Source: Neoarius graeffei (Eukaryota > Chordata > Actinopteri > Siluriformes > Ariidae). From it: a stretch of DNA of 64,000 bases. Made by a program: the position numbers and the translations under genes. Within the stretch, counting starts at the first letter, position 1. Each line of letters starts with the position of its first letter. Of this stretch, positions 1-64,000 are shown piece after piece. The notes below the pieces were generated by a model. It ran no database searches, was not told the origin of the DNA, and worked only from the letters and a program-made list of their open reading frames with translations. The stretch is from NCBI RefSeq assembly GCF_027579695.1, contig NC_083590.1, forward strand, positions 19,423,799-19,487,798, read 5' to 3'.

Positions 1-1429
1 TAATGAGAGGGGGTGTGGTCTAATGACATCAACACCCTATATCAGGTGTGCATAATTATTAGGCAACCTCTTTTCCTCTGGCAAAATGGGTCAGAAGAGA
101 GATCTGATAGACTTTGAAATGTATAAAATTGTGAGATGTCTTGCAGACGGATGCAGCACTCTTGAAATTGCAAAGATGTTGAAACGTGATCACCGAACAA
201 TCAAGCGTTTCATTGCAAATAGTCAACAGGGTCGAAAGAAGCGTGTGGGGGAAAAAAGGCGCAAAATAACTGCACATGATCTGCGGAAAATCAAGCGTGA
301 AGCTAACAAGCAGCCATTAGCATCCAGTTCTGCCATATTCCAGAGTTGCAACATTCCTGGAGTGTCAAAGAGTACAAGGTGTGCAATACTGAGGGACATG
401 GCCAAGGTAAGGAAGGCTGAAAAACGACCACCACTGAGTAAGGCACACAAGATAAAACGTCAAGACTGGGCCAAGAAATATCTTAAGACTGATTTTTCTA
501 AGGTGCTGTGGTCTGATGAGATGAGAGTGACTCTTGATGGGCCAGATGGATGGGCCTGTGGCTGGATCAGTAATGGGCACAGAGCTCCGCTCCGACTCGG
601 ACGCCAGCAAGGTGGAGGTGGAGTACTGCTATGGGCTGGTATCATCAAAGACGAGCTTGTTGGACCTTTTCGAGTTGAGGATGGACTCAAACTCAACTCC
701 CAGACCTACTGCCAGTTCCTGGAAGAAACCTTCTTCAAGCAGTGGTATAGGAAAAAGTCAGCATCTTTCAAGAAGAACATGATTTTCATGCAGGATAACG
801 CTCCATCTCATGCGTCCAAATACTCCACTGCGTGGCTAGCCAGTAAAGGTCTGAAAGGTGAAAAAATAATGACATGGCCCCCTTGTTCACCTGACCTAAA
901 CCCCATAGAGAACCTGTGGTCCATTATAAAACGTGAGGTCTACAAAGAGGGAAAACAGTACACCTCTCTGAACAGCGTCTGGGAGGCCGTGGTTGCTGCT
1001 GCACACAATGTTGGTCGTGAACAGATAAAGAAATTGACAGAATCTATGGATGGAAGGCTTTTGAGTGTCCTCATGAAGAAGGGTGGCTATATTGGTCACT
1101 GATTTTGTTTTTGTTTTGTGTTTGAATGTCAGATATGTTTATTTGCAAATCTGGAGTTGTCATATCAGTGTACCTGGTGAAAATAAATAAGTGAAATGGC
1201 TACATATTTGGTTTTTATTAAGTTGCCTAATAATTCTGCACAGTGAAAGTTACCTGAACACATACATATTCTCCTAAAATGGCCAAAACTAAAAACGCCC
1301 CACTCTAACTTCCATACATATTCAGCTTTGATATTTATGAGTCTTTTTGTTTGATTGAGAACATAGTTGTTCAATAATAAAACTAATCCTCAAAAATACA
1401 ACTTGCCTAATAATTCTGCACTCCGTGTA
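1..1429 (+). mobile_element. Tc1-like DNA transposon, nearly complete (left end cut by window edge)
   Basis: An intact transposase gene is flanked by repeated terminal motifs. The right end reads TTGCCTAATAATTCTGCAC (1403-1421) followed by TCCGTGTA to about 1429. The same motif recurs internally at 1223-1241, and its inverted form ATTATTAGGCAAC sits near 57-69, just left of the gene. The outer left inverted repeat must lie before base 1. This layout, with an inner and an outer copy of the terminal motif, is seen in Tc1/mariner elements. The sequence shows the ends directly; the family name rests on the transposase. Confidence 0.9.
86..1102 (+). CDS. Tc1-like transposase, intact, DD37E-type spacing
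   Basis: This 338-residue frame is uninterrupted from ATG to stop, a normal length for Tc1/mariner transposases, which cut and paste the element at TA sites in the nucleus. The N-terminus (about 10-45) is a helix-turn-helix (LEIAKMLKRDHRTIKRF) and a basic stretch follows at 50-70 (GRKKRVGEKRRK). The catalytic acids appear to be D144 (LWSDE), D237 (MQDNAPSH) and E275 (DLNPIENLW). I count 37 residues between D237 and E275, so this is not a classic DD34E enzyme; a DD37E Tc1-like group (TRT) is known in vertebrates. There is no internal stop or frameshift. The neighbouring TRIM28-like gene is unrelated host DNA. Confidence 0.93.
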   Translation: MGQKRDLIDFEMYKIVRCLADGCSTLEIAKMLKRDHRTIKRFIANSQQGRKKRVGEKRRKITAHDLRKIKREANKQPLASSSAIFQSCNIPGVSKSTRCAILRDMAKVRKAEKRPPLSKAHKIKRQDWAKKYLKTDFSKVLWSDEMRVTLDGPDGWACGWISNGHRAPLRLGRQQGGGGVLLWAGIIKDELVGPFRVEDGLKLNSQTYCQFLEETFFKQWYRKKSASFKKNMIFMQDNAPSHASKYSTAWLASKGLKGEKIMTWPPCSPDLNPIENLWSIIKREVYKEGKQYTSLNSVWEAVVAAAHNVGREQIKKLTESMDGRLLSVLMKKGGYIGH

Positions 1430-1565
1430 TAAGTGTATCGATTCTAAAATGGCCCCAGACTGTTTTGGGAGCTTAAAGCATGGTAAAGTCACTTGGTTTA
1501 AAGGAGCAGTATCACCATTTTTAAAGGAGAACTGAAGGCAATTTTTTTTTTTATCAAAATTCTAC

Positions 1566-2355
1566 ACTAAGTAACTTTAAAAACGCACATTGATAAAACT
1601 TGCTGAATTCATGCTGAGTTTATCTCAAGAAGAAAAGAAATATATCACAATGGAAAAATAACTTCATTCCGCCCGAATAAGTTCCAAATCTGTGCTCAAA
1701 TCAGAATTTAAGGGAGTTGTACTCAATAACGTACAATATGACTCGGGTAGTCAATGACATGGACAGGCTTTAATTTTCAAACAAATTTTGCATACACTGT
1801 ACACACACAATCTTGCCTATAAATACCCGGGGGAAATGATGGGAAAATTGTCATTATTGAAGATGCCACGCCTAAGCCAAAATCAACGTGAACAGGCCAT
1901 CGGGATGTTGCGTGCCGGAAGTACACAGACAGAGGTCGCCCGGCACTTCGGTGTTCATCATTCAACCATTTCCCGTTTGAGTCAGCGTTACAGACAGACA
2001 GGGAGCACCAGGGATCGTCCACGCCCTGGTCAGCCTCGAGTCACGACGCCAGTTCAGGATCAGCACATCAGGCTAGCTCACCTCCGTGACAGATTCCTGA
2101 CACCCTCAATCACTGCTGCTGAGACCCCTGGACGACACAGACCCAGAATCTCCAGCATGACGGTCCGAACATGGACCAACTGTCACTTTGAATTTTTTTT
2201 ATTGTGAATTAATTCTTGAGTTTGACAATAAATGTCCTTTATCGATGTTTCAAGATGTGTGTGCATTACATACAATATCATAAATTTCAAATATATGCAT
2301 GGATCTAAAGTGATATCGTGTTGAATTCCATTGTGCGTTTTTAAAGTTACTTAGT
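1566..2355 (+). mobile_element. Tc1/mariner-like deletion derivative nested in the TTAA element
   Basis: Inverted repeats ACTAAGTAACTTTAAAAACG (1566 on) and its reverse complement (ending 2355) bound about 790 bp. TA-type flanks are approximate (TAC on the left, TATA on the right). Inside is a TATA-like run (CTATAAATA, about 1818) and the N-terminal third of a transposase. The catalytic part is missing, so the copy is an internally deleted, non-autonomous one. Confidence 0.75.
1863..2207 (+). pseudogene. N-terminal fragment of a Tc1-like transposase (HTH only)
   Basis: The frame begins MPRLSQNQREQAIGML and contains a clear paired-type helix-turn-helix (TEVARHFGVHHSTISRL) and a GRPR-like basic motif (RPRPGQPRVTT), as at the start of Tc1 transposases. 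It breaks down after about 100 residues and no DDE residues follow. It would bind ends at most and cannot catalyse transposition. It lies centrally between the inverted repeats at 1566 and 2355. Confidence 0.8.
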
Positions 2356-3335
2356 ATATATATCTCATTTTATTAAATATAGGAATGCATTTTTGATGGC
2401 TATTGTGTCACTGCTATAGCAAGTTCACTGTTTGAAATATGCTCTGTAATATATCAGTCCGTATGTCAAAGCAATGGCCGTAAACGAGATTCGTTGAGAC
2501 TTGTGCGAGACATCGTAGGACAGAAATAAAACGTACAGCGGAAATCAAAGTGACCGACATCTGCCAACGTTGTCAAAAGACGCGCGCGCCCTCTTTCGAA
2601 TGCTGATGTAATCAAGCCGGAAGTTTTGTTTGTTTTGATAGCAATCAGGAAAGTTTGAAAAAAGTCGGCAGTAATCGTCATTTAAGCTCGTTTTTGTGCA
2701 ATATTTTGTTTGGAAAACAGTTTTCAAAATGGCGGCACTGACACCTAGCTGACGCTTCACATTTCAAAGTCTCGTGAAGATCGCGCGGATAAGCGACGCC
2801 TGCTGTGGACCAAACGCACTAAATTCAACATGGCTAAAAACTGAATAGGCCGATAAGTATCATATTTAATTGCAATTAGTTGCCAATACGAGTCACGATA
2901 TACAGTAAGGTTACTAAAACCGAAAACGTAACTGAAGAACACGTTAATTAAGAAATAAAGTAAGTTTAAAAATGACTTCAGTTCTCCTTTAAGGTGCCTT
3001 CGGATATTTGTTCGGATTATTGTTTTGTTTTAATGTGTATTCATTTTTTTTCCTTCTTCCAAAGAAAAATGCATGTAGACAGAAAAAGTTGCAAAACCCT
3101 TGAAAATTGAACCTGAATGACTTTGGTTTGGGGCGGAGCTTATTTCAGGGCCGGAAAAATGTAAACAGGAGCGTGACTTAAAGAAATGAACCAAGCCTTT
3201 TGTTTTTTTCGGCATGACCACAGCACTTTTATTACAATTCATGATGCACTTATTTTACAATAAAGTGTTCTCTTTATGGCTATTGTAAGAAAATACTTCA
3301 CCATTTTTGACATCTTTTTATACTTCAATAAACAG

Positions 3336-3366
3336 GAAACGTGGTTGTCCTGGAATCCCTGGGAAG
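3336..3366 (+). CDS. trim28-like: Tentative small exon of the trim28-like gene
   Basis: These 31 bases lie between AATAAACAG and GTGAGT. With two trailing bases the phase fits the next exon, giving a junction that reads ESLG then R then DWLPRISL. Support is only splice signals and phase; the residues are too few to compare with family members. It could be a chance match. Confidence 0.4.
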
Positions 3367-6300
3367 GTGAGTGAGAGTCTGATTATGGTCTGTGTTTTCT
3401 TTATGTATTTATGAAGAGAAAAATGTAATTATCACCATCTCCCACAGAGACTGGCTGCCTCGGATCTCACTCTGCCGTTTATCCGTCCGTGATTATCCGT
3501 CTTTTTGTCCTCCTGCTTTGTGTGTTGTCCAGAGAGAACCTAGTGAAGGATTTCAGTTCAGTGTGATCCAGGAGGATGGACAGGTAACCAGCATGGTGTC
3601 GGTCTCGATCATGTCCTCTGAAACCATCAACAACAGTTAGGCGTTTGAATCCGTTTCTTTTGGTTTTACTAGGCCACAGCAGGACACAGTACAGCCATTC
3701 TCACCTTTAAAAGCGCAACCAAGCGCAACAGTTAGCTTAGCAGGGGAAAAAAAAAAGTTATTCATCTTTAGCTAAGATAGCTACATAAACAGGGCAGCAC
3801 GGTGGTGTAGTGGTTAGCACTGTCGCCTCACAGCAAGAAGGTCCGGGTTCGAGCCCCGTGGCCGGCGAGGGCCTTTCTGTGCGGAGTTTGCATGTTCTCC
3901 CCGTGTCCGCGTGGGTTTCCTCCGGGTGCTCCAGTTTCCCCCACAGTCCAAAGACATGCAGGTTAGGTTAACTGGTGACTCTAAATTGAGCGTAGGTGTG
4001 AATGTGAGTGTGAATGGTTGTCTGTGTCTATGTGTCAGCCCTGTGATGACCTGGCGACTTGTCCAGGGTGTACCCCGCCTTTCGCCCGTAGTCAGCTGGG
4101 ATAGGCTCCAGCTTGCCTGCGACCCTGTAGAACAGGATAAAGCGGCTAGAGATAATGAGATGAGATGAGGTACATAAACGCAGGACTATGCTAACATTGC
4201 TGGTTAAGTAGTTAGCTTAGCAAATCTAACCTCTCTTGCAGTTATTTAACTTTAGCATCATGCTAGCTAAAGTTCCAGTCAGTAACTCTACTATGCTGTA
4301 TAATGTAATTAAACCAAGAAGTAGCAGGTGAGTTAGCATTAGGCTAACTAGCATGTGAGGTAAAGGAGAAGTCAGGGTTGTGAGGGAAAAGTAGGTCCGC
4401 TATGAAGTGTTTTAAAAACAGATTTTGTTAGCAAGTTCACGAGAAAAAAAAGCTATTTTGCTGAGGTAATCCCAGTAGTCGTGTGTGCTAGTGAGCGAGC
4501 TAGCAAGTGTTAGCTTGAAATAGAAACAGACATTGGGTGAGGATTAGAAAAGAATCTGCATTCATTTTATTCTGGTTTAATATCCTTTTTTTTACTTTAT
4601 GCCTATTTGTTTTACAGCTAGCATGCTAGCTACCTAGTTTAGTGTATTTCTTTGTCTTTCTCTCTTACTATCTATCCCTGTCTTTGTCCTCTCTGTCCAT
4701 CTGTCACTCTATCTCTCTCGCTTTGTCCTCTGTCCATCTTTCTCTTCATCCTCTGTGTCCATCTCTCTTGCGCTCTTGCTTTGTCCTCCCTCTTTCCATT
4801 GCGCTTTGTGTCTCTCTCTCTCTCTCTCCGTCCTCTTTCTATCTTTTTGTCCTCACTGTTTGTCTCTCTCCATCTTTTTCTTCGTCCCTCTCTCTGTCCT
4901 GTCTATCTTTCTTTCGCTCTCTATCTCTCTCGCTTTGTCTTCCCTTTCCATCGCCCTTTTTGTCCCTCTCTCGCTTCCTTTGTCTCTGTCCATTTCTCTC
5001 ACTCTTTGTCCTATCTGTCCGTCTTTCTTGCTTTGTCCTCCTTTTCCATCATTCTTTTTGTCTCTCTCGCTTTGTCCTCTTTCCATCTGTCTTGCTCTCA
5101 ATCTCTCTCGCTTTGTCCTCTTTCCATCTTTGTCTCTTTTTCCTCTGTCTGTCTCTCTCGCTTTGTCCTCCCACTTTCCATCACTCTGTCCTCTGTCCAT
5201 CTTTCACTCTCTCTTGCTTTGTCCTCCCTTTCCATCATGCTTTCTTTGTGTCTCTTTCCATCTGTCTTCTCTTCTCTCTGTCTCCCTCTTTCTCAGTAAT
5301 GTTTTTATTTTATTTTTTTTAGTAAAAGGTTATAATCTAATATACAGTGTTAATTTCTCCTTAACACGATTCCGCCTCTTCAGTCTGTTGTTCCCAGATG
5401 CCTGTCTCACCCCCTGCTGGTCAAAAAGCGACACTGCGCTGCCTGCAGGATCTCAGGGCAACTCTTCCAGTGCTGTGTGTGCCAAAGGGCTTTCCACAGA
5501 GAGTGTCACTTACCGCTGATCTCCTTAACCAAGTGGGTGTCTCTCTCTCTCACACACACACACAACCTCTGTCTAACATTACATAAATATTAATGCAGAG
5601 AAAATGATTCATATTGAGATTTCGTCTATACGCACCTGCATGAGCTGATTTTTGAGTTTCTTCCTTTAGATTTTACTGTTGCACTGTAGTGTCTGCGTCG
5701 CTGTTGCACTGTAGTGTCTGCGTCGCTGTTGCACTGTAGTGTCTGCGTCGCTGTTGCGCTGTAGTGTCTGCGTCGCTGTTGCGCTGTAGTGTCTGCGTCG
5801 CTGTTGCGCTGTAGTGTCTGCGTCGCTGTTGCGCTGTAGTGTCTGCGTCGCTGTTGCGCTGTAGTGTCTGCGTCGCTGTTGCGCTGTAGTGTCTGCGTCG
5901 CTGTTGCGCTGTAGTGTCTGCGTCGCTGTTGCGCTGTAGTGTCAGATTCTTCTTCTTGGCTGATAAAGTGGAACCTGATGTGGTCTTCTGCTGTTGGAGC
6001 TCATCCGCCTCAAGGGCCGATGTGTTGTCCATTCTGAGATACTTTTCTGTTCACCACATGTTTTGTTTTGGTTTTTTTTGAGCTACCATAGCCTTACCTA
6101 GCCTCAAAACAGTCTCGGCGGTGTTCTCCCATACCACAGAGCTGCCGTAGCTCACTGGATGTTTTTTGTTTTCTGCACCACTCTGTGTAAACACTAGAAA
6201 CTATATTGTTTGATGTGAACGTTAGCTGAAGCTCTTGTATCTACATGATTTTATGTCTTGCGCTGCTGCCATATGACCTAATAAAGCGCTCAGTCTGTGT

Positions 6301-9300
6301 AAGTAAGATTCCTTCCTAAAACCCATTGCAGGACTGATCAGTGGCAGTGCGTGCTATGCCGAGATTTCTCTCACACCGGAGATCGTGATGTGGATCCACA
6401 ATCCGCTGCTTCTCCCTGTCTCAGTCTGTATGAGCAGAGGGTGAGGGTCGCGCTCCATCTTTACCTACACGCCGACACCTCGGCCTTCACTATAACTGAT
6501 TTTTCTGCCTTGACTTTGTATTCTTTACAGAAATGTGAGTACCTGCTGCTGTCTCTCAGCTGCCATAAACACAGCTCAACCCTCTACAGGTCCGCTACGG
6601 TAAGCCCAAGATATGTCTCTCTCTCACACACAGCATCTACTTCCTGTTTTCAAAGAGAATAAACACCATAGAACACTGCAACATCAGTACGAGGATTTTG
6701 TTATTCTTCAGGAAAACTTCAAGAAGGATGAGGATCACTGCTAGCCTTTAGATCTACACCTGTTAAATTCTTGATTCTGATTGGTCAGAAAGTGTCGGTT
6801 AATTTTAAAAACTATAACAGCAGCTCGGATAGAAGGTTGAATGAAGAACAGTCAGGTCTTGATGTGATGGAAGCAGGAAAAATGGGCGAGTGTAAGGATC
6901 TGAGAGACTCTGATAAGGACCAAATTGTGGTGGCGAGATGACTGGGTCTGAGCATTGAACAAAATGGCACATCTTGTGGGGTGTTCCTGGTATGTAGTGG
7001 TTAATACCTACCAAAAGTGGTCCAAGGATCCAAAGGACAACCGGTGAACCGGTGACAGCTTCATGGTTGTCGAAGGCTCATTGATTCACATGGGGCATGA
7101 AGGTGAGCCCACATGGTCCAATCCTACAGGAGAGCTACTTTGGTACAAACTGCTGAAAAAGTTCATGCTGACACCTTTGTGTTTTAGCCAGCATTAACTT
7201 TTTCAGCAGTTTGTGCTACAGGAGCGCTTCTGTAGGATTGGACCATATGGGATAGCCTTCATGCACAGTGTGCAGTGCGTTTACATGCACATAGAGAAAA
7301 TCGAATTTCTGCCGTAGCTCGACTGAAATCGAAGTTCTAAATGGCATGTAAACACCTTAGCTCGGCTGAAATCGAACCGAACTGGATTTCTCGTAATTGA
7401 GCTACACGACCTAGATTATGCGATTGTAGCCGAGCTACTTGGTGCATGTAAACCCTGTCGAGCTACTTACTTCAGCACTGCCCCTTCCGGGAGTGACGAG
7501 ACCACAAGCGGGAAACACAACAGCCTCGGTCGGCATGACAACAGTAGTAGAAACGTGCACTTCTGGAGCAATGAGGAGATAGAGTTCATGCTCATGACAC
7601 GAACATGACTCTATGCAATTTCTTAAATAAACTATACAACATGGCAAACATGTTAGATTTCTGTTATAATTACGTGAAAAGAAGCTGTTGTTACGCGAAT
7701 ATCCAACTTTTAATTGCACAGCGCAAGAAAACTGGGTCCGTGGCTCGCGGCCATGTTGTGACGTCAGCGGGAGAACACGCTGCGGTTCACTGGCTGTTCT
7801 ACTCAATGGAAATGGCGCATGAAAACGCCGGTGAACTCTCTAGTGCTAGCTCTTCCTCTTCTGGGAGTCTAGAATTGATCTCTTCCGAATAGAATCTATG
7901 ATAGCCTACCCTCTTTACCCTTTGCCTCTCGTTGCTAGGCGGCAGTTACATAATTGTAATTGTAATTTATTTCATATCAGGGACAGTGCACAAAAAAAAA
8001 AAAAAACATTAATCTTGTACAAGATAATATGCTTTGTGCCAGGTTATAGCAGATTGCTACTTTCTGCCTGCAGTCCCTGGGCAGGCTGATGGAATAATAA
8101 ATATATTTTAAAAAAAAAACATTAATAATAAAAACAAATAAAATTACAGAACACAGATTGTAAAGCTAAACTACTATCTCCACCAACCATAACACACAGA
8201 CGTTAACACACACATGCTGTACAAACACACACTCACCCAACACACAGTCACCCACAACCACAACACAGACATTAACATACACACACACACACACATTTCA
8301 TGGATGTGTACACTCCTGACTTGACACTAGCCAGCGCTTAACAAGATGTGAGAAGGTGTGTGGGCTTCTACAAGAAATAATTTCCGATGGCAGAGTATTC
8401 CACTCAGTCATGGCTATACAGGAGAAAGTTGACTTTCCAAATGCCGTTTTACGTTGGGGTACACTACACTCACCCCTTGTTATAGATCTTGTATTTCTTG
8501 TTGATCGCTCAGAACGAAGAGTAACACATTTTTTCAAAGGGGGAGCTACAGCATTATAAATGATTTTAAAAAGCAAATAAACATTTGAATGCTTGATTAA
8601 GTTATCAAAATTTAGAATACCATATTTGTTAAGTATCTGACAATGATGGTAATGACGTGGCTTTTTATCATGAATTTTGAAGGCACTGTTATATAATGAT
8701 TTAAGTGGTTTTAGAATAGTTTTATTTGACTGGGACCAACTTGTAATACAATACAGAAAATGTGGTATAATCATGGCATTTAAATACATGCTGGAGGCCT
8801 CAATGGAAAGAGAATTTCTTATGAATCTAAAATTGGCTAAATTGAATTTCAGTGTGTTTGCCAACTTTTTCACGTGATGTTTAAACGTGAGGGTTGGATC
8901 AAGAGTAACCCCTAGATATTTGAATTTATTTACATTCTCAATTTTTTGCCCATTTACCGTGACGTTGGGACACACCTTGAACACATTTCTATTTGTAAAA
9001 AACATGGTGACAGTTTTTTCTAAATTTAAAGTAAGGCAAGAATCACGTAACCATAAAGTGACCTGTTGCATTGATTTTGATAATTTTCCCATGGGTATAT
9101 AAGACAGTATCATCAGCATACATTATTATGCTGACATCACCACACATGGTGGGCAGGTCATTTTTATATATATACTAAAGAGTAATGGTCCCAAAATGGA
9201 CCCTTGTGGGACTCCCAGTGTGCACGCCTTTAGTGGGGAAACTATATTATTTACACGTACACACTGGTGACGATTACTAAGGTATGATTTGATCCAATTT

Positions 9301-12300
9301 TGGGTGTGTAATGAGAGATTGTAATTACCAAGTTTGTCAAGCAGTTTATTATGATTTACAGTATCGAAAGCCTTGTGCAGATCTAAAAAGACCGCGCCAA
9401 CCACTCCTCCTTGATCCAAGTTGTTTTTTATGTCCTCAAGGAGGTAGCAACAGGCGGTGTCGGTAGAATGTTTTTTCTTGAATCCAAACTGCAGAGGATG
9501 CAATAGTGCGTTGGATTCAAGATGGGCAGTGAGTTGTTCTGCCACTACCTTTTCTATGACTTTCGACGCTGCTGGAAGGATACTGATGGGGCGGTAGTTA
9601 CAGGCCTCCTGAACATTGCCAGATTTATGAACTGGAGTCACTATAGCTGTTTTAAAGGTGCTGGGGAAAATGCCTTCCTTTATAGATTGATTAATTATTG
9701 TAGTTAGTGGTGGAACGACAGTGTCTTTGTGCAGCTTTAAAAAAAGCAGTGTCCAAGCAATGTATGTCCTTGGCCTTGCTGTTTGACAGGTTCGATAGGA
9801 TTTTATCAACTTTTGCCTCAGTTATTGTATGCAGGTCAAATACAGGCCCTTCATAGGTAACTGGATGTGGAGGGTCTATTACTGGATACATCAGGCTAAG
9901 TTGTTGCACAGAATTTAAAAAATAATCATTAAAATGAGTAGCAACAGCTTGGCTATCATTTACTATTGAGCCATTTACCTTCAGCTGAATGCTCTCGTGT
10001 ATCTTTTTTTCCTTCCCAAGTAATTTATCAATGCAATTCCATAGTTTTTTGCTGTTACCTTTGGCATCCCTAATGAGATCCAAATAAAACGTTGCTCTAG
10101 CCACTCTAAATTGCTGTGTAACTTTGTTTCTTAAACTTTTAAAAATCAGATAATCAGTATTAAGTCGAGATTTTAAAAACTTTTTTAGAGCGGCATCCCT
10201 CTTTTTCATTATGTCCCATAAATGGTTATTGAACCAGGGAAGGTTGTGTTTATTGTTCTGTTTCTTAGATCTTGTTTTTGTATATCTTAGAACAATAGCC
10301 TTAAAGGCCATCATTAAATCAGAACCAGCCTGTTCACAGGATTTATTATCCACTATACCAGACCATCTTGTTTCCTTTATCTCTTTACCCATATGCGCCA
10401 GATCTTTCTTTGATATGAAAGATGTACTAGGATTATTTTTTTGTGATATGTTGATTCCGAAAACGTGACTTAGTTAGCTTCCTGGCTACCAATGTCAAAT
10501 TATGATCTGATAAAACGGTGATCAAGTTATAGGTTTTAGGCCCAATTCTAATTTCTACCCCTTCCCCTCCCCCTTCCCCTTGGCCCTTCCCCTTGAAACT
10601 GAGCTACAAGGGATAGGGCTTGAAATTCAACCCTTACGTATTGGGATAGCCCTTCAACGATCGCATACGTCATCGCGTACCTCCGTCAGCGTTTACGTTA
10701 GCAAAACGCGACCAAATGCGTCATTGGCTGCGACCAGCCGCTACAGTCAGAGCCAGAGGCAGAACCAGAAATCTCTGCTGGCAGGGTGTGATTTGTTAAC
10801 TAACACCACTGAATGGGATATCTTTGGCGCTTCGTGCACCACATCCGACAGAATGAGGTGTCAGAACACTCATGTAAACAATAAAAGCGAGAATAACAGA
10901 ACAAAACGTACGCAGTCAAGCAACCGAAAATAATACTCACTCCCAAAGCTTTTTAGCAGCAGCTTGGATTTCAGAAATCGCTGCTCATTCTCAGCTCGAA
11001 AGCGAATCAAGCAGCGTGTTTCCTCTGGATAACAACTTAAAACACGTAAATAATGGAGAAAATACATTTATGACAATCTTTCGCCGCGGGAACCGCCATC
11101 TTTCTGAAATCCCCATGAAATCTCGCTGAAATCCGCATGGCATTGTGGGAAATCACTCAAACCCCTTCGTTCGGAGTCAGCTCCAGGAAAATCTCCGTTT
11201 GGAGGGGTACAGAAGCCCTACCCCTTCCCCTACCCCTCCGCGTTAACTGGGATTGGGATACCCCTACCCCTTCACGTGAACGCGCAAAATGGAGGGGAAG
11301 GGCCAAGGGGTTGGGCCAAGGGGTGAAATGGGATTCGGCCTTAGTAATCCTGTCTGGTTTATTTGTAAATATAAGGTCTATAAGAGTTTGAGAGGACTTT
11401 GTTAATCTTGTGGATTTACTTATCATTTGAGTCATCTGAAACATTTCCTTTTTTTTTTTTTTTAAAGATTTTTTTTTGGGCTTTTTCACCTTTATTGGAT
11501 AGGACAGTGTAGAGACAGGACAGGAAATGATCGGAGAGAGAGACGGGGAGGGATCGGGAAATGACCTCAGGTCGGAATTGAACCCGGGTCCCCGGATTTA
11601 TGGTATGGCGCCTTAGTCACCTGAGCCACGACGCCCCCTATCTGAAACATTTCCATTTCATCCTTGAGCTTTTTCCTACGCATTTTATCGAGCCAATTTA
11701 AATTAAAATCTCCCATGAGTATCATTTCACCCCCTGCATACTGTTTAAGGACATCAGATATGTAATTAAAAAAGTCATTTGTAGCGGTTGGGGGTCAGTA
11801 AACGACAAACACAACAAAAAACATTTGAGGGGATAATGTTATTTTTACCCCTACACATTCTAGGTTGCTTGCGGGCAGTTGTACCTGCTCGCTTTGCAGA
11901 GTGTCTTTCACATAAATCAAAACCCCACCCCCTTTCCCCATAGTTCTATCACGTCTGTATACATTATAACCAGGGACACTAAAAACAGATTGAGGAGTTG
12001 TAGGCATCAGCCAAGTTTCAGTGAGACGCAGATAATCAATGTTTGAGTCCGTTAGTAGGTGTTGGAGTTGTTCAGTCTTTGATATGACACTACGTGTGTT
12101 TAAATGTCCACCAAAAACGCCCTTCGGTTTTGTATTCGGGTTCCATAGTACGCGTGCATGATTAACAGTCTGAAAAAGTTTTGTTTGCTGTTGTTTAGCA
12201 GACACATTGTCGAGTCGCTTGATATTAGCCTTAGCAGAGATCGATGTTTTCAGGCATTCAGACAGACAGATTGTAGAAAAGTTATTACCTCGAAATCCTG

Positions 12301-15300
12301 CGGAGTGGGGGCGGCACGGTGGTGTAGTGGTTAGCGCTGTCGCCTCACAGCAAGAAGGTCCTGGGTTCGAGCCCCGGGGCCGGCGAGGGCCTTTCTGTGC
12401 GGAGTTTGCATGTTCTCCCCGTGTCCGTGTGGGTTTCCTCCGGGTGCTCCGGTTTCCCCCACAGTCCAAAGACATGCAGGTTAGGTTAACTGGTGACTCT
12501 AAATTGACCGTAGGTGTGAGTGTGAATGGTTGTCTGTGTCAGCCCTGTGATGACCTGGCGACTTGTCCAGGGTGTACCCCGCCTTTCGCCCATAGTCAGC
12601 TGGGATAGGCTCCAGCTTGCCTGCGACCCTGTAGAAGGATAAAGCGGCTAGAGATAATGAGATGAGATCCTGCGGAGTGAGAAGGCCTAATGGCCTGTAT
12701 GCTGATTATCGATGAAACAGCTGATTGACAATTGTCCACATGTGATAGTCCGGTGCACACAGGACCAGGATTTAAATTAATATCTCCGCACAGTAAGAGA
12801 AGCATGCAGAAAACCACAGATGTACTCCGTTTTGATGATTCAGATGTTTTGCAAACACACTCTCTGTCCTCACACTGTAAACGCTGGTCTCGCACTCGCC
12901 CATCGTCCAAAACTTTGGAGTAGATGATATATTGACCCCAGTTGACAGCGCAGCCTCCTTGAGAGTAGGCCAGCAGGGCTGAGCATTTGCCTGCAAGGCA
13001 GTTTCCCCACAGTTGTACAGCCGTGATGATAGTTAAGAAGAGCATTAGTTTGAGCAGACATGAAAACTCCTTGGCTCTAAAATGGGAGTAACATCGCCAT
13101 GGCACCCAGCTCCCACATAAAGTTTGATGATCAGGCGGTCTCCCCGTTTGTTTTGAGATAGGTGAAACAGCAGCACCTGCCACTCTGCTGCTACCTGCCG
13201 CCATGTTTCCTGCTAGCTCTCACACACATGAGGGAGGGGCTGCTCCTGAAAGCCGCAAGCTTTCACAAGCAAATACATGACTGATATCACGCCGACTTTA
13301 TGATTATCATGTAGAATCTATAGCTCTACGTACCTTTATCTTATGTCATTTCACAACACATGTTCTGACAGGAGGACTGTCTTTGGATCCGGCATAGCTA
13401 CTAGTAGACCCCCTCCGGAATACTGGCAGTGTTGCCGGATTGGGAGGTTTCCCGCCCAGTTGGGCGGTTTCAAGTGCATTTTGGTGGGTTTTGAACATAT
13501 TTTGGGCTGGAAAACGTCAGCAGTATCTGGCAACAGATACTGCTGACGTTTTCCAGCCCAAAATATGTTCAAAACCCACCAAAATGCACTTGAAACCGCC
13601 CAACTGGGCGGGAAACCTCCCAATCTGGCAACACTGTGTAGGCACTGCTGATGGTAGTAACACACGTTTGTGCTGAACTGAACACCCAAGAGATTCTTTT
13701 AAGCTGGGAAGGGTGTCAAAACAATCCAAATGGAAGTGTTCAGAGCACAGGACGGATGTTGGTGAGGGCTCCCACTTGTCACGAGTGCGCCTGACTTGCT
13801 TCACCCACTTCGCATGCAGCTCGGGATCTCTGGGAAACTTGAATAAACTTACCCCATCCTTGTGGGTTTTGGAGCAAAAGCCGGCAACACAACGCGAAGG
13901 CATAACTAATATAATGTATAATAATGTCTAATAAAAATACTAATAATGATAAACTGAACACCTGCCGCATCAACAACAAACTGGTAAGTTAGGAGGAAGG
14001 TTCTTTCGCTGACGTCATATAGCCCCTCCTCCTCATTCGTCTCCTGGGTGCTGCAGCCCCGTCAAATTTGCCCAAATAGCTGCGTTTTTTATCATAACTT
14101 GTAAAATAGGCGCCTTCGTGAATTAATATATGGATCATCGGGAATTACTTTTTATGTTATAAAACATCGCCAAAGATGTCAAAAACGTGTCATCAGCACT
14201 TTAAGGAGTTGAAAAAAAAAAATATATATATATATATATCTCATCTCATCATCTCTAGCCGCTTTATCCTTCTACAGGGTCGCAGGCAAGCTGGAGCCTA
14301 TCCCAGCTGACTACGGGCGAAAGGCGGGGTACACCCTGGACAAGTCGCCAGGTCATCACAGGGCTGACACATAGACACAGACAACCATTCACACTCACAT
14401 TCACACCTACGGTCAATTTAGAGTCACCAGTTAACCTAACCTGCATGTCTTTGGACTGTGGGGGAAACCGGAGCACCCGGAGGAAACCCACGCGGACACG
14501 GGGAGAACATGCAAACTCCACACAGAAAGGCCCTCGCCGGCCCCGGGGCTCGAACCCAGGACCTTCTTGCTGTGAGGCGACAGCGCTAACCACTACACCA
14601 CCGTGCTGCCCCATATATATATATATATATATATAATCTCGATGTTGCTGTCCTTGTCGTCGTTCTTGTGAACACGGAACTGATAACTTTGTTTACACTC
14701 TTGAATAGCTCTTCATGACGACAACCGGAAGTGTACCAACACGATGGGGTGTGTAGCGCCACCTGTGGCTCGGGTGCACAATGTACCTCACACAATAGCT
14801 CGATTCCCTTGTGTGCATGTAGGATTGGATTTCTCTGGCACCCCTGCTGGGACCCTTAGCTCAATTACCGACAGTAGCTTGATTTGGATGTGCATGTAAA
14901 CGTACTGAGTGAGCCTTCGACACCCATGAGCCTGTCGCCGGTTCACCGGTTGTCCTTTGGATCCTTGGACCACTTTTGGTAGGTACTAACCACTGCATAC
15001 CAGGAACACCGAACAAAATGGCACATCTTGTGAGATGCTCAGACCCAGTCATCTCGCCATCACAATTTGGTCTTTGTCAGAGTCTCTCGGATCCTTACAC
15101 TTGCCCATTTTTCCTGCTTCCATCACATCAACTTCAAGAACTGACTGTTCTCTCTCTTGCTGCCTAATGTATCCCACCCCTTGACAGGTGCCGTTGTCAC
15201 GAGATAATGTTATTCACTTCCTGTCAGTGTTTTTTTATTTTTATAGCTGATCAGTGTATTCTAATAGTGTTGTACTGTATAATCACATGCAGGATGTTCC

Positions 15301-17506
15301 TTAAGCACGTGTGTGTGTGATTTGATATGGTGACGTTTTTTAGCGTTTTGGAAGGAGGCTCCAGTGTCAGCACTTTGTAACTGTCTCCATGGCTTATTAA
15401 CTTCCATTAAGAAGGTTTAAAGGAATAAAACAATTCAGGACCTAGAAATAATCCAGAATTTTGAATGAGTATTGAAAATATCGAACAACTTCATCAGTCC
15501 GCAGCTTTGTTTATTTCCAGTTGAAAATGGAGGGGGGAAAAAAAAAGATTTTTGGGCCCTGCTGTATAATCATGCTGTAAGCCATGGGGCTTTTCTTTCC
15601 GTCAGCCGTCATCTCATCATTATGTTGACGTGACTCTGGTTCGTGGGCGTCTGCTGGGGAAGATCAGACCTCCGTATCGGACGCCTGCAGAGTTCGTGTC
15701 TGATCTGTGGCTTCTCCTCAACACGCTGCACAATTCCTCAAAGGTAAACGTGTACGGTTTGGGCTTCATCTCTCATCTCGGTGTAGGACTTGAAACCATT
15801 TTATCATTTATAAATGATGGAAGGAAAAACAAGCTTAAACATGTAAAGGCTTCGATTGTCACCTGGTGTCTTGTTTAGAGAACAGAAAAATTAATTCTGT
15901 GTGCAACAGTGCCATCATAGGTCAAATATTACTTTCAGAGAGAGGGAGCGCAATGTTAAACCTTTTTACTGAATTTAAAGGAGAACTGAAGTCATTTTTA
16001 AACTTGCTTTATTTCTTAATTAATGGGTTAAATTGGCAACTAATTGCAATTAAATATTATACTTATCGGCCTATTCGGTTTGTAGCCGTGTTTTGAATTT
16101 AGTTCGTTTGGTCCACGGCAGGCGTCACTTATCCGCGCGATCTTCACGAGACTTGTGCGAGACTTCGAAACGTGAAGTGTCAGCCAGGTGTCAGTGCCGC
16201 CATTTTGAAAACTGTTTTCCAAACGAAGTATTGCACAAAAACGAGTTTAAATGACGATTACTGCCTACTTTTTTCAAACTTTCCTGATTGCTATCAAAAC
16301 AAACAAAACTTCCGGCTTGATTACATCAGCATTCGAAAGAGGGCGCACACGTCTTTTGACAACCCCTGTGTCTGAAAGTGAGGACGCCATTTTGTAGTGC
16401 TGTCCGAAACCTTAGTGAGGATTATTTACACCCTATATAGTGCACTCAAAGTATCCCACAATGCATCACGAAAAGTAGTGCACAACGATGGTCACTAACC
16501 AAACCAATATATCCCATCATGCATTGCGGTCGCGCTGAAAGAAATCAAATTAAAAGTCTCAAATGTGATTTAGTAAAAGGCAGCGGCAAAGAAGAAAGTA
16601 AGTATTCAGCCTTGATGTAAAGAAGTGAAAGCTGCAGGTGCTTTGTATTGATTAATGTGGGAAATGCGCTCAGTATAATATGGATTTATCACAAAAACAC
16701 ACGCATGGATTTATTATTTTGAAACCCAGCAGCCGGCTGATCTGGCACGCTTTAATTGTGCGACAGTAATGACGTAAATACCAGCGTGACGGACTAGTGT
16801 CCGAAAGAGGGTTTACATTTTGCCAATGAGCTCACTATATAGTCCTCTATATAGTAATTCCCTATGTAGGGAGTAGTGAACGAGTGAGCGATTTCGGACA
16901 TGGGGAACGTTGGCAGACGTCGGTCGCTTTGATTTCCGCTGTATGTTTTACTTCCGTCCTACGATGTCTCGCACAGGTCTCAACGAATCTCGTTTACAGC
17001 CATTGCTTTGACATATGGACTGATATATTAGAGTATTTCAAACACTCGTAACGTGCTATAGCAGTGACAAAATGGCGATCAAAAGTGCATTCCGATATTT
17101 AATAAAATGAGAGAATTTTGATGAAAAAATTGCCTTCAGTTCCCTTTTAAAGGAGCTTCTTCATGGTTTCTTCTCAGAGAAAGAAATCCTATTATCCTGA
17201 TTTTAAATAAGTTTATTCGCAGAATATTGTATTATAAAAACATCACGTCGGCACACGTGTAGCCCATACGAGGGAATGTTCATCAGTGAGGAATGAATTG
17301 ATTACGTGATGAAGTGAAATTTGTTTTTGTTCCCTCTGTGCCACTAGAAAATGCTGCATGTGGAACATCTTCAGAGATTCTTCTCGAAGCAGCTACACAG
17401 TGTGTTCGGGACTGATTTACAACCGTCGCTCCTCACAGACCCGTACGGAGGAGAGAACACGGAGGGACGGAGGGAGAAAGCGCGAACTCTACGACACCCA
17501 AAATGA
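3336..17506 (+). CDS. trim28-like: TRIM28/TIF1-family chromatin corepressor, 3' part of the gene
   Basis: Seven + strand exons join in frame: 3336-3366 (tentative), 3448-3583, 5384-5532, 6332-6440, 6531-6599, 15606-15743 and 17348-17506. Without the tentative first exon they give 252 residues and a stop. Domains in order are an HP1-box-like PRISL, a C4HC3 PHD finger and an atypical bromodomain whose opening QRKCEYLLLSLSCH resembles TRIM28. TIF1 proteins bind HP1 and SUMO-linked silencing factors in the nucleus; in mammalian TRIM28 the PHD acts as a SUMO E3. The RING, B-boxes and coiled coil should lie left of the window. Introns are loaded with repeats, one of 9 kb. TRIM24/33 paralogues are the main alternative, but the PRISL context and the short divergent bromodomain favour TRIM28. 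Confidence 0.85.
3448..3583 (+). CDS. trim28-like: trim28-like exon with HP1-box-like motif
   Basis: The acceptor is CCCACAG and the donor CAG|GTAACC. The exon encodes LPRISLCRL, matching the PxVxL chromoshadow-binding box of TRIM28 (PRVSL) with V to I, followed by a stretch ending SVIQEDGQ that parallels the segment after the box in mammals. It ends in phase 0, as the next exon requires. Binding to HP1 is inferred from the motif only. Confidence 0.8.
3791..4170 (+). mobile_element. V-SINE copy with target duplication
   Basis: The head is tRNA-like (box A-like GGTGTAGTGGTTAGCACTG, box B-like GGGTTCGAGCC). The conserved central domain follows (CATGTTCTCCCCGTGTC, CCACAGTCCAAAGACATG) and then a tail of GATGAGAT units. 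It is flanked by TACATAAAC at 3782-3790 and 4171-4179. It sits in a trim28-like intron. Open frames seen in all copies are by-products of the SINE sequence. Confidence 0.92.
4640..5300. repeat. Polypyrimidine tract built of degenerate CTCTCTCGCTTTGTCC-type units
   Basis: Some 650 bases of the + strand are almost purely C and T, with recurrent CTCTCTCGCTTTGTCCTC and TTTCCATC blocks spaced about 40-60 bp. Lack of purines removes stop codons in several frames, which yields long apparent frames on both strands that are not genes. It lies in the intron just before the PHD exon. Confidence 0.9.
5384..5532 (+). CDS. trim28-like: trim28-like exon, first part of PHD finger
   Basis: The acceptor is TTCCGCCTCTTCAG and the donor GTGGGT. 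Phase 0 in, two bases out. It encodes HCAACRISGQ, FQCCVCQ and FHRECHLPL: the first four zinc ligands as CxxC and CxxC, then H-x-x-C. An inner AG at 5396-5397 would break the phase with the previous exon, so 5384 is chosen as start. Confidence 0.85.
5676..5943. repeat. 25-bp tandem array (about 10.7 units)
   Basis: The unit CTGTTGCGCTGTAGTGTCTG plus CGTCG repeats head to tail. The first three units carry CACTG and the rest CGCTG. Because 25 is not a multiple of 3, the array is read in all three frames, and on the minus strand none contains a stop. Confidence 0.95.
6332..6440 (+). CDS. trim28-like: trim28-like exon, end of PHD finger and linker
   Basis: The acceptor is CCCATTGCAG and the donor GTGAGG. 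It completes the PHD with WQCVLCRD, the final CxxC pair preceded by the conserved tryptophan, and runs through a polar linker to LYEQR, where the bromodomain-like region begins. Confidence 0.87.
6531..6599 (+). CDS. trim28-like: trim28-like exon, start of bromodomain-like region
   Basis: The acceptor is TTCTTTACAG and the donor GTAAGC; 23 codons, phase 0 at both ends. It encodes KCEYLLLSLSCHKHSSTLY, closely resembling the TIF1 helix that starts RKCERLLL and contains a CHE/CHK turn. The next exon lies 9 kb downstream across repeats. Confidence 0.87.
6848..7260 (+). mobile_element. Tc1-like fragment (5' part), with an inverted internal piece
   Basis: From about 6848 the sequence follows the start of a common fish Tc1-like element: a KRKDL-like start, AGAGACTCTGATAAGGACCA, then GGTGTTCCTGGT and ACCAAAAGTGGTCCAAGGA. 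It is full of stops. A reversed copy of the segment GGTCCAATCCTACAG ... TTTTTCAGCAG makes a fold-back at 7110-7248. No 3' half is present. A sister fragment lies on the minus strand at 14905-15258. Confidence 0.75.
7270..7470. mobile_element. Miniature-element end with TTTACATGCAC motifs
   Basis: The stretch begins AGTGCGTTTACATGCACA and carries repeated TCGA.TTTCTG and GGCATGTAAACAC blocks. A mirror-image counterpart (GTGCATGTAAACGTACTG, about 14890-14907) lies 7.6 kb away. Such termini occur on non-autonomous Harbinger-like fish elements; that assignment is an inference. Confidence 0.5.
7550..7625 (+). pseudogene. Short MYB/SANT-like fragment next to the miniature-element end
   Basis: Around 7560-7600 the + strand can be read as FWSNEEIEFMLM, the opening of a MYB/trihelix-like domain of the sort found in Harbinger companion proteins, before a stop. 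Only about a dozen residues support this, so it is tentative. Confidence 0.3.
8298..9119 (-). pseudogene. LINE reverse transcriptase, C-terminal part
   Basis: This open stretch of 273 residues follows the YADD box in another frame. It includes WLRDSCLTLNLEKTV, KYLGVTLDPTLTFKHHV and a helical tail with FGKSTFSCIAMTEWN, all usual for the thumb and C-terminal part of L2/CR1-type reverse transcriptases. It is separated from the palm by frameshifts near 9150 and 9110. Confidence 0.85.
9126..10392 (-). pseudogene. LINE reverse transcriptase, fingers and palm
   Basis: Overlapping frames encode a linker (GKEIKETRWSGIVDNKS ... KKLWNCIDKLLG) and the RT core: VHKSGNVQEACNYRPISILP, FGFKKKHSTDTA, FLDLHKAFDTVNHNKLLDKL and LGVPQGSILGPLLFSIYI. 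A frameshift near 9735 divides linker and core. Another at about 9170 precedes the MYADD box (around 9110-9125), so no functional enzyme can result. Confidence 0.88.
10539..11340. mobile_element. Harbinger-like MITE in the LINE
   Basis: Ends GGCCCAATTCTAATTTC and GAAATGGGATTCGGCC are inverted, with CCCCTTCCCC-rich subterminal parts. The element is flanked by TTA (10536-10538, 11341-11343), a 3-bp duplication characteristic of PIF/Harbinger. Removal restores the LINE text across the site. No transposase frame is present. Confidence 0.8.
11350..12307 (-). pseudogene. LINE APE-type endonuclease remnant
   Basis: The minus strand encodes NTRSVISKTEQLQHLL, LTETWL, YRRDR and GGGVLIYVKD, then MGDFNLNWLD (about 11690-11730) and SSQTLIDLIFTN, in the order of AP-endonuclease motifs. 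A stop near 11795 and a SINE at 11449-11639 interrupt it. Confidence 0.8.
11449..11639 (-). mobile_element. tRNA-derived SINE with poly(A), in the LINE
   Basis: On the minus strand it starts GGGGGCGTCGTGGCTCAGGT (box A-like), has GGGTTCAATTCC (box B), and ends in an A-rich tail. The duplication ATCTGAAACATTTCC is present at 11434-11448 and 11640-11654, so the insertion limits are exact. It is a different family from the V-SINEs. Confidence 0.92.
12308..12666 (+). mobile_element. V-SINE copy in the LINE
   Basis: Typical head, centre and GATGAGAT tail. The 13-bp duplication ATCCTGCGGAGTG stands at 12295-12307 and 12667-12679. It is inserted opposite to the LINE transcription direction. Confidence 0.95.
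12667..13204 (-). pseudogene. LINE leader peptide with 2A-like motif
   Basis: From the ATG at 13204 the minus strand reads a basic start, a hydrophobic run (LLKLMLFLTIITAVQLW, about residues 50-66), a cysteine-rich middle and a second hydrophobic stretch ending GDINLNPGPV, whose codons occupy 12761-12787. NPGP preceded by D-I is typical of 2A ribosome-skipping peptides; here N replaces the usual E. 2A-like leaders are known in some non-LTR retrotransposons. Function is not shown by sequence alone. Confidence 0.6.
13426..13640. repeat. Fold-back element, about 100-bp arms
   Basis: CAGTGTTGCCGGATTGGG starts the left arm and its near-perfect reverse complement CCCAATCTGGCAACACTG ends the right arm. 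The centre is CAGTATCTGGCAACAGATACTG. Termini CAGTGTTGCC recall hAT elements, but I found no clean 8-bp duplication. It interrupts the THAP coding fragment to its right. Confidence 0.9.
13632..13903 (-). pseudogene. THAP zinc-finger domain fragment
   Basis: From the ATG at 13903 the minus strand encodes a full THAP (C2CH) DNA-binding domain of about 85 residues: C5 and C10 (MPSRCVAGFC), the W of HAKWVKQV, C53-x2-H56 (VLCSEHF) and the closing AVPT motif. THAP domains occur in host transcription factors and in transposases. Translation then runs into the fold-back element at 13640 and ends. It lies antisense in a trim28-like intron. Loss of all downstream sequence suggests a dead gene copy or transposase remnant. 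Confidence 0.75.
14239..14611 (-). mobile_element. V-SINE copy inside an AT microsatellite
   Basis: Complete V-SINE in minus orientation, flanked on both sides by runs of AT (14222-14238 and 14613-14634). The duplication cannot be measured within the simple repeat. Confidence 0.9.
14905..15258 (-). mobile_element. Tc1-like fragment (5' end), minus strand
   Basis: The minus strand starts at a terminal ACACTGATCAGCTAT (about 15258), runs through the short leader and the N-terminal transposase region (GATCCGAGAGACTCTGACAA, ACCAAAAGTGGTCCAAGGAT), and stops near 14905 at the miniature-element end. It is the same region of the same family as 6848-7080 but inverted. Confidence 0.75.
15606..15743 (+). 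CDS. trim28-like: trim28-like exon, middle of bromodomain-like region
   Basis: The acceptor is TTTCCGTCAG and the donor GTAAAC; 46 codons in phase 0. It encodes VDVTLVRGRLLGKI and PPYRTPAEFVSDLWLLLNTL, paralleling the TRIM28 segment LDLTLIRARLQEKL ... PPYSSPQEF. The canonical acetyl-lysine-binding Asn/Tyr pattern of true bromodomains is not evident, as in TRIM28. Confidence 0.87.
15979..17146. mobile_element. TTAA-flanked element, copy 2
   Basis: AGGAGAACTGAAG and CTTCAGTTCCCTT ends with TTAA at 15975-15978 and 17147-17150. It is the same family as 1525-2988 and 40593-41260 and carries the CCATTTTGAAAACTG and GTCTCGCACAGG blocks seen in them. It is split by a nested element (16363-16905) and occupies the last trim28-like intron. 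Confidence 0.82.
16363..16905. mobile_element. 543-bp MITE nested in TTAA element copy 2
   Basis: Imperfect inverted ends CCCCTGTGTCTGAAA and TTTCGGACATGGGG, with a further internal pair around CTATATAGT. Comparison with copies 1 and 3 gives the empty site GACAACGTTGG-like; only AA is duplicated (16361-16362, 16906-16907). The family is unassigned. Confidence 0.7.
17348..17506 (+). CDS. trim28-like: trim28-like terminal exon
   Basis: The acceptor is GTGCCACTAG. The exon encodes HLQRFFSKQLHSVFG, the last bromodomain-like helix, then a basic tail and a TGA stop at 17504-17506. The helix resembles the TRIM28 LQRFFETRMNEAFG region. The tail sequence is unlike mammals. Confidence 0.87.
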   Translation, partial: KMLHVEHLQRFFSKQLHSVFGTDLQPSLLTDPYGGENTEGRREKARTLRHPK

Positions 17507-17627
17507 ATCTGATCACTTTTGCTAATGTTTTGCACCTTTTTTTTTTTTTTTTGCACATTAAGTCTGTTTTTCTCACGAGGGAGCGGTGTGTCACCGGTTT
17601 GTTTAGTGTGGGTTTGTTTTTTCCTGG

Positions 17628-17633
17628 AATAAA
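17628..17633 (+). terminator. Poly(A) signal of the trim28-like gene
   Basis: AATAAA stands about 120 bp after the stop codon, with a GT-rich stretch just before and after it, so the 3' UTR would be short. Confidence 0.7.
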
Positions 17634-18126
17634 TTTTGATCAGACACTGAATCCTGTCTCGGTCTTAAACAGCTGATTAGTGAGGAGGTGCTTCTAAAAT
17701 AACATTATTAAAATATACACGGCATGCTACATTCACGTCAATGAATTGGTCATTTTGGAGGGAAAGCTCAATTTTTGAGAATAGTGTGTGTAAGTGAAAA
17801 TCCCACCCACCATTCAGCCCCCTATCTGAAGCCATGCCTTAAAAAAAAAAAAGAATGCACACCGCCTGACTACTGCTAGAGGACGAGTCCACGGGGGGGA
17901 GAGAGGAGTGTAGTGCATCATTATCATCATATCTAACTACCTTGTGTCTTATTCACACACACACATCTAACCTTATCATAATGAATGTAAATGACAAACT
18001 GGTTGATGACTAGCTCACTAGTTTCAGCAGTATGTAGCCTTCTAGCCTTGTGGAAGACCCCGGTCATGCACAATGAGTGCACAAGCAGGGTGCATGTACT
18101 GTAGGCAGATAGATGGATCATTTCAT

Positions 18127-18485
18127 TATCTCTAGCCGCTTTATCCTTCTACAGGGTCGCAGGCAAGCTGGAGCCTATCCCAGCTGACTACGGGTGAAAG
18201 GCAGGGTACACCCTGGACAAGTCGCCAGGTCATCACAGGGCTGACACATAAATACAGACAACCATTCACATTCACACCTACGGTCAATTTAGAGTCACCA
18301 GTTAACCTAACCTGCATGTCTTTGGACTGTGGGGGAAACCGGAGCACCCGGAGGAAACCCACGCGGACACGGGGAGAACATGCAAACTCCGCACAGAAAG
18401 GCCCTCGCCGGCCACGGGGCTCGAACCCGGACCTTCTTGCTGTGAGGCGACAGCGCTAACCACTACACCACCGTGCTGCCCCAGG
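18127..18485 (-). mobile_element. V-SINE copy
   Basis: Complete minus-strand copy with duplication TGGATCATTTCAT at 18114-18126 and 18486-18498, about 500 bp past the trim28-like poly(A) signal. Confidence 0.95.
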
Positions 18486-18564
18486 TGGATCATTTCATTT
18501 ATAAAAGTTTTGGATGGAAAAGCCAATAGTATTTTTAAATACAGAGTTATTTGGCTTTATTGCA

Positions 18565-18708
18565 GTACATTACTGGCATTTAGCAGGTGGGGGTTCGGTG
18601 TCTTGTGCAAAGGGCACTTCAGCTATTCCTGCTGGTCCAGGGACTTGAACCAACAACCTTTTGGTTCCAAAGCTATTTCTCTAACCATTAGGCCATGGCT
18701 TCCCCTTG
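18565..18708 (-). mobile_element. tRNA-derived SINE of the GCATTTAGCAG-tail type
   Basis: The minus strand starts GGCCTAATGGTTAGAGAAATA (box A-like), then GGTTCAAGTCCC (box B) and ends CTGCTAAATGCCAGTAATG. Two relatives occur at 49205-49362 and 53956-54121. Confidence 0.75.
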
Positions 18709-19064
18709 CAAAAGGGACTACTGTATTGAAGGAAACGCTGTTTGTGACTTGAAAATATTACAGTACACTTTTTATATTGAGAGACAGAATATAAAACTTA
18801 CTTTAAACGTCATATCCAGAGCAGTGGTGCAGTACTGGTGCTCACATTCCAGCAGAAGAAAGTATTTCTTCTCATTTTATGCTTCAGGAGTGGCTTTTTT
18901 TTTTCCTATTACCTTGCATTCTTAGAAAGTAAATGACATTACACATACAGGATGGAATAAAAACGTGTGTTCTACAGTATTCCCTTCTAGTGGGTTTCAT
19001 TCCTTTGGTTTGATAGCATGCGATATTGTCAGCATATCGCTTATCCTGCGTGTATTATGTCACT

Positions 19065-19380
19065 CTATCCAATAGAGAACGAGCGTTGAATATGGTTTAC
19101 GATGTTGCATGGTTGTCGGAGACGTAAAACTTCTGCACTCGCGAGCAACTGGGACAGTTTGTAAACAAACATGGCCGCCAAGTTTGCTTTGTTAAATACG
19201 CGAGATTTTGAGCGAATTTTGAAAGAGAAAGACGCGTTGAACACCTGAAAAGAATATTGGCTCGCTTTTTTCCTGTGGTATATCAAATATATTCCATTCA
19301 GCTACTTGTCTTTGACTCATTCAGTATCGTGCTAGCTGAATGGAATATATCTGATATACCACTCAACGCCAGACAATATT
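19065..19380. mobile_element. Non-autonomous element with hairpin and a short recombinase-like fragment
   Basis: A short frame at 19171-19248 (MAAKFALLNTRDFERILKEK) ends at a TGA. It is followed by an inverted repeat GTGGTATATC ... GATATACCAC (19273-19363, arms about 28 bp). The peptide resembles the N-terminus of the DUF3504/Crypton tyrosine-recombinase-like proteins common in fish; that is a weak match from memory. Confidence 0.4.
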
Positions 19381-19384
19381 ATTT

Positions 19385-19605
19385 AAATATTGTACCTTTA
19401 GAGGTGCCATGGCTTGTCGCTGAGGCAGGACCCTCTATGGTACTTATTTGTACCCTTTATATACTGCTTCGGAACATATATGTACCTTTTTGGCCCTAAA
19501 AAGGTCCACGTAGTTACCTCGAGGTCCAATATTGAGCCCTAGGAGGTACATTAGTGTAGATTGTACTTTGGGGGGACAGAAATGGACTCCTACTGTAGCC
19601 CTGTT
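19385..19605. repeat. Interspersed repeat with TGTACCTTTTAG-type motifs
   Basis: The same text (GGTACTTATTTGTACC, GGCCCTAAAAAGG, GACCTCAGGGCAA-like) appears at 32511-32604 plus 33275-33425. It contains no coding sequence. Confidence 0.6.
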
Positions 19606-19609
19606 TCTG

Positions 19610-20600
19610 ACAGTCTTTCTTTCTTTCTTTCTTTCTTTTAATTTTTGGTTGGTCGTGAAGTATGTGAACTGAATCCCACAGTCGTACGAACCAGCAGAGG
19701 GCGCAAAATCCCTAAACTTCATCTACATCTATAAAGAATAGATTCATTCTCTCTCTCTCTCTCTTTGTTATAGATTTCTATTTTATGATTTCTACATTAT
19801 CGAGTCCAAACATTCTTTTTATTTTCCAGCACAAAATTAAATGCTACAGGAAAAAAAAAGTTTGTATCTGAGCATCATGCTCCATAAGAGAGCACTTTTC
19901 AGATGAAAAAAGAAAGCATAATGAAGGCTGCTGGGTTTTGGTGCAAAATGAAGAAGTGAGTGTGACAGTCAAAGTGTCCAGAAGAACTGGGGCTGGTTCT
20001 GGAAGATGCTCAGTAAAACCTCCAGCTGCATTCTGAGACTAAAGCAAAGTCAGTAATTGGTCTCAGACCAATTATTGACTTTGTCTCATTTATTATGGCT
20101 TACTGTTTACTGTTTATAGTATTTTTATAATGTTGAAACATTTCATTTCATTATTTCTTCAAGCCATTTATGGTCTCCAGCATTTCTTTCCATGTGCCCA
20201 AGCCTTTTAGGACTGTCTAGGCTGTGTAAGAGGAACACTGTGATTTCTCAGGCACACCTCTGGGAAATAAGCCATCACTACTAACTATAATTAAATAGTG
20301 TGTGTTTTAAAAAAAAAAAGTGAGCATGGTTCTTCTGATTAGATAATGTTTAACTGTTTTTACACGTGAGTTCCAGATAAACTGAATGACAAAAGACTGA
20401 CAAAAGCACAGCTTCACTACTTCACCCATTTCTGCTTGAATATCTGATGAATCATTCAGTTAAATGACTCGAATCGATTGAAAGATTTATTTATTATTAT
20501 TATTTGCACAAATAGCCTCTAAACGCGTATGTAAATCTAACAGCCTGCGCACGGAGTTCTGATTGGTCAGAGCGAGTGTGAGGCCACGCCCACCCACCCA
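19610..20600. other. Non-coding stretch between the two genes
   Basis: It holds a TTTC microsatellite (19611-19638), a CT run (about 19750) and an 18-bp-arm hairpin (20046-20082). No exon with splice support was found. Confidence 0.6.
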
Positions 20601-20609
20601 CTCAGTTTC

Positions 20610-20615
20610 TATAAA
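20610..20615 (+). promoter_or_regulatory. TATA box of the RERG-like gene
   Basis: TATAAA lies 72 bp upstream of the ATG. A CACC-rich GGCCACGCCCACCCACCCA block (20582-20600) just upstream could bind KLF/Sp factors. Transcription would begin near 20640, giving a 5' leader of about 40 bases. Confidence 0.6.
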
Positions 20616-20681
20616 GCATCTCTGAGAGCCTCAGAGTCCCCCATGTTATCTGGTTGGTTTTGAGCTCTGTTCCCTTTACAG

Positions 20682-20796
20682 ATGGTGGTTCAGGTCGAGT
20701 CTCGAATCCGCTACAGCAGCAAGAGGATGGACACAAATCAGCCCAAAGTGGAGGCGAATATTTTACTGCTTGGAGCTGATAATGTGGGGAAGTCTG
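20682..20796 (+). CDS. rergl-like: RERG-like exon 1 (N-terminus and P-loop)
   Basis: ATG at 20682; donor TCTG|GTGAGT. It encodes a 20-odd-residue polar leader and the P-loop. Positions equivalent to Ras G12 and G13 are D33 and N34. Confidence 0.92.
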
Positions 20797-22278
20797 GTGA
20801 GTTTGTGTGTGTTTTTTAATCAAAAGCAGTGTTTAACTGTAATTATATAGAAATGGACACTGTTCCTTGGAATATAATGTGCAATTTATTTGCATAAATG
20901 ACTTATCATATGCATTTTGCAAAGGTCATTAAAAAAAATGTTTGGTTTTTTTTTTCCTCTTCTCAGCACTAATAGTGCGTTTCCTGACTAGAAGATTTAT
21001 TGGAGAATACGGCTCTATAGGTAAGCAGCACGAAACCTCATGTAGTCCTTCTGGAAGTCCTTACAGATATAATAAATCCAAGGCTTTTCGTAGTAAAATT
21101 CACCGATAAAATGTTTCCTCCTCATGATTCTTCTTCCAGAATCCATATACAGTCATCATGATAAGATTGACGGCCGAGACATCTGCTTCAACATCTGGGA
21201 CTCACTCTGTCCACAGGTGAGAAAGATCTTTGTGTGTTTTTTGTATGTGTGCGTCCAGCTAACTGGATTAATGCTTGATCCAGGAGCCTTTGAAAGGCAT
21301 CAGGGTTGGAGTAAAACTCATGTCTTTCAGAGTTAAATGACTTATTAAAACCAGATATTAGAAAGGGTGAGGAGTCCAAAATGATTCTACAACAAACAAC
21401 CCTTAGCTAACCAAAGCATCCGAAAATGGCCCGTTAAGAGCGTAATGCCACCATGCTGTTTTCCTAGGAACAGTTTGAGATCTTGAGTACTTTTGTGTTT
21501 TTGTTTTAAGTTTTTCGGTTCAAGTTCTTGGTTTGTTTGAATATAAACCAGCAATTTGCCAAGGTTTTTTTTTTTTTTTTAATTGTCAAGACTGATGGCT
21601 CTCACACACAACCTGTGGTTTTTTTATTTTATTTTTTTTATTAACTCTTAAACTAAGCTACAAAAGCATCTTTGGGGGGGCGAATAAAACGTAACTATGA
21701 GGATTAATGTAGTACTTTGGTTCAGGCATCAACTGCAGTACAGTAGGATCCCTTTTGAGCGTCTGTTTCTTGAAAGTGAAGCTGTCAAACTGGTGTGATG
21801 TCACAAATCTTAAAGGCGCATCATCTAACTTCAATATCCTCATGTTTTTGTTTTTCCCCAGAATGCTGAAGAAGTGGGCCACATCAGCAACCGGCAACTG
21901 CAGTGGTCCGACGGCTTCATCCTGGTCTACAGCATCTGCGACCGGGCGAGCTTCAACTTGGTGCGACAGCAGGTCCAATACATTCGCCAAGCGCAGCAGA
22001 AACTCTCCAGCTCCGTGCCGCTCATCATCGTGGGGAATAAACGAGACCTGCAGCACCGGCGTGCCGTCTCCAGCGAGGAAGGACGGCTCCTGGCGCTCTC
22101 GGCTGACTGCGGTTTCTTTGAGATCTCTGCAGCTGAAGCGCACCACGGCGTAGTCATGGTGTTCCATGAACTGTTGGACCAGATCCGTGAGGCGAGGGCG
22201 CTCAAAAAGGGCGCGGCCGGGTTCAAGGGCATCGTCAGGAGCATGTCTGCTGTTTTTGGAAGGAAGAGGACTGAGTAG
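20682..22278 (+). CDS. rergl-like: RERG/RERGL-type small GTPase, complete, four exons
   Basis: Exons 20682-20796, 20967-21020, 21140-21216 and 21862-22278 join to a 220-residue protein. The P-loop is GADNVGKS (31-38), followed by SALIVRFLTRRFIGEY (38-53), close to RERG, RERGL and RASL11. NKRD (141-144) and SAA (171-173) are the base-contact motifs. RERG proteins are cytosolic Ras relatives without a CAAX prenylation box; this one ends KRTE and also lacks it. ESIY after the switch and WSDGFILVY favour RERGL. The DxxG motif reads DSLC and the catalytic Gln position is Pro (81). The start ATG follows a CAG that could be an acceptor, but the upstream TATA makes a simple 5' leader likely. Confidence 0.92.
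20967..21020 (+). CDS. rergl-like: RERG-like exon 2
   Basis: The acceptor is CTCTTCTCAG and the donor GTAAGC; 54 bases. It encodes LIVRFLTRRFIGEYGSI, the helix after the P-loop and switch I. Compared with RERGL the switch is one residue shorter, and the Thr that coordinates magnesium in Ras is absent. Confidence 0.92.
21140..21216 (+). CDS. rergl-like: RERG-like exon 3
   Basis: The acceptor is TTCTTCCAG and the donor CAG|GTGAGA. It encodes ESIYSHHDKIDGRDICFNIW and then DSLCPQ, where DTAGQE would stand in Ras. Confidence 0.92.
21862..22278 (+). CDS. rergl-like: RERG-like exon 4 (C-terminal half)
   Basis: The acceptor is TTTTTCCCCAG; stop TAG at 22276. It encodes WSDGFILVYSICDRASF, LIIVGNKRDLQHRRAVSSEE, FFEISAAEAHHGV and a basic C-terminus with RSMSAVFGRKR, which mirrors the VFGKRRK end of RERGL. 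It is GC-rich relative to the flanking DNA, as expected for a conserved exon. Confidence 0.93.
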   Translation, partial: NAEEVGHISNRQLQWSDGFILVYSICDRASFNLVRQQVQYIRQAQQKLSSSVPLIIVGNKRDLQHRRAVSSEEGRLLALSADCGFFEISAAEAHHGVVMVFHELLDQIREARALKKGAAGFKGIVRSMSAVFGRKRTE

Positions 22279-22303
22279 ACTGAAATCTTTCTCAGGAAAG
22301 AGG

Positions 22304-22309
22304 AATAAA
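22304..22309 (+). terminator. Poly(A) signal of the RERG-like gene
   Basis: AATAAA lies 26 bases after the stop codon, making a very short 3' UTR unless a later site is used. Confidence 0.65.
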
Positions 22310-22319
22310 TAATATTGCG

Positions 22320-23242
22320 TCCACATTGGACTACGATTACTGATTCGGTTTGGATTTGAATGTTTGAAATCCGAGACTCTTGTGCAGCCTTAAAGATGTC
22401 ATAAGACTTGTTTTTGCCCCATCTGAAATCTCAAATCTGATTGGTCAGGAGGTGTTCACTTGTAAACATTCCACAACGTTAGATATAACAAACTGACTTA
22501 CACCAACTTTTTTTTTTTTTTTTTTTAAGAGGCATTAAACCACCTTATTTTATAGGGAAAATGGTCAGTTTTTCAACAGGGTAACAGTCAGTTTAATGGT
22601 GCACACGCACAAGTATTAATTCCTTACATATTGTATAAGAGCCATTTTAATGACCCTATCTAGTTGTTTTAAAAAAAAAAATCACTAGGAGGCAATTTCT
22701 ATGCAAAATCCATCTATTTGTGAGTCTGTCTTGAGTGCATAATGGGCTTCGTCTAAGAAAGTCTCGATGTTAAACCACTTCCCCTTCACTAGCATGAGAT
22801 CTATTCAGGAACAATGGAAACACCCTAATTCCAGCAACACACCAGTTTCAGTTTTTCTTGGACTACACTGACAGAAATGTTGTAATCTGAATCCTAATCT
22901 GCCCACACATACGCGTTACTATAAGCCTCGGGACCTGCCTTGAGTCAGACGGACTCCGATAAACACTTGTTTCACACTGACTGGAGAAGCGTTACGTTAC
23001 TTTATTACACCCTGATGGTTCATGATGCCCTGAAATGAACCCTTTTTTTTTTTTTTTTTCTTTTAAAAAGAAAAATGCATGTCACAAATTTGTTCCCTGT
23101 GTGGTGTTTGTTGTTAATACAGAGAAGTCTGTAAATTATTTTATAATAAAACATGAACTGAAATACAGTAATTTGTGAAATTTTTTTTTTTTTCATTCCC
23201 ACACACAAATAAACCTGACAAAGTATACCTCAAATACAGTGA
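22320..23242. other. Non-coding stretch, homopolymer-rich
   Basis: T-runs at 22509-22527 and 23042-23059; otherwise no gene, and no repeat family I can name. Confidence 0.5.
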
Positions 23243-23252
23243 TTTATAAAAT

Positions 23253-23608
23253 CTCATCTCATTATCTGTAGCCGCTTTATCCTGTTCTACAGGGTCGCAG
23301 GCAAGCTGGAGCCTATCCCAGCTGACTACGGGCGAAAGGCGGGGTACACCCTGGACAAGTCGCCAGGTCATCACAGGGCTGACACATAGACACAGACAAC
23401 CATTCACACTCACATTCACACCTACGCTCAATTTAGAGTCACCAGTTAACCTAACCTGCATGTCTTTGGACTATGGGGGAAACCGGAGGAAACCCACAGG
23501 GAGAACATGCAAACTCCGCACAGAAAGGTCCTTGCCGGCCACGGGGCTCGAACCCGGACCTTCTTGCTGTGAGGCGACAGTGCTAACCACTACACCACTG
23601 TGCCACCC
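23253..23608 (-). mobile_element. V-SINE copy
   Basis: Minus-strand copy with duplication TTTATAAAAT at 23243-23252 and 23609-23618. A 14-bp piece of the centre (the CACGCGGACACG region) is shortened. Confidence 0.93.
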
Positions 23609-24134
23609 TTTATAAAATATATATATTTTAATATCCATCCTTCCTGATTCCCTACTTCTGGCTGGAGCCTCATCACATCGCTCCTGTCGAGGACGGTCCC
23701 ATATGGACAGTCAAAAGACGCTCTGGACACTTACAGTAATACATGTATGTCTGAAGACTACAGCTAACTTTAGGACTGCAGCTATCATGAACAGTTTTGC
23801 ACTCAAGTTTCCATCAATTAACGGTTTATAACTTCAACAAAAGACTTCATGTCAAATCTATAACGAACTTCCTGGTTACACAGTTGTACTTTGTGACTCT
23901 ATAGGACACAGTTATAGAAGTGAGTTATAATCGTGTTCTCTGTTCTCACCCAGATGAGGATGGGTTCCCTTTTGAGTCTGGTTCCTCTCGAGGTGTCGTC
24001 TGAGGGAGTTTTTCCTTGTCACAGTCGCCACAGGCTTGCTCATTGGGGATAGATTAGGGATAAAATCAGATCATATGTTTAAAGTCAGGCAGGATGGTGG
24101 TGCCGTGGTTGGCACTGTCGCCTCACAGCAAGAA

Positions 24135-24482
24135 AGAGAAAGCACAACTTTATTCATCACACACTTGTGAAATCTCCTCTCTGCATTTAACCCATCTGAA
24201 GCAGTGAACACACATACCCAGAGTAGTGGGCAGCCATGCTAACAGCGCCCGGGGAGCAGTTGGGAGTCAGTTGCCTCGCTCAAGGGCGCCTCAGCCCAAG
24301 GCTGTCCCATATTAACCTAACCGCATGTCTGTGGGGGAAACCGGAGCACCCGGAGGAAACCCACACAGACACGGGGAGAACATGCAAACTCCACACAGAA
24401 AGGCCCTCGCTGGCTGCTGGGTTCGAACCCAGAACCTTCTTGCTGTGAGGCAACCGTGCTAACCACTACACCACCGTGCCAC
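24135..24482 (-). mobile_element. SINE-like insert, same tRNA head in opposite orientation
   Basis: On the minus strand the V-SINE-like head (GGTGGCACGGTGGTGTAGTG) and centre are followed not by the usual tail but by GCTCCCCGGGCGCTGTTAGC and GTGATGAATAAAGTTGTGCT. It thus appears to be a separate SINE subfamily sharing the 5' two thirds. Confidence 0.65.
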
Positions 24483-24658
24483 CCAGAAGGGTCTGGGTTT
24501 GAGCCTAGTGGAGTTTGCATGTTCTCCCCGTGTCTGCCTGGGTTTCCTCCGGGTGCTCCGGTTTCCCCCACAGTCCAAAGACATGCAGGTTAGGTTAACT
24601 GGTGACTCTAAATTGACCGTAGGTGTGAATGTGAGTGTGAATGGATGTCTGTGTCTAA

Positions 24659-25333
24659 GGTGGGGTTTACATTAGACCATATCAGTGGATCATCAGATTA
24701 ACGTTTTTAAAACGATTAGTGTGCACACAGCAACGCCAATACGCTCGGCTCCGCAGGCATCCTGCGCTCCAAATCACTCCGCCCTGAACAGCGAGTGCCC
24801 TCTGGAGGGTGCGCACTCCGGCCCTGTGCAGCTCACAGAGCGCGCGAGTGAAGTGCACAAGCAGTGATTCGGGACTGAGCCGCTGTGTGTGTGATCTCAG
24901 TGCATGTCGGGCATGCGCGTCACTTACCACTTGCAAGTGGAAGGATGGCAAGCCTAAAGACAATCATAACTACACAATGGGCAGTATTTGCATCAGTATT
25001 TGCAGTATTTTCATACTTTTATACTCTTTAATGAAAGGTGATACAAGGCGGAAGTCCGTGCCGTTTTTCAGCAGTCGCGTCACATGACCAACGCCAGCGA
25101 ATCAGGAAGGTGGATGTCACAGTGACGTTGTCCAATGACGACGCCAGCTAGAGCTCAGCACAGCGTATCCGCGTATTCTCAATGTTTACACAGCACCGGA
25201 CCAGACACGATCTGGATTGAATACGTGGACCCTGGCGGATTCCCGTTTCCCGGCGTTTCCAGGCATTTTAATGTAAATGGACAGTGCATCCACGAAGAAA
25301 ACGAGACAGATACGGTCTAATGTAAACTTGGCC
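24659..25333. mobile_element. Harbinger-like MITE family A, copy 1
   Basis: Ends GGTGGGGTTTACATTAGACC and GTCTAATGTAAACTTGGCC are inverted. Three bases flank each side (TAA 24656-24658, TCA 25334-25336). About 675 bp; three more copies at 26389, 55912 and 61726 allow alignment. The short apparent peptide MASLKTIITTQW is present in all and is not a credible gene. Confidence 0.8.
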
Positions 25334-25652
25334 TCAGTGTCAGCCCTGTGATGACCTGGCGACTTGTCCAGGGTGTACCCTGCCTTTCGCCCGTAGTCAG
25401 CTGGGATGGGCTCCAGCTTGCCTGCGACCCTGTAGAACAGGATAAAGCGGCTAGAGATGATGGATGGATGTTTAAAGTCTTTAATTTTCTGTAAAGCTGC
25501 TTTGCGACAGTGTCTGTTGCTAAAAGCGCTATATGAATAATAAAGCTTGAAATATTATTTGAAGACATTTTTATACGCTAGAGGGTTTTTTTTTTTCATT
25601 TTTGAGGCAAATAGTTAAAAATGCCAATACAATATTACAATAATACAATACT

Positions 25653-25995
25653 ATGGGTGATTGTTGTGAATTATCCCTCGCCTCCTGGTTGCTCCTATGA
25701 CTAATGCCCCTGTACCTCATTAATCATTTGACATTTTCCTCTCCTATCATTCTTTCTTGTCATTTTTTGGAGTAGCTATTACAATACTAATATTCCATAG
25801 ACTGGTGTTTCATTGGCTTTGGACCTGTACCCTGCACAAAGACAAAGTTGAATCCAATCTAATCTAATTGGACTACTCCAAAAAATGACAAGAAAGAATG
25901 ATAGGAGAGGAAAATGTCAAATGATTAATGAGGTACAGGGGCATTAGTCATAGGAGCAACCAGGAGGCGAGGGATAATTCACAACAATCACCCAT
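25653..25995. repeat. Perfect 123-bp inverted repeat with 97-bp spacer
   Basis: The arm 25653-25775 (ATGGGTGATTGTTGTG ... TTTTTTGGAGTAG) is base for base the reverse complement of 25873-25995. A transcript would fold into a long perfect hairpin. No coding content. Confidence 0.97.
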
Positions 25996-26099
25996 TGTAC
26001 CCTCTGCTTCCACAAATTAAGACTACTTACAATTTAAGAAACAACCAGTCACAGTGCCCTAAAGTTAATACAGATTCAAGAACTCATTTTTTCATAAAC

Positions 26100-26385
26100 C
26101 GTAAGTGCTAAAGAAGGCAACTGGACTTGCTTGAAATCCTTGAAGACGTTTCACCTCTCATCCAAAAGGCTTCTTCAGTTCTGTCTGACTAGTGGGGAGT
26201 TCCAGGTATTTATCCTCTAGTGGGCCAAAAAGCAACCTTACGGAGAGTCGTTGAGGTCACATGGGTCGTTGAGTCATCCTGTAGGTGTAGGTCACTGGGG
26301 GCCGGGTGTGAACGGTGTTCGCAGCCTAGAGGGTCGTTAGGGTGATCTGTGGGTCGTTGACTCAATGTGAGTGATTGAAGTCAGC
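26100..26385. repeat. Interspersed repeat-like stretch
   Basis: Text such as AAGACGTTTCACCTCTCATC, GGCTTCTTCAGTTCTG and repeated GGGTCGTTGA is typical of multi-copy fish elements (Penelope-like non-coding parts come to mind), but no coding domain is visible and the family is not certain. Confidence 0.4.
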
Positions 26386-26388
26386 TGA

Positions 26389-27058
26389 GGTGGGGTTTAC
26401 ATTAGACCGTATCAGCGGATCATCAGATTAACGTTTTTAAAACGATTAGTGTGCACACAGCAACGCCAATACACGGATACGCTTGGCTCCGCAGGCATCC
26501 CACGCTCCAAATCACTCCGCCCTGAACAGCGAGTGTCCTCTGGAGGGTGCGCACTCCGGCCCTGCGCAGCTCACAGAGCGTGCGAGTGAAGTGCACAAGC
26601 AGTGATTCGGGACTGAGCCGCTGTGTGTGTGATCTCAGCGCATATCACTTACCACTTGCAAGTGGAAGGATGGCAAGCCTAAAGACAATCATAACTACAC
26701 AATGGGCAGTATTTGCATCAGCATTTGCAGTATTTTCATACTTTTATACTCTTTAATGAAAGGTGATACAAGGCGGAAGTCCGCGCTGTTTTTCAGCAGT
26801 CGCGTCACATGACCAACGCCAGCGAATCAGGAAGGTGGATGTCACAGTGACGTTGTCCAATGACGACGCCAGCTAGAACTCAGCACAGCGTATCCGCGTA
26901 TTCTCAATGTTTACACAGCACCGGACCAGACACGATCTGGATTGAATACGTGGACCCTGGCGGATTCCCGTTTCCCGGCGTTTCCAGGCGTTTTAATGTA
27001 AACGGACAGTGCATCCGCGAAGAAAACGAGACAGATACGGGCTAATGTAAACTTGGCC
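26389..27058. mobile_element. Harbinger-like MITE family A, copy 2
   Basis: Same ends as copy 1, in the same orientation, with duplication TGA at 26386-26388 and 27059-27061. It is about 670 bp and very similar to copy 1, 1.7 kb away. Confidence 0.87.
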
Positions 27059-27366
27059 TGAGTTTTGGTGTGGATGTGTATTCAGTTTTACTATGACTTG
27101 GATGCCCGAGAACCTTCACAGACATTTTTTAATAGAATCACATTTAAATATGAATTAGCTGTTTAATTACCAGCACATCAGAATTTGCTAAGTGTTTTTG
27201 GATTCTTGGCGTCTATGATTTTTTTAGTGTTTATTATTGTATATTTTTGTCTTCTGCTTTGTTATGTTATGTATATTTGTCTTCTCTAATTAAAGACCAT
27301 TGATTGACCATTGATTGATGCTCCCACCACTGTGCTTCACAGCAGGGACGGTGTGTGTTCTCTTAT

Positions 27367-27922
27367 AGCCCTTTTCCACCAAATCAGTTCCAGGGCTGGT
27401 TCGGGGCCAGTGCTGGTGCTGGTTCACAACTCGTTCAACTTGCGAGCCAGCTGAGAACCAGTTTGCTTTTCCATAGCTCGCGGTGCTAAGGGAAGCCACG
27501 TCATTACGCCGCTATATACGTCAGTTACGTCGTTGTATACGTCAGTTACGTTGCTATGTTTGCATAAACCTTGGCGCGAATATCGAAGCAAAAACAACAC
27601 GGAAGAAGCAGCAGCAACAACAACAACAACAACAATAATAATAATAATAATGGATGACTTCGCGTTTGTACAGCTGCTGCTTCTCGTTGCTTAAAAATGG
27701 CGATCTTTCGCGGTCTTGTTATTGTTGTTGGTCTTAACAACTCCGCCCCCCCGCTGACGTAAGCGGTTCTTTCCTCTGACCCAGCAGAGAGTTGGTGCTA
27801 GCCTGGAACCGTTTTTTCTGGCCTCAGAGCCAGTTCTTTGTCAGTGGAAACAGAAAACCCGGTTCCAAACTAAGCACTGGCCCCGAACCAGCCCTGGAAC
27901 TGCTTTGGTGGAAAAGGGGCAA
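27367..27922. mobile_element. MITE with long inverted ends (CCTTTTCCACCAAA type)
   Basis: Left AGTTCCAGGGCTGGTTCGGG and right CCCGAACCAGCCCTGGAACT are inverted, within outer CCCTTTTCCACCAAA and TTTGGTGGAAAAGGGG. The inside has a CAA/ATA microsatellite (27612-27650). Probably non-autonomous Harbinger-like; the duplication is unclear. Confidence 0.75.
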
Positions 27923-28030
27923 TGTGACGAGCAACGTTGAGTTTCCACCAAGCATAGCACTTCTTTGTGTCAAACCCACAAAGTACAAATTTGCAATTAC
28001 CGACTGTCTTTGCTATTTCACATATAATCC

Positions 28031-28400
28031 CTAATCAAAAGTTTGTACACCCCTGCTCTACTCATTCATATTTTTTTCTGTATTTAACTGTGTTCTATAT
28101 TGGAGAACGATACTGAAGACATCAAAACTATGAAGTAACATATATGGAATTATGTGGTAAACAAAAAAAGGGTTAAGAAATACAAAAAGTTTGATATTTT
28201 AGATTCTTCCCAGTATCCAGCGTTTACCTTGATGACGCTTTACACACTGTTGGCATTATCTTAACCAGCTTCATGAGGTAGTCACCTGGAACACTTTTCA
28301 ATTCTCATCAGAAGTTAATTAGTGGATGAGTTTCTTCCTTCTTAATGCGTTTTAGACCAAACAGTAAATAGCCCTATTCCACAACTGTAATAATCCATAC
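28031..28400. mobile_element. Degraded end of a Tc1-like MITE
   Basis: TCAAAAGTTTGTACACCCCT and the following text (AACCAGCTTCATGAGGTAGT, CACCTGGAACACTTTTCA) match the ends of the better preserved element at 39992-41589. The other end is not found here. Confidence 0.6.
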
Positions 28401-28629
28401 TACGTCATGAACCATTCAACTAAGTAAAGAGAAACGACATCTATCATTACTTTAAGACATGAAGTAACAAAAAAAAAACTTTTTGCTTTTGCTTTATGGA
28501 TGAAAACTACTGAAGTAATTTTGAAAAGTTTCATCCAGTTGTTTGATTACTAATCTTAAAAAAGTTCTTATTATACACAAATGAAGAAATTTTCACTTAA
28601 TTATGACGTTTCGATCTCTTTCTTAGCTG

Positions 28630-29623
28630 CACTGCAAAAAATAAAAATCTTAGGAAGTTTATTTGTCTGTTTTCAAGTCAAAACATCTAGCCACCCTTAT
28701 TATAAGACATAATTGCCCAACAAGCGAAACCTCATTTAGCTAGAAAGGCTAGTTTTTAGACAGTCCATCTTGAAAATCTTGTATAGACAAAATGTCTTGA
28801 AAAAGTCTTATTTGGAGCACCTTTGAAAATAAAACAAGTTTTTTTTTTAAACAAGTACATTTTGGACATTTGTCAAATGCGGTTCATCTTGTTTCAAGAA
28901 AAAAACAAAACAAAGTATGCTTGTTTTGGGAATAAATGAACTTTACTGAAATCTTTGAATCTTGCCCCCAAAATGCACTGTTGCTTTGGCGTTGTGTAAG
29001 CACTGTAAGTCAAAATGCGTAGACTTTTTTTTTTTTTTTTTTTGGTGCCTGAGGTCCTGGGGAAGTGGAATCTTAAGAGATGTTTTAATGTTTGAATGTT
29101 GAAATGGGAAAAAAAATAAACTTGTTGCAATGCTACACGTGTCGTCAACTTGATTCAAGATAGTCTCTGGTCTCATATCTAGAGTATTTTACTAATTACA
29201 GGTCACAAAAGGAGAATCTTTTAAGCTAGCAATGCTTAGTTGTAGAATTTAACAATCCTAATATTAGTATATTTATCTTAAATTCAGTTTTTACTGCTAA
29301 GACTTTGTCATGAATTTAAGTGAAATACCCTTAAAATGAAATAAATAAAAATGACTTGAATGGCTAAATGTAAGAAGTACGATCTTGTTATAAGAACTAT
29401 TTTGATTATTTTGAGTTAATCAGATCTCGCATAATAAGTTCCCCAATCTTATTTTGGAATTATTTCATCTAAAAACAGGTTCGATTTTTCATCTTACTTT
29501 AAGAAATCTTACCAAGTCAAATTTGACTAGTTCCATTGGCAGATTTTTTTCACCTGATTCAAGCAAATATGCTTTGTTTTAATCTTTTATTTCTTATTTT
29601 TGAAAGGCCATTTTTTTGCAGTG
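28630..29623. mobile_element. About 1-kb MITE with CACTGCAAAAAA ends
   Basis: Left CACTGCAAAAAATAAAAAT and right ATTTTTGAAAG ... TTTTTTTGCAGTG are inverted. CACTGCAAAAA termini are common on fish non-autonomous hAT-like elements. The interior is AT-rich and non-coding. Confidence 0.6.
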
Positions 29624-29687
29624 TGACATCTTGATCATATCTAACGTTTGGCATCTTTGGCCATTGCCCGATGGTGCACGTGACATA

Positions 29688-29990
29688 GGCCCTGTCCACA
29701 CGGCAACGGATTCAGGTGACTCCTATACAATTGCTTATCGTTTAGGCCTGGCGTCCACACGGCACCGGCGTTTTGGGTGCCCCAAACGCAATCTTTTTGA
29801 GAACGGGTTCCAGAGTGGAAAGATCTGGCAACGTTGCCGTTGTGAAGTCGTCTGGATGAGTAGAACGGATTTGTTTACGATGACGTCACAACCACATGAC
29901 TGTGAGTGCTTCACGCCGGGTAGAAGTGTAACGAATATCACCAGGAAAAAGCCTTACAGAGCACTAGTGAGAGTGAAACACAAGCTTGGA

Positions 29991-30023
<33 letters not shown>

Positions 30024-31060
30024 GTTCAGTGTTAGTTCACAGTAGTAATGCAAGAAGCAGAATAGTGGCAGTAATAGTGAAGCAAAAACATGCAATTGTA
30101 CAAACACTGCAGCTCTACAGCAAAATATTCATTTATGAAATGGTCTGATTCTTAACACCAGTAGTGCCAATGATCTTCTCATTGCGATGCGATGCGAGTT
30201 GTCAACAAATCCTATAACTTGGTTCATGAAACGCGCTTACAAAATATTTTCACTGTGAATATTTATTGTGTAATGGTGCAATCCCGCCAGCAAAAATATG
30301 GAAAAAAAGGAGCGATCTCACCTCTTCAGATGTTGATTTAAGTCCAACAATACATTCCTCAAAAAGGGCGTAGAGGAGCAAATTAATCCAATTTATTCCG
30401 GACCATTAAAGACGCCGCCTTCCGCGTAGAATCATACGTCATCCTTGCCGCCATATTGGAGAGGTCAAAGCGGAGAATAAAGATTCATGTGCTGCCTTTA
30501 ACTTTACCAACAGGTTTACCGTCCAAACGAGATCACATGGGATTACCTTTCACAGGTGAGAAACAAATTAATCCGTCAACGTGTAGCATTCAATTTATTC
30601 CAGACCATTAAAGACGCCGCCTTCCGCGTAGAATCATACGTCATCCTCGCTGCCATATTGGATAGGTCAAAGCGGAGAATAAAGATTAGCTGCGTTTAAC
30701 TGTACCAACAGGTTTGCCATCCAAACGAGATCACATGGGATTACCTTTCACAGGTGAGACTGGAAAAATACTTTTCATTGTATTTGGTCATTATAATGTA
30801 ATTTTACAAACAGATTTTCCTGACTTTGTGGCTAATATGAAGTCTCGCGCATTATGCGCATGCGTCCTTACTTCTTCTATTGTTCTGGTGTCTCCGAAGG
30901 GACCGTCTTACAGCGCCCCTAGAGGTGTGGCATGTGTATTGCATCGTTTTCAGCAAGCGTTGCGTTGCCATATGGACCTGATATTTTACTGATTGTTGCC
31001 CATTTGGACGCGATATATTTTTAAATAACATCTCGTTGCCGTTGTCGTGTGGATGTAGCC
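29688..31060. mobile_element. MITE with GGCCCTGTCCACACGGCAACG ends
   Basis: GGCCCTGTCCACACGGCAAC and GTTGCCGTTGTCGTGTGGAT plus GTAGCC form inverted ends. The interior has an ATT microsatellite (29993-30022) and a direct duplication of about 160-200 bp (30401-30560 and 30603-30757). Flanking triplets ATA and TTA suggest a Harbinger-like 3-bp duplication with one change. Confidence 0.65.
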
Positions 31061-31070
31061 TTAGAAATCC

Positions 31071-31326
31071 CACGTATGGCTGAGTTGGTATGCCCCTACG
31101 TCCCATGGATGGGACCATCACACATAAGTCAGCTGTCACATGGCTGATCATACTCTTAGGGAAAACCATGTGATTGACTGGGAGGGGGTTAAGGTGAAGG
31201 AATGAGAGGCTCACAGGCAGACCAGATGGATAAAAGAGGTCGTATAGATCTGGAAGACAGACTGCTGCATGAATCAGGATGTAGGGACATACCAACTCAG
31301 CCATACGTGGGATCAGCTGATTTCTA
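31071..31326. repeat. Inverted repeat with about 40-bp arms
   Basis: GAAATCCCACGTATGGCTGA continues GTTGGTATGCCCCTACGTCC at left. GGATGTAGGGACATACCAAC continues TCAGCCATACGTGGGAT at right. About 170 bp lie between. It directly abuts the preceding MITE. Confidence 0.85.
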
Positions 31327-31329
31327 GGT

Positions 31330-32510
31330 CATGTGCACCATCCGGCAGTGGCCAGAGATGCCAAGCATTAGATGTGATCAAGATGTCAGCTAAGAAAGAC
31401 ATTGAAATGTCATAAGTAAGTGGAAATTTTTTCAGTTGTGTATCATAAGTACTTTTTTTAAGATTAAGAGTACTGAAGTGATTAACGCAACATATTTCAT
31501 AAAAAATTCTGCACTGTTTTAATCACTGTATATGAGGAATAAAACACTGCTATGGAAAATAATCAGCAGTCACGAGTGTGACGAAATGGAGTTACAGCTA
31601 CCACACTGAAGTTGATTATTTTCCTATCACCGCGCATCTCGCGTTGTTTCATTCCTCTTATGTATAGCAAAGCAATTATCAATATGTTAAGTGCTGTATT
31701 TTTAAACCAGCATGTGGATATTTCCAGAAATCCCAGATTTGTGTTTGTGTGCATAAATAAGTCTTTTATTAAAATAAATGCCCTTGCTGCGAATAAACAA
31801 CCAAGAGCAAAACCTTACATTACAGCCCATGCACACGGTGTGAGAGAACAAGCGAGAGAAAGACGAGGGTCCTCTGGGTAGATCCCTCCACTGTGTGGGC
31901 GTTGAAGGTGGAAATGGTTGGCATGGCGATGGCCACGGAAACCCTCATCGCTGGATGCCGTTCGTCATCTTCTGACATCACAGGAGCCTACATCCAAACA
32001 CAAAGATCAGGGACACACACGTCCAGATTAAAGCCGTAGTCCTCCTACATTCTCACACACACACACACACACACGCAATGGGTCCATAAAGATTTTACAT
32101 CTGACCGTGGAGGCAGAAGCATCAATGCAAAGACAGTGATAGACAATGGGTCTCAGAGTTTACTTATGCGCGCGCATGTGTGTGTGTGTATGTGTTAATT
32201 AAACAGTAGGTGGTTTGAACTGGAGGTGGGCGATATGTAAAAATCATGCTGTTAAAGAAGTTTTTTCGTGATACACAATATGCATCAAGATGTTCAGGTT
32301 TGCGAACAAAGTGCCTGAAAAATGATCATCACATTAAAAAAAAAACATGAAAATGATGAAGAAGAAGAACAATAAAAAAATAAAGAAAGATTATGTACTA
32401 CCTGGTCCAAAATAAATCGTATATAGATTAATTCCACCTGTAAATCGTAATGTCACGTACCACAACACTGACATCGTCATCAGAATCGTCTCCACAGTAC
32501 ACTGTCAGAC
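31330..32510. other. Non-coding, no recognised gene
   Basis: Contains CA repeats (32053-32076) and a TG stretch near 32178. No splice-supported exon. Confidence 0.5.
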
Positions 32511-32604
32511 ACAGGCGTACAGGAGGAGTCCAGTTCTGTCCCCCAAGGGACAATCTACACTAATGGACTCTCTAGGGCTCATTATTGGACCTCAGGGCAA
32601 CTAT

Positions 32605-33274
32605 TGCCGCTTTTCCACTACCAACGCGGCTGAGTCGGGCTGAGCCGTGCCGTGCTGAGTCGGGCTGAGTCGAGCTGAGCGGGGCTGTTGGGGTTGCATT
32701 TCGACTACAACCGCGCTGAACCGTGCTGGCTGGAAGTGGGTGGACACATTGGGTGGAGTTAGCGAAAGTGGGTGGACGTCACGTGATGTCGTTAGGCGGC
32801 GCAAACAGTGACATCAGTGACCTTTTAAGCGGTAGTCTCACGACCCGGATAGTAAACAATAAACATGGAGTCGTTAGTGTTGCTGGTCTTGGTGCTGTGG
32901 CTTGTTGTCACCGACAACGCCAACAGATGCAAGAGCGTATAGATGAGACGAGGCACATAAGGCTTCAGAAAGTCTTGTAATTCGTAATTATTCTTCTTCC
33001 GGGTTTACGGTGTTTACAGATCCCAGCGTGCTCGCGGGGCGTGTGTGGGCATGTGAGGACACTCCTCCTCACCAATCAGTGCACAGGGGAGTGTCTCCTC
33101 ACGCCCCTAGCCCCACTCGGCTCGGTTTGGCTCACTTCAGCCCCACTCCAAAACCGTGCGAGTTTTGGGTGCTGAGTAGGGCTGAAGCGAGCTGAGTCGT
33201 GCTGCTCTGAGGTAGTCAAAACGCGAGCCGTGTCGGGCTGAAGTGAGCTGAAAAAGGGTAGTGGAAAAGGGCCA
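32605..33274. mobile_element. Harbinger-like MITE family B with CGGGCTGAG repeats
   Basis: TGCCGCTTTTCCACTACC and GGTAGTGGAAAAGGGCCA are inverted ends; subterminal GGCTGAG/CTCAGCC-type repeats fill both sides. Duplication TAT at 32602-32604 and 33275-33277. It splits a copy of the TGTACCTTTTAG repeat family. Confidence 0.78.
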
Positions 33275-33477
33275 TATGTGGACCTTTTTAGGGTCTAAAA
33301 GGTACTTATATGGTCCCGATTAGTATATAAAAGGTACAAATAAGTACTTTAGAGGATACTGGCTCAGCGACAAGCCGGTGTATCCCTAAAAGGTACAAAA
33401 AGTGTACTTAATTTTCTGAGAGTGTGCCACAGCGCTGCTGAATTCTCGATCCTGACTGGTCCGAAGATGTTGATTCA

Positions 33478-35929
33478 TCTATACTACTAAAGGAAGGCTG
33501 TCTGTCTCTCTGTCTGTTCACCTTTGCAAATCAACACGGCTGGACACGCATACTCCATACTTTGCACATGGATTGGTGACACCCCAGAGGGGCCCAAGAC
33601 AACATTTTTGATTTTCCAAAACATGGGATGAGTGCTAATCCAACACACTATTCATTTCCCGTAGGCTACATCCTCGCGCTAACACACCGTGCTAATCGAA
33701 GATGCTATCATTTCCTGTAGGCTACATGCTCACACTAACACACCGTGCTAATCCAAGATGTTATCATTTCCCGTAGGCTACATCCTTGTGCTAACACACC
33801 ATGCTAATCCAAGATGCTATTAATTTCCCGTAGGCTATATGCTTGCGCTAATACAGTGTGCTAATCCAAGACACTATAATTTCCTGTAGGCTACATGCTC
33901 ACACTAACACACCGTGCTAATCCAAGATGCTATCATTTCCCGTAGGCTACATCCTTGCGCTAACACACCATGCTAATCCAAGATGCTATTCATTTCCCGT
34001 AGGCTATATGCTTGCGCTAATACACTGTGCTAATCCAAGACGCTATCATTTCCCATAGGCTACTGTACATGTTCATGCTAACACACTATGCTAATCCAAG
34101 ACGCTATAATTTCCTGTAGGCTACATGCTCACGCTAACACACCATGCTAATCCAAGATGCTATAATTTCCCATAGGCTACATGCTCATGCTAACACACTG
34201 TGTTAATCCAAGATGCTATCATTTCCCGTAGGCTATATGCTTGCGCTAATACAGTGTGCTAATCCAAGACGCTATCATTTCCCATAGGCTACTGTACATG
34301 TTCATGCTAACACACCGTGCTAATCCAAGATGCTATAATTTCCTGTAGGCTACATGCTCATGTTAACACACCATGCTAATCCAAGATGCTATCATTTCCT
34401 GTAGGCTACATGCTCATGCTAACACACTGTGTTAATCCAAGACACTATCATTTCCCATAGGCTACATGCTCAAGCTAACACACTGTGCTAATCCAAGATG
34501 CTATCATTTCCTTTAGGGTACATGCTCGTGCTAACACACTGTGCTAATCCAAGATGCTATCATTTCCCGTAGGCTACATGCTCACGATAACACACTGTGC
34601 TAATCCAAGATGCTATCATTTCCCATAGGCTACATGCTCACGCTAACACACTGTGCTAATCCAAGATGCTATCATTTCCCGTAGGCTATATGCTTGTACT
34701 AATACAGCATGCTAATCCAAGACGCTATCATTTCCCGTAGGCTACTGTACATGTTCACGCTAACACACTGTGCTAATCCAAGATGCTATCATTTCCTATA
34801 GGCTACATGCTCACGCTATCACACCATGCTAATCCAAGATGCTATCATTTCCTGTAGGCTACATGCTCACGATAACACACTGTGCTAATCCAAGATGCTA
34901 TCATTTCCCGTAGGCTACATGCTCGTGCTAACACACTGTGCTAATCCAAGATGCTATCATTTCCCGTAGGCTACATGCTCGTGCTAACACACTGTGCTAA
35001 TCCAAGATGCTATCATTTCCCGTAGGCTACATGCTCACGATAACACACTGTGCTAATCCAAGATGCTATCATTTCCCGTAGGCTACATGCTCGTGCTAAC
35101 ACACTGTGCTAATCCAAGATGCTATCATTTCCCGTAGGCTACATGCTCATGCTAACATACTGTGCTAATCCAAGATGCTATCATTTCCCGTAGGCTACAT
35201 GCTCATGCTAACACACTGTGTTAATCCAAGACGCTATCATTTCCCATAGGCCACATGCTCATGCTAACACACTGTGCTAATCCAAGACGTTATCATTTCC
35301 CGTAGGCTATATGCTTGCACTAATACAGCATGCTAATCCAAGACGCTATAATTTCCCATAGGCTACTGTACATGTTCACGCTAACACACTGTGCTAATCC
35401 AAGATGCTATCATTTCCCGTAGGCTACATGCTCGTGCTAACACACTGTGCTAATCCAGGATGCTATCATTTTCCATAGGCTACATGCTCACGCTAACACA
35501 CTGTGCTAATCCAAGATGCTATCATTTCCCATAGGCTACATGCTCACGCTAACACACTGTGTTAATCCAAGACGCTATCATTTCCCGTAGGCTACATGCT
35601 CGTGCTAACACACTGTGTTAATCCAAGATGCTATCGTTTCCCGTAGGCTACATGCTCGTGCTAACACACTGTGTTAATCCAAGATGTTATCATTTCCCGT
35701 AGGCTACATGCTAGTGTTAACACATTACACGCAGCCTCAGTGGGGAATCCCCTCCCTGACTCACCTGGGAGTTTCAATTGTACAGGACCTCGCAATCAGC
35801 GCTCCTCGCTGGAGATTTCCGCTAGGGCCGAGTCTACATCACTGAGGAGACGCGGGGAGCAATTTGTGTCATTTTGACTTGCCACTGGGCCATTCAGAGG
35901 AAATCAGGTTCGCGGGCAATAACTACTAG
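33478..35929 (+). mobile_element. Non-autonomous Helitron-like element carrying a tandem array
   Basis: The 5' end is TCTATACTACTAAAGGAAGG and the 3' end ACTACTAG (CTAG at 35926-35929). It lies between A (33477) and T (35930) with no target duplication. This matches Helitron rules: 5' TC, 3' CTRR, A-T target. The host is itself a repeat (TTGATTC then TTTTCTATAACAGC), which reads continuously when the element is removed. No Rep/helicase frame is present, and a clear 3' hairpin is not visible, so membership rests on the termini. Confidence 0.78.
33650..35735 (+). repeat. 56-bp tandem array, about 37 units
   Basis: The unit runs GTAGGCTACATGCTCGTGCT, AACACACTGTGCTAATCCAA, GATGCTATCATTTCCC. Units vary at a few positions. 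Variant pairs (TATATGCTTGCGCTAATACAG followed by a unit with an extra CTGTA) recur about five times. It lies wholly inside the Helitron-like element. Confidence 0.95.
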
Positions 35930-36025
35930 TTTTCTATAACAGCCGCTCGGACAGCAGTGAAGCTACGAATCACAGGTTTATATTAATGCGCTCCTTACAA
36001 TAATTTATTGTTTCTATGGTAACAG

Positions 36026-37060
36026 CAGGCAGCACGGTGGTGTAGCAGTTAGCACTGTTGCCTCACAGCAAGAAAGTTCTGGGTTTGAACCTCACAGCTG
36101 ATGAAGGGCTTTTCTGTGTGGAGTTTGGCTCAGGCTTCTCCAACTCGGGCCCTAATTTTAAGGACTCGGACTTGAGCACTGATGACTCGGACTCGTGTAC
36201 TAACTGCATTAGGACTCGGAAAATGGAGATGAGGACTCGGATTTTTTATTTATTTTTTGTAACATGCCATAATAATTTGCCATAAGATATTTATATCTCC
36301 ATTCATTTTGTACTAATTTTGTGCAACAGCGTCACACCTGCGCACCCTGGCACGTGCATCAGATAGACTCTCGGGTGCGCTCCGGACAGCGCGTGCACCA
36401 AGTAGACTCTCGCGTGCATGCCGTAAACGACTCGCACTTGCACAGGATTAAGGCACAATCAGCGCGCCGATATAAAAACTGTGAAAACACACTTACTTTG
36501 CGAAGTATTGAGTTGTGTTACTGATATATTACCGAGCCTTATTTCCTTGTTTGATCCCCGATTTCCTGTTTCTCGTCTTTGATTCTGCCGAGTCTACAGT
36601 ACGATAGCCTGTTTGTGTCTTGCTTGACCTATTGCCTGTTTCACCGTTTTACGATTTTGCCTGCCATTCTGGATTGTTTACGTGTCTTCACTTGTATTAA
36701 TAAACACACCTTCTGCACTTGCATCTGTCTCCCAGCCATCTCTGACGGAATACTTCACACTCCCTGATAAAGAGAAGCACATCCACCTGTTCAGGAGCAA
36801 ACTAATGTTAATGGCGCTAAACGGCCACCGTCAAATGGTGCGGTTGGAGTCTTGTTCTTGACTCGGATCAATCATGGACTTGACTCGGATTTTTTTAATG
36901 ACTTGGACTTGAACACTGGGGACTCGAGACTGGACTCGGACTTGAGGTTTAGTGGCTCGACTACACCACCGGTTTGGATGTTCTCCCCGTGTCTGCATGG
37001 GTTTCCCCCGCAGATCAAAGACATGCAGTTAGGCTAACTGGCTACTCTAAGTTGTCCATG
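36026..37060 (+). mobile_element. V-SINE split by an 840-bp insertion
   Basis: V-SINE pieces at 36026-36128 and 36972-37060 surround an insert (36129-36971) made of GGACTCGGACTTGA-type repeats. GTTTGG occurs at both junctions (36123-36128, 36972-36977). The insert's family is not known to me. Confidence 0.7.
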
Positions 37061-37835
37061 ACAAAAAGCAGTGCAGCAGAGGAGTGGCTAGCCGGCTGCA
37101 CTTACTTCGCCAAGAAACTTTAGGAAAGGGACCCAGCCTTTGAAGAAGATAGAAACAGCTCTATGTAAACTGTTTCAAAATTTGATAAGATGTTCTGGAG
37201 AACGTATTTATGGAAGGAGTCTCTGGTCTCCCAGTGCCAGCACTTTTCATCAGCCAGTCAGTTAAAGTCTTCAGTTAAGACAGATTTCTGAGTTCCTCTA
37301 GAACGCTCTGTGACGCCATTCCTTTTCCTGTCTTATTAACTAAAAAAAGCACGAAGGATCTTAATATTAAAGCGCATCGGTAGCTGGCTACGGAGAGATT
37401 CAAACACAGTGGGTCTTTAAAAATCAGTGACTAAAATAATCAAATTGTGACATTTTCATTAAAGTCAGTGGCTGAAAAAAAAACCCCAAAAGGCTGCAGC
37501 TGAAATCTCCAGAGCAGTGCAGATCCCGTAAATTAGTCCCTGAATAATCCGATTAGCGAACAGAAGGACGTTATAGCCCGAGTGCACCCTGTGTACCTGT
37601 GTGAACTCTCACGTACAAAGCTGGGAGCTGCTGAATGTCAAGAGCCCTTCAGTCACCTGCTGTTCATAATGAAGAGCAGAAGCTCCGGGAAGCCTCCCGT
37701 TCACCTGATTTCACACAAAAAACCCGAATGGACATGACTTTCAAAACTCAACGCATCTAAGTGCCAGGCTGTGTATGTTGTCTGAGGTGAAAAAGGTGCT
37801 TGTGGATAAAGAGCTGATGTTACACACACGTCTCG
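37061..37835. other. Apparently single-copy non-coding DNA
   Basis: No repeat family or exon recognised. Confidence 0.4.
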
Positions 37836-37839
37836 ATCT

Positions 37840-39775
37840 GTTATCATGGTTTATTATCATGGTACTGTAACAGAGAGATCTGGTTTTGTGAAACTTTGCG
37901 TGCACAATCTGTGTTATTCTTCACACGTCAGCTCCATGGCTGCATTGATACGCAAATTATTACTCGAGTCGATTAATCGCTGTTAAATTACTGACAATAT
38001 AACGATGGAAATCCAGACCTGTGATAAGCACAAACTGGTAAACTAGCAGTAAACTAGTTACAGCTAGCTAATGTTGCCTACTAGTGATGCGTTGTTAACG
38101 AGCAGTAAACTAGCTACAGCTAGCTAATGTTACCTATTAGTGATGCATCGTTAACGAGCAGTACCTACTAGTATAACACAGATTGTGCACGCAGAGTTTC
38201 ACAAAACATGCTCTCTCTGTTACAATACCGTAATAATAAACCCTGATAACATTAGTTATGGCTAGCTAATGTTACCAAGTAGTGATGCATCGTTAACGAG
38301 CAGTAAACTAGCTACAGCTAGCTAATGTTACCTAATAGTGATGCGTCGTTAACAAGCAGTAAACTAGCTATGGCTAATGTTACCTATTAGTGATGCATTG
38401 TTAACGAGCAGTAAACTAGCTACAGCTAGCTAATGTTACCTATTAGTGATGCATCGTTAACGAGCAGTACCTACTAGTATAACACAGATTGTGCATGCAG
38501 AGTTTCACAAAACATGCTCTCTCTGTTACAATACCGTAATAATAAACCCTGATAACATTAGTTATGGCTAGCTAATGTTACCAAGTAGTGATGCATCGTT
38601 AACGAGCAGTAAACTAGCTACAGCTAGCTAACGTTACCTAATAGTGATGCGTCGTTAACAAGCAGTAAACTAGCTATGGCTAATGTTACCTACTAGTGAT
38701 GCGTTGTTAACGAACAGTAAACTAGCTACAGCTAGCTAATGTTGCCTACTAGTGATGCGTTGTTAACGAGCAGTAAACTAGCTACAGCTAGCTAATGTTA
38801 CCTATTAGTGATGCATCGTTAACGAGCAGTACCTACTAGTATAACACAGATTGTGCACGCAGAGTTTCACAAAACATGCTCTCTCTGTTACAATACCGTA
38901 ATAATAAACCCTGATAACATTAGTTATGGCTAGCTAATGTTACCAAGTAGTGATGCGTCGTTAACGAGCAGTAAACTAGCTACAGCTAGCTAATGTTACC
39001 TAATAGTGATGCGTCGTTAACAAGCAGTAAACTAGCTATGGCTAATGTTACCTACTAGTGATGCGTTGTTAACGAACAGTAAACTAGCTACAGCTAGCTA
39101 ATGTTACCTATTAGTGATGCGTCGTTAACGAGCAGTAGCTACTAGTATAACACAGATTGTGCATGCAGAGTTTCACAGAACATGCTCTCTCTGTCTCATC
39201 TCATTATCTCTAGCCGCTTTATCCTTCTACAGGGTCGCAGGCGAGCTGGAGCCTATCCCAGCTGACTACGGGCGAAAGGCGGGGTACACCCTGGACAAGT
39301 CGCCAGGTCATCACAGGGCTGACACATAGACACAGACAACCATTCACACTCACATTCACACCTACGCTCAATTTAGAGTCACCAGTTAACCTAACCTGCA
39401 TGTCTTTGGACTGTGGGGGAAACCGGAGCACCCGGAGGAAACCCACGCGGACACGGGAGAACATGCAAACTCCACACAGAAAGGCCCTCGCCGGCCCTGG
39501 GGCTCGAACCCAGGACCTTCTTGCTGTGAGGCGACAGCGCTAACCACTACACCACCGTGCCGCCTGCTCTCTCTGTTACAATACCGTAATAATAAACCCT
39601 GATAACACTAGTTATGGCTAGCTAATGTTACCAACTAGTGATGCGTCATTAACGAGCAGTAAACTAGCTACAGCTAGCTAATGTTACCTAATAGTGATGC
39701 GTCGTTAACTAGCGGTAAACTAGCTATGGCTAATGTTACCTACTAGTGATGTGTCATTAACTAGCAGTAATGAAT
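37840..39775. repeat. Higher-order tandem array of about 54-bp and 300-360-bp units
   Basis: Small units AACGAGCAGTAAACTAGCTA plus CAGCTAGCTAATGTTACCTA and AGTGATGCGTCGTT alternate with a spacer containing TATAACACAGATTGTGCAC and ACAAAACATGCTCTCTCTG. The spacer recurs near 38164, 38471, 38831 and 39131, so the higher-order period is 300-360 bp. An inverted copy of the spacer lies at 37840-37920. Confidence 0.93.
39194..39564 (-). mobile_element. V-SINE inside the higher-order array
   Basis: Duplication TGCTCTCTCTG at 39183-39193 and 39565-39575, matching the array spacer, so the SINE came after the array formed. Confidence 0.95.
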
Positions 39776-39991
39776 GAGGATTCATTCATTATTCACATGG
39801 TTACAGCAGTCACATGATCAATGATGTAATCACTGGAGAGGAGAGCCTGCTGATCTTCAGTGACCAGGTAGGCTAAAGTTAAATAGCTATCATACAATGA
39901 GTAGAACAGTGTTTTATATTGATAAGTGCAGCATTCTCATATGGGCAACTGAACTTGAGGTAATCAGTTATTTCAAGTAAACTTTTATATA

Positions 39992-41589
39992 CAGTACCAG
40001 TCAGAAGTTTGTACACCCCTTCTAATTCAGTGCTTTTCTTTGTTTATTAGCTCATCTGGCCTACAAGTGATGAGTTTATGCCCTCATGTGTTGTCCGTCG
40101 TCCACATTTCTTGAAAATCGCTTCTTCTCTCTCAATTCTTCACCGATTTTTATTCTTCTTGGCAGGAAGGTCGGTTTGCCTGGGGTACATATAGCTATTA
40201 CCCAAATTTGCATAATTGCAATTAATAGTGAAGATATGGAGTAATTAATCAATCCCTAATGAGCAGTTTCCACACAAATCGCTTCTTCTCCCTCAATTCT
40301 TCACTGATTTTGATTCTTTATGGCATGAAGGTAGGGGTACCTAGGGTGCATAGAACTGAAAAGGTCAATTCCTCGCCATTTTGGATTCTTTCTGGAAAAT
40401 AGGTCGGTATTCCTAAGATGGATATTGCTTCTATATATAGCTTGTATATAGTGTATATAGCTTGCAACATTTATTGCGCAAGGAAGGTGGCCCACTTTAT
40501 ATCGTTCCTTCTGGACTAGACAGGGCCGGAGTGAGCGATGCCATCATTGATGGTCTCATTTATTATTTACTGTTTGATCTCAAATGCATTAAAGGAGAAC
40601 TGATGTCATTTTTAAACTTGCTTTATTTCTTAATTAACGTTATTCAATTACATTTTCGGTTTTAGTAGCCTTACTGTATATCGTGACTCGTATTGGCAAC
40701 TAATTGCAATTAAATATTATACTTATCGGCCTATTCGGTTTTTAGCCGTGTTGAATTTAGTGTGTTTGGTCCACGGCAGGCATCGCTTATCCGTGCGATC
40801 TTCGCAAGACTTGTGTGAGACTTCGAAACGTGAAGGGTCAGCCAGGTGTCAGTGCCACCATTTTGAAAACTGTTTTCCAAACTAAATATTGCACAAAAAC
40901 GAGTTGAAATGACGATTACTGCCGACTTTTTTCAAACTTTCCTGATCGCTATCAAAACAAACAAAACTTTCCGCTTGATTATGTCAGCGTTCGAAAGAGG
41001 GCGCACGCGTCTTTTGACAATGTTAGCAGATGTTGGTCACTTTGATTTCTGCTGTAGTCCTACGATGTCTCGCACAGGTCTCAACGAATCTTGTTTACGG
41101 CCATTGCTTTGACATATGGACTGATATATTACAGAGCATATTTCAAACACTTATAACTTGCTATAGCAGCGACACAATGGCGATCAAAAATGCATTCCAA
41201 TATTTAATAAAATGAGATAAATAGAATTTTGATCATAAAAAATTTGCCTTCAGTTCTCCTTTAAGAAGGTAAGAAACTGGTCCACTAATTAACTTTTGAC
41301 GAGGCACACGTGTTAACTGAAAAGCGTTCCAGGTGACGACCTGAAGCTGGTTAAGATAATCCCAATAGTGTGCAAAGTTGCATCAAGGTAAATGCTGGCT
41401 ACACTGAGGAATCTGAAATATTACACATTTTTATTTTTTTAACACTTTTTTTTGTCTACCACATAATTCCATATATGTCCCAGATGTTATTTTTATAGTT
41501 TTGATGTCTTCAGTAATGTAGAAAATACAAAATACAGAAAACCCTATGAATGGGTAGAGTAGGGGTGTACAAACTTTTGACTGGTACTG
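39992..41589. mobile_element. Tc1-like MITE hosting TTAA element copy 3
   Basis: CAGTACCAGTCAGAAGTTTG and CAAACTTTTGACTGGTACTG are inverted ends with TA at both borders. Interior non-coding text includes AACCTGAAGCTGGTTAAGAT-like and CATATATGTCCCAG segments shared with 28031-28400. Confidence 0.85.
40593..41260. mobile_element. TTAA-flanked element, copy 3
   Basis: AGGAGAACTGATG and CTTCAGTTCTCCT ends; TTAA at 40589-40592 and 41261-41264. At 668 bp it is the compact form of the family. Confidence 0.85.
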
Positions 41590-41594
41590 TATGT

Positions 41595-42795
41595 GATACT
41601 TTACTCATGAAGGAAACCACGTTGCTCTTAGTGTATTCTTTCTGTCATCATTCAGATGACAGCTATAGCGCCACACGCTCCAGTGAACAAACTGAAAGAG
41701 TCGTTTGAAAAAAAGATTTGTTCGTTTGACCAAACAAGATTCAAAGATCTGAACAGTGGAGTTATAAAGCATTACAAGCACTGGGCCTCTGACGAGTTTC
41801 ACTTCATATTAATAACCTGAAAGGAAGCGACTGAAGCCAAATCCAATCATGAAGACAAGTAACACTAGTCAGTCGATGAGAAAAATAATGGCACCCTATA
41901 GAAGGAGAAAAAGTGTCAGTCAAGAGAAACTGACACATGAATCATCTCCAGAGTTTGATCAAATGTCTTATCTTTGGATTCACTCTGAGCTTCAAGGACA
42001 CATGGTCAGGTTTATACTGGTGTAGTGTAAATAGCATTGTAGGGTGAAAAGGGGTGGGGTTCAAAATGCCATGTGCAGATATGGTCCCTAATTTGTATAC
42101 CAGGCATCTTCATGATATTTTTAGTGTTATTCACCATGAATTAATTGCAACAATTTAAGGATTACTAAACAGGTTACGGAAATCATTCTGTAGTTAGGAC
42201 AGGTGAGGTGATGATGTGTATAAATCTAGAACACCCACACACACACGAATTCGAAGAAATGGGCCCTTATTGTACGGACAGGAAGGTGGAAATTGGATTA
42301 AAGGAGCAGATCTAATCAGAGCTGAGGAGACGTCTGAGCGAGAACAGAGAGACGTCTTGACCTGCCGTCACCTTATAACAAACCTCACCTTTCTCACACC
42401 ATTTCTCAACAACAGGTCGGAGATGAGGAAAGGCGTCCTGCGCTGCTGCAACACTAAACATAGAAACAGGAAATTTCCATCAGCAAATGAATATTTTACA
42501 CTTCCTCCTTCTTGTGTTGATTTAAAGTCAGTCAGTAAACACTGATAACCCTTCTGTTCTGCTTTCTTCTGTTCTGGGTAAATTAATGATGCTGTAAATA
42601 TATTATTTTCATATTTACATTTATGGCATTTGGCAGACTTTCTAACTCGTATCAGCAATCCTGAATATGGGATCATTTCTTTTCAAAAATGATGATTAAA
42701 AATGGACATAATCCAAACCGAGCTGCTTAAATGTGCATGAAAAGAAGAAAATTAAAGTTAAGTCACACGTGTTCACAGCACATCAAAAAAAAAAA
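41595..42795. other. Apparently single-copy non-coding DNA
   Basis: No exon or repeat family recognised. A short open frame at 42216-42545 lacks any domain or splice support. Confidence 0.4.
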
Positions 42796-42810
42796 AATCA
42801 AATGGATTCA

Positions 42811-43179
42811 GGCGGCACGGTGGTGTAGTGGTTAGCGCTGTCGCCTCACAGCAAGAAGGTCCGGGTTCGAGCCCTGTGGCCGGCGAGGGCCTTTCTGTGT
42901 GGAGTTTGCATGTTCTCCCCGTGTCCGCGTGGGTTTCGTCCGGGTGCTCCGGTTTCCCCCACAGTCCAAAGACATGCAGGTTAGGTTAACTGGTGACTCT
43001 AAATTGACCGTAGGTGTGAATGTGAATGGTTGTCTGTGTCTATGTGTCAGCCCTGTGATGACCTGGCGACTTGTCCAGGGTGTACCCTGCCTTCCGCCCG
43101 TAGTCAGCTGGGATAGGCTCCAGCTTACCTGCGACCCTGTAGAACAGGATAAAGCGGCTAGAGATAATGAGATGAGATG
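42811..43179 (+). mobile_element. V-SINE copy
   Basis: Duplication AAATGGATTCA at 42800-42810 and 43180-43190; complete copy. Confidence 0.95.
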
Positions 43180-43675
43180 AAATGGATTCAGTTGAAATAA
43201 TGATCCTGGTCATTAGTATCAGATTTGCACGTTCTTCTATAAGATGAAATTCTTTATGGACATGAATAGAGATTTTTTTTTTCTTTTAAATCACATTTAT
43301 ATTACAAATATGATGTTAAGGTCATTTCAAGTAAACAAAAATGGTGGACAAAATGTCGTTACAAATTTGTGCCAGAGAAAAATGCTAGCGGTTTCCGAAT
43401 TTCCCTCGAATGTTAAAGGATCTTCGTGTTCAACAATTCTGTTTTTATTGCTTTTTTTTAATGATCACTGAGATGGAGTTTTGAAATGAAATCTGTTTTG
43501 CCATCAAAACAATGTTACTGTTACATCCTTCAGACAACATGAGGGTTAAAAGACAAAAATGTCGACAACCGAGGTACTGTAGCATTCTGTGTAATAATCC
43601 AATGAACTGTGTGTGTAAACCGGAGGTGGAAAGAAGAGGCGTGCGTGTACATGAAAGGAAATTAAAATCAGTCCA

Positions 43676-43975
43676 GACACACACACACACACACACATTC
43701 CTGTACTTCTATCATTGTGGGGACTCATTGGCATAATACATTCCCTAGCCCCTTACTCTAACCTTATCCATCGCAACTAAATGCCTAACCACACCCCTTA
43801 CCCTAACCCCGCCCCTTACTTTAACCCTAACCTAAACGTCATTCTAACCTGAACCCTAAAACTAAGTCTTAACCCTCAAACAGCCCTTTGAAGAAGTGAG
43901 GACCAACCAAAATGTCCTCACTTCTCAAAAATGTCCTTACTCTGTTGGTAAAAAATGTGCTCTGGTCCTCAGTAT
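43676..43975. repeat. CA repeat followed by a telomere-like CCCTAA-containing repeat
   Basis: CACACA (about 43678-43698) leads into TTGTGGGGACTCATTGGCAT. Many CCCTAACC/CCTAACCC variants follow at 43745-43880, ending with CCTTTGAAGAAGTGAGGACC. The layout is that of a known type of dispersed vertebrate repeat; I do not read it as a true chromosome end. Confidence 0.7.
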
Positions 43976-44082
43976 GTACAAGTACATATTCACACACACA
44001 CCAGTTTATATCCTTATACAAATACACTGCAAGCATTAAATGAAGTGAAATTAAGTTCTTCTTTGAACAGGGTCTTCTTAGA

Positions 44083-44266
44083 TTTTTTTTTTTTTTTGGG
44101 GGGGGGGGGGGGGGGGTCGACAGCAAAATTTTTCCGCACACCACGCAGTAAGTGGGAATTTTGTATTCAGTTTGATATTCACTTGTCCCCCTGCATTCTG
44201 GTGTTTTGTTTGTGGGTCGTCCAGCTGGAGATGGACAATTGGGGGGGGGGGGGGGGGGGGGGGGGT
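44083..44266 (+). repeat. Two long poly-G tracts, one joined to poly-T
   Basis: T15 then about G18 at 44083-44116, and about G25 at 44241-44266. Such tracts can form quadruplexes and are often mis-sized in assemblies. Confidence 0.9.
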
Positions 44267-45527
44267 TGAGATTTTGGATTTAGTAGATGTTCCTGCATTT
44301 TGGTGGATTTTTGGAGTGGCCTGCTGTGCCATACCTACATTCTTACACACCCTGACTTGCCAGGCCTTCAGCTTGTGGCCAACAAAAGCATCAAGTTTTG
44401 GCTTAAAAGCCCCCACACTAGAAAACTACAGATGACTGCCAATGTTCCTGTAGCCCTATAGACCTGCTTTTCTGTCTGCCCTGTTTGTTGCTCTTCTGTC
44501 TGTTGTTCTGTCTGTCCTGTCTGCCTTTTCTGGCTTGGCTGGACTGTCAAAATAAAATATTCCACTTTTGTCCTGCCAGTGGTCTTACCCTTCGGGACAT
44601 CTTGCCTTTGAAAGAATTCAAATAGTCATGTTGGTTTAATAAATCTACGCAGTCACAACAACATGCCTTTTCCTGGAGGACAAGTTTCTTGTGTTTATTC
44701 TGAATCTTACCTGCTCTGAGTGGTAGGCAGGCCTACAGCAAAACGGTCAAGTTCTTTGATATTACAGATGACCATGCTTTATTTACTTTAACTGAGCAAT
44801 TACATACATCATAAATAATTAAAAATAAATACCCTGTAAATAAACAATAGGTATGGTGGCTAATGGCTCTTCTTGCATTTGTAATATTATCTCTTACTTG
44901 CTTTATTTTACAACATTTCCAGTATGGCTTCAAATAAAGTCATAAAGTATGATTACATACAGTAAACAAACTAAAAATGCGCCTTAATAAACGTGTGCTA
45001 AGGAGGTGCTCTCCCGTGCTGCTTGTTGGGGAAGATAGAGGCTGTGGCACGGCAGTAGGCCTATAAAGATTTAGCATGCCTAGTACACGGCTCTCGATAT
45101 GGCATTAAATATTCTCACAACACACATAGGCTAAAACGATTAAGAAACTTTATATAAGTTCATAATTACGCCAGTAACGCCACACATTGGCGTGCATATG
45201 TACAAACCTGTCTGAGACACCTGTCTTCAACTCGGATACCTTCTTCTCTCTCCTCTTCCTCTAAATTGACGGTAGGCAATTATCCAACTTCCGGCGAGTG
45301 CAGCATCATTAGATGCGCCGCCTACCATAGGGGAGTGTGTACAGAAGGGAACGCCTCTCTGCCTGTTTAGCCGTGCGTAAGGCGTAATTGATCGATCACA
45401 AGTGGTTGGCGCGATGCAATGGGTAGCCTAGATCAGATAGATAAACTAGATTTTTTTCTAGCGTGAGAAATCGGAGGTATGGCGTGTGAGCGTGTGAAGA
45501 CAGTCAAATGCGTGTGTCTCACGCTCA

Positions 45528-45842
45528 TTGCGTGAGAGTTGGCAGCCCAGCATTACCTCTCCTCCTTCTCTGAATAAAGCCTTTGTCACCTATTGTAATC
45601 TTAGGTCTGCCAATTCCAATCTGTTTGCTGCTTCTTTTCAGTCCTTGTCCCTATCTGACTTACATAAACTCTCCTCCCCTGATGGTATTGTATCCGTTTA
45701 TACTGACACTATCTTTGCATTGCTCAATGATCAAGCCCCTTTAAAGAATAGGTTTGTTCCAGCCAGCCACACTTGTCCTTGGTTTACTCCCGAGCTCAGA
45801 GTAATGAAGGCCAGTAGCCGGCATCTTGAGCACCTTTATTAG
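45528..45842 (+). pseudogene. LINE region between endonuclease and reverse transcriptase
   Basis: About 100 residues with LSLSDLHKLSSPDGIVSVYT and APLKNRFVPASHTCPWFTPE, typical of the EN-RT linker of L2-type LINEs, ending at a stop just before the DD34E element. Confidence 0.75.
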
Positions 45843-45883
45843 AAAACTGGCTTCACTGTCCACTCACTACTATACACCAAATA

Positions 45884-47372
45884 CTAGTGCATCTCAAAAA
45901 ATTAGAATACCATGAAAAAGTTCCTTTTTTCATAATTTAATTCAAAAACATAAACTTTCATATATTCTATATTCATTACGTGTAAAGTGAAATATTTAAA
46001 GCCTTTTTTGTTTTAATTTTGATGATTATGGCTTATAGTTCATGAAAATCAGAAATCCAGTATCTCAAATTATTAGAATATTCCCTAAGATCAATCAACA
46101 AAGGATTTACAATACAGAAATGTCCAACTTCTGAAAAGTATATTCATTTATACACTCAATACTTGGTTGGGGCTCCTTTACCATGAATTACTGTATCAAT
46201 GCGGTGTGGCATGGAGGTGATCAGCCTGTGGCACTGCTGAGGTGTTATTGAAGCCCAGGTTGCTTTGATAGTGGCCTTCAGCATATCTGTATTTTTGGGT
46301 CGGGTGTTTCTCATCTTCCTCTTGACAATACCCCATAGATTCTCTATGGGGTTCAGGTCAGGCAAGTTGGCTGGCCAATCAAACACAGTAATATCATGGT
46401 CAGCAAACCATTTGGTAGTAGTTTTGGCACTGTGGGTAGGTGCTAAATCCTGCTGGAAAAGGAAATCAGCATCTCCAAAAAGCTCATCAGCAGATGGAAG
46501 CATGAAGTGCTCTAAAATCTCCTGGTAGATGGCTGTGTTGACTTTGGACTTGATAAAATACAGTGGACCAACACAAGCAGATGACATGGCACCCCAAATC
46601 ATCACAGACTGTGGAAACTTCACACTGGGCTTCAAACACCTTGGATTCTGTGCCTCTCCACTCTTCCTCCAGACTCTAGAACCGTGATTTCCAAATTAAA
46701 TGGAAAATGTACTTTCAGCTGAAAAGAGGACTTTGGACCACTGAGCAACAGTCCATTTCTTTCTCTCCTTAGCCCAGATAAGACACTTCTGACATTGTCT
46801 CTGGCTCAGGAGTACCTTGATATTAGGAATGCGAAAGTTGTATCCCCTTTCTTGAAGATGTCTGTTCGTGATGGGTCTTGATACATGGACACCAGCCTCA
46901 GTCCACTTTTTGTGAAGCTCTCCCAAGTTCTTGAATCAACTTTTCTTGACAATCCTCTCAAGACTGCGGCCATCCCTGTTGCTTGTGCACCTTTTCCAGC
47001 CACCCTTTTCAGCAATGACCTTTTGTGGCTTACCCTCCTTGTGGAGGGCATCAGTGATCATCTTCTGGACAACAGTCAAGTCAGCAGTCTTCCCCATGAT
47101 TGTGGTTGTGTGTACTGAACTAGACTGAGAGATACACTGTGTTCATACTGTTTTACTCAAACTCGAAATGAAATATTCTAATATTTTGAGATGGGGTTTT
47201 TTTATGTTTTTGTACTGTATGCCATACTGATTAAAATTAAAATAGAAAAATGCTTTAAACATTTTAGTTTATGTGTAATGAGTCTATAATATATAACATT
47301 TTCACTTTCTGAAATAACTGATGGAAAATATTGAACTTTTTCACAATATTCTAATTTTTTGAGATGCACTAG
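45884..47372 (-). mobile_element. Tc1-like DD34E transposon, inactivated
   Basis: Inverted ends CTAGTGCATCTCAAAAAATT and its reverse complement, each bordered by TA (45882-45883, 47373-47374). The transposase on the minus strand is broken. It interrupts the second LINE. Confidence 0.92.
46156..47100 (-). pseudogene. Tc1-like transposase (DD34E), broken
   Basis: The C-terminal 159 residues (46635-46156) are open and hold the second D (FLFQQDLAPTHSA) and E (LPDLNPIENLW) with exactly 34 residues between. Upstream, frames at 46926-46696 and 47051-46806 carry the N-terminal part, separated by frameshifts. The first catalytic position reads LFSAEST, where SDE is expected, so the Asp is now Ala. 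A stop follows shortly after. Confidence 0.88.
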
Positions 47373-47499
47373 TATGTCCGTAAGTATAGGGATGCCCCAA
47401 ATGCTGCTCAATCCAGCTACTACTCCTCCATCATAAAAGGTGCCAAGTCAAGGCAAAGGATACTCTTCAAATCTGTTAACAAACTCCTCCAACCTCCTG

Positions 47500-47860
47500 G
47501 ACTATTCATCCCTTATCTGTAGCTGCTTATCCTGCGCAGGGTTGCAGGCAAACTGGAGCCTATCCCAGCTGACTATGGGTGAAAGGCAGGGTACACCCTG
47601 GACAAATCTCCAGATCATCGCAGGGCTAACACATAGAGACAAACAACCATTCACACCTACAGTCAATTTAGAGCCACCAATTAGCCTAACCTGCATGTCT
47701 TTGGACTGTGGGGGAAACCAGAGCACCTGAAGGAAACACATGCAGACATGGGGAGAACATGCAAACTCCACACAGAAAGCCCCTGTTGGCCACTGGGCTT
47801 GAACCCAGAACCTTCTTGTTGTGAGGCAACAGTGCTAACCACTACACCACAGTGCCGCCC
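47500..47860 (-). mobile_element. V-SINE copy in the second LINE
   Basis: Duplication CCTCCTG at 47493-47499 and 47861-47867. Diverged copy lacking part of the centre. Confidence 0.88.
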
Positions 47861-47984
47861 CCTCCTGTACTAGCATGTCCTAATCTTCTTCACCCATACA
47901 GTGTGTTCTGGGTTGGGTCCTGTTCCTAAGGTTTCTTGGCTAAGTAAATAAAGCCGGTTAGCCACTCTTCTGCTTAACTGCTTT

Positions 47985-48178
47985 TGTTCATGGACAATTT
48001 AGAGTAGCCAGTTAGCCTAAATGCATGTCTTTGGGGGAAACCGGAGCACCTGGAGGAAACCCACGCAGACACCATGCAAACTCCACACAGAAAGGCCCCC
48101 GCCAACCACTGGGCTCAAACCCAGAACCTTCTTGCTGTGAGGCGACAGTGCTAACCACTGCAGTACCACACCACCCAA
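47985..48178 (-). mobile_element. V-SINE 5' two-thirds fragment
   Basis: Contains the head (reverse of GGTGGTGTGGTACTGCAGTG) and the centre but stops at the GGACAATTTAGAG segment; no tail. Confidence 0.8.
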
Positions 48179-48289
48179 CATGTCATAATACAGCTAAGCA
48201 AAATGAGGCATTTTTACATAATTTTATAATAAAATTGACCAAATCTATTGCTGTTTTCCTTCTACTTCCCATTCATTCTCACCCACTGA

Positions 48290-49200
48290 TGTTCCTACTC
48301 CGCCTACAAAACTCACTTCCTTCACAGCCCTTGACTCTTTTTCTGTCACTGAACTCATCATTAAGTCTAATCCTTCCTCCTGTCTTCTTGGCCGTACCTC
48401 CACCCTGCTACTTAAGACATGTTGATCTATAATTAATACTCCTATTGCCATAGGGATAAATACATGTCTCTGCCCTCAAAACTGCTCCAGTTACCCCTGT
48501 CCTAAAGAAACCTGAGTTGGATCCAACATCTCTTTCCAGTTACAGACCTATCTCAAATCTTCCCTTTCTAGCTAAAGTGATAGGAAGAGTGGTAGCAATG
48601 CAACTCCTTACCTTTCTTAATGAATACACAGTCTATGAGCCCTTTCAATCTGGTTTCCGTACACATCCCATCACTGAGACAGCTCTTCTGCATGTTGTTC
48701 ATGATCTCTGCTGGTCTGCTGATGGTTCTCTTAACATTCTTCTCCTCCTTGACTTAAGTATTGTTTTTGATACTGTTAACAACGATGTACTCATTTCCCG
48801 TCTTTCCTCTATTGATATCGCTGACATAGCCCTTCAGTGATTCAGGTCATATCTTACAAACAGAGAACAATTTATTAGACGAGGTTCAAACAAGTCCACC
48901 ACCTCTCCTGTTATCTGTGGGGTCCCTCAAGGATCGGTTCTTGGACCACTTCTGTTTTTAATCTACATTCTACCTCTTGGTCATATTATTTGTAGCCATG
49001 GCCTTAACTTTCACTGCAATGCAGATGATATTCAGTTCTATCTCAAGACAGATTCACCCACAGACTCCTTTCCCAGGACCCTAACTGACTGCATCTCAGA
49101 TTTAAAGCTTTGGTTGCAGGAAAACTTTCTCAAGTTAAACAGTGATAAAACTGAAGCCCTACTGGTTAGTCCCAAATCCCTACTATCTGAATCATCCACC
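48290..49200 (+). pseudogene. L2-like reverse transcriptase, inactivated
   Basis: Reads SFVTELIIKSNP-like text, SYRPISNLPFLAKVIGR, YEPFQSGFRTHPITETALLH, LLLLDLSIVFDTVNNDVLIS, a stop at 48838, then [16 protein letters not shown] and [10 protein letters not shown]. The catalytic box is NADD instead of YADD, and DLSIVFD replaces the usual DLSAAFD. Confidence 0.85.
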
Positions 49201-49204
49201 TTTT

Positions 49205-49362
49205 ACATTACAGGCATTTAGCAGATCAGATTATCCAGCGTGTCATACAACGTACCCAGAACAGCCTGGAGTGAGGTCCCTTGTTCAAGGGACCTTCAGC
49301 CATTCCTGCTGGTTCAAGGAATCAAATCAGCAATCTTTTGGGCCCAAAGCTGCTTCTCTAGG
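49205..49362 (-). mobile_element. tRNA-derived SINE (GCATTTAGCAG-tail type) in the LINE
   Basis: The same family as 18565-18708 and 53956-54121, lying just after the RT C-terminus. Minus-strand box B-like GATTTGATTCCTTGAACC. Confidence 0.7.
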
Positions 49363-49453
49363 CTTCCTGCACAATATGTTTCTATTAGTATTGATGATGT
49401 GCTGGTTAAGCCTGCTCCTATTGTCAGAAATCTTGGAGTACTATTTGATCCAT

Positions 49454-49807
49454 GGGTGGCATGGTGGTGTAGTGGTTAGCGCTGTCGCCTCACAGCAAGA
49501 AGGTTCTGGGTTTGAGCCCAGCGGCCGATGAGGGCCTTTCTGTGTGGAGTTTGCATGTTCTCCCTGTGTCTGTGTGGGTTTCTCCCACAGTCCAAAGACA
49601 TGCAGGTTAGGCTAATTGGTGGCTCTAAATTGACCAACCATAGGTGTGAATGTGAGTGTGGATGGTTGTTTGTCTCCATGTGTCAGCCCTGCAATGATCT
49701 GGCAACTTGTGCAGGGTGTACCCCGCCTCTTGCCCATAGTCAGCTGGGATAGGTTCCAGCTTGCCTGCGACCCTGCACAGGATAAGCAGCTACAGATAAT
49801 GGATGGA
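49454..49807 (+). mobile_element. V-SINE copy in the LINE
   Basis: Duplication TATTTGATCCAT at 49442-49453 and 49808-49819; the tail here is GGATGGAT. Confidence 0.94.
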
Positions 49808-50477
49808 TATTTGATCCATCACCTAATTTTCATCTTCATATTAAGTCACTCACCAAACTTGCGTTCTTTCATCTTCGTCCTCTTCTGACTAGCAATGATG
49901 CACAAACTCTGGTTCATGCTTTCATTATGTCTCGTTTACTGTAATTCATTCTTCATCGGCCTTCCTGCAGTCTTTCCAAAAAAGCTACAATATATTCAGA
50001 ATTCTGCAGCTTGAGTTCTAACCCGTACTAAACGCTCTGCTCACATCTCTCCCATCCTTCCTCTCTCTCTTTCTCAGCTACACTGGCTACCAGTTGTGTC
50101 CTGGATCAAATTTAAAATCTTGCTTGTCACTTTCAAAGCCCTGTATAATCTTGCTCCAATCTACCTTTGGGAATTACTGACCCCCTACACCCTCACTAAG
50201 GTCTTTTCATTACAATTTACTTCCTGTCTCATGCACCAGACTTTCCACCATGGGGGGTCAGGTCCTTCAGTCCTATTGACCCCAAACTCTGGCATTCTCT
50301 TCCTCAATCTCTTTGTGACCGCGCTTTCTCTACTTCGAATATCTTTCATGAACATGTCTCTTCCCCTCTTACTGCTTAGTCTTTTTTTTCCTCTCTCTTG
50401 TAAAGCAACCTTGGGATTGTGAAAGGGGCTATAGAAATGTAACTTCATTATTATTAGTTGTGTGTGTGCATTCATTT

Positions 50478-50750
50478 TCTGTACTGCTTATACAGTTGCA
50501 GGCAAAGCTGGAGCTAATCCCAGCTGACTTCAGGCAAGAAGCACAGTACACACTGGGCACATCGCCAGGGTTTCACACCTCTGGGCAATTTAGAGTAGCC
50601 ACTTAACCTAATCCGCATGTCGTTGGACTGTGGGAGGAAAGCAATGCAGGCATGAGGAGAACGTGCAAACTCCCTACAGAAAGGCCCCATTCGGCCACAA
50701 GGTTCAAACCCAGAACCTTCTTACTGTGAGGCGATAGTGCTAACCGCTGT
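50478..50750 (-). mobile_element. Old V-SINE copy
   Basis: Strongly diverged minus-strand copy (CCCAGCTGACTTCAGGC, TTGGACTGTGGGAGGAAA, AACCCAGAACCTTCTTACTG). Its head is separated by the next SINE. Confidence 0.8.
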
Positions 50751-51007
50751 TCAAAGTCCTTCCCACGCCATGTGGTGCCGATCCCCGTTTCCCTCGGCCT
50801 ATTACATAGCTAGGGTTACAGTGGGGGGCTAGTCCTTTGGTAACTGCAAGAGTTTGACTCCCCACTCACATCTGTATTGCAGCGTGCCTTGCCAGACGGC
50901 AGTAGGTACCATTTTTATGATGGTCTTTTGGTATGACCTGATCATGAGTAGAACTCGCGATCTCCCGATCAAGAGGCAGACATGCTAACCACTAGGCCAA
51001 CTCGCGG
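50751..51007 (-). mobile_element. tRNA-derived SINE inserted in the old V-SINE
   Basis: The minus strand begins CCGCGAGTTGGCCTAGTGG (box A) and has GGGAGATCGCGAGTTCTACT (box B). Duplication TGCTAACCGCTGT at 50738-50750 and 51008-51020 lies in the V-SINE head. Confidence 0.93.
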
Positions 51008-51253
51008 TGCTAACCGCTGTGCCTCCTTTCTTAAAAACCAACATACAGGAAAATTATTTTCACAAATCAAGCTATTTAATAAGAGGTGCTCTTGAGTCCC
51101 TGTTTGTATTTTATAACTCGAATGGAATAAAAGTAACTCCTGTTTACCAGTATGTATGGAACCCATTCCTGGTTATAACATCCGTATCTTGAGTTTTCAC
51201 TACATTAGAAGTGTCGGCTTTCCCTGTAGGTGCCTGCTTTCGAGAATTCAGCG

Positions 51254-51255
<2 letters not shown>

Positions 51256-51312
<57 letters not shown>
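51256..51312. repeat. AT microsatellite
   Basis: Some 28 uninterrupted AT dinucleotides. Shorter ones lie at 14222-14238, 14613-14634 and 53343-53372. Confidence 0.97.
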
Positions 51313-51315
<3 letters not shown>

Positions 51316-51521
51316 AAGCTGAAGCTCAGTTCACTCTCTTGAGGTTGAGCCAGTTTCCGTGTGTACTCGACCCCATGCAGTGTGTTTAATCATCAAACAT
51401 AACAGAATGCAAGAATTTCTCAAGAATGCAGGTTTTACCACTGGAGCAAAAAACACCAACAGGAAAATACTGTTTCAACTCGCAAACATTTAAAAAAAAA
51501 ATTACTCATATGTTATTTTTG

Positions 51522-51897
51522 GGCGGCACGGTGGTGTAGTGGTTAGCGCTGTCGCCTCACAGCAAGAAGGTCCTGGGTTCGAGCCCCGGGGCCGGCGAGG
51601 GCCTTTCTGTGTGGAGTTTGCATGTTCTCCCCGTGTCCGCGTGGGTTTCCTCCGGGTGCTCCGGTTTCCCCCACAGTCCAAAGACATGCAGGTTAGGTTA
51701 ACTGGTGACTCTAAATTGACCGTAGGTGTGAATGTGAGTGTGAATGGTTGTCTGTGTCTATGTGTCAGTTCTGTGATGACCTGGCGACTTGTCCAGGGTG
51801 TACCCCGCCTTTCGCCCGTAGTCAGCTGGGATAGGCTCCAGCTTGCCTGTGACCCTGTAGAAGGATAAAGCGGCTAGAGATAATGAGATGAGATGAG
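51522..51897 (+). mobile_element. V-SINE copy, well preserved
   Basis: Duplication ATGTTATTTTTG at 51510-51521 and 51898-51909; complete, with three GAGAT tail units. Confidence 0.95.
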
Positions 51898-51909
51898 ATG
51901 TTATTTTTG

Positions 51910-52585
51910 ACCCCAAATTTAAAACGAGAATCTTTAAAATTGAATGTTATTCATTTTTCTTCTTTTGGCTTTATATTTGGTGCTTAAAGATACCGAATCA
52001 TTATTACTTACTTTAATTTTATTTGTTGAATCTAAAGTAAGTAATAATGATTATTAAATAAGTGACTTATAAAAGGAAAAAGAGAACATACAGGAGAATA
52101 ACTGTGTGTGTTTATTGAGTCTGTTTTTCCTCAGGAATAGAGCAATATGCCACTCATAGTCCTGCAAAATGAGGACAATAATTAACTTCATGCAGACCTC
52201 ATATGCTCCTTTCAACCCTACATACAAGGAATTTCAATTTCATCTTGCTATTTATATTTACTTGAAACTGATAGCTATGGCAATGAGTCAAAATCTTCAA
52301 ACAGGAGGGGAAAAAATACTTACACTGCTATTAGCTAAGGATATCAAGAAGAAACAAATTTGATGAAGAAAAAAGGTCATCTTCGGTATAAGTAGACTTT
52401 GCAATTATTTGGTCCCGATGTTTAATTAAAGCAGACAGACAAACAAATTCAAAACATGAGGCAGTGATGAAGTAATATATATAAGAAAAAAAGTAAAAGG
52501 CCAATCTATCAGTAAACAGACTTAACGGGGCAAAAACCAAATAAAGAAGCACACCGAGTGCTACTTCACATCCTGTGAGTGTTTA
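51910..52585. other. AT-rich non-coding stretch
   Basis: No repeat family or exon recognised. Confidence 0.4.
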
Positions 52586-52586
52586 T

Positions 52587-52955
52587 ATCCATCCATCCAT
52601 TATCTGTAGCTCCTTATCCTGTTCTACAGGGTCACAGGCAAGCTGGAGCCTATCCCAGCTGACTACGGGTGAAAGGCGGGGTACACCCTGGACAAGTCGC
52701 CAGGTCATCACAGGGCTGACACATAGACACAGACAACCATTCACACTCACATTCACACCTACGGTCAATTTAGAGTCACCAGTTAACCTAACCTGCATGT
52801 CTTTGGACTGTGGGGGAAACCGGAGCACCCGGAGGAAACCCTTGCAGACATGGGGAGAACATGCAAACTCCACACAGAAAGGCCCTCGCCGGCCACAGCC
52901 CAGGACCTTCTTGCTATGAGGTAACAGTGCTAACCACTGCACCACCGTGCCACCT
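52587..52955 (-). mobile_element. V-SINE copy, host of the next one
   Basis: Minus-strand copy with a CCATCCATCCATT tail; its 5' tip is duplicated by the following insertion. Confidence 0.9.
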
Positions 52956-53329
52956 CATCTCATCTCATTATCTCTAGCCGCTTTATCCTTCTACAGGGTC
53001 GCAGGCAAGCTGGAGCCTATCCCAGCTGACTACGGGCGAAAGGCGGGGTACACCCTGGACAAGTCGCCAGGTCATCACAGGGCTGACACATAGACACAGA
53101 CAACCATTCACACTCACATTCACACCTACGCTCAATTTAGAGTCACCAGTTAACCTAACCTGCATGTCTTTGGACTGTGGGGGAAACCGGAGCACCCGGT
53201 GGAAACCCACGCGGACACGGGGAGAACATGCAAACTCCACACAGAAAGGCCCTTGCCGGCCTCGGGGCTCGAACCCAGTACCTTCTTGCTGTGAGGCGAC
53301 AGCGCTAACCACTACACCACCGTGCCGCC
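52956..53329 (-). mobile_element. V-SINE inserted into the 5' tip of another V-SINE
   Basis: Duplication CACCGTGCCACCT at 52943-52955 and 53330-53342 is itself SINE head sequence. The result looks like a tandem dimer but is two independent insertions. Confidence 0.93.
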
Positions 53330-53339
53330 CACCGTGCCA

Positions 53340-53374
<35 letters not shown>

Positions 53375-53549
53375 AGTCTAGCTGTGCATAATCAGAAGTC
53401 AGGTGACTGTGAACGTGGCGGTGAATTTGTGTGATGGAGAGTCTAATCCTGGGCGGCCATGTTTGTAGGCTGCGATCAACTCAGGAGTTGGAGTTTGTTG
53501 CTGATTCTGGAGTTGAAATGACAACATGATGCTCACCGTCAGTGAATTT

Positions 53550-53660
53550 ATAGTTCAATTCAATTTATTTATTTGTATAGCATTTTTAATGATGGACCTT
53601 GTCAGAAAGCAGCTTTACAAAAATATATAAATGACTTTATTGGTTGCCTATGCAACAGGT
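53550..53660 (-). mobile_element. Retroposon 3' end (AAAGCTGCTTT ... GCTATACAAATAAA type)
   Basis: Minus strand: GTAAAGCTGCTTTCTGACAA and ATGCTATACAAATAAATAAA then TTGAATTG. It matches the tail type at 25480-25560. Confidence 0.65.
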
Positions 53661-53955
53661 CACGCCCACATAAGCGACAGAATCTAATAAATACATCCCA
53701 TGCCAATGATTAAATGTAAAGCCATGCCTCTAGACAACAAAAGTGTCTTAGAACCTTAAAGTTGACCATATATCCAATATCTGTATATCGTTACTTTTTA
53801 AGTAGTAAATGATTGTTGATTTGTGTATTTCGTTTGTTTTTGACTTGTGATTTTGCAATTTTTATGTATTAAACTGTCACTTCCAAGGGTTATATTCTCA
53901 TAGCAAAGTTCTTCATCCATTTTTTTCTGATTATTCACATTAAATAAAAAAAAAA

Positions 53956-54121
53956 TTACAGGCATTTAGCAGATGCTCTTATCCAGAGCAATATACAACA
54001 CACCTAGAGCAGCCAGGGGATTGGGGCCTTGCTCAAGGGAATGTCAGCCATCTCTGCTGGTCCAGGGAATCAAACCAGTGACCTTTTGGTCCCAAAGCTA
54101 CTTATCTAACCATTAGGCCAT
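53956..54121 (-). mobile_element. tRNA-derived SINE (GCATTTAGCAG-tail type)
   Basis: Minus strand: GGCCTAATGGTTAGATAAGT (box A), GGTTTGATTCCCTGG (box B), GCTCTGGATAAGAGCATCTG, CTAAATGCCTGTAA. The best preserved of the three copies. Confidence 0.85.
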
Positions 54122-55057
54122 TTAACACAACAGGGATTAATTTGTCTACTTTCTTAAAGGTTTTTTAAAAGTAAAACTCTTTTTACTCTTTTATAGTGCT
54201 GTTGTGCTCTAAAGTTCTGGTAGTGTGAGATTTCTTTCATTAAAATTGAACAATCAGTACATTTACATGCACGCTAATATTCAACTATTATTCTATCCAC
54301 AGTCACTGGACATGAGCAATCGTGCACTCTGATTGGCTCCTCTACTACTAGGCTATCAGCTTTCACTGACATCACCCGAAACCGGACGTAAACAGACCCT
54401 GCGCCATATTGGAAGACCAACAAACTCGTGATTAGGGGGAAATAACGGCAGCGGTATGTGAAGCCACGAGAATAAAGTGGAGTGGCAAACGACTTAAACA
54501 AATCTGAGCTGTTTTATTTATGATTTATTGACCCAACAGTAGACTTGAAAGAAACCTGTGTGAGACTTGGCAAAAAACTGTGGATATAATGGATAAGTCT
54601 GTGCATGATCTGCGGACACTTTGAGGGAAGCAAACCCAAGAAATTCAGATTTAAAACATGCTAAACTGGCCCCAAGTTGATAACTGTATGAGGAGCAAGC
54701 CTCCCAGACTTCTACAGTTTAATAATAATAATAATTTAGGATGGTTTGGGGCTTGCTCTCCCTCCTATTATATAAATAAAGCATAGTTGTTGTGTAGGCA
54801 TATATCATAAATACATATGTATAATTTGGATAAATTAACCTAAATTATGGATACCTTAATAGTAACAAAAAGTATTAATTTTTCAACTGAAAAGATATAT
54901 TATTAAAAGATAAATATCAACAAGATTACCTTGGCCATAACTATGTGTAGGTTATAGAGTGCTTCGAGGTCAGCGCGCACCCGGCGGCGGCCATATTGGA
55001 CGTCAAAGGTCGCTGTGTCAGTGCATTGTTGTCCAGCGAAGCAAAAAGGGGTGACAA

Positions 55058-55250
55058 TGCCGAATACGTGCGTCATTGTTGGCTGTAGTAGCCGGGGGGA
55101 AAGGGTGGCAAAAGCTTCCACAGACTCCCTAAAGACGTGACTAACCAGGGAATTGCAGCACAGGAGAAAAGCGAGCGGAGGAGACGACAGTGGCTGGCTG
55201 CCATCAACCGATCCGGATTTGTTCTGATCACTTTGTGACAGGTAGGTTAA
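55058..55250 (+). pseudogene. THAP-domain exon with frameshift
   Basis: From ATG at 55058: MPNTCVIVGCSSRG, then after a 1-base shift RLPKDVTNQGIAAQEKSE and RRRRQWLAAINRSGF, ending before ACAG|GTAGGT, a good donor. C5 and C10, the conserved P and the W of RQWLAAI fit the first half of a THAP domain. The frameshift near 55100 kills it. It faces the SWIM exon at 55304-55831 tail to tail. Confidence 0.7.
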
Positions 55251-55303
55251 TATTGTCTTGAATTTCATAGTTACTAAAATAGTTATTTTAATTTCATAGT
55301 TAC

Positions 55304-55831
55304 CGGTAGCATCCAGTATGCCGGCTGTTGTGTGACCGTCGTTCTTTCCCTCAGTCTCGTGGCCGCTTCAACATAAAACAACAGGGAAGCAACATGGGAG
55401 CAACATTCCCCAAGTCCAGCAATGCAGTTGCAATGTGCACACAAAATAGCAAGTCTCTTGTCAACTTTTATCCAGGGGTGTAGACTAGGCTGGGATAGTC
55501 TCTGCGAGTGTAACACTTTCCCTCTGATCACTTTTGTCTCTCCGTCTTCAGCAGTAAACACCGACACATCGCGGACCCAACCGGACACAAATCTATCGTA
55601 TGCTTCCATGCTCTTGTAGTTCTGGAAATCGTTTAGTTCACAAAATAGACTTGGGTGAAACACTAGATAGTTCACAAGATCTATGTATGTCACATGCGGC
55701 AACAAGCTGGGGTCAGCTTTCCATTCCTTCTCACTAACAGTGTATGGATCTACATTCCCAATGAAACGTACCTTCTCAGCATAACGCTCCCGTGCCTGCT
55801 TATCCAAACTTTCACAGTAGTGCTCCATCAC
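55304..55831 (-). pseudogene. SWIM zinc-finger protein, 5' exon (copy A)
   Basis: An uninterrupted 176-residue stretch starting MMEHYCESLD and ending CTACCG|GTAACT, a donor-like junction at 55303. It contains DPYTVSEKEWKADPSLLP, YIDLVNYLVFHPS and a SWIM finger: C134-x-C136 then C144-x-H146 (HCNCIAGLGECCSH). Fish genomes hold many such proteins in which the SWIM region precedes a YqaJ-like nuclease domain, often in THAP-bearing transposons. Downstream exons are absent here, so it is a remnant unless spliced to something outside. Confidence 0.7.
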
Positions 55832-55911
55832 TTCAGATGTCTAAATTCTTTAAAAAATCCAAGCTTTTAAGCCCTCTAACGCGGAAACGAATCGGTGAAT
55901 GTGTACTCTAT

Positions 55912-56602
55912 GGCCAAGTTTACATTAGACCATATCTGTCTCGTTTTCTTCGCGGATGCACTGTCTGTTTACATTAAACCGCCGGGAAACGGGAATCCGC
56001 CAGCGTCCACGTATTCAATCCAGACCGTGTCAGCTCCGGTGCTGTGTAAACATTGAGAATACACGGATACGCTGTGCTGAGCTCTAGCTGGCGTCGTCAT
56101 TGGACAACGTCACTGTGACATCCACCTTCCCGATTCGCTGGCGTTGGTCATGTGACGCGACTGCTGAAAAACGGCGCGGACTTCCGCCTTGTATCACCTT
56201 TCATTAAAGAGTATAAAAGTATGAAAATACTGCAAATACTGATGCAAATACTGCCCATTGTGTAGTTATGATTGTCTTTAGGCTTGCCATCCTTCCACTT
56301 GCAAGTGGTAAGTGATATGCGCTGGGATCACACACACAGCGGCTCAGTCCCGAATCACAAGCTGTGCACTTCACTCGCGCGCTGTGTGAGCTGCGCAGGG
56401 CCGGAGTGCGCACCCTCCAGAGGGCACTCGCTGTTCAGGGAGGAGTGATTTGGAGCGCAGGATGCCTGCGGAGCCGAGCGTATCCGTGTATTAGTGTTGC
56501 TATGTGCACGCAAATCGTGTATTGGTGTTGCTGTGTGCACACTAATCATTTTAAAAACGTTAATCTGATGATCTGCTGATACGGTCTAATGTAAACATGG
56601 GC
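55912..56602. mobile_element. Harbinger-like MITE family A, copy 3
   Basis: GGCCAAGTTTACATTAGACC and GGTCTAATGTAAACATGGGC ends; duplication TAT at 55909-55911 and 56603-56605. It is inverted relative to copies 1 and 2 and carries an internal duplication around ATTAGTGTTGCTATGTGCAC. It separates SWIM copies A and B. Confidence 0.85.
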
Positions 56603-56615
56603 TATGATGTGTACT

Positions 56616-56880
56616 CTATGAGCGCTCTGGAGCAAGTGACTTCCAAGATGGCCGCGCACGCGCAGTGTTACTATTTTTAGCATCATCTCGGAGCCCTCTA
56701 TTCTTAATAACAGCTGTAATATCACGAACCAAGCCATTAACAACATAATTGTAAGCCTGTAGCCCTTTGTAGGCTTTCAAGTCATCAGCAGTGTAGGCAC
56801 TGGGTGTAAACAACAAATAGTTTACAATGTCTGAGTAGCAAACAGATGGCAGAATTGGTGTCCGGTCCTCCTTATGTATC
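56616..56880 (-). pseudogene. SWIM-family exon (copy B)
   Basis: Minus strand, preceded by an acceptor-like CCGTGTCAG. It reads HKEDRTPILPSVCYSDIVNY, LKAYKGLQAYNYVVNGLVRD, paralleling YIDLVNYLVF ... YKSMEAYDRFVSGWVRD of copy A at perhaps 40-50% similarity by eye. It stops before the SWIM finger. Confidence 0.65.
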
Positions 56881-57372
56881 TGACACGGAGAAATAATATA
56901 AATCGTGCTGCCTACCAGATTACAGTCGTCTGTTTTATTGTATCAGTACTAGTATCACTTACTATACTCATCAGTCATAGATTAGTCCAGTACAACATGA
57001 CCAGCTTGCTTTTTTTCCATTTGACTGTCGCAAGTTTTTTCAGGCTGGTACAGTCAAAAATTGAAAAATGTTTTGGCCTACTAAACTAGTCATCGATTCT
57101 ACTAGTGTATTAATTGGAGTCGACATGAAAACGTTAGGTAAAAACTTTAAACCAGTACAATCTCTTCTTCAAAGTTTCACCAAATGGTTTTATTTATGCA
57201 ATTTAAAGCTCATAATACTGTATAACTTTGGTCGAGTAAAAACACGGAGAAAAACATGGCTGAATCCTGAATGACTCCTATAGAGATCTTGCAGTCACAT
57301 GACCGGAAAGTACACAACCGCCATCTTGTCGGTAAAAAAACACAGCTGAATACTGCTGCACTCGTGTACAGA

Positions 57373-57681
57373 ATGGATCAATTTCAACCGACAGACTACA
57401 CGGCTCATTTTTCTAATGAACAGATAACTCGATATATGTCTAAAATAAACGATCTACAGATTAGTGACCCTTATGGTTTACCGGACGGAGTTTTCACGAC
57501 CGGATTTTGAACTGCCAGTGGAATACCCAGACATGTATAATTACCTCATCAACTTTCCCTCGCTGTTCAGTGGTGAAGCACTGCATGCTTATAAATCTCT
57601 GGACAGTTATCTTTACAGAAATTCAGGATTTGTCAGCGACTCAGATGTGGCATCTTGTAAACAAGAATCCTCATTGGACAG
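57373..57681 (+). pseudogene. SWIM-family 5' exon (copy C), two frameshifts
   Basis: ATG at 57373; begins MDQFQPTDYTAHFSNEQITR, DPYGLPDGVF, then shifts frame to EYPDMYNYLINFPSLFSGE and HAYKSLDSYLYRNSGFVS, shifts again to WHLVNKNPHW and ends at a donor GGACAG|GTAAGT. The order DPY, YNYLI, AYKSLDSY matches copies A and B. It lies on the opposite strand from them. Confidence 0.68.
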
Positions 57682-58518
57682 GTAAGTCACTTAAGTTTTT
57701 TTTTTTTTTGTAAGTCACTTAAGTATTGAGTATAGCACTGACCAGCCGATTATAGAATAAGGTAATTCCAGCTGTAATTCCAAATCGTCCGTCTTGTTTA
57801 CATGGATCTGGCGTTGGAGAGGTAGAGGCTTAGCAGTGGAGGTTTGAGTGGCTGTTTTCTGAGCTTAATCAACAGGCCGGCTCTGCAGCCTCGCTTTTGC
57901 TTCCTCTCCCAACGCTGTCTCCCTCGCTTTGCCTCCGATAACAATCCACGGAGACCCCGCTGGTCTCGCTATCTCGTCCGGAATGTTTTTTTTTTTCTCT
58001 CGTCCGGAATGTTGTGCATGCGATGGAAATCGCTACAAACCGTCATTTTCTGCTGGAAACCAATGTCCAGTAAGTCCATACGGTTGTAGTGGATATTGAA
58101 GTCCGGTACAGACGAACAACATGCAAAAATACACACAAAAAACATAAAAAATGTGCACAGGTAGGGAGAGCTTGTAGCCACAGCCGTTGTAGTAGAATTG
58201 TATATAGGGTTTTCCAGAAGAAAAGGTAGAAGTAAAAGCAGAAGTAGAAGGCGGAATATGGCGTTTGACCGACAAGATGGCGTCTGTCACAATCTGGATC
58301 GGCTGTGACGTCACATGCAAGTGCTCCATTTGTTTAAATAGGGGGCTACATAGGCGGCAGAATGAAGTTTCTTTTTCCCTGCCATGGAAGCGCACTTGAG
58401 GAGGAAAGCAATTTGCATTACAGCCGTGAGGCGGCTCGGCTCGGTTTACCCTTTCGGGCGCTCTCGTTTTCTGTTAGAATTTGGTAAAGAAAAAAATAAA
58501 TATTATTTACCAGCTTAC

Positions 58519-58718
58519 CGGGTCCATTAACATAAATCTGACAGCTGACAAGGTCGGGATATAAACGAACTTTTGCGTTAAACTGTGTGCTTGGATTCAC
58601 ATAATTTTTTCTGAGTCTTATCATATGGGTCAAACCCATCAATCACAGCCAGTTTCTCCACATACCGTGCCCTTTCTGCAGCTGGTAATGTACTCACATA
58701 ACCAGAATTATCATCCAT
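58519..58718 (-). pseudogene. SWIM-family first exon (copy D), frameshifted
   Basis: ATG at 58718: MDDNSGYVSTLPAAERARYV, EKLAVIDGFDPYD, then after a shift NYVNPSTQFNAKVRLYPD and a donor GACCCG|GTAAGC at 58518. RARYVEKLAVIDGFDPY parallels ERYAEKVRFIGNVDPY of copy A. It ends directly in the TTATTTACCAGCTTA block shared with 60462. Confidence 0.6.
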
Positions 58719-59815
58719 CGTGTCACTTTACTCTCGCTCGTACTTTGTTTTATATTGTGAGTGCATGTACTTGGTCTTCCAATATGGCGCCTAACAAAAT
58801 CTCGCGGCGCGGTGACGTCATGTGAAAGGGGTCTATACCGTGAGTAGAGAAAAACAAATGGTGGAGTGTGTTGCTGAACCAACCGAGGACGAAATAAAAA
58901 CTACCCGAAAATGAAAACCACAAAAAATACAAAAAAAGGGCAGTAAAATATGGAATGAAAGTGTTTGATGGTAAGAATGTATCTTTTTTTATTTTTCAGG
59001 AATAATTATTGCATTTTTTCACAAATTGCTCCTGTCATTTCACCGGTTTGTTTACATTCTAAGGGGAAATGATTTCGTCGGATGTTTTGTATAACGATTT
59101 TATTTATCGAATTTGCAAAAAATAAAAACGTTCTGTTTCTCACAATCCAGTGAATGTGGATAGAATAAAACAGTTATTCCACTCAATCTCGTCGTACATG
59201 GATTATAGACAACTCGGTGCTACATGTCTCGTTGGCTATCAGCTCATGTATGACTCGATTTCGTGGAATAACTGTTAAATATTCCGAATATGACAATATT
59301 TGGAATTTGATACAACTCATGTGAACAGCATATTCCGTTTGGATATTCAGAAATGGGTTTCTTATGAATTTAGAATTTTCTGATTAAGTCATGTGGGAGG
59401 AAATATTATTACAGTATTAATATCATCGATATTATTCGGGTTTGAGGAGAATTCTTTGGACATGTTTACAGTGCATTCTGAATATGCATCAGAATTGGGG
59501 GTTTTATGGCAGTTTGATTGCGACACACAGCCTTTTACCTGTTTACGGTCAGCTCTGTGCGTTGTGCACAAACTAATAACCAATCCAAGTATGCGCAGCT
59601 GCATGTATGACTGAAATATTCCTTTGCATTAGCTTGTCTTTTTCGGAATAAGGAATATTATTTTTTTCATGGTTTGGTTTCCATCAAATCGTGTGCTCTG
59701 ATTGGCTGGCGAGCGGGTCTCCCAGTTATGGACCTCTGGTGACTCCCTCGTTCACAACAACAACAAACATAGTAGCAATTTTTGTCAACGTTTATTTTCG
59801 CATTTCTCAGGAGAA

Positions 59816-60387
59816 TAGCATTAATTTTACAGCATGGATAGCGATAACGACAGTGTTCACAGCGAAAGCGAGTTTTACTACCCTGAGGAAGAAGAAATAA
59901 AAGAAAACATTTCAGGAGAAAGCTAAAAACCTCTAACTTGCTAACGCCACGCAAAAACATGGCTGAATCCTGAATGACTCAATTTTGTATAAATAGGGGA
60001 CTACATAGGCGGCAAAATGTAGTTTTTTTCCTGCCATGGAAGTGCACTTGTATACCGAGGAGGAAGCCATTTGCATTACAGCCGTGAATGAGGATTCAAA
60101 ATAGCATTAATTTTACAGCATGGATAGTGATAATGAGTCTTCACAGCAAAAGCGAGTTTTACTACCCTGAGGAAGACAAAATAAAAGAAAACATTTCAGG
60201 AGAAAGCCAAAAACCTGTAACTTGCTAACGCCGCGCAAAAACATGGCTGAATCCTGAATTACTTAATTTTGTATAAATAGGGGACTACATAAGTGGCAAA
60301 ATGTAGTTTTTTTCCTGCCATGGAAGTGCACTTGTATACCGAGGACGAAGCCATTTGCATTACAGCCGTGAATGAGGATTCAAAATG
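59816..60387 (+). repeat. 286-bp direct duplication
   Basis: TAGCATTAATTTTACAGCAT begins at 59816 and again at 60102, and the following text (ACCCTGAGGAAGA, ACATGGCTGAATCCTGAAT, GGGGACTACATAGG) repeats with a few changes. Each unit encodes a short acidic peptide (MDSDNDSVHSESEFYYPEEE) ended by a stop. Confidence 0.85.
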
Positions 60388-60462
60388 GCGGCTCGGCTCG
60401 GTTTCCCCTTTCGGGCGCTCTCGCTTTCTGTTAGAATTTGGTAAAGAAAAAAATAAATATAT

Positions 60463-60607
60463 TATTTACCAGCTTAAGGTCGGTCCGTATGGTGAAATAC
60501 TGTGACCTCGGCCTTGAATACTGACCTCGGCCCAGAGGACCTCGGTCAGTACTTTCAAGACCTCGGTCACGGTATTTCAAGATACGGACCTCCCAGCTGG
60601 TAAATAA
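60463..60607. repeat. 145-bp imperfect hairpin ending the SWIM/THAP cluster
   Basis: TTATTTACCAGCTT ... GGTCCGTAT, GTGAAATACTGTGACC and TTGAATACTGACCTCGG pair with CCTCGGTCAGTACTTTCAAG, GGTCACGGTATTTCAAG and ATACGGACCTCCCAGCTGG. Arms are about 70 bp with scattered mismatches. Confidence 0.85.
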
Positions 60608-60609
60608 CA

Positions 60610-61120
60610 CACATTTTATATTTGTATTTATTTATTTAGTACGAGATTAAGCTCATTAACCACAAAGACAATTTTCCATGATCTTTACCAAGGGTGCCAA
60701 TAGTAATGATCTTGAGCTGACTGTCTGAGTTAGATTAAATGAAAGAAGAATGAGGTGATTGTTTTGTTCTACAGCCTGTGGGATTTATGTAAGTGCTAAA
60801 TCTCTGAAGTTAGCGAGCTTCACTTTGGTAGTTTTAGCATATTAGCAGTCTGGATTAGCAGATTGTAATACGCGCTCATAGTCGCTGAATAATCTATTAA
60901 TTGAGCAAAAACACACTGATACAAAAGTGTGAACATTTTAAAACTAGCACTGACGCACTGAGTTTCAGTGAGCTCTTGATTTCCAGTCACAGAGTCACGT
61001 GTTAGCAAAGCAAAGTTGATTGTGCTAGCAATCTTTTTTTAGCAAGAAAATGCCTGTTTAATGGTCAAAATGGGCAAGATGTGTCTTTTTTTTTAATGAA
61101 AGTCATGCAATTTGTGAGTA
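60610..61120. other. Non-coding stretch
   Basis: No gene or named repeat recognised. Confidence 0.4.
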
Positions 61121-61133
61121 AATGTGTGGTCCT

Positions 61134-61495
61134 GGGCGGCACGGTGGTGTAGTGGTTAGCGCTGTTGCCTCACAGCAAGAAGGTCCTGGGTTTGAGCCCC
61201 GGGGCCGGCGAGGGCCTTTCTGTGTGGAGTTTGCATGTTCTCCCCGTGTCCGCGTGGGTTTCCTCCGGGTGCTCCGGTTTCCCCCACAGTCCAAAGACAT
61301 GCAGGTTAGGTTAACTGGTGACTCTAAATTGACCGTAGGTGTGAATGTGAGTGTGAATGGTTGTCTGTGTCTATGTGTCAGCCCTGTGATGACCTGGCGA
61401 CTTGTCCAGGGTGTACCCCGCCTTTCGCCCGTAGTCAGCTGGGATAGGCTCCAGCTTGCCTGCGACCCTGTAGAAGGATAAAGCGGCTAGAGATG
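61134..61495 (+). mobile_element. V-SINE copy, well preserved
   Basis: Duplication AATGTGTGGTCCT at 61121-61133 and 61496-61508; complete, short tail. Confidence 0.95.
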
Positions 61496-61515
61496 AATGT
61501 GTGGTCCTACATATA

Positions 61516-62701
61516 CACTACCGTTCAAAAGTTTGGGGTCACCCAGACAATTTTGTGTTTTCCATGAAAAGTCACACTTTTATTTACCACCATAAGTTGT
61601 AAAATGAATAGAAAATATAGTCAAGACATTTTTCTGGCCATTTTGAGCATTTAATCGACCCCACAAATGTGATGCTCCAGAAACTCAATCTGCTCAAAGG
61701 AAGGTCAGTTTTATAGCTTCTCTAAGGCCAAGTTTACATTAGACCGTATCTGTCTCGTTTTCTTCGCGGATGCACTGTCCGTTTACATTAAAACGCCTGG
61801 AAACGCCGGGAAACGGGAATCCGCCAGGGTCCACGTATTCAATCCAGATCGTGTCTGGTCCGGTGCTGTGTAAACATTGAGAATACGCGGATACGCTGTG
61901 CTGAGCTCTAGCTGGCGTCGTCATTGGACAACGTCACTGTGACATCCACCTTCCTGATTCGCTGGCGTTGGTCATGTGACGCGACTGCTGAAAAACGGCG
62001 CGGACTTCCGCCTTGTATCACCTTTCATTAAAGAGTATAAAAGTATGAAAATACTGCAAATACTGATGCAAATACTGCCCATTGTGTAGTTATGATTGTC
62101 TTTAGGCTTGCCATCCTTCCACTTGCAAGTGGTAAGTGACGCACATGCCCGATATGCACTGGGATCACACACACAGCGGCTCAGTCCCGAATCTCTGAGC
62201 TGCGCAGGGCCGGAGTGCACACCCTCCAGAGGGCACTCGCTGTTCAGGGCGGAGTGATTTGGAGCGCAGGATGCCTGCGGAGCCGAGCGTATCCGTGTAT
62301 TGGCGTTGCTGTGTGCACGCGAATCGTTTTAAAAACGTTAATCTGATAATCCGCTGATACGGTCTAATGTAAACACCACCTAAAGAGCTCAACTGTTTTC
62401 AGCTGTGCTAACATGATTGTACAAGGGTTTTCTAATCATCCATTAGCCTTCTGAGGCAATGAGCAAACACATTGTACCATTAGAACACTGGAGTGAGAGT
62501 TGCTGGAAATGGGCCTCTATACACCTATGGAGATATTGCACCAAAAACCAGACATTTGCAGCTAGAATAGTCATTTACCACATTAGCAATGTATAGAGTG
62601 GATTTCTGATTAGTTTAAAGTGATCTTCATTGAAAAGAACAGTGCTTTTCTTTCAAAAATAAGGACATTTCAAAGTGACCCCAAACTTTTGAACGGTAGT
62701 G
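61516..62701. mobile_element. Tc1-like MITE hosting a Harbinger-like MITE
   Basis: CACTACCGTTCAAAAGTTTG and CAAACTTTTGAACGGTAGTG are inverted ends, with TA on both sides (61514-61515, 62702-62703). Interior text (GGACATTTCAAAGTGACCCC, ATTTTGAGCATTTAATCGAC) belongs to a frequent fish element; without the insert it is about 530 bp. Confidence 0.9.
61726..62380. mobile_element. Harbinger-like MITE family A, copy 4
   Basis: GGCCAAGTTTACATTAGACC and GGTCTAATGTAAACACCACC ends; duplication TAA at 61723-61725 and 62381-62383. The empty site CTCTAAAGAG in the host MITE is restored on removal, which fixes the 3-bp duplication length. Confidence 0.9.
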
Positions 62702-62703
62702 TA

Positions 62704-64000
62704 TATTGTATGTCTATTCGTGTGGTTTTATGACGTCTTATCATATTAGCCAGGTGCAAAAAGCCGACTAGCGATCCAAGTAGAATGATATGAGGTGGAA
62801 AATCACTGACATACATGGCAGTTTTCTTTCTCTTTATCACAAGAGTTGCTTGTAATCAGGAAATAGTGGTCTTCAGTGGAAAAACACTGATGTCTGTGCG
62901 AACACTGGCTGTGTTTGGTGCACAACAACCTGAAATAAAGCTCTGGCTAGCACTCTGATAAAAACAGCCTGCTGTTTTTATCGCCTGGGTCTAATGTGTG
63001 TGATGCTGATCAGCAGTGCAGGTGCAGCGCCACTGAGAACACGCCACTATGGAAAAAGCCTCCCTGGATCACATCATCGGTGAAGTATGACAGGAATTTT
63101 GCACAGTTAAAGGACTGGAATGTCAGGAATGCCCGTTTCTCACTCTCTCTTGCTTAATTTATTTGCATCCTACTGGCTGCACGTCTCTAACATGCACTAA
63201 AGTGACGTGGCCTGGTTGAGTCACAGTGAAGCACATAAACATTATTGTTCGGTTAATGTTCACTCCCCTGGCTCTGCAGGGGGCTTTGAGGAGGTTCAGC
63301 TTGGCACTCGACTTTGCTCTAACTGTTTACCTGGAATATACACTTCACTTGGAGGATGAGGTCTGCTCAGGTTGGTTATTAATCTCAAAAGTCAAAAGTA
63401 CAAGATCCCCTGCATCGCTAACAAGGAGCCAAAGTCTAGCCTGCACGTGATATCGTCACTGCAAGCTGCCTAGAGTGCCATCTAGAGCGAACACCATTTT
63501 ACTGAGTTTGAAATTTGAGCCACAGCTTTAATTCAACCATTAAAGCTTATCTAATGTGCAAATAAGATTAGTCGGCTAATTGGATTTCGCAAATCTGTTT
63601 AGACTGATACGGACAATCTATGCCATGTTACGCTTTTTAAAGCTACAGTGCACAAGAACAAAACATCTTCTCTCAAATAATGTTCCTGAGGTGCTCTGAG
63701 TCCCAGTGACAGTCCTGTGATGGTAATAATCAAATTCAGGGATGTTGGGTTGAAAGTGGCAGTAGATTTAAAGGCACAAAAAGAAGTACGACGATAGAGT
63801 TGCAAGCAGCCAATCAGGACAGAGATATGGAGTCTGGTATAATCAACAAAAGGATTCAGAACTGATGGAGTTTTAACATTTTATCTTGCTAAATATCTAA
63901 AGTATTTATTTGTACTCTAATTAGTTAGGAAGTTAATGAATAATCTGTTATCCTTGTCATGGAATTTGCATCTTTAGCCAGTAGCGAAGCAATTTTTCGC
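62704..64000. other. Apparently single-copy non-coding DNA at right edge
   Basis: No exon, domain or repeat family recognised. Short open frames (e.g. 63226-63450) have no support. Confidence 0.4.

Follow-up and report, generated by a model that had tools for sequence, protein, structure and literature searches.

Within the 64,000-nucleotide stretch of Neoarius graeffei DNA analysed here (the window; contig NC_083590.1, C23:19423799-19487798), a THAP-coding stretch on the + strand and a SWIM-type coding stretch on the - strand lie tail to tail, about 50 bp apart. We asked how these two stretches came to face one another. The original prediction took them for the 5' exons of a convergent two-gene transposon, joined by the loss of everything between them, with each exon ending in a splice donor. 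We report that both pieces, THAP at 55057-55241 (+) and SWIM at 55829-55303 (-), belong to opposite ends of a single transposon, hereafter element 1. Taken as a whole, the evidence indicates that element 1 is very probably an internal-deletion, non-autonomous derivative of a two-gene ISL2EU-type DNA transposon.

Results

Limits of element 1 and its target site

Element 1 ends in AGAGTGCTTCGAG at 54956 and in AGAGGGCTCCGAG, inverted, with its last base at 56699, and AT is present on either side (54954-54955 and 56700-56701). Excision of 54956-56699 together with one AT restored the open exon of another SWIM-type gene, followed by the donor GTAATC. The terminal inverted repeat is short and imperfect; the 75-nt ends align at a score of 31, which was equalled by 12 of 3000 random window pairs. 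This score is modest evidence when considered alone, and is stronger in combination with the flanks. The features of element 1 are given below, where L022 and L027 are two-gene relatives from the same genome.

54956-56699, no strand: element 1, very probably a non-autonomous ISL2EU-type derivative (termini, AT flanks)
54990-54998, + strand: GCCATATTG motif, 35 nt from the left terminus
55057-55241, + strand: first transposase-gene exon, coding for THAP and with its frame broken here (Pfam; acceptor in L022 and L027)
55242-55281, + strand: THAP-gene intron stub, matching L022 and L027 as far as ACTAAAATA
55282-55302, no strand: 21-nt filler at the deletion joint (letters absent in comparison with L022 and L027; 14-nt repeat)
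55303-55829, - strand: SWIM-YqaJ gene, 5' portion (N-terminal region and SWIM-like finger), an open frame cut mid-exon after ...QPAYWMLP
55913-56602, no strand, approximate limits: later insertion of another repeat (terminal inverted repeat approximately GGCCAAGTTTACATTAGACC) in the right arm
56644-56652, - strand: GCCATCTTG motif, 48 nt from the right terminus

When a 925-nt query from element 1 was used in a DNA search, there were 824 first-look candidates, of which 40, the window copy among them, were scored. The 39 copies that were cut out are the best-scoring ones and are biased towards young copies. In this set, AT/AT was observed in 26 of the 29 copies with both ends readable and was missing from the other 3; the left AT was found in 34 of 35 and the right AT in 29 of 32. 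On inspection of the flanks where AT was read, the base before it and the base after it were each mostly T or A; the preferred ISL2EU target is A|AT|T.

Two-gene relatives in the same genome

A Pfam YqaJ search of the fish's own genome (2.34 Gb, 38 contigs) gave 71 matches, and 9.9 kb was taken around 20 of these loci (minus ~4.2 kb in L018); the 20 are not fully independent, as L009 and L012 belong to a group of closely similar C17 loci. Using tblastn at E 1e-6, a convergent DDE transposase gene was detected in 18 of the 20, and 11 had, in addition, a THAP exon on the same strand as DDE. At this threshold DDE was not found in L015 and L023 and THAP was not found in 9 of the 20; at E 0.01, L014 gave a twelfth THAP match. 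That a THAP transposase and a SWIM/YqaJ partner belong to one element, as had been proposed, is supported by these counts.

Two of the loci, L022 (5768 bp) and L027 (6883 bp), are members of the element 1 family. Each contains a transposase gene (THAP and HTH/DDE) and a SWIM-YqaJ exonuclease gene in convergent orientation, between AT-flanked termini shared with element 1. The two ends of each relative match the two arms of element 1, the SWIM arm at 96.5% in L022 and 96.9% in L027, and the THAP arm, with gaps, at 87.6% and 85.2%, respectively. A third match to the SWIM arm was L021 (96.8%). Long relatives that pair the two genes therefore exist, and the predicted convergent transposon with its middle deleted was supported by them. 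The termini of element 1 begin AGAG, as do those of L022 and L027, and not with the GG that usually starts an ISL2EU terminal repeat; GGAG is present at one end of element 3 (see below), L013 and L024. The AT target site duplication, an ISL2EU trait shared by the window copy and 26 of the 29 readable copies, was also found at L022, L027, L024 and L013, the last being read from its printed flanks.

In L022, Pfam detected DDE_Tnp_4 (E 1.2e-52), HTH_Tnp_4 and YqaJ (E 1.6e-18). YqaJ lies further down the same frame as the SWIM stretch, and a stretch of YqaJ type (ASPDG...IEIKC) is present in L022; the SWIM-YqaJ frame matches Pfam YqaJ as well as viral alkaline exonuclease. The L022 transposase frame contains a stop and is split into two ORFs, and the L027 THAP frame has an early break. 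DDE_Tnp_4, HTH_Tnp_4 and YqaJ were found together by Pfam in L022, L010, L013 and L009. A THAP exon upstream on the DDE strand was found by tblastn in L022, L010 and L013, and none was found by tblastn in L009.

Two further observations concern the YqaJ loci. The YqaJ genes of L009, L010 and L013 carry a Cys/His-rich C-terminal tail after YqaJ that looks like a PHD finger, and Pfam at E 0.1 returned no PHD in them. In addition, the very similar loci L001, L002 and L005-L008 lie at C17:2.2-4.5 Mb, near the contig start, at a spacing of ~0.3-0.6 Mb, and are perhaps a segmental duplication.

The two coding pieces and the deletion joint

Starting at ATG 55057, the THAP stretch extends to GACAG|GTAGGT, with the donor GT at 55242. 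This donor is real because a corresponding acceptor, GTTGCAG|GTAAGCC, is present in both L022 and L027, and THAP-type sequence continues after it; in L022, the splice joins ...HFVTG to KPDPWDETDPDWI. Of the predicted THAP exon with a GTAGGT donor at about 55250, the donor was thus upheld, and the exon itself proved to be frame-broken. Pfam THAP was matched (36.6 bits, E 7.7e-9) only if the two frame breaks were read as X, and the first in-frame piece alone gave no Pfam THAP match. Elsewhere in the window, a second, unbroken THAP-coding stretch of different sequence is present at 13733-13903 (-; Pfam THAP E 2.9e-13).

On the - strand, the SWIM stretch forms an uninterrupted frame that starts at ATG 55829 and contains the SWIM-like motif CxC-x7-CxH. 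By itself it gave no Pfam match, SWIM included; therefore, the name SWIM rests on the motif seen by eye. A structure model from the single sequence was too poor for use (mean pLDDT 35.8), and a PDB sequence search gave 3 weak matches only (best E 0.046). No relative was found in viral contigs searched with the SWIM protein, the SWIM pattern and A1, or in genome contigs searched with the SWIM pattern.

The left arm of element 1 tracks L022 and L027 through the THAP donor and intron to 55281. From 55303, the SWIM coding strand is reached, and at this point L022 and L027 continue unbroken (...QPAYWMLPASRTSVPYSPLAEIDF...) towards YqaJ. The GTAACT letters that had been read as a splice donor of the SWIM exon at 55303 are absent from L022 and L027 at the corresponding point. 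Because both relatives read on without a break, this donor is a product of the filler. Similarly, only part of the ~50 bp between the exons, which had been regarded as intron stubs, is intron: 55242-55281 belongs to the THAP gene and 55282-55302 is filler. AATTTCATAGTTAC at 55290-55303 (filler plus C 55303) repeats the THAP intron stub at 55261-55274; this 14-nt repeat was reached by none of 5000 stub shuffles and by 17 of 2063 window 62-mers. For annotators, an apparent SWIM exon with a splice donor at this place is in fact a deletion joint.

Copies of the joint and their coding frames

The joint was present, with at most 4 errors, in 40 of 40 scored copies including the window copy, and the mean pairwise difference among copies was 2.9% (both for the best 40 of 824). 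A 49-nt pattern of the joint, allowing at most 2 mismatches, was found at 86 genome places (56 forward, 30 reverse; window included), and the reversed control pattern was found at 0 places, indicating that the joint is not due to chance. That is, the deletion is common to an amplified non-autonomous family and is no accident at this locus.

Among these best-scoring copies, 25 of the 37 with a detected start have an open THAP frame, and 26 of 40, the window copy included, have an open SWIM frame. We considered, and rejected, post-insertion purifying selection on the truncated frames, as synonymous changes were not in excess among private substitutions: 9 of 34 were synonymous in THAP (10.4 expected) and 17 of 77 in SWIM (19.8 expected), with a dN/dS-like ratio of 1.22 for each frame. 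We therefore infer that the leftover frames are passengers after insertion. Two measures lean towards selection. The number of new stops was slightly below expectation (1 vs 2.6; 2 vs 3.2), and private substitutions per site were 0.147 and 0.141 in the coding parts vs 0.25 and 0.284 in the arms, although the arms may just mutate faster. A regulatory role for the source copy was also weighed, in which its noncatalytic pieces, 76 residues of THAP and 181 residues of SWIM, would act on full elements in trans; we regard this as unlikely. A similarly low probability applies to the specific form of such regulation, namely KP-like repression of the transposase together with a dominant-negative exonuclease partner. 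If true, regulation in trans would explain the spread of a derivative that retains both 5' coding ends.

Nested elements and the terminal motif

Element 1 sits inside a SWIM-gene exon of a second element, which is itself interrupted by a further repeat.

54357-58834, no strand: element 2, a second putative ISL2EU-type derivative, with its outermost bases set by eye at AT/AT
56702-56880, - strand: element 2 exon part, 94% to L010 and in frame into 54955-54934 once element 1 is removed
58613-58718, - strand: start of the element 2 SWIM-gene exon (ATG 58718), separated from 56880 by a later insertion
57282-58327, no strand: element 3, a third putative derivative, AT-flanked and of L013/L024 type (end alignment, flanks)

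Element 2 has its own deletion joint at ~54616 and matches L010, L017 and L018 piecewise; its ends align at a score of 51, which was reached by 2 of 3000 random window pairs. A THAP remnant suspected near 54590 in element 2 was discarded, since it had no Pfam match. Element 3 lies inside the repeat that splits the element 2 exon (56880/58613), and its end alignment score of 47 was reached by 10 of 3000 random window pairs. It contains a frame-broken SWIM-gene first exon (57373-57681, +) and only ~80 nt of the other arm, in which no THAP exon was found. Uninterrupted paralogous copies of its host repeat, i.e., empty sites, are present at ~59950 and ~60236. Beside these copies, a possible frame start (MDSDNDSVHSESEFYYPEEEE...) was noted by eye at ~59838-59930, and this frame may be KolX/P2X7-ballast-like. 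KolX has been tied to Kolobok0 (PMC9587614).

TATG may be the target duplication made when the ~0.68-kb repeat at 55913-56602 entered element 1. We rejected ATGTGTACTCTATG, a 14-bp direct repeat, in this role, since L027 and 23 of the 39 copies contain an insert-free, near-tandem copy. Other copies of the repeat, 86-90% identical, occur in the window at 24665-25333, 26395-27058 and 61720-62375. The open reading frame list also contains, as judged by eye, a Tc1/mariner-like transposase fragment (46156-46935, -) and a LINE reverse-transcriptase fragment (48460-49221, +).

GCCAT[AC]TTG was found 35-49 nt from 14 of 14 termini (elements 1-3, L022, L027, L013 and L024), which are not independent as several of the elements are related, and the start of L013 was set 2 nt too far left. 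The motif occurred in 164 of 20000 random 100-nt stretches. It resembles a YY1 site, and it may act as a promoter element or a protein-binding site near each end.

Discussion

The longer element encodes a THAP-HTH-DDE transposase and a SWIM-YqaJ exonuclease in convergent orientation, each gene starting just inside one terminus. Aborted repair of a break or of an excision gap in a full copy may have deleted the middle, with the joint closed by short templated filler. Spread of the derivative may then have occurred in trans, with full copies supplying the proteins that acted on its termini. A probable role of the SWIM-YqaJ protein is resection of donor ends in a manner similar to lambda exonuclease, which would favour gap repair.

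Nested repeats are dense in this region; therefore, an unrelated THAP element and an unrelated SWIM/YqaJ element could in principle have inserted tail to tail by chance. This explanation has next to no probability, because a single terminus pair and a single AT duplication surround both pieces, individual two-gene elements carry the counterparts of the two pieces at their ends, and the same joint recurs at 86 places. It is also extremely unlikely that the SWIM part is a captured or domesticated host gene beside which a THAP piece landed. An open SWIM frame, seen here and in 26 of the 40 best-scoring copies, and the sparser private substitutions in coding parts (0.14-0.15 per site vs 0.25-0.28 in the arms), would fit a host gene; however, the 86-fold recurrence of the joint, the dN/dS-like ratio of 1.22 with no synonymous excess, and the position of the SWIM gene within AT-flanked elements argue against it.

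A nuclease partner is also known from a different group of DDE transposons: KolobokE has an accessory lambda-exonuclease-like nuclease, and Kolobok elements duplicate TTAA (PMC9587614). The accessory nuclease is similar in type to that described here; however, other features argue against Kolobok. The duplicated target is AT in place of TTAA, both at the window copy and at 26 of the 29 copies that could be read; the transposase is recognised as DDE_Tnp_4 plus HTH_Tnp_4; and the nuclease has a gene of its own, convergent to that of the transposase. A Kolobok-type origin is thus very unlikely, and we return to the internal-deletion derivative of an ISL2EU-type element.

ISL2EU elements (PHIS/Harbinger-like) are described from animals as encoding a THAP/HTH/DDE transposase and a YqaJ-domain protein, with AT duplications, a preferred target A|AT|T, a mean length of ~4.8 kb and terminal repeats that usually, not always, begin GG (PMC4482050; PMC9179366). 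By domain content, the second YqaJ ORF and the AT duplication, element 1 and its relatives would be filed here. The DDE transposase with HTH and THAP and the second ORF with YqaJ are both found in the relatives; of these domains, element 1 retains only the THAP exon, and YqaJ is lost. The AT duplication is alike, whereas the relatives here measure 5.8-6.9 kb compared with the reported ~4.8 kb (PMC4482050; PMC9179366). Element 1 also differs in that it lacks the DDE and YqaJ parts, is non-autonomous and has AG termini. In addition, the exonuclease partner here includes an N-terminal region and a SWIM-like finger, which the descriptions in PMC4482050 and PMC9179366 do not mention; the words SWIM, orientation and opposite occur 0 times in the two main texts. 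According to PMC4482050, the function of additional ORFs is unknown and non-autonomous elements were possibly missed. A full-text literature search, judged by titles, returned no report of the derivative or of the SWIM finger.

The present locus links a THAP transposase with a SWIM-YqaJ exonuclease, as convergent partners in the same mobile element, within a single genome. As this genome holds two-gene forms together with an 86-place family that has a single exact joint, the two can be compared; both forms and their readable deletion joints provide a natural test bed for whether the exonuclease shapes donor-site repair. Internal-deletion derivatives such as KP of the P element and Ds of Ac retain their ends, have lost the middle and are amplified in trans. 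Element 1 likewise retains its ends; in contrast to KP and Ds, these ends bear the 5' coding pieces of two different genes.
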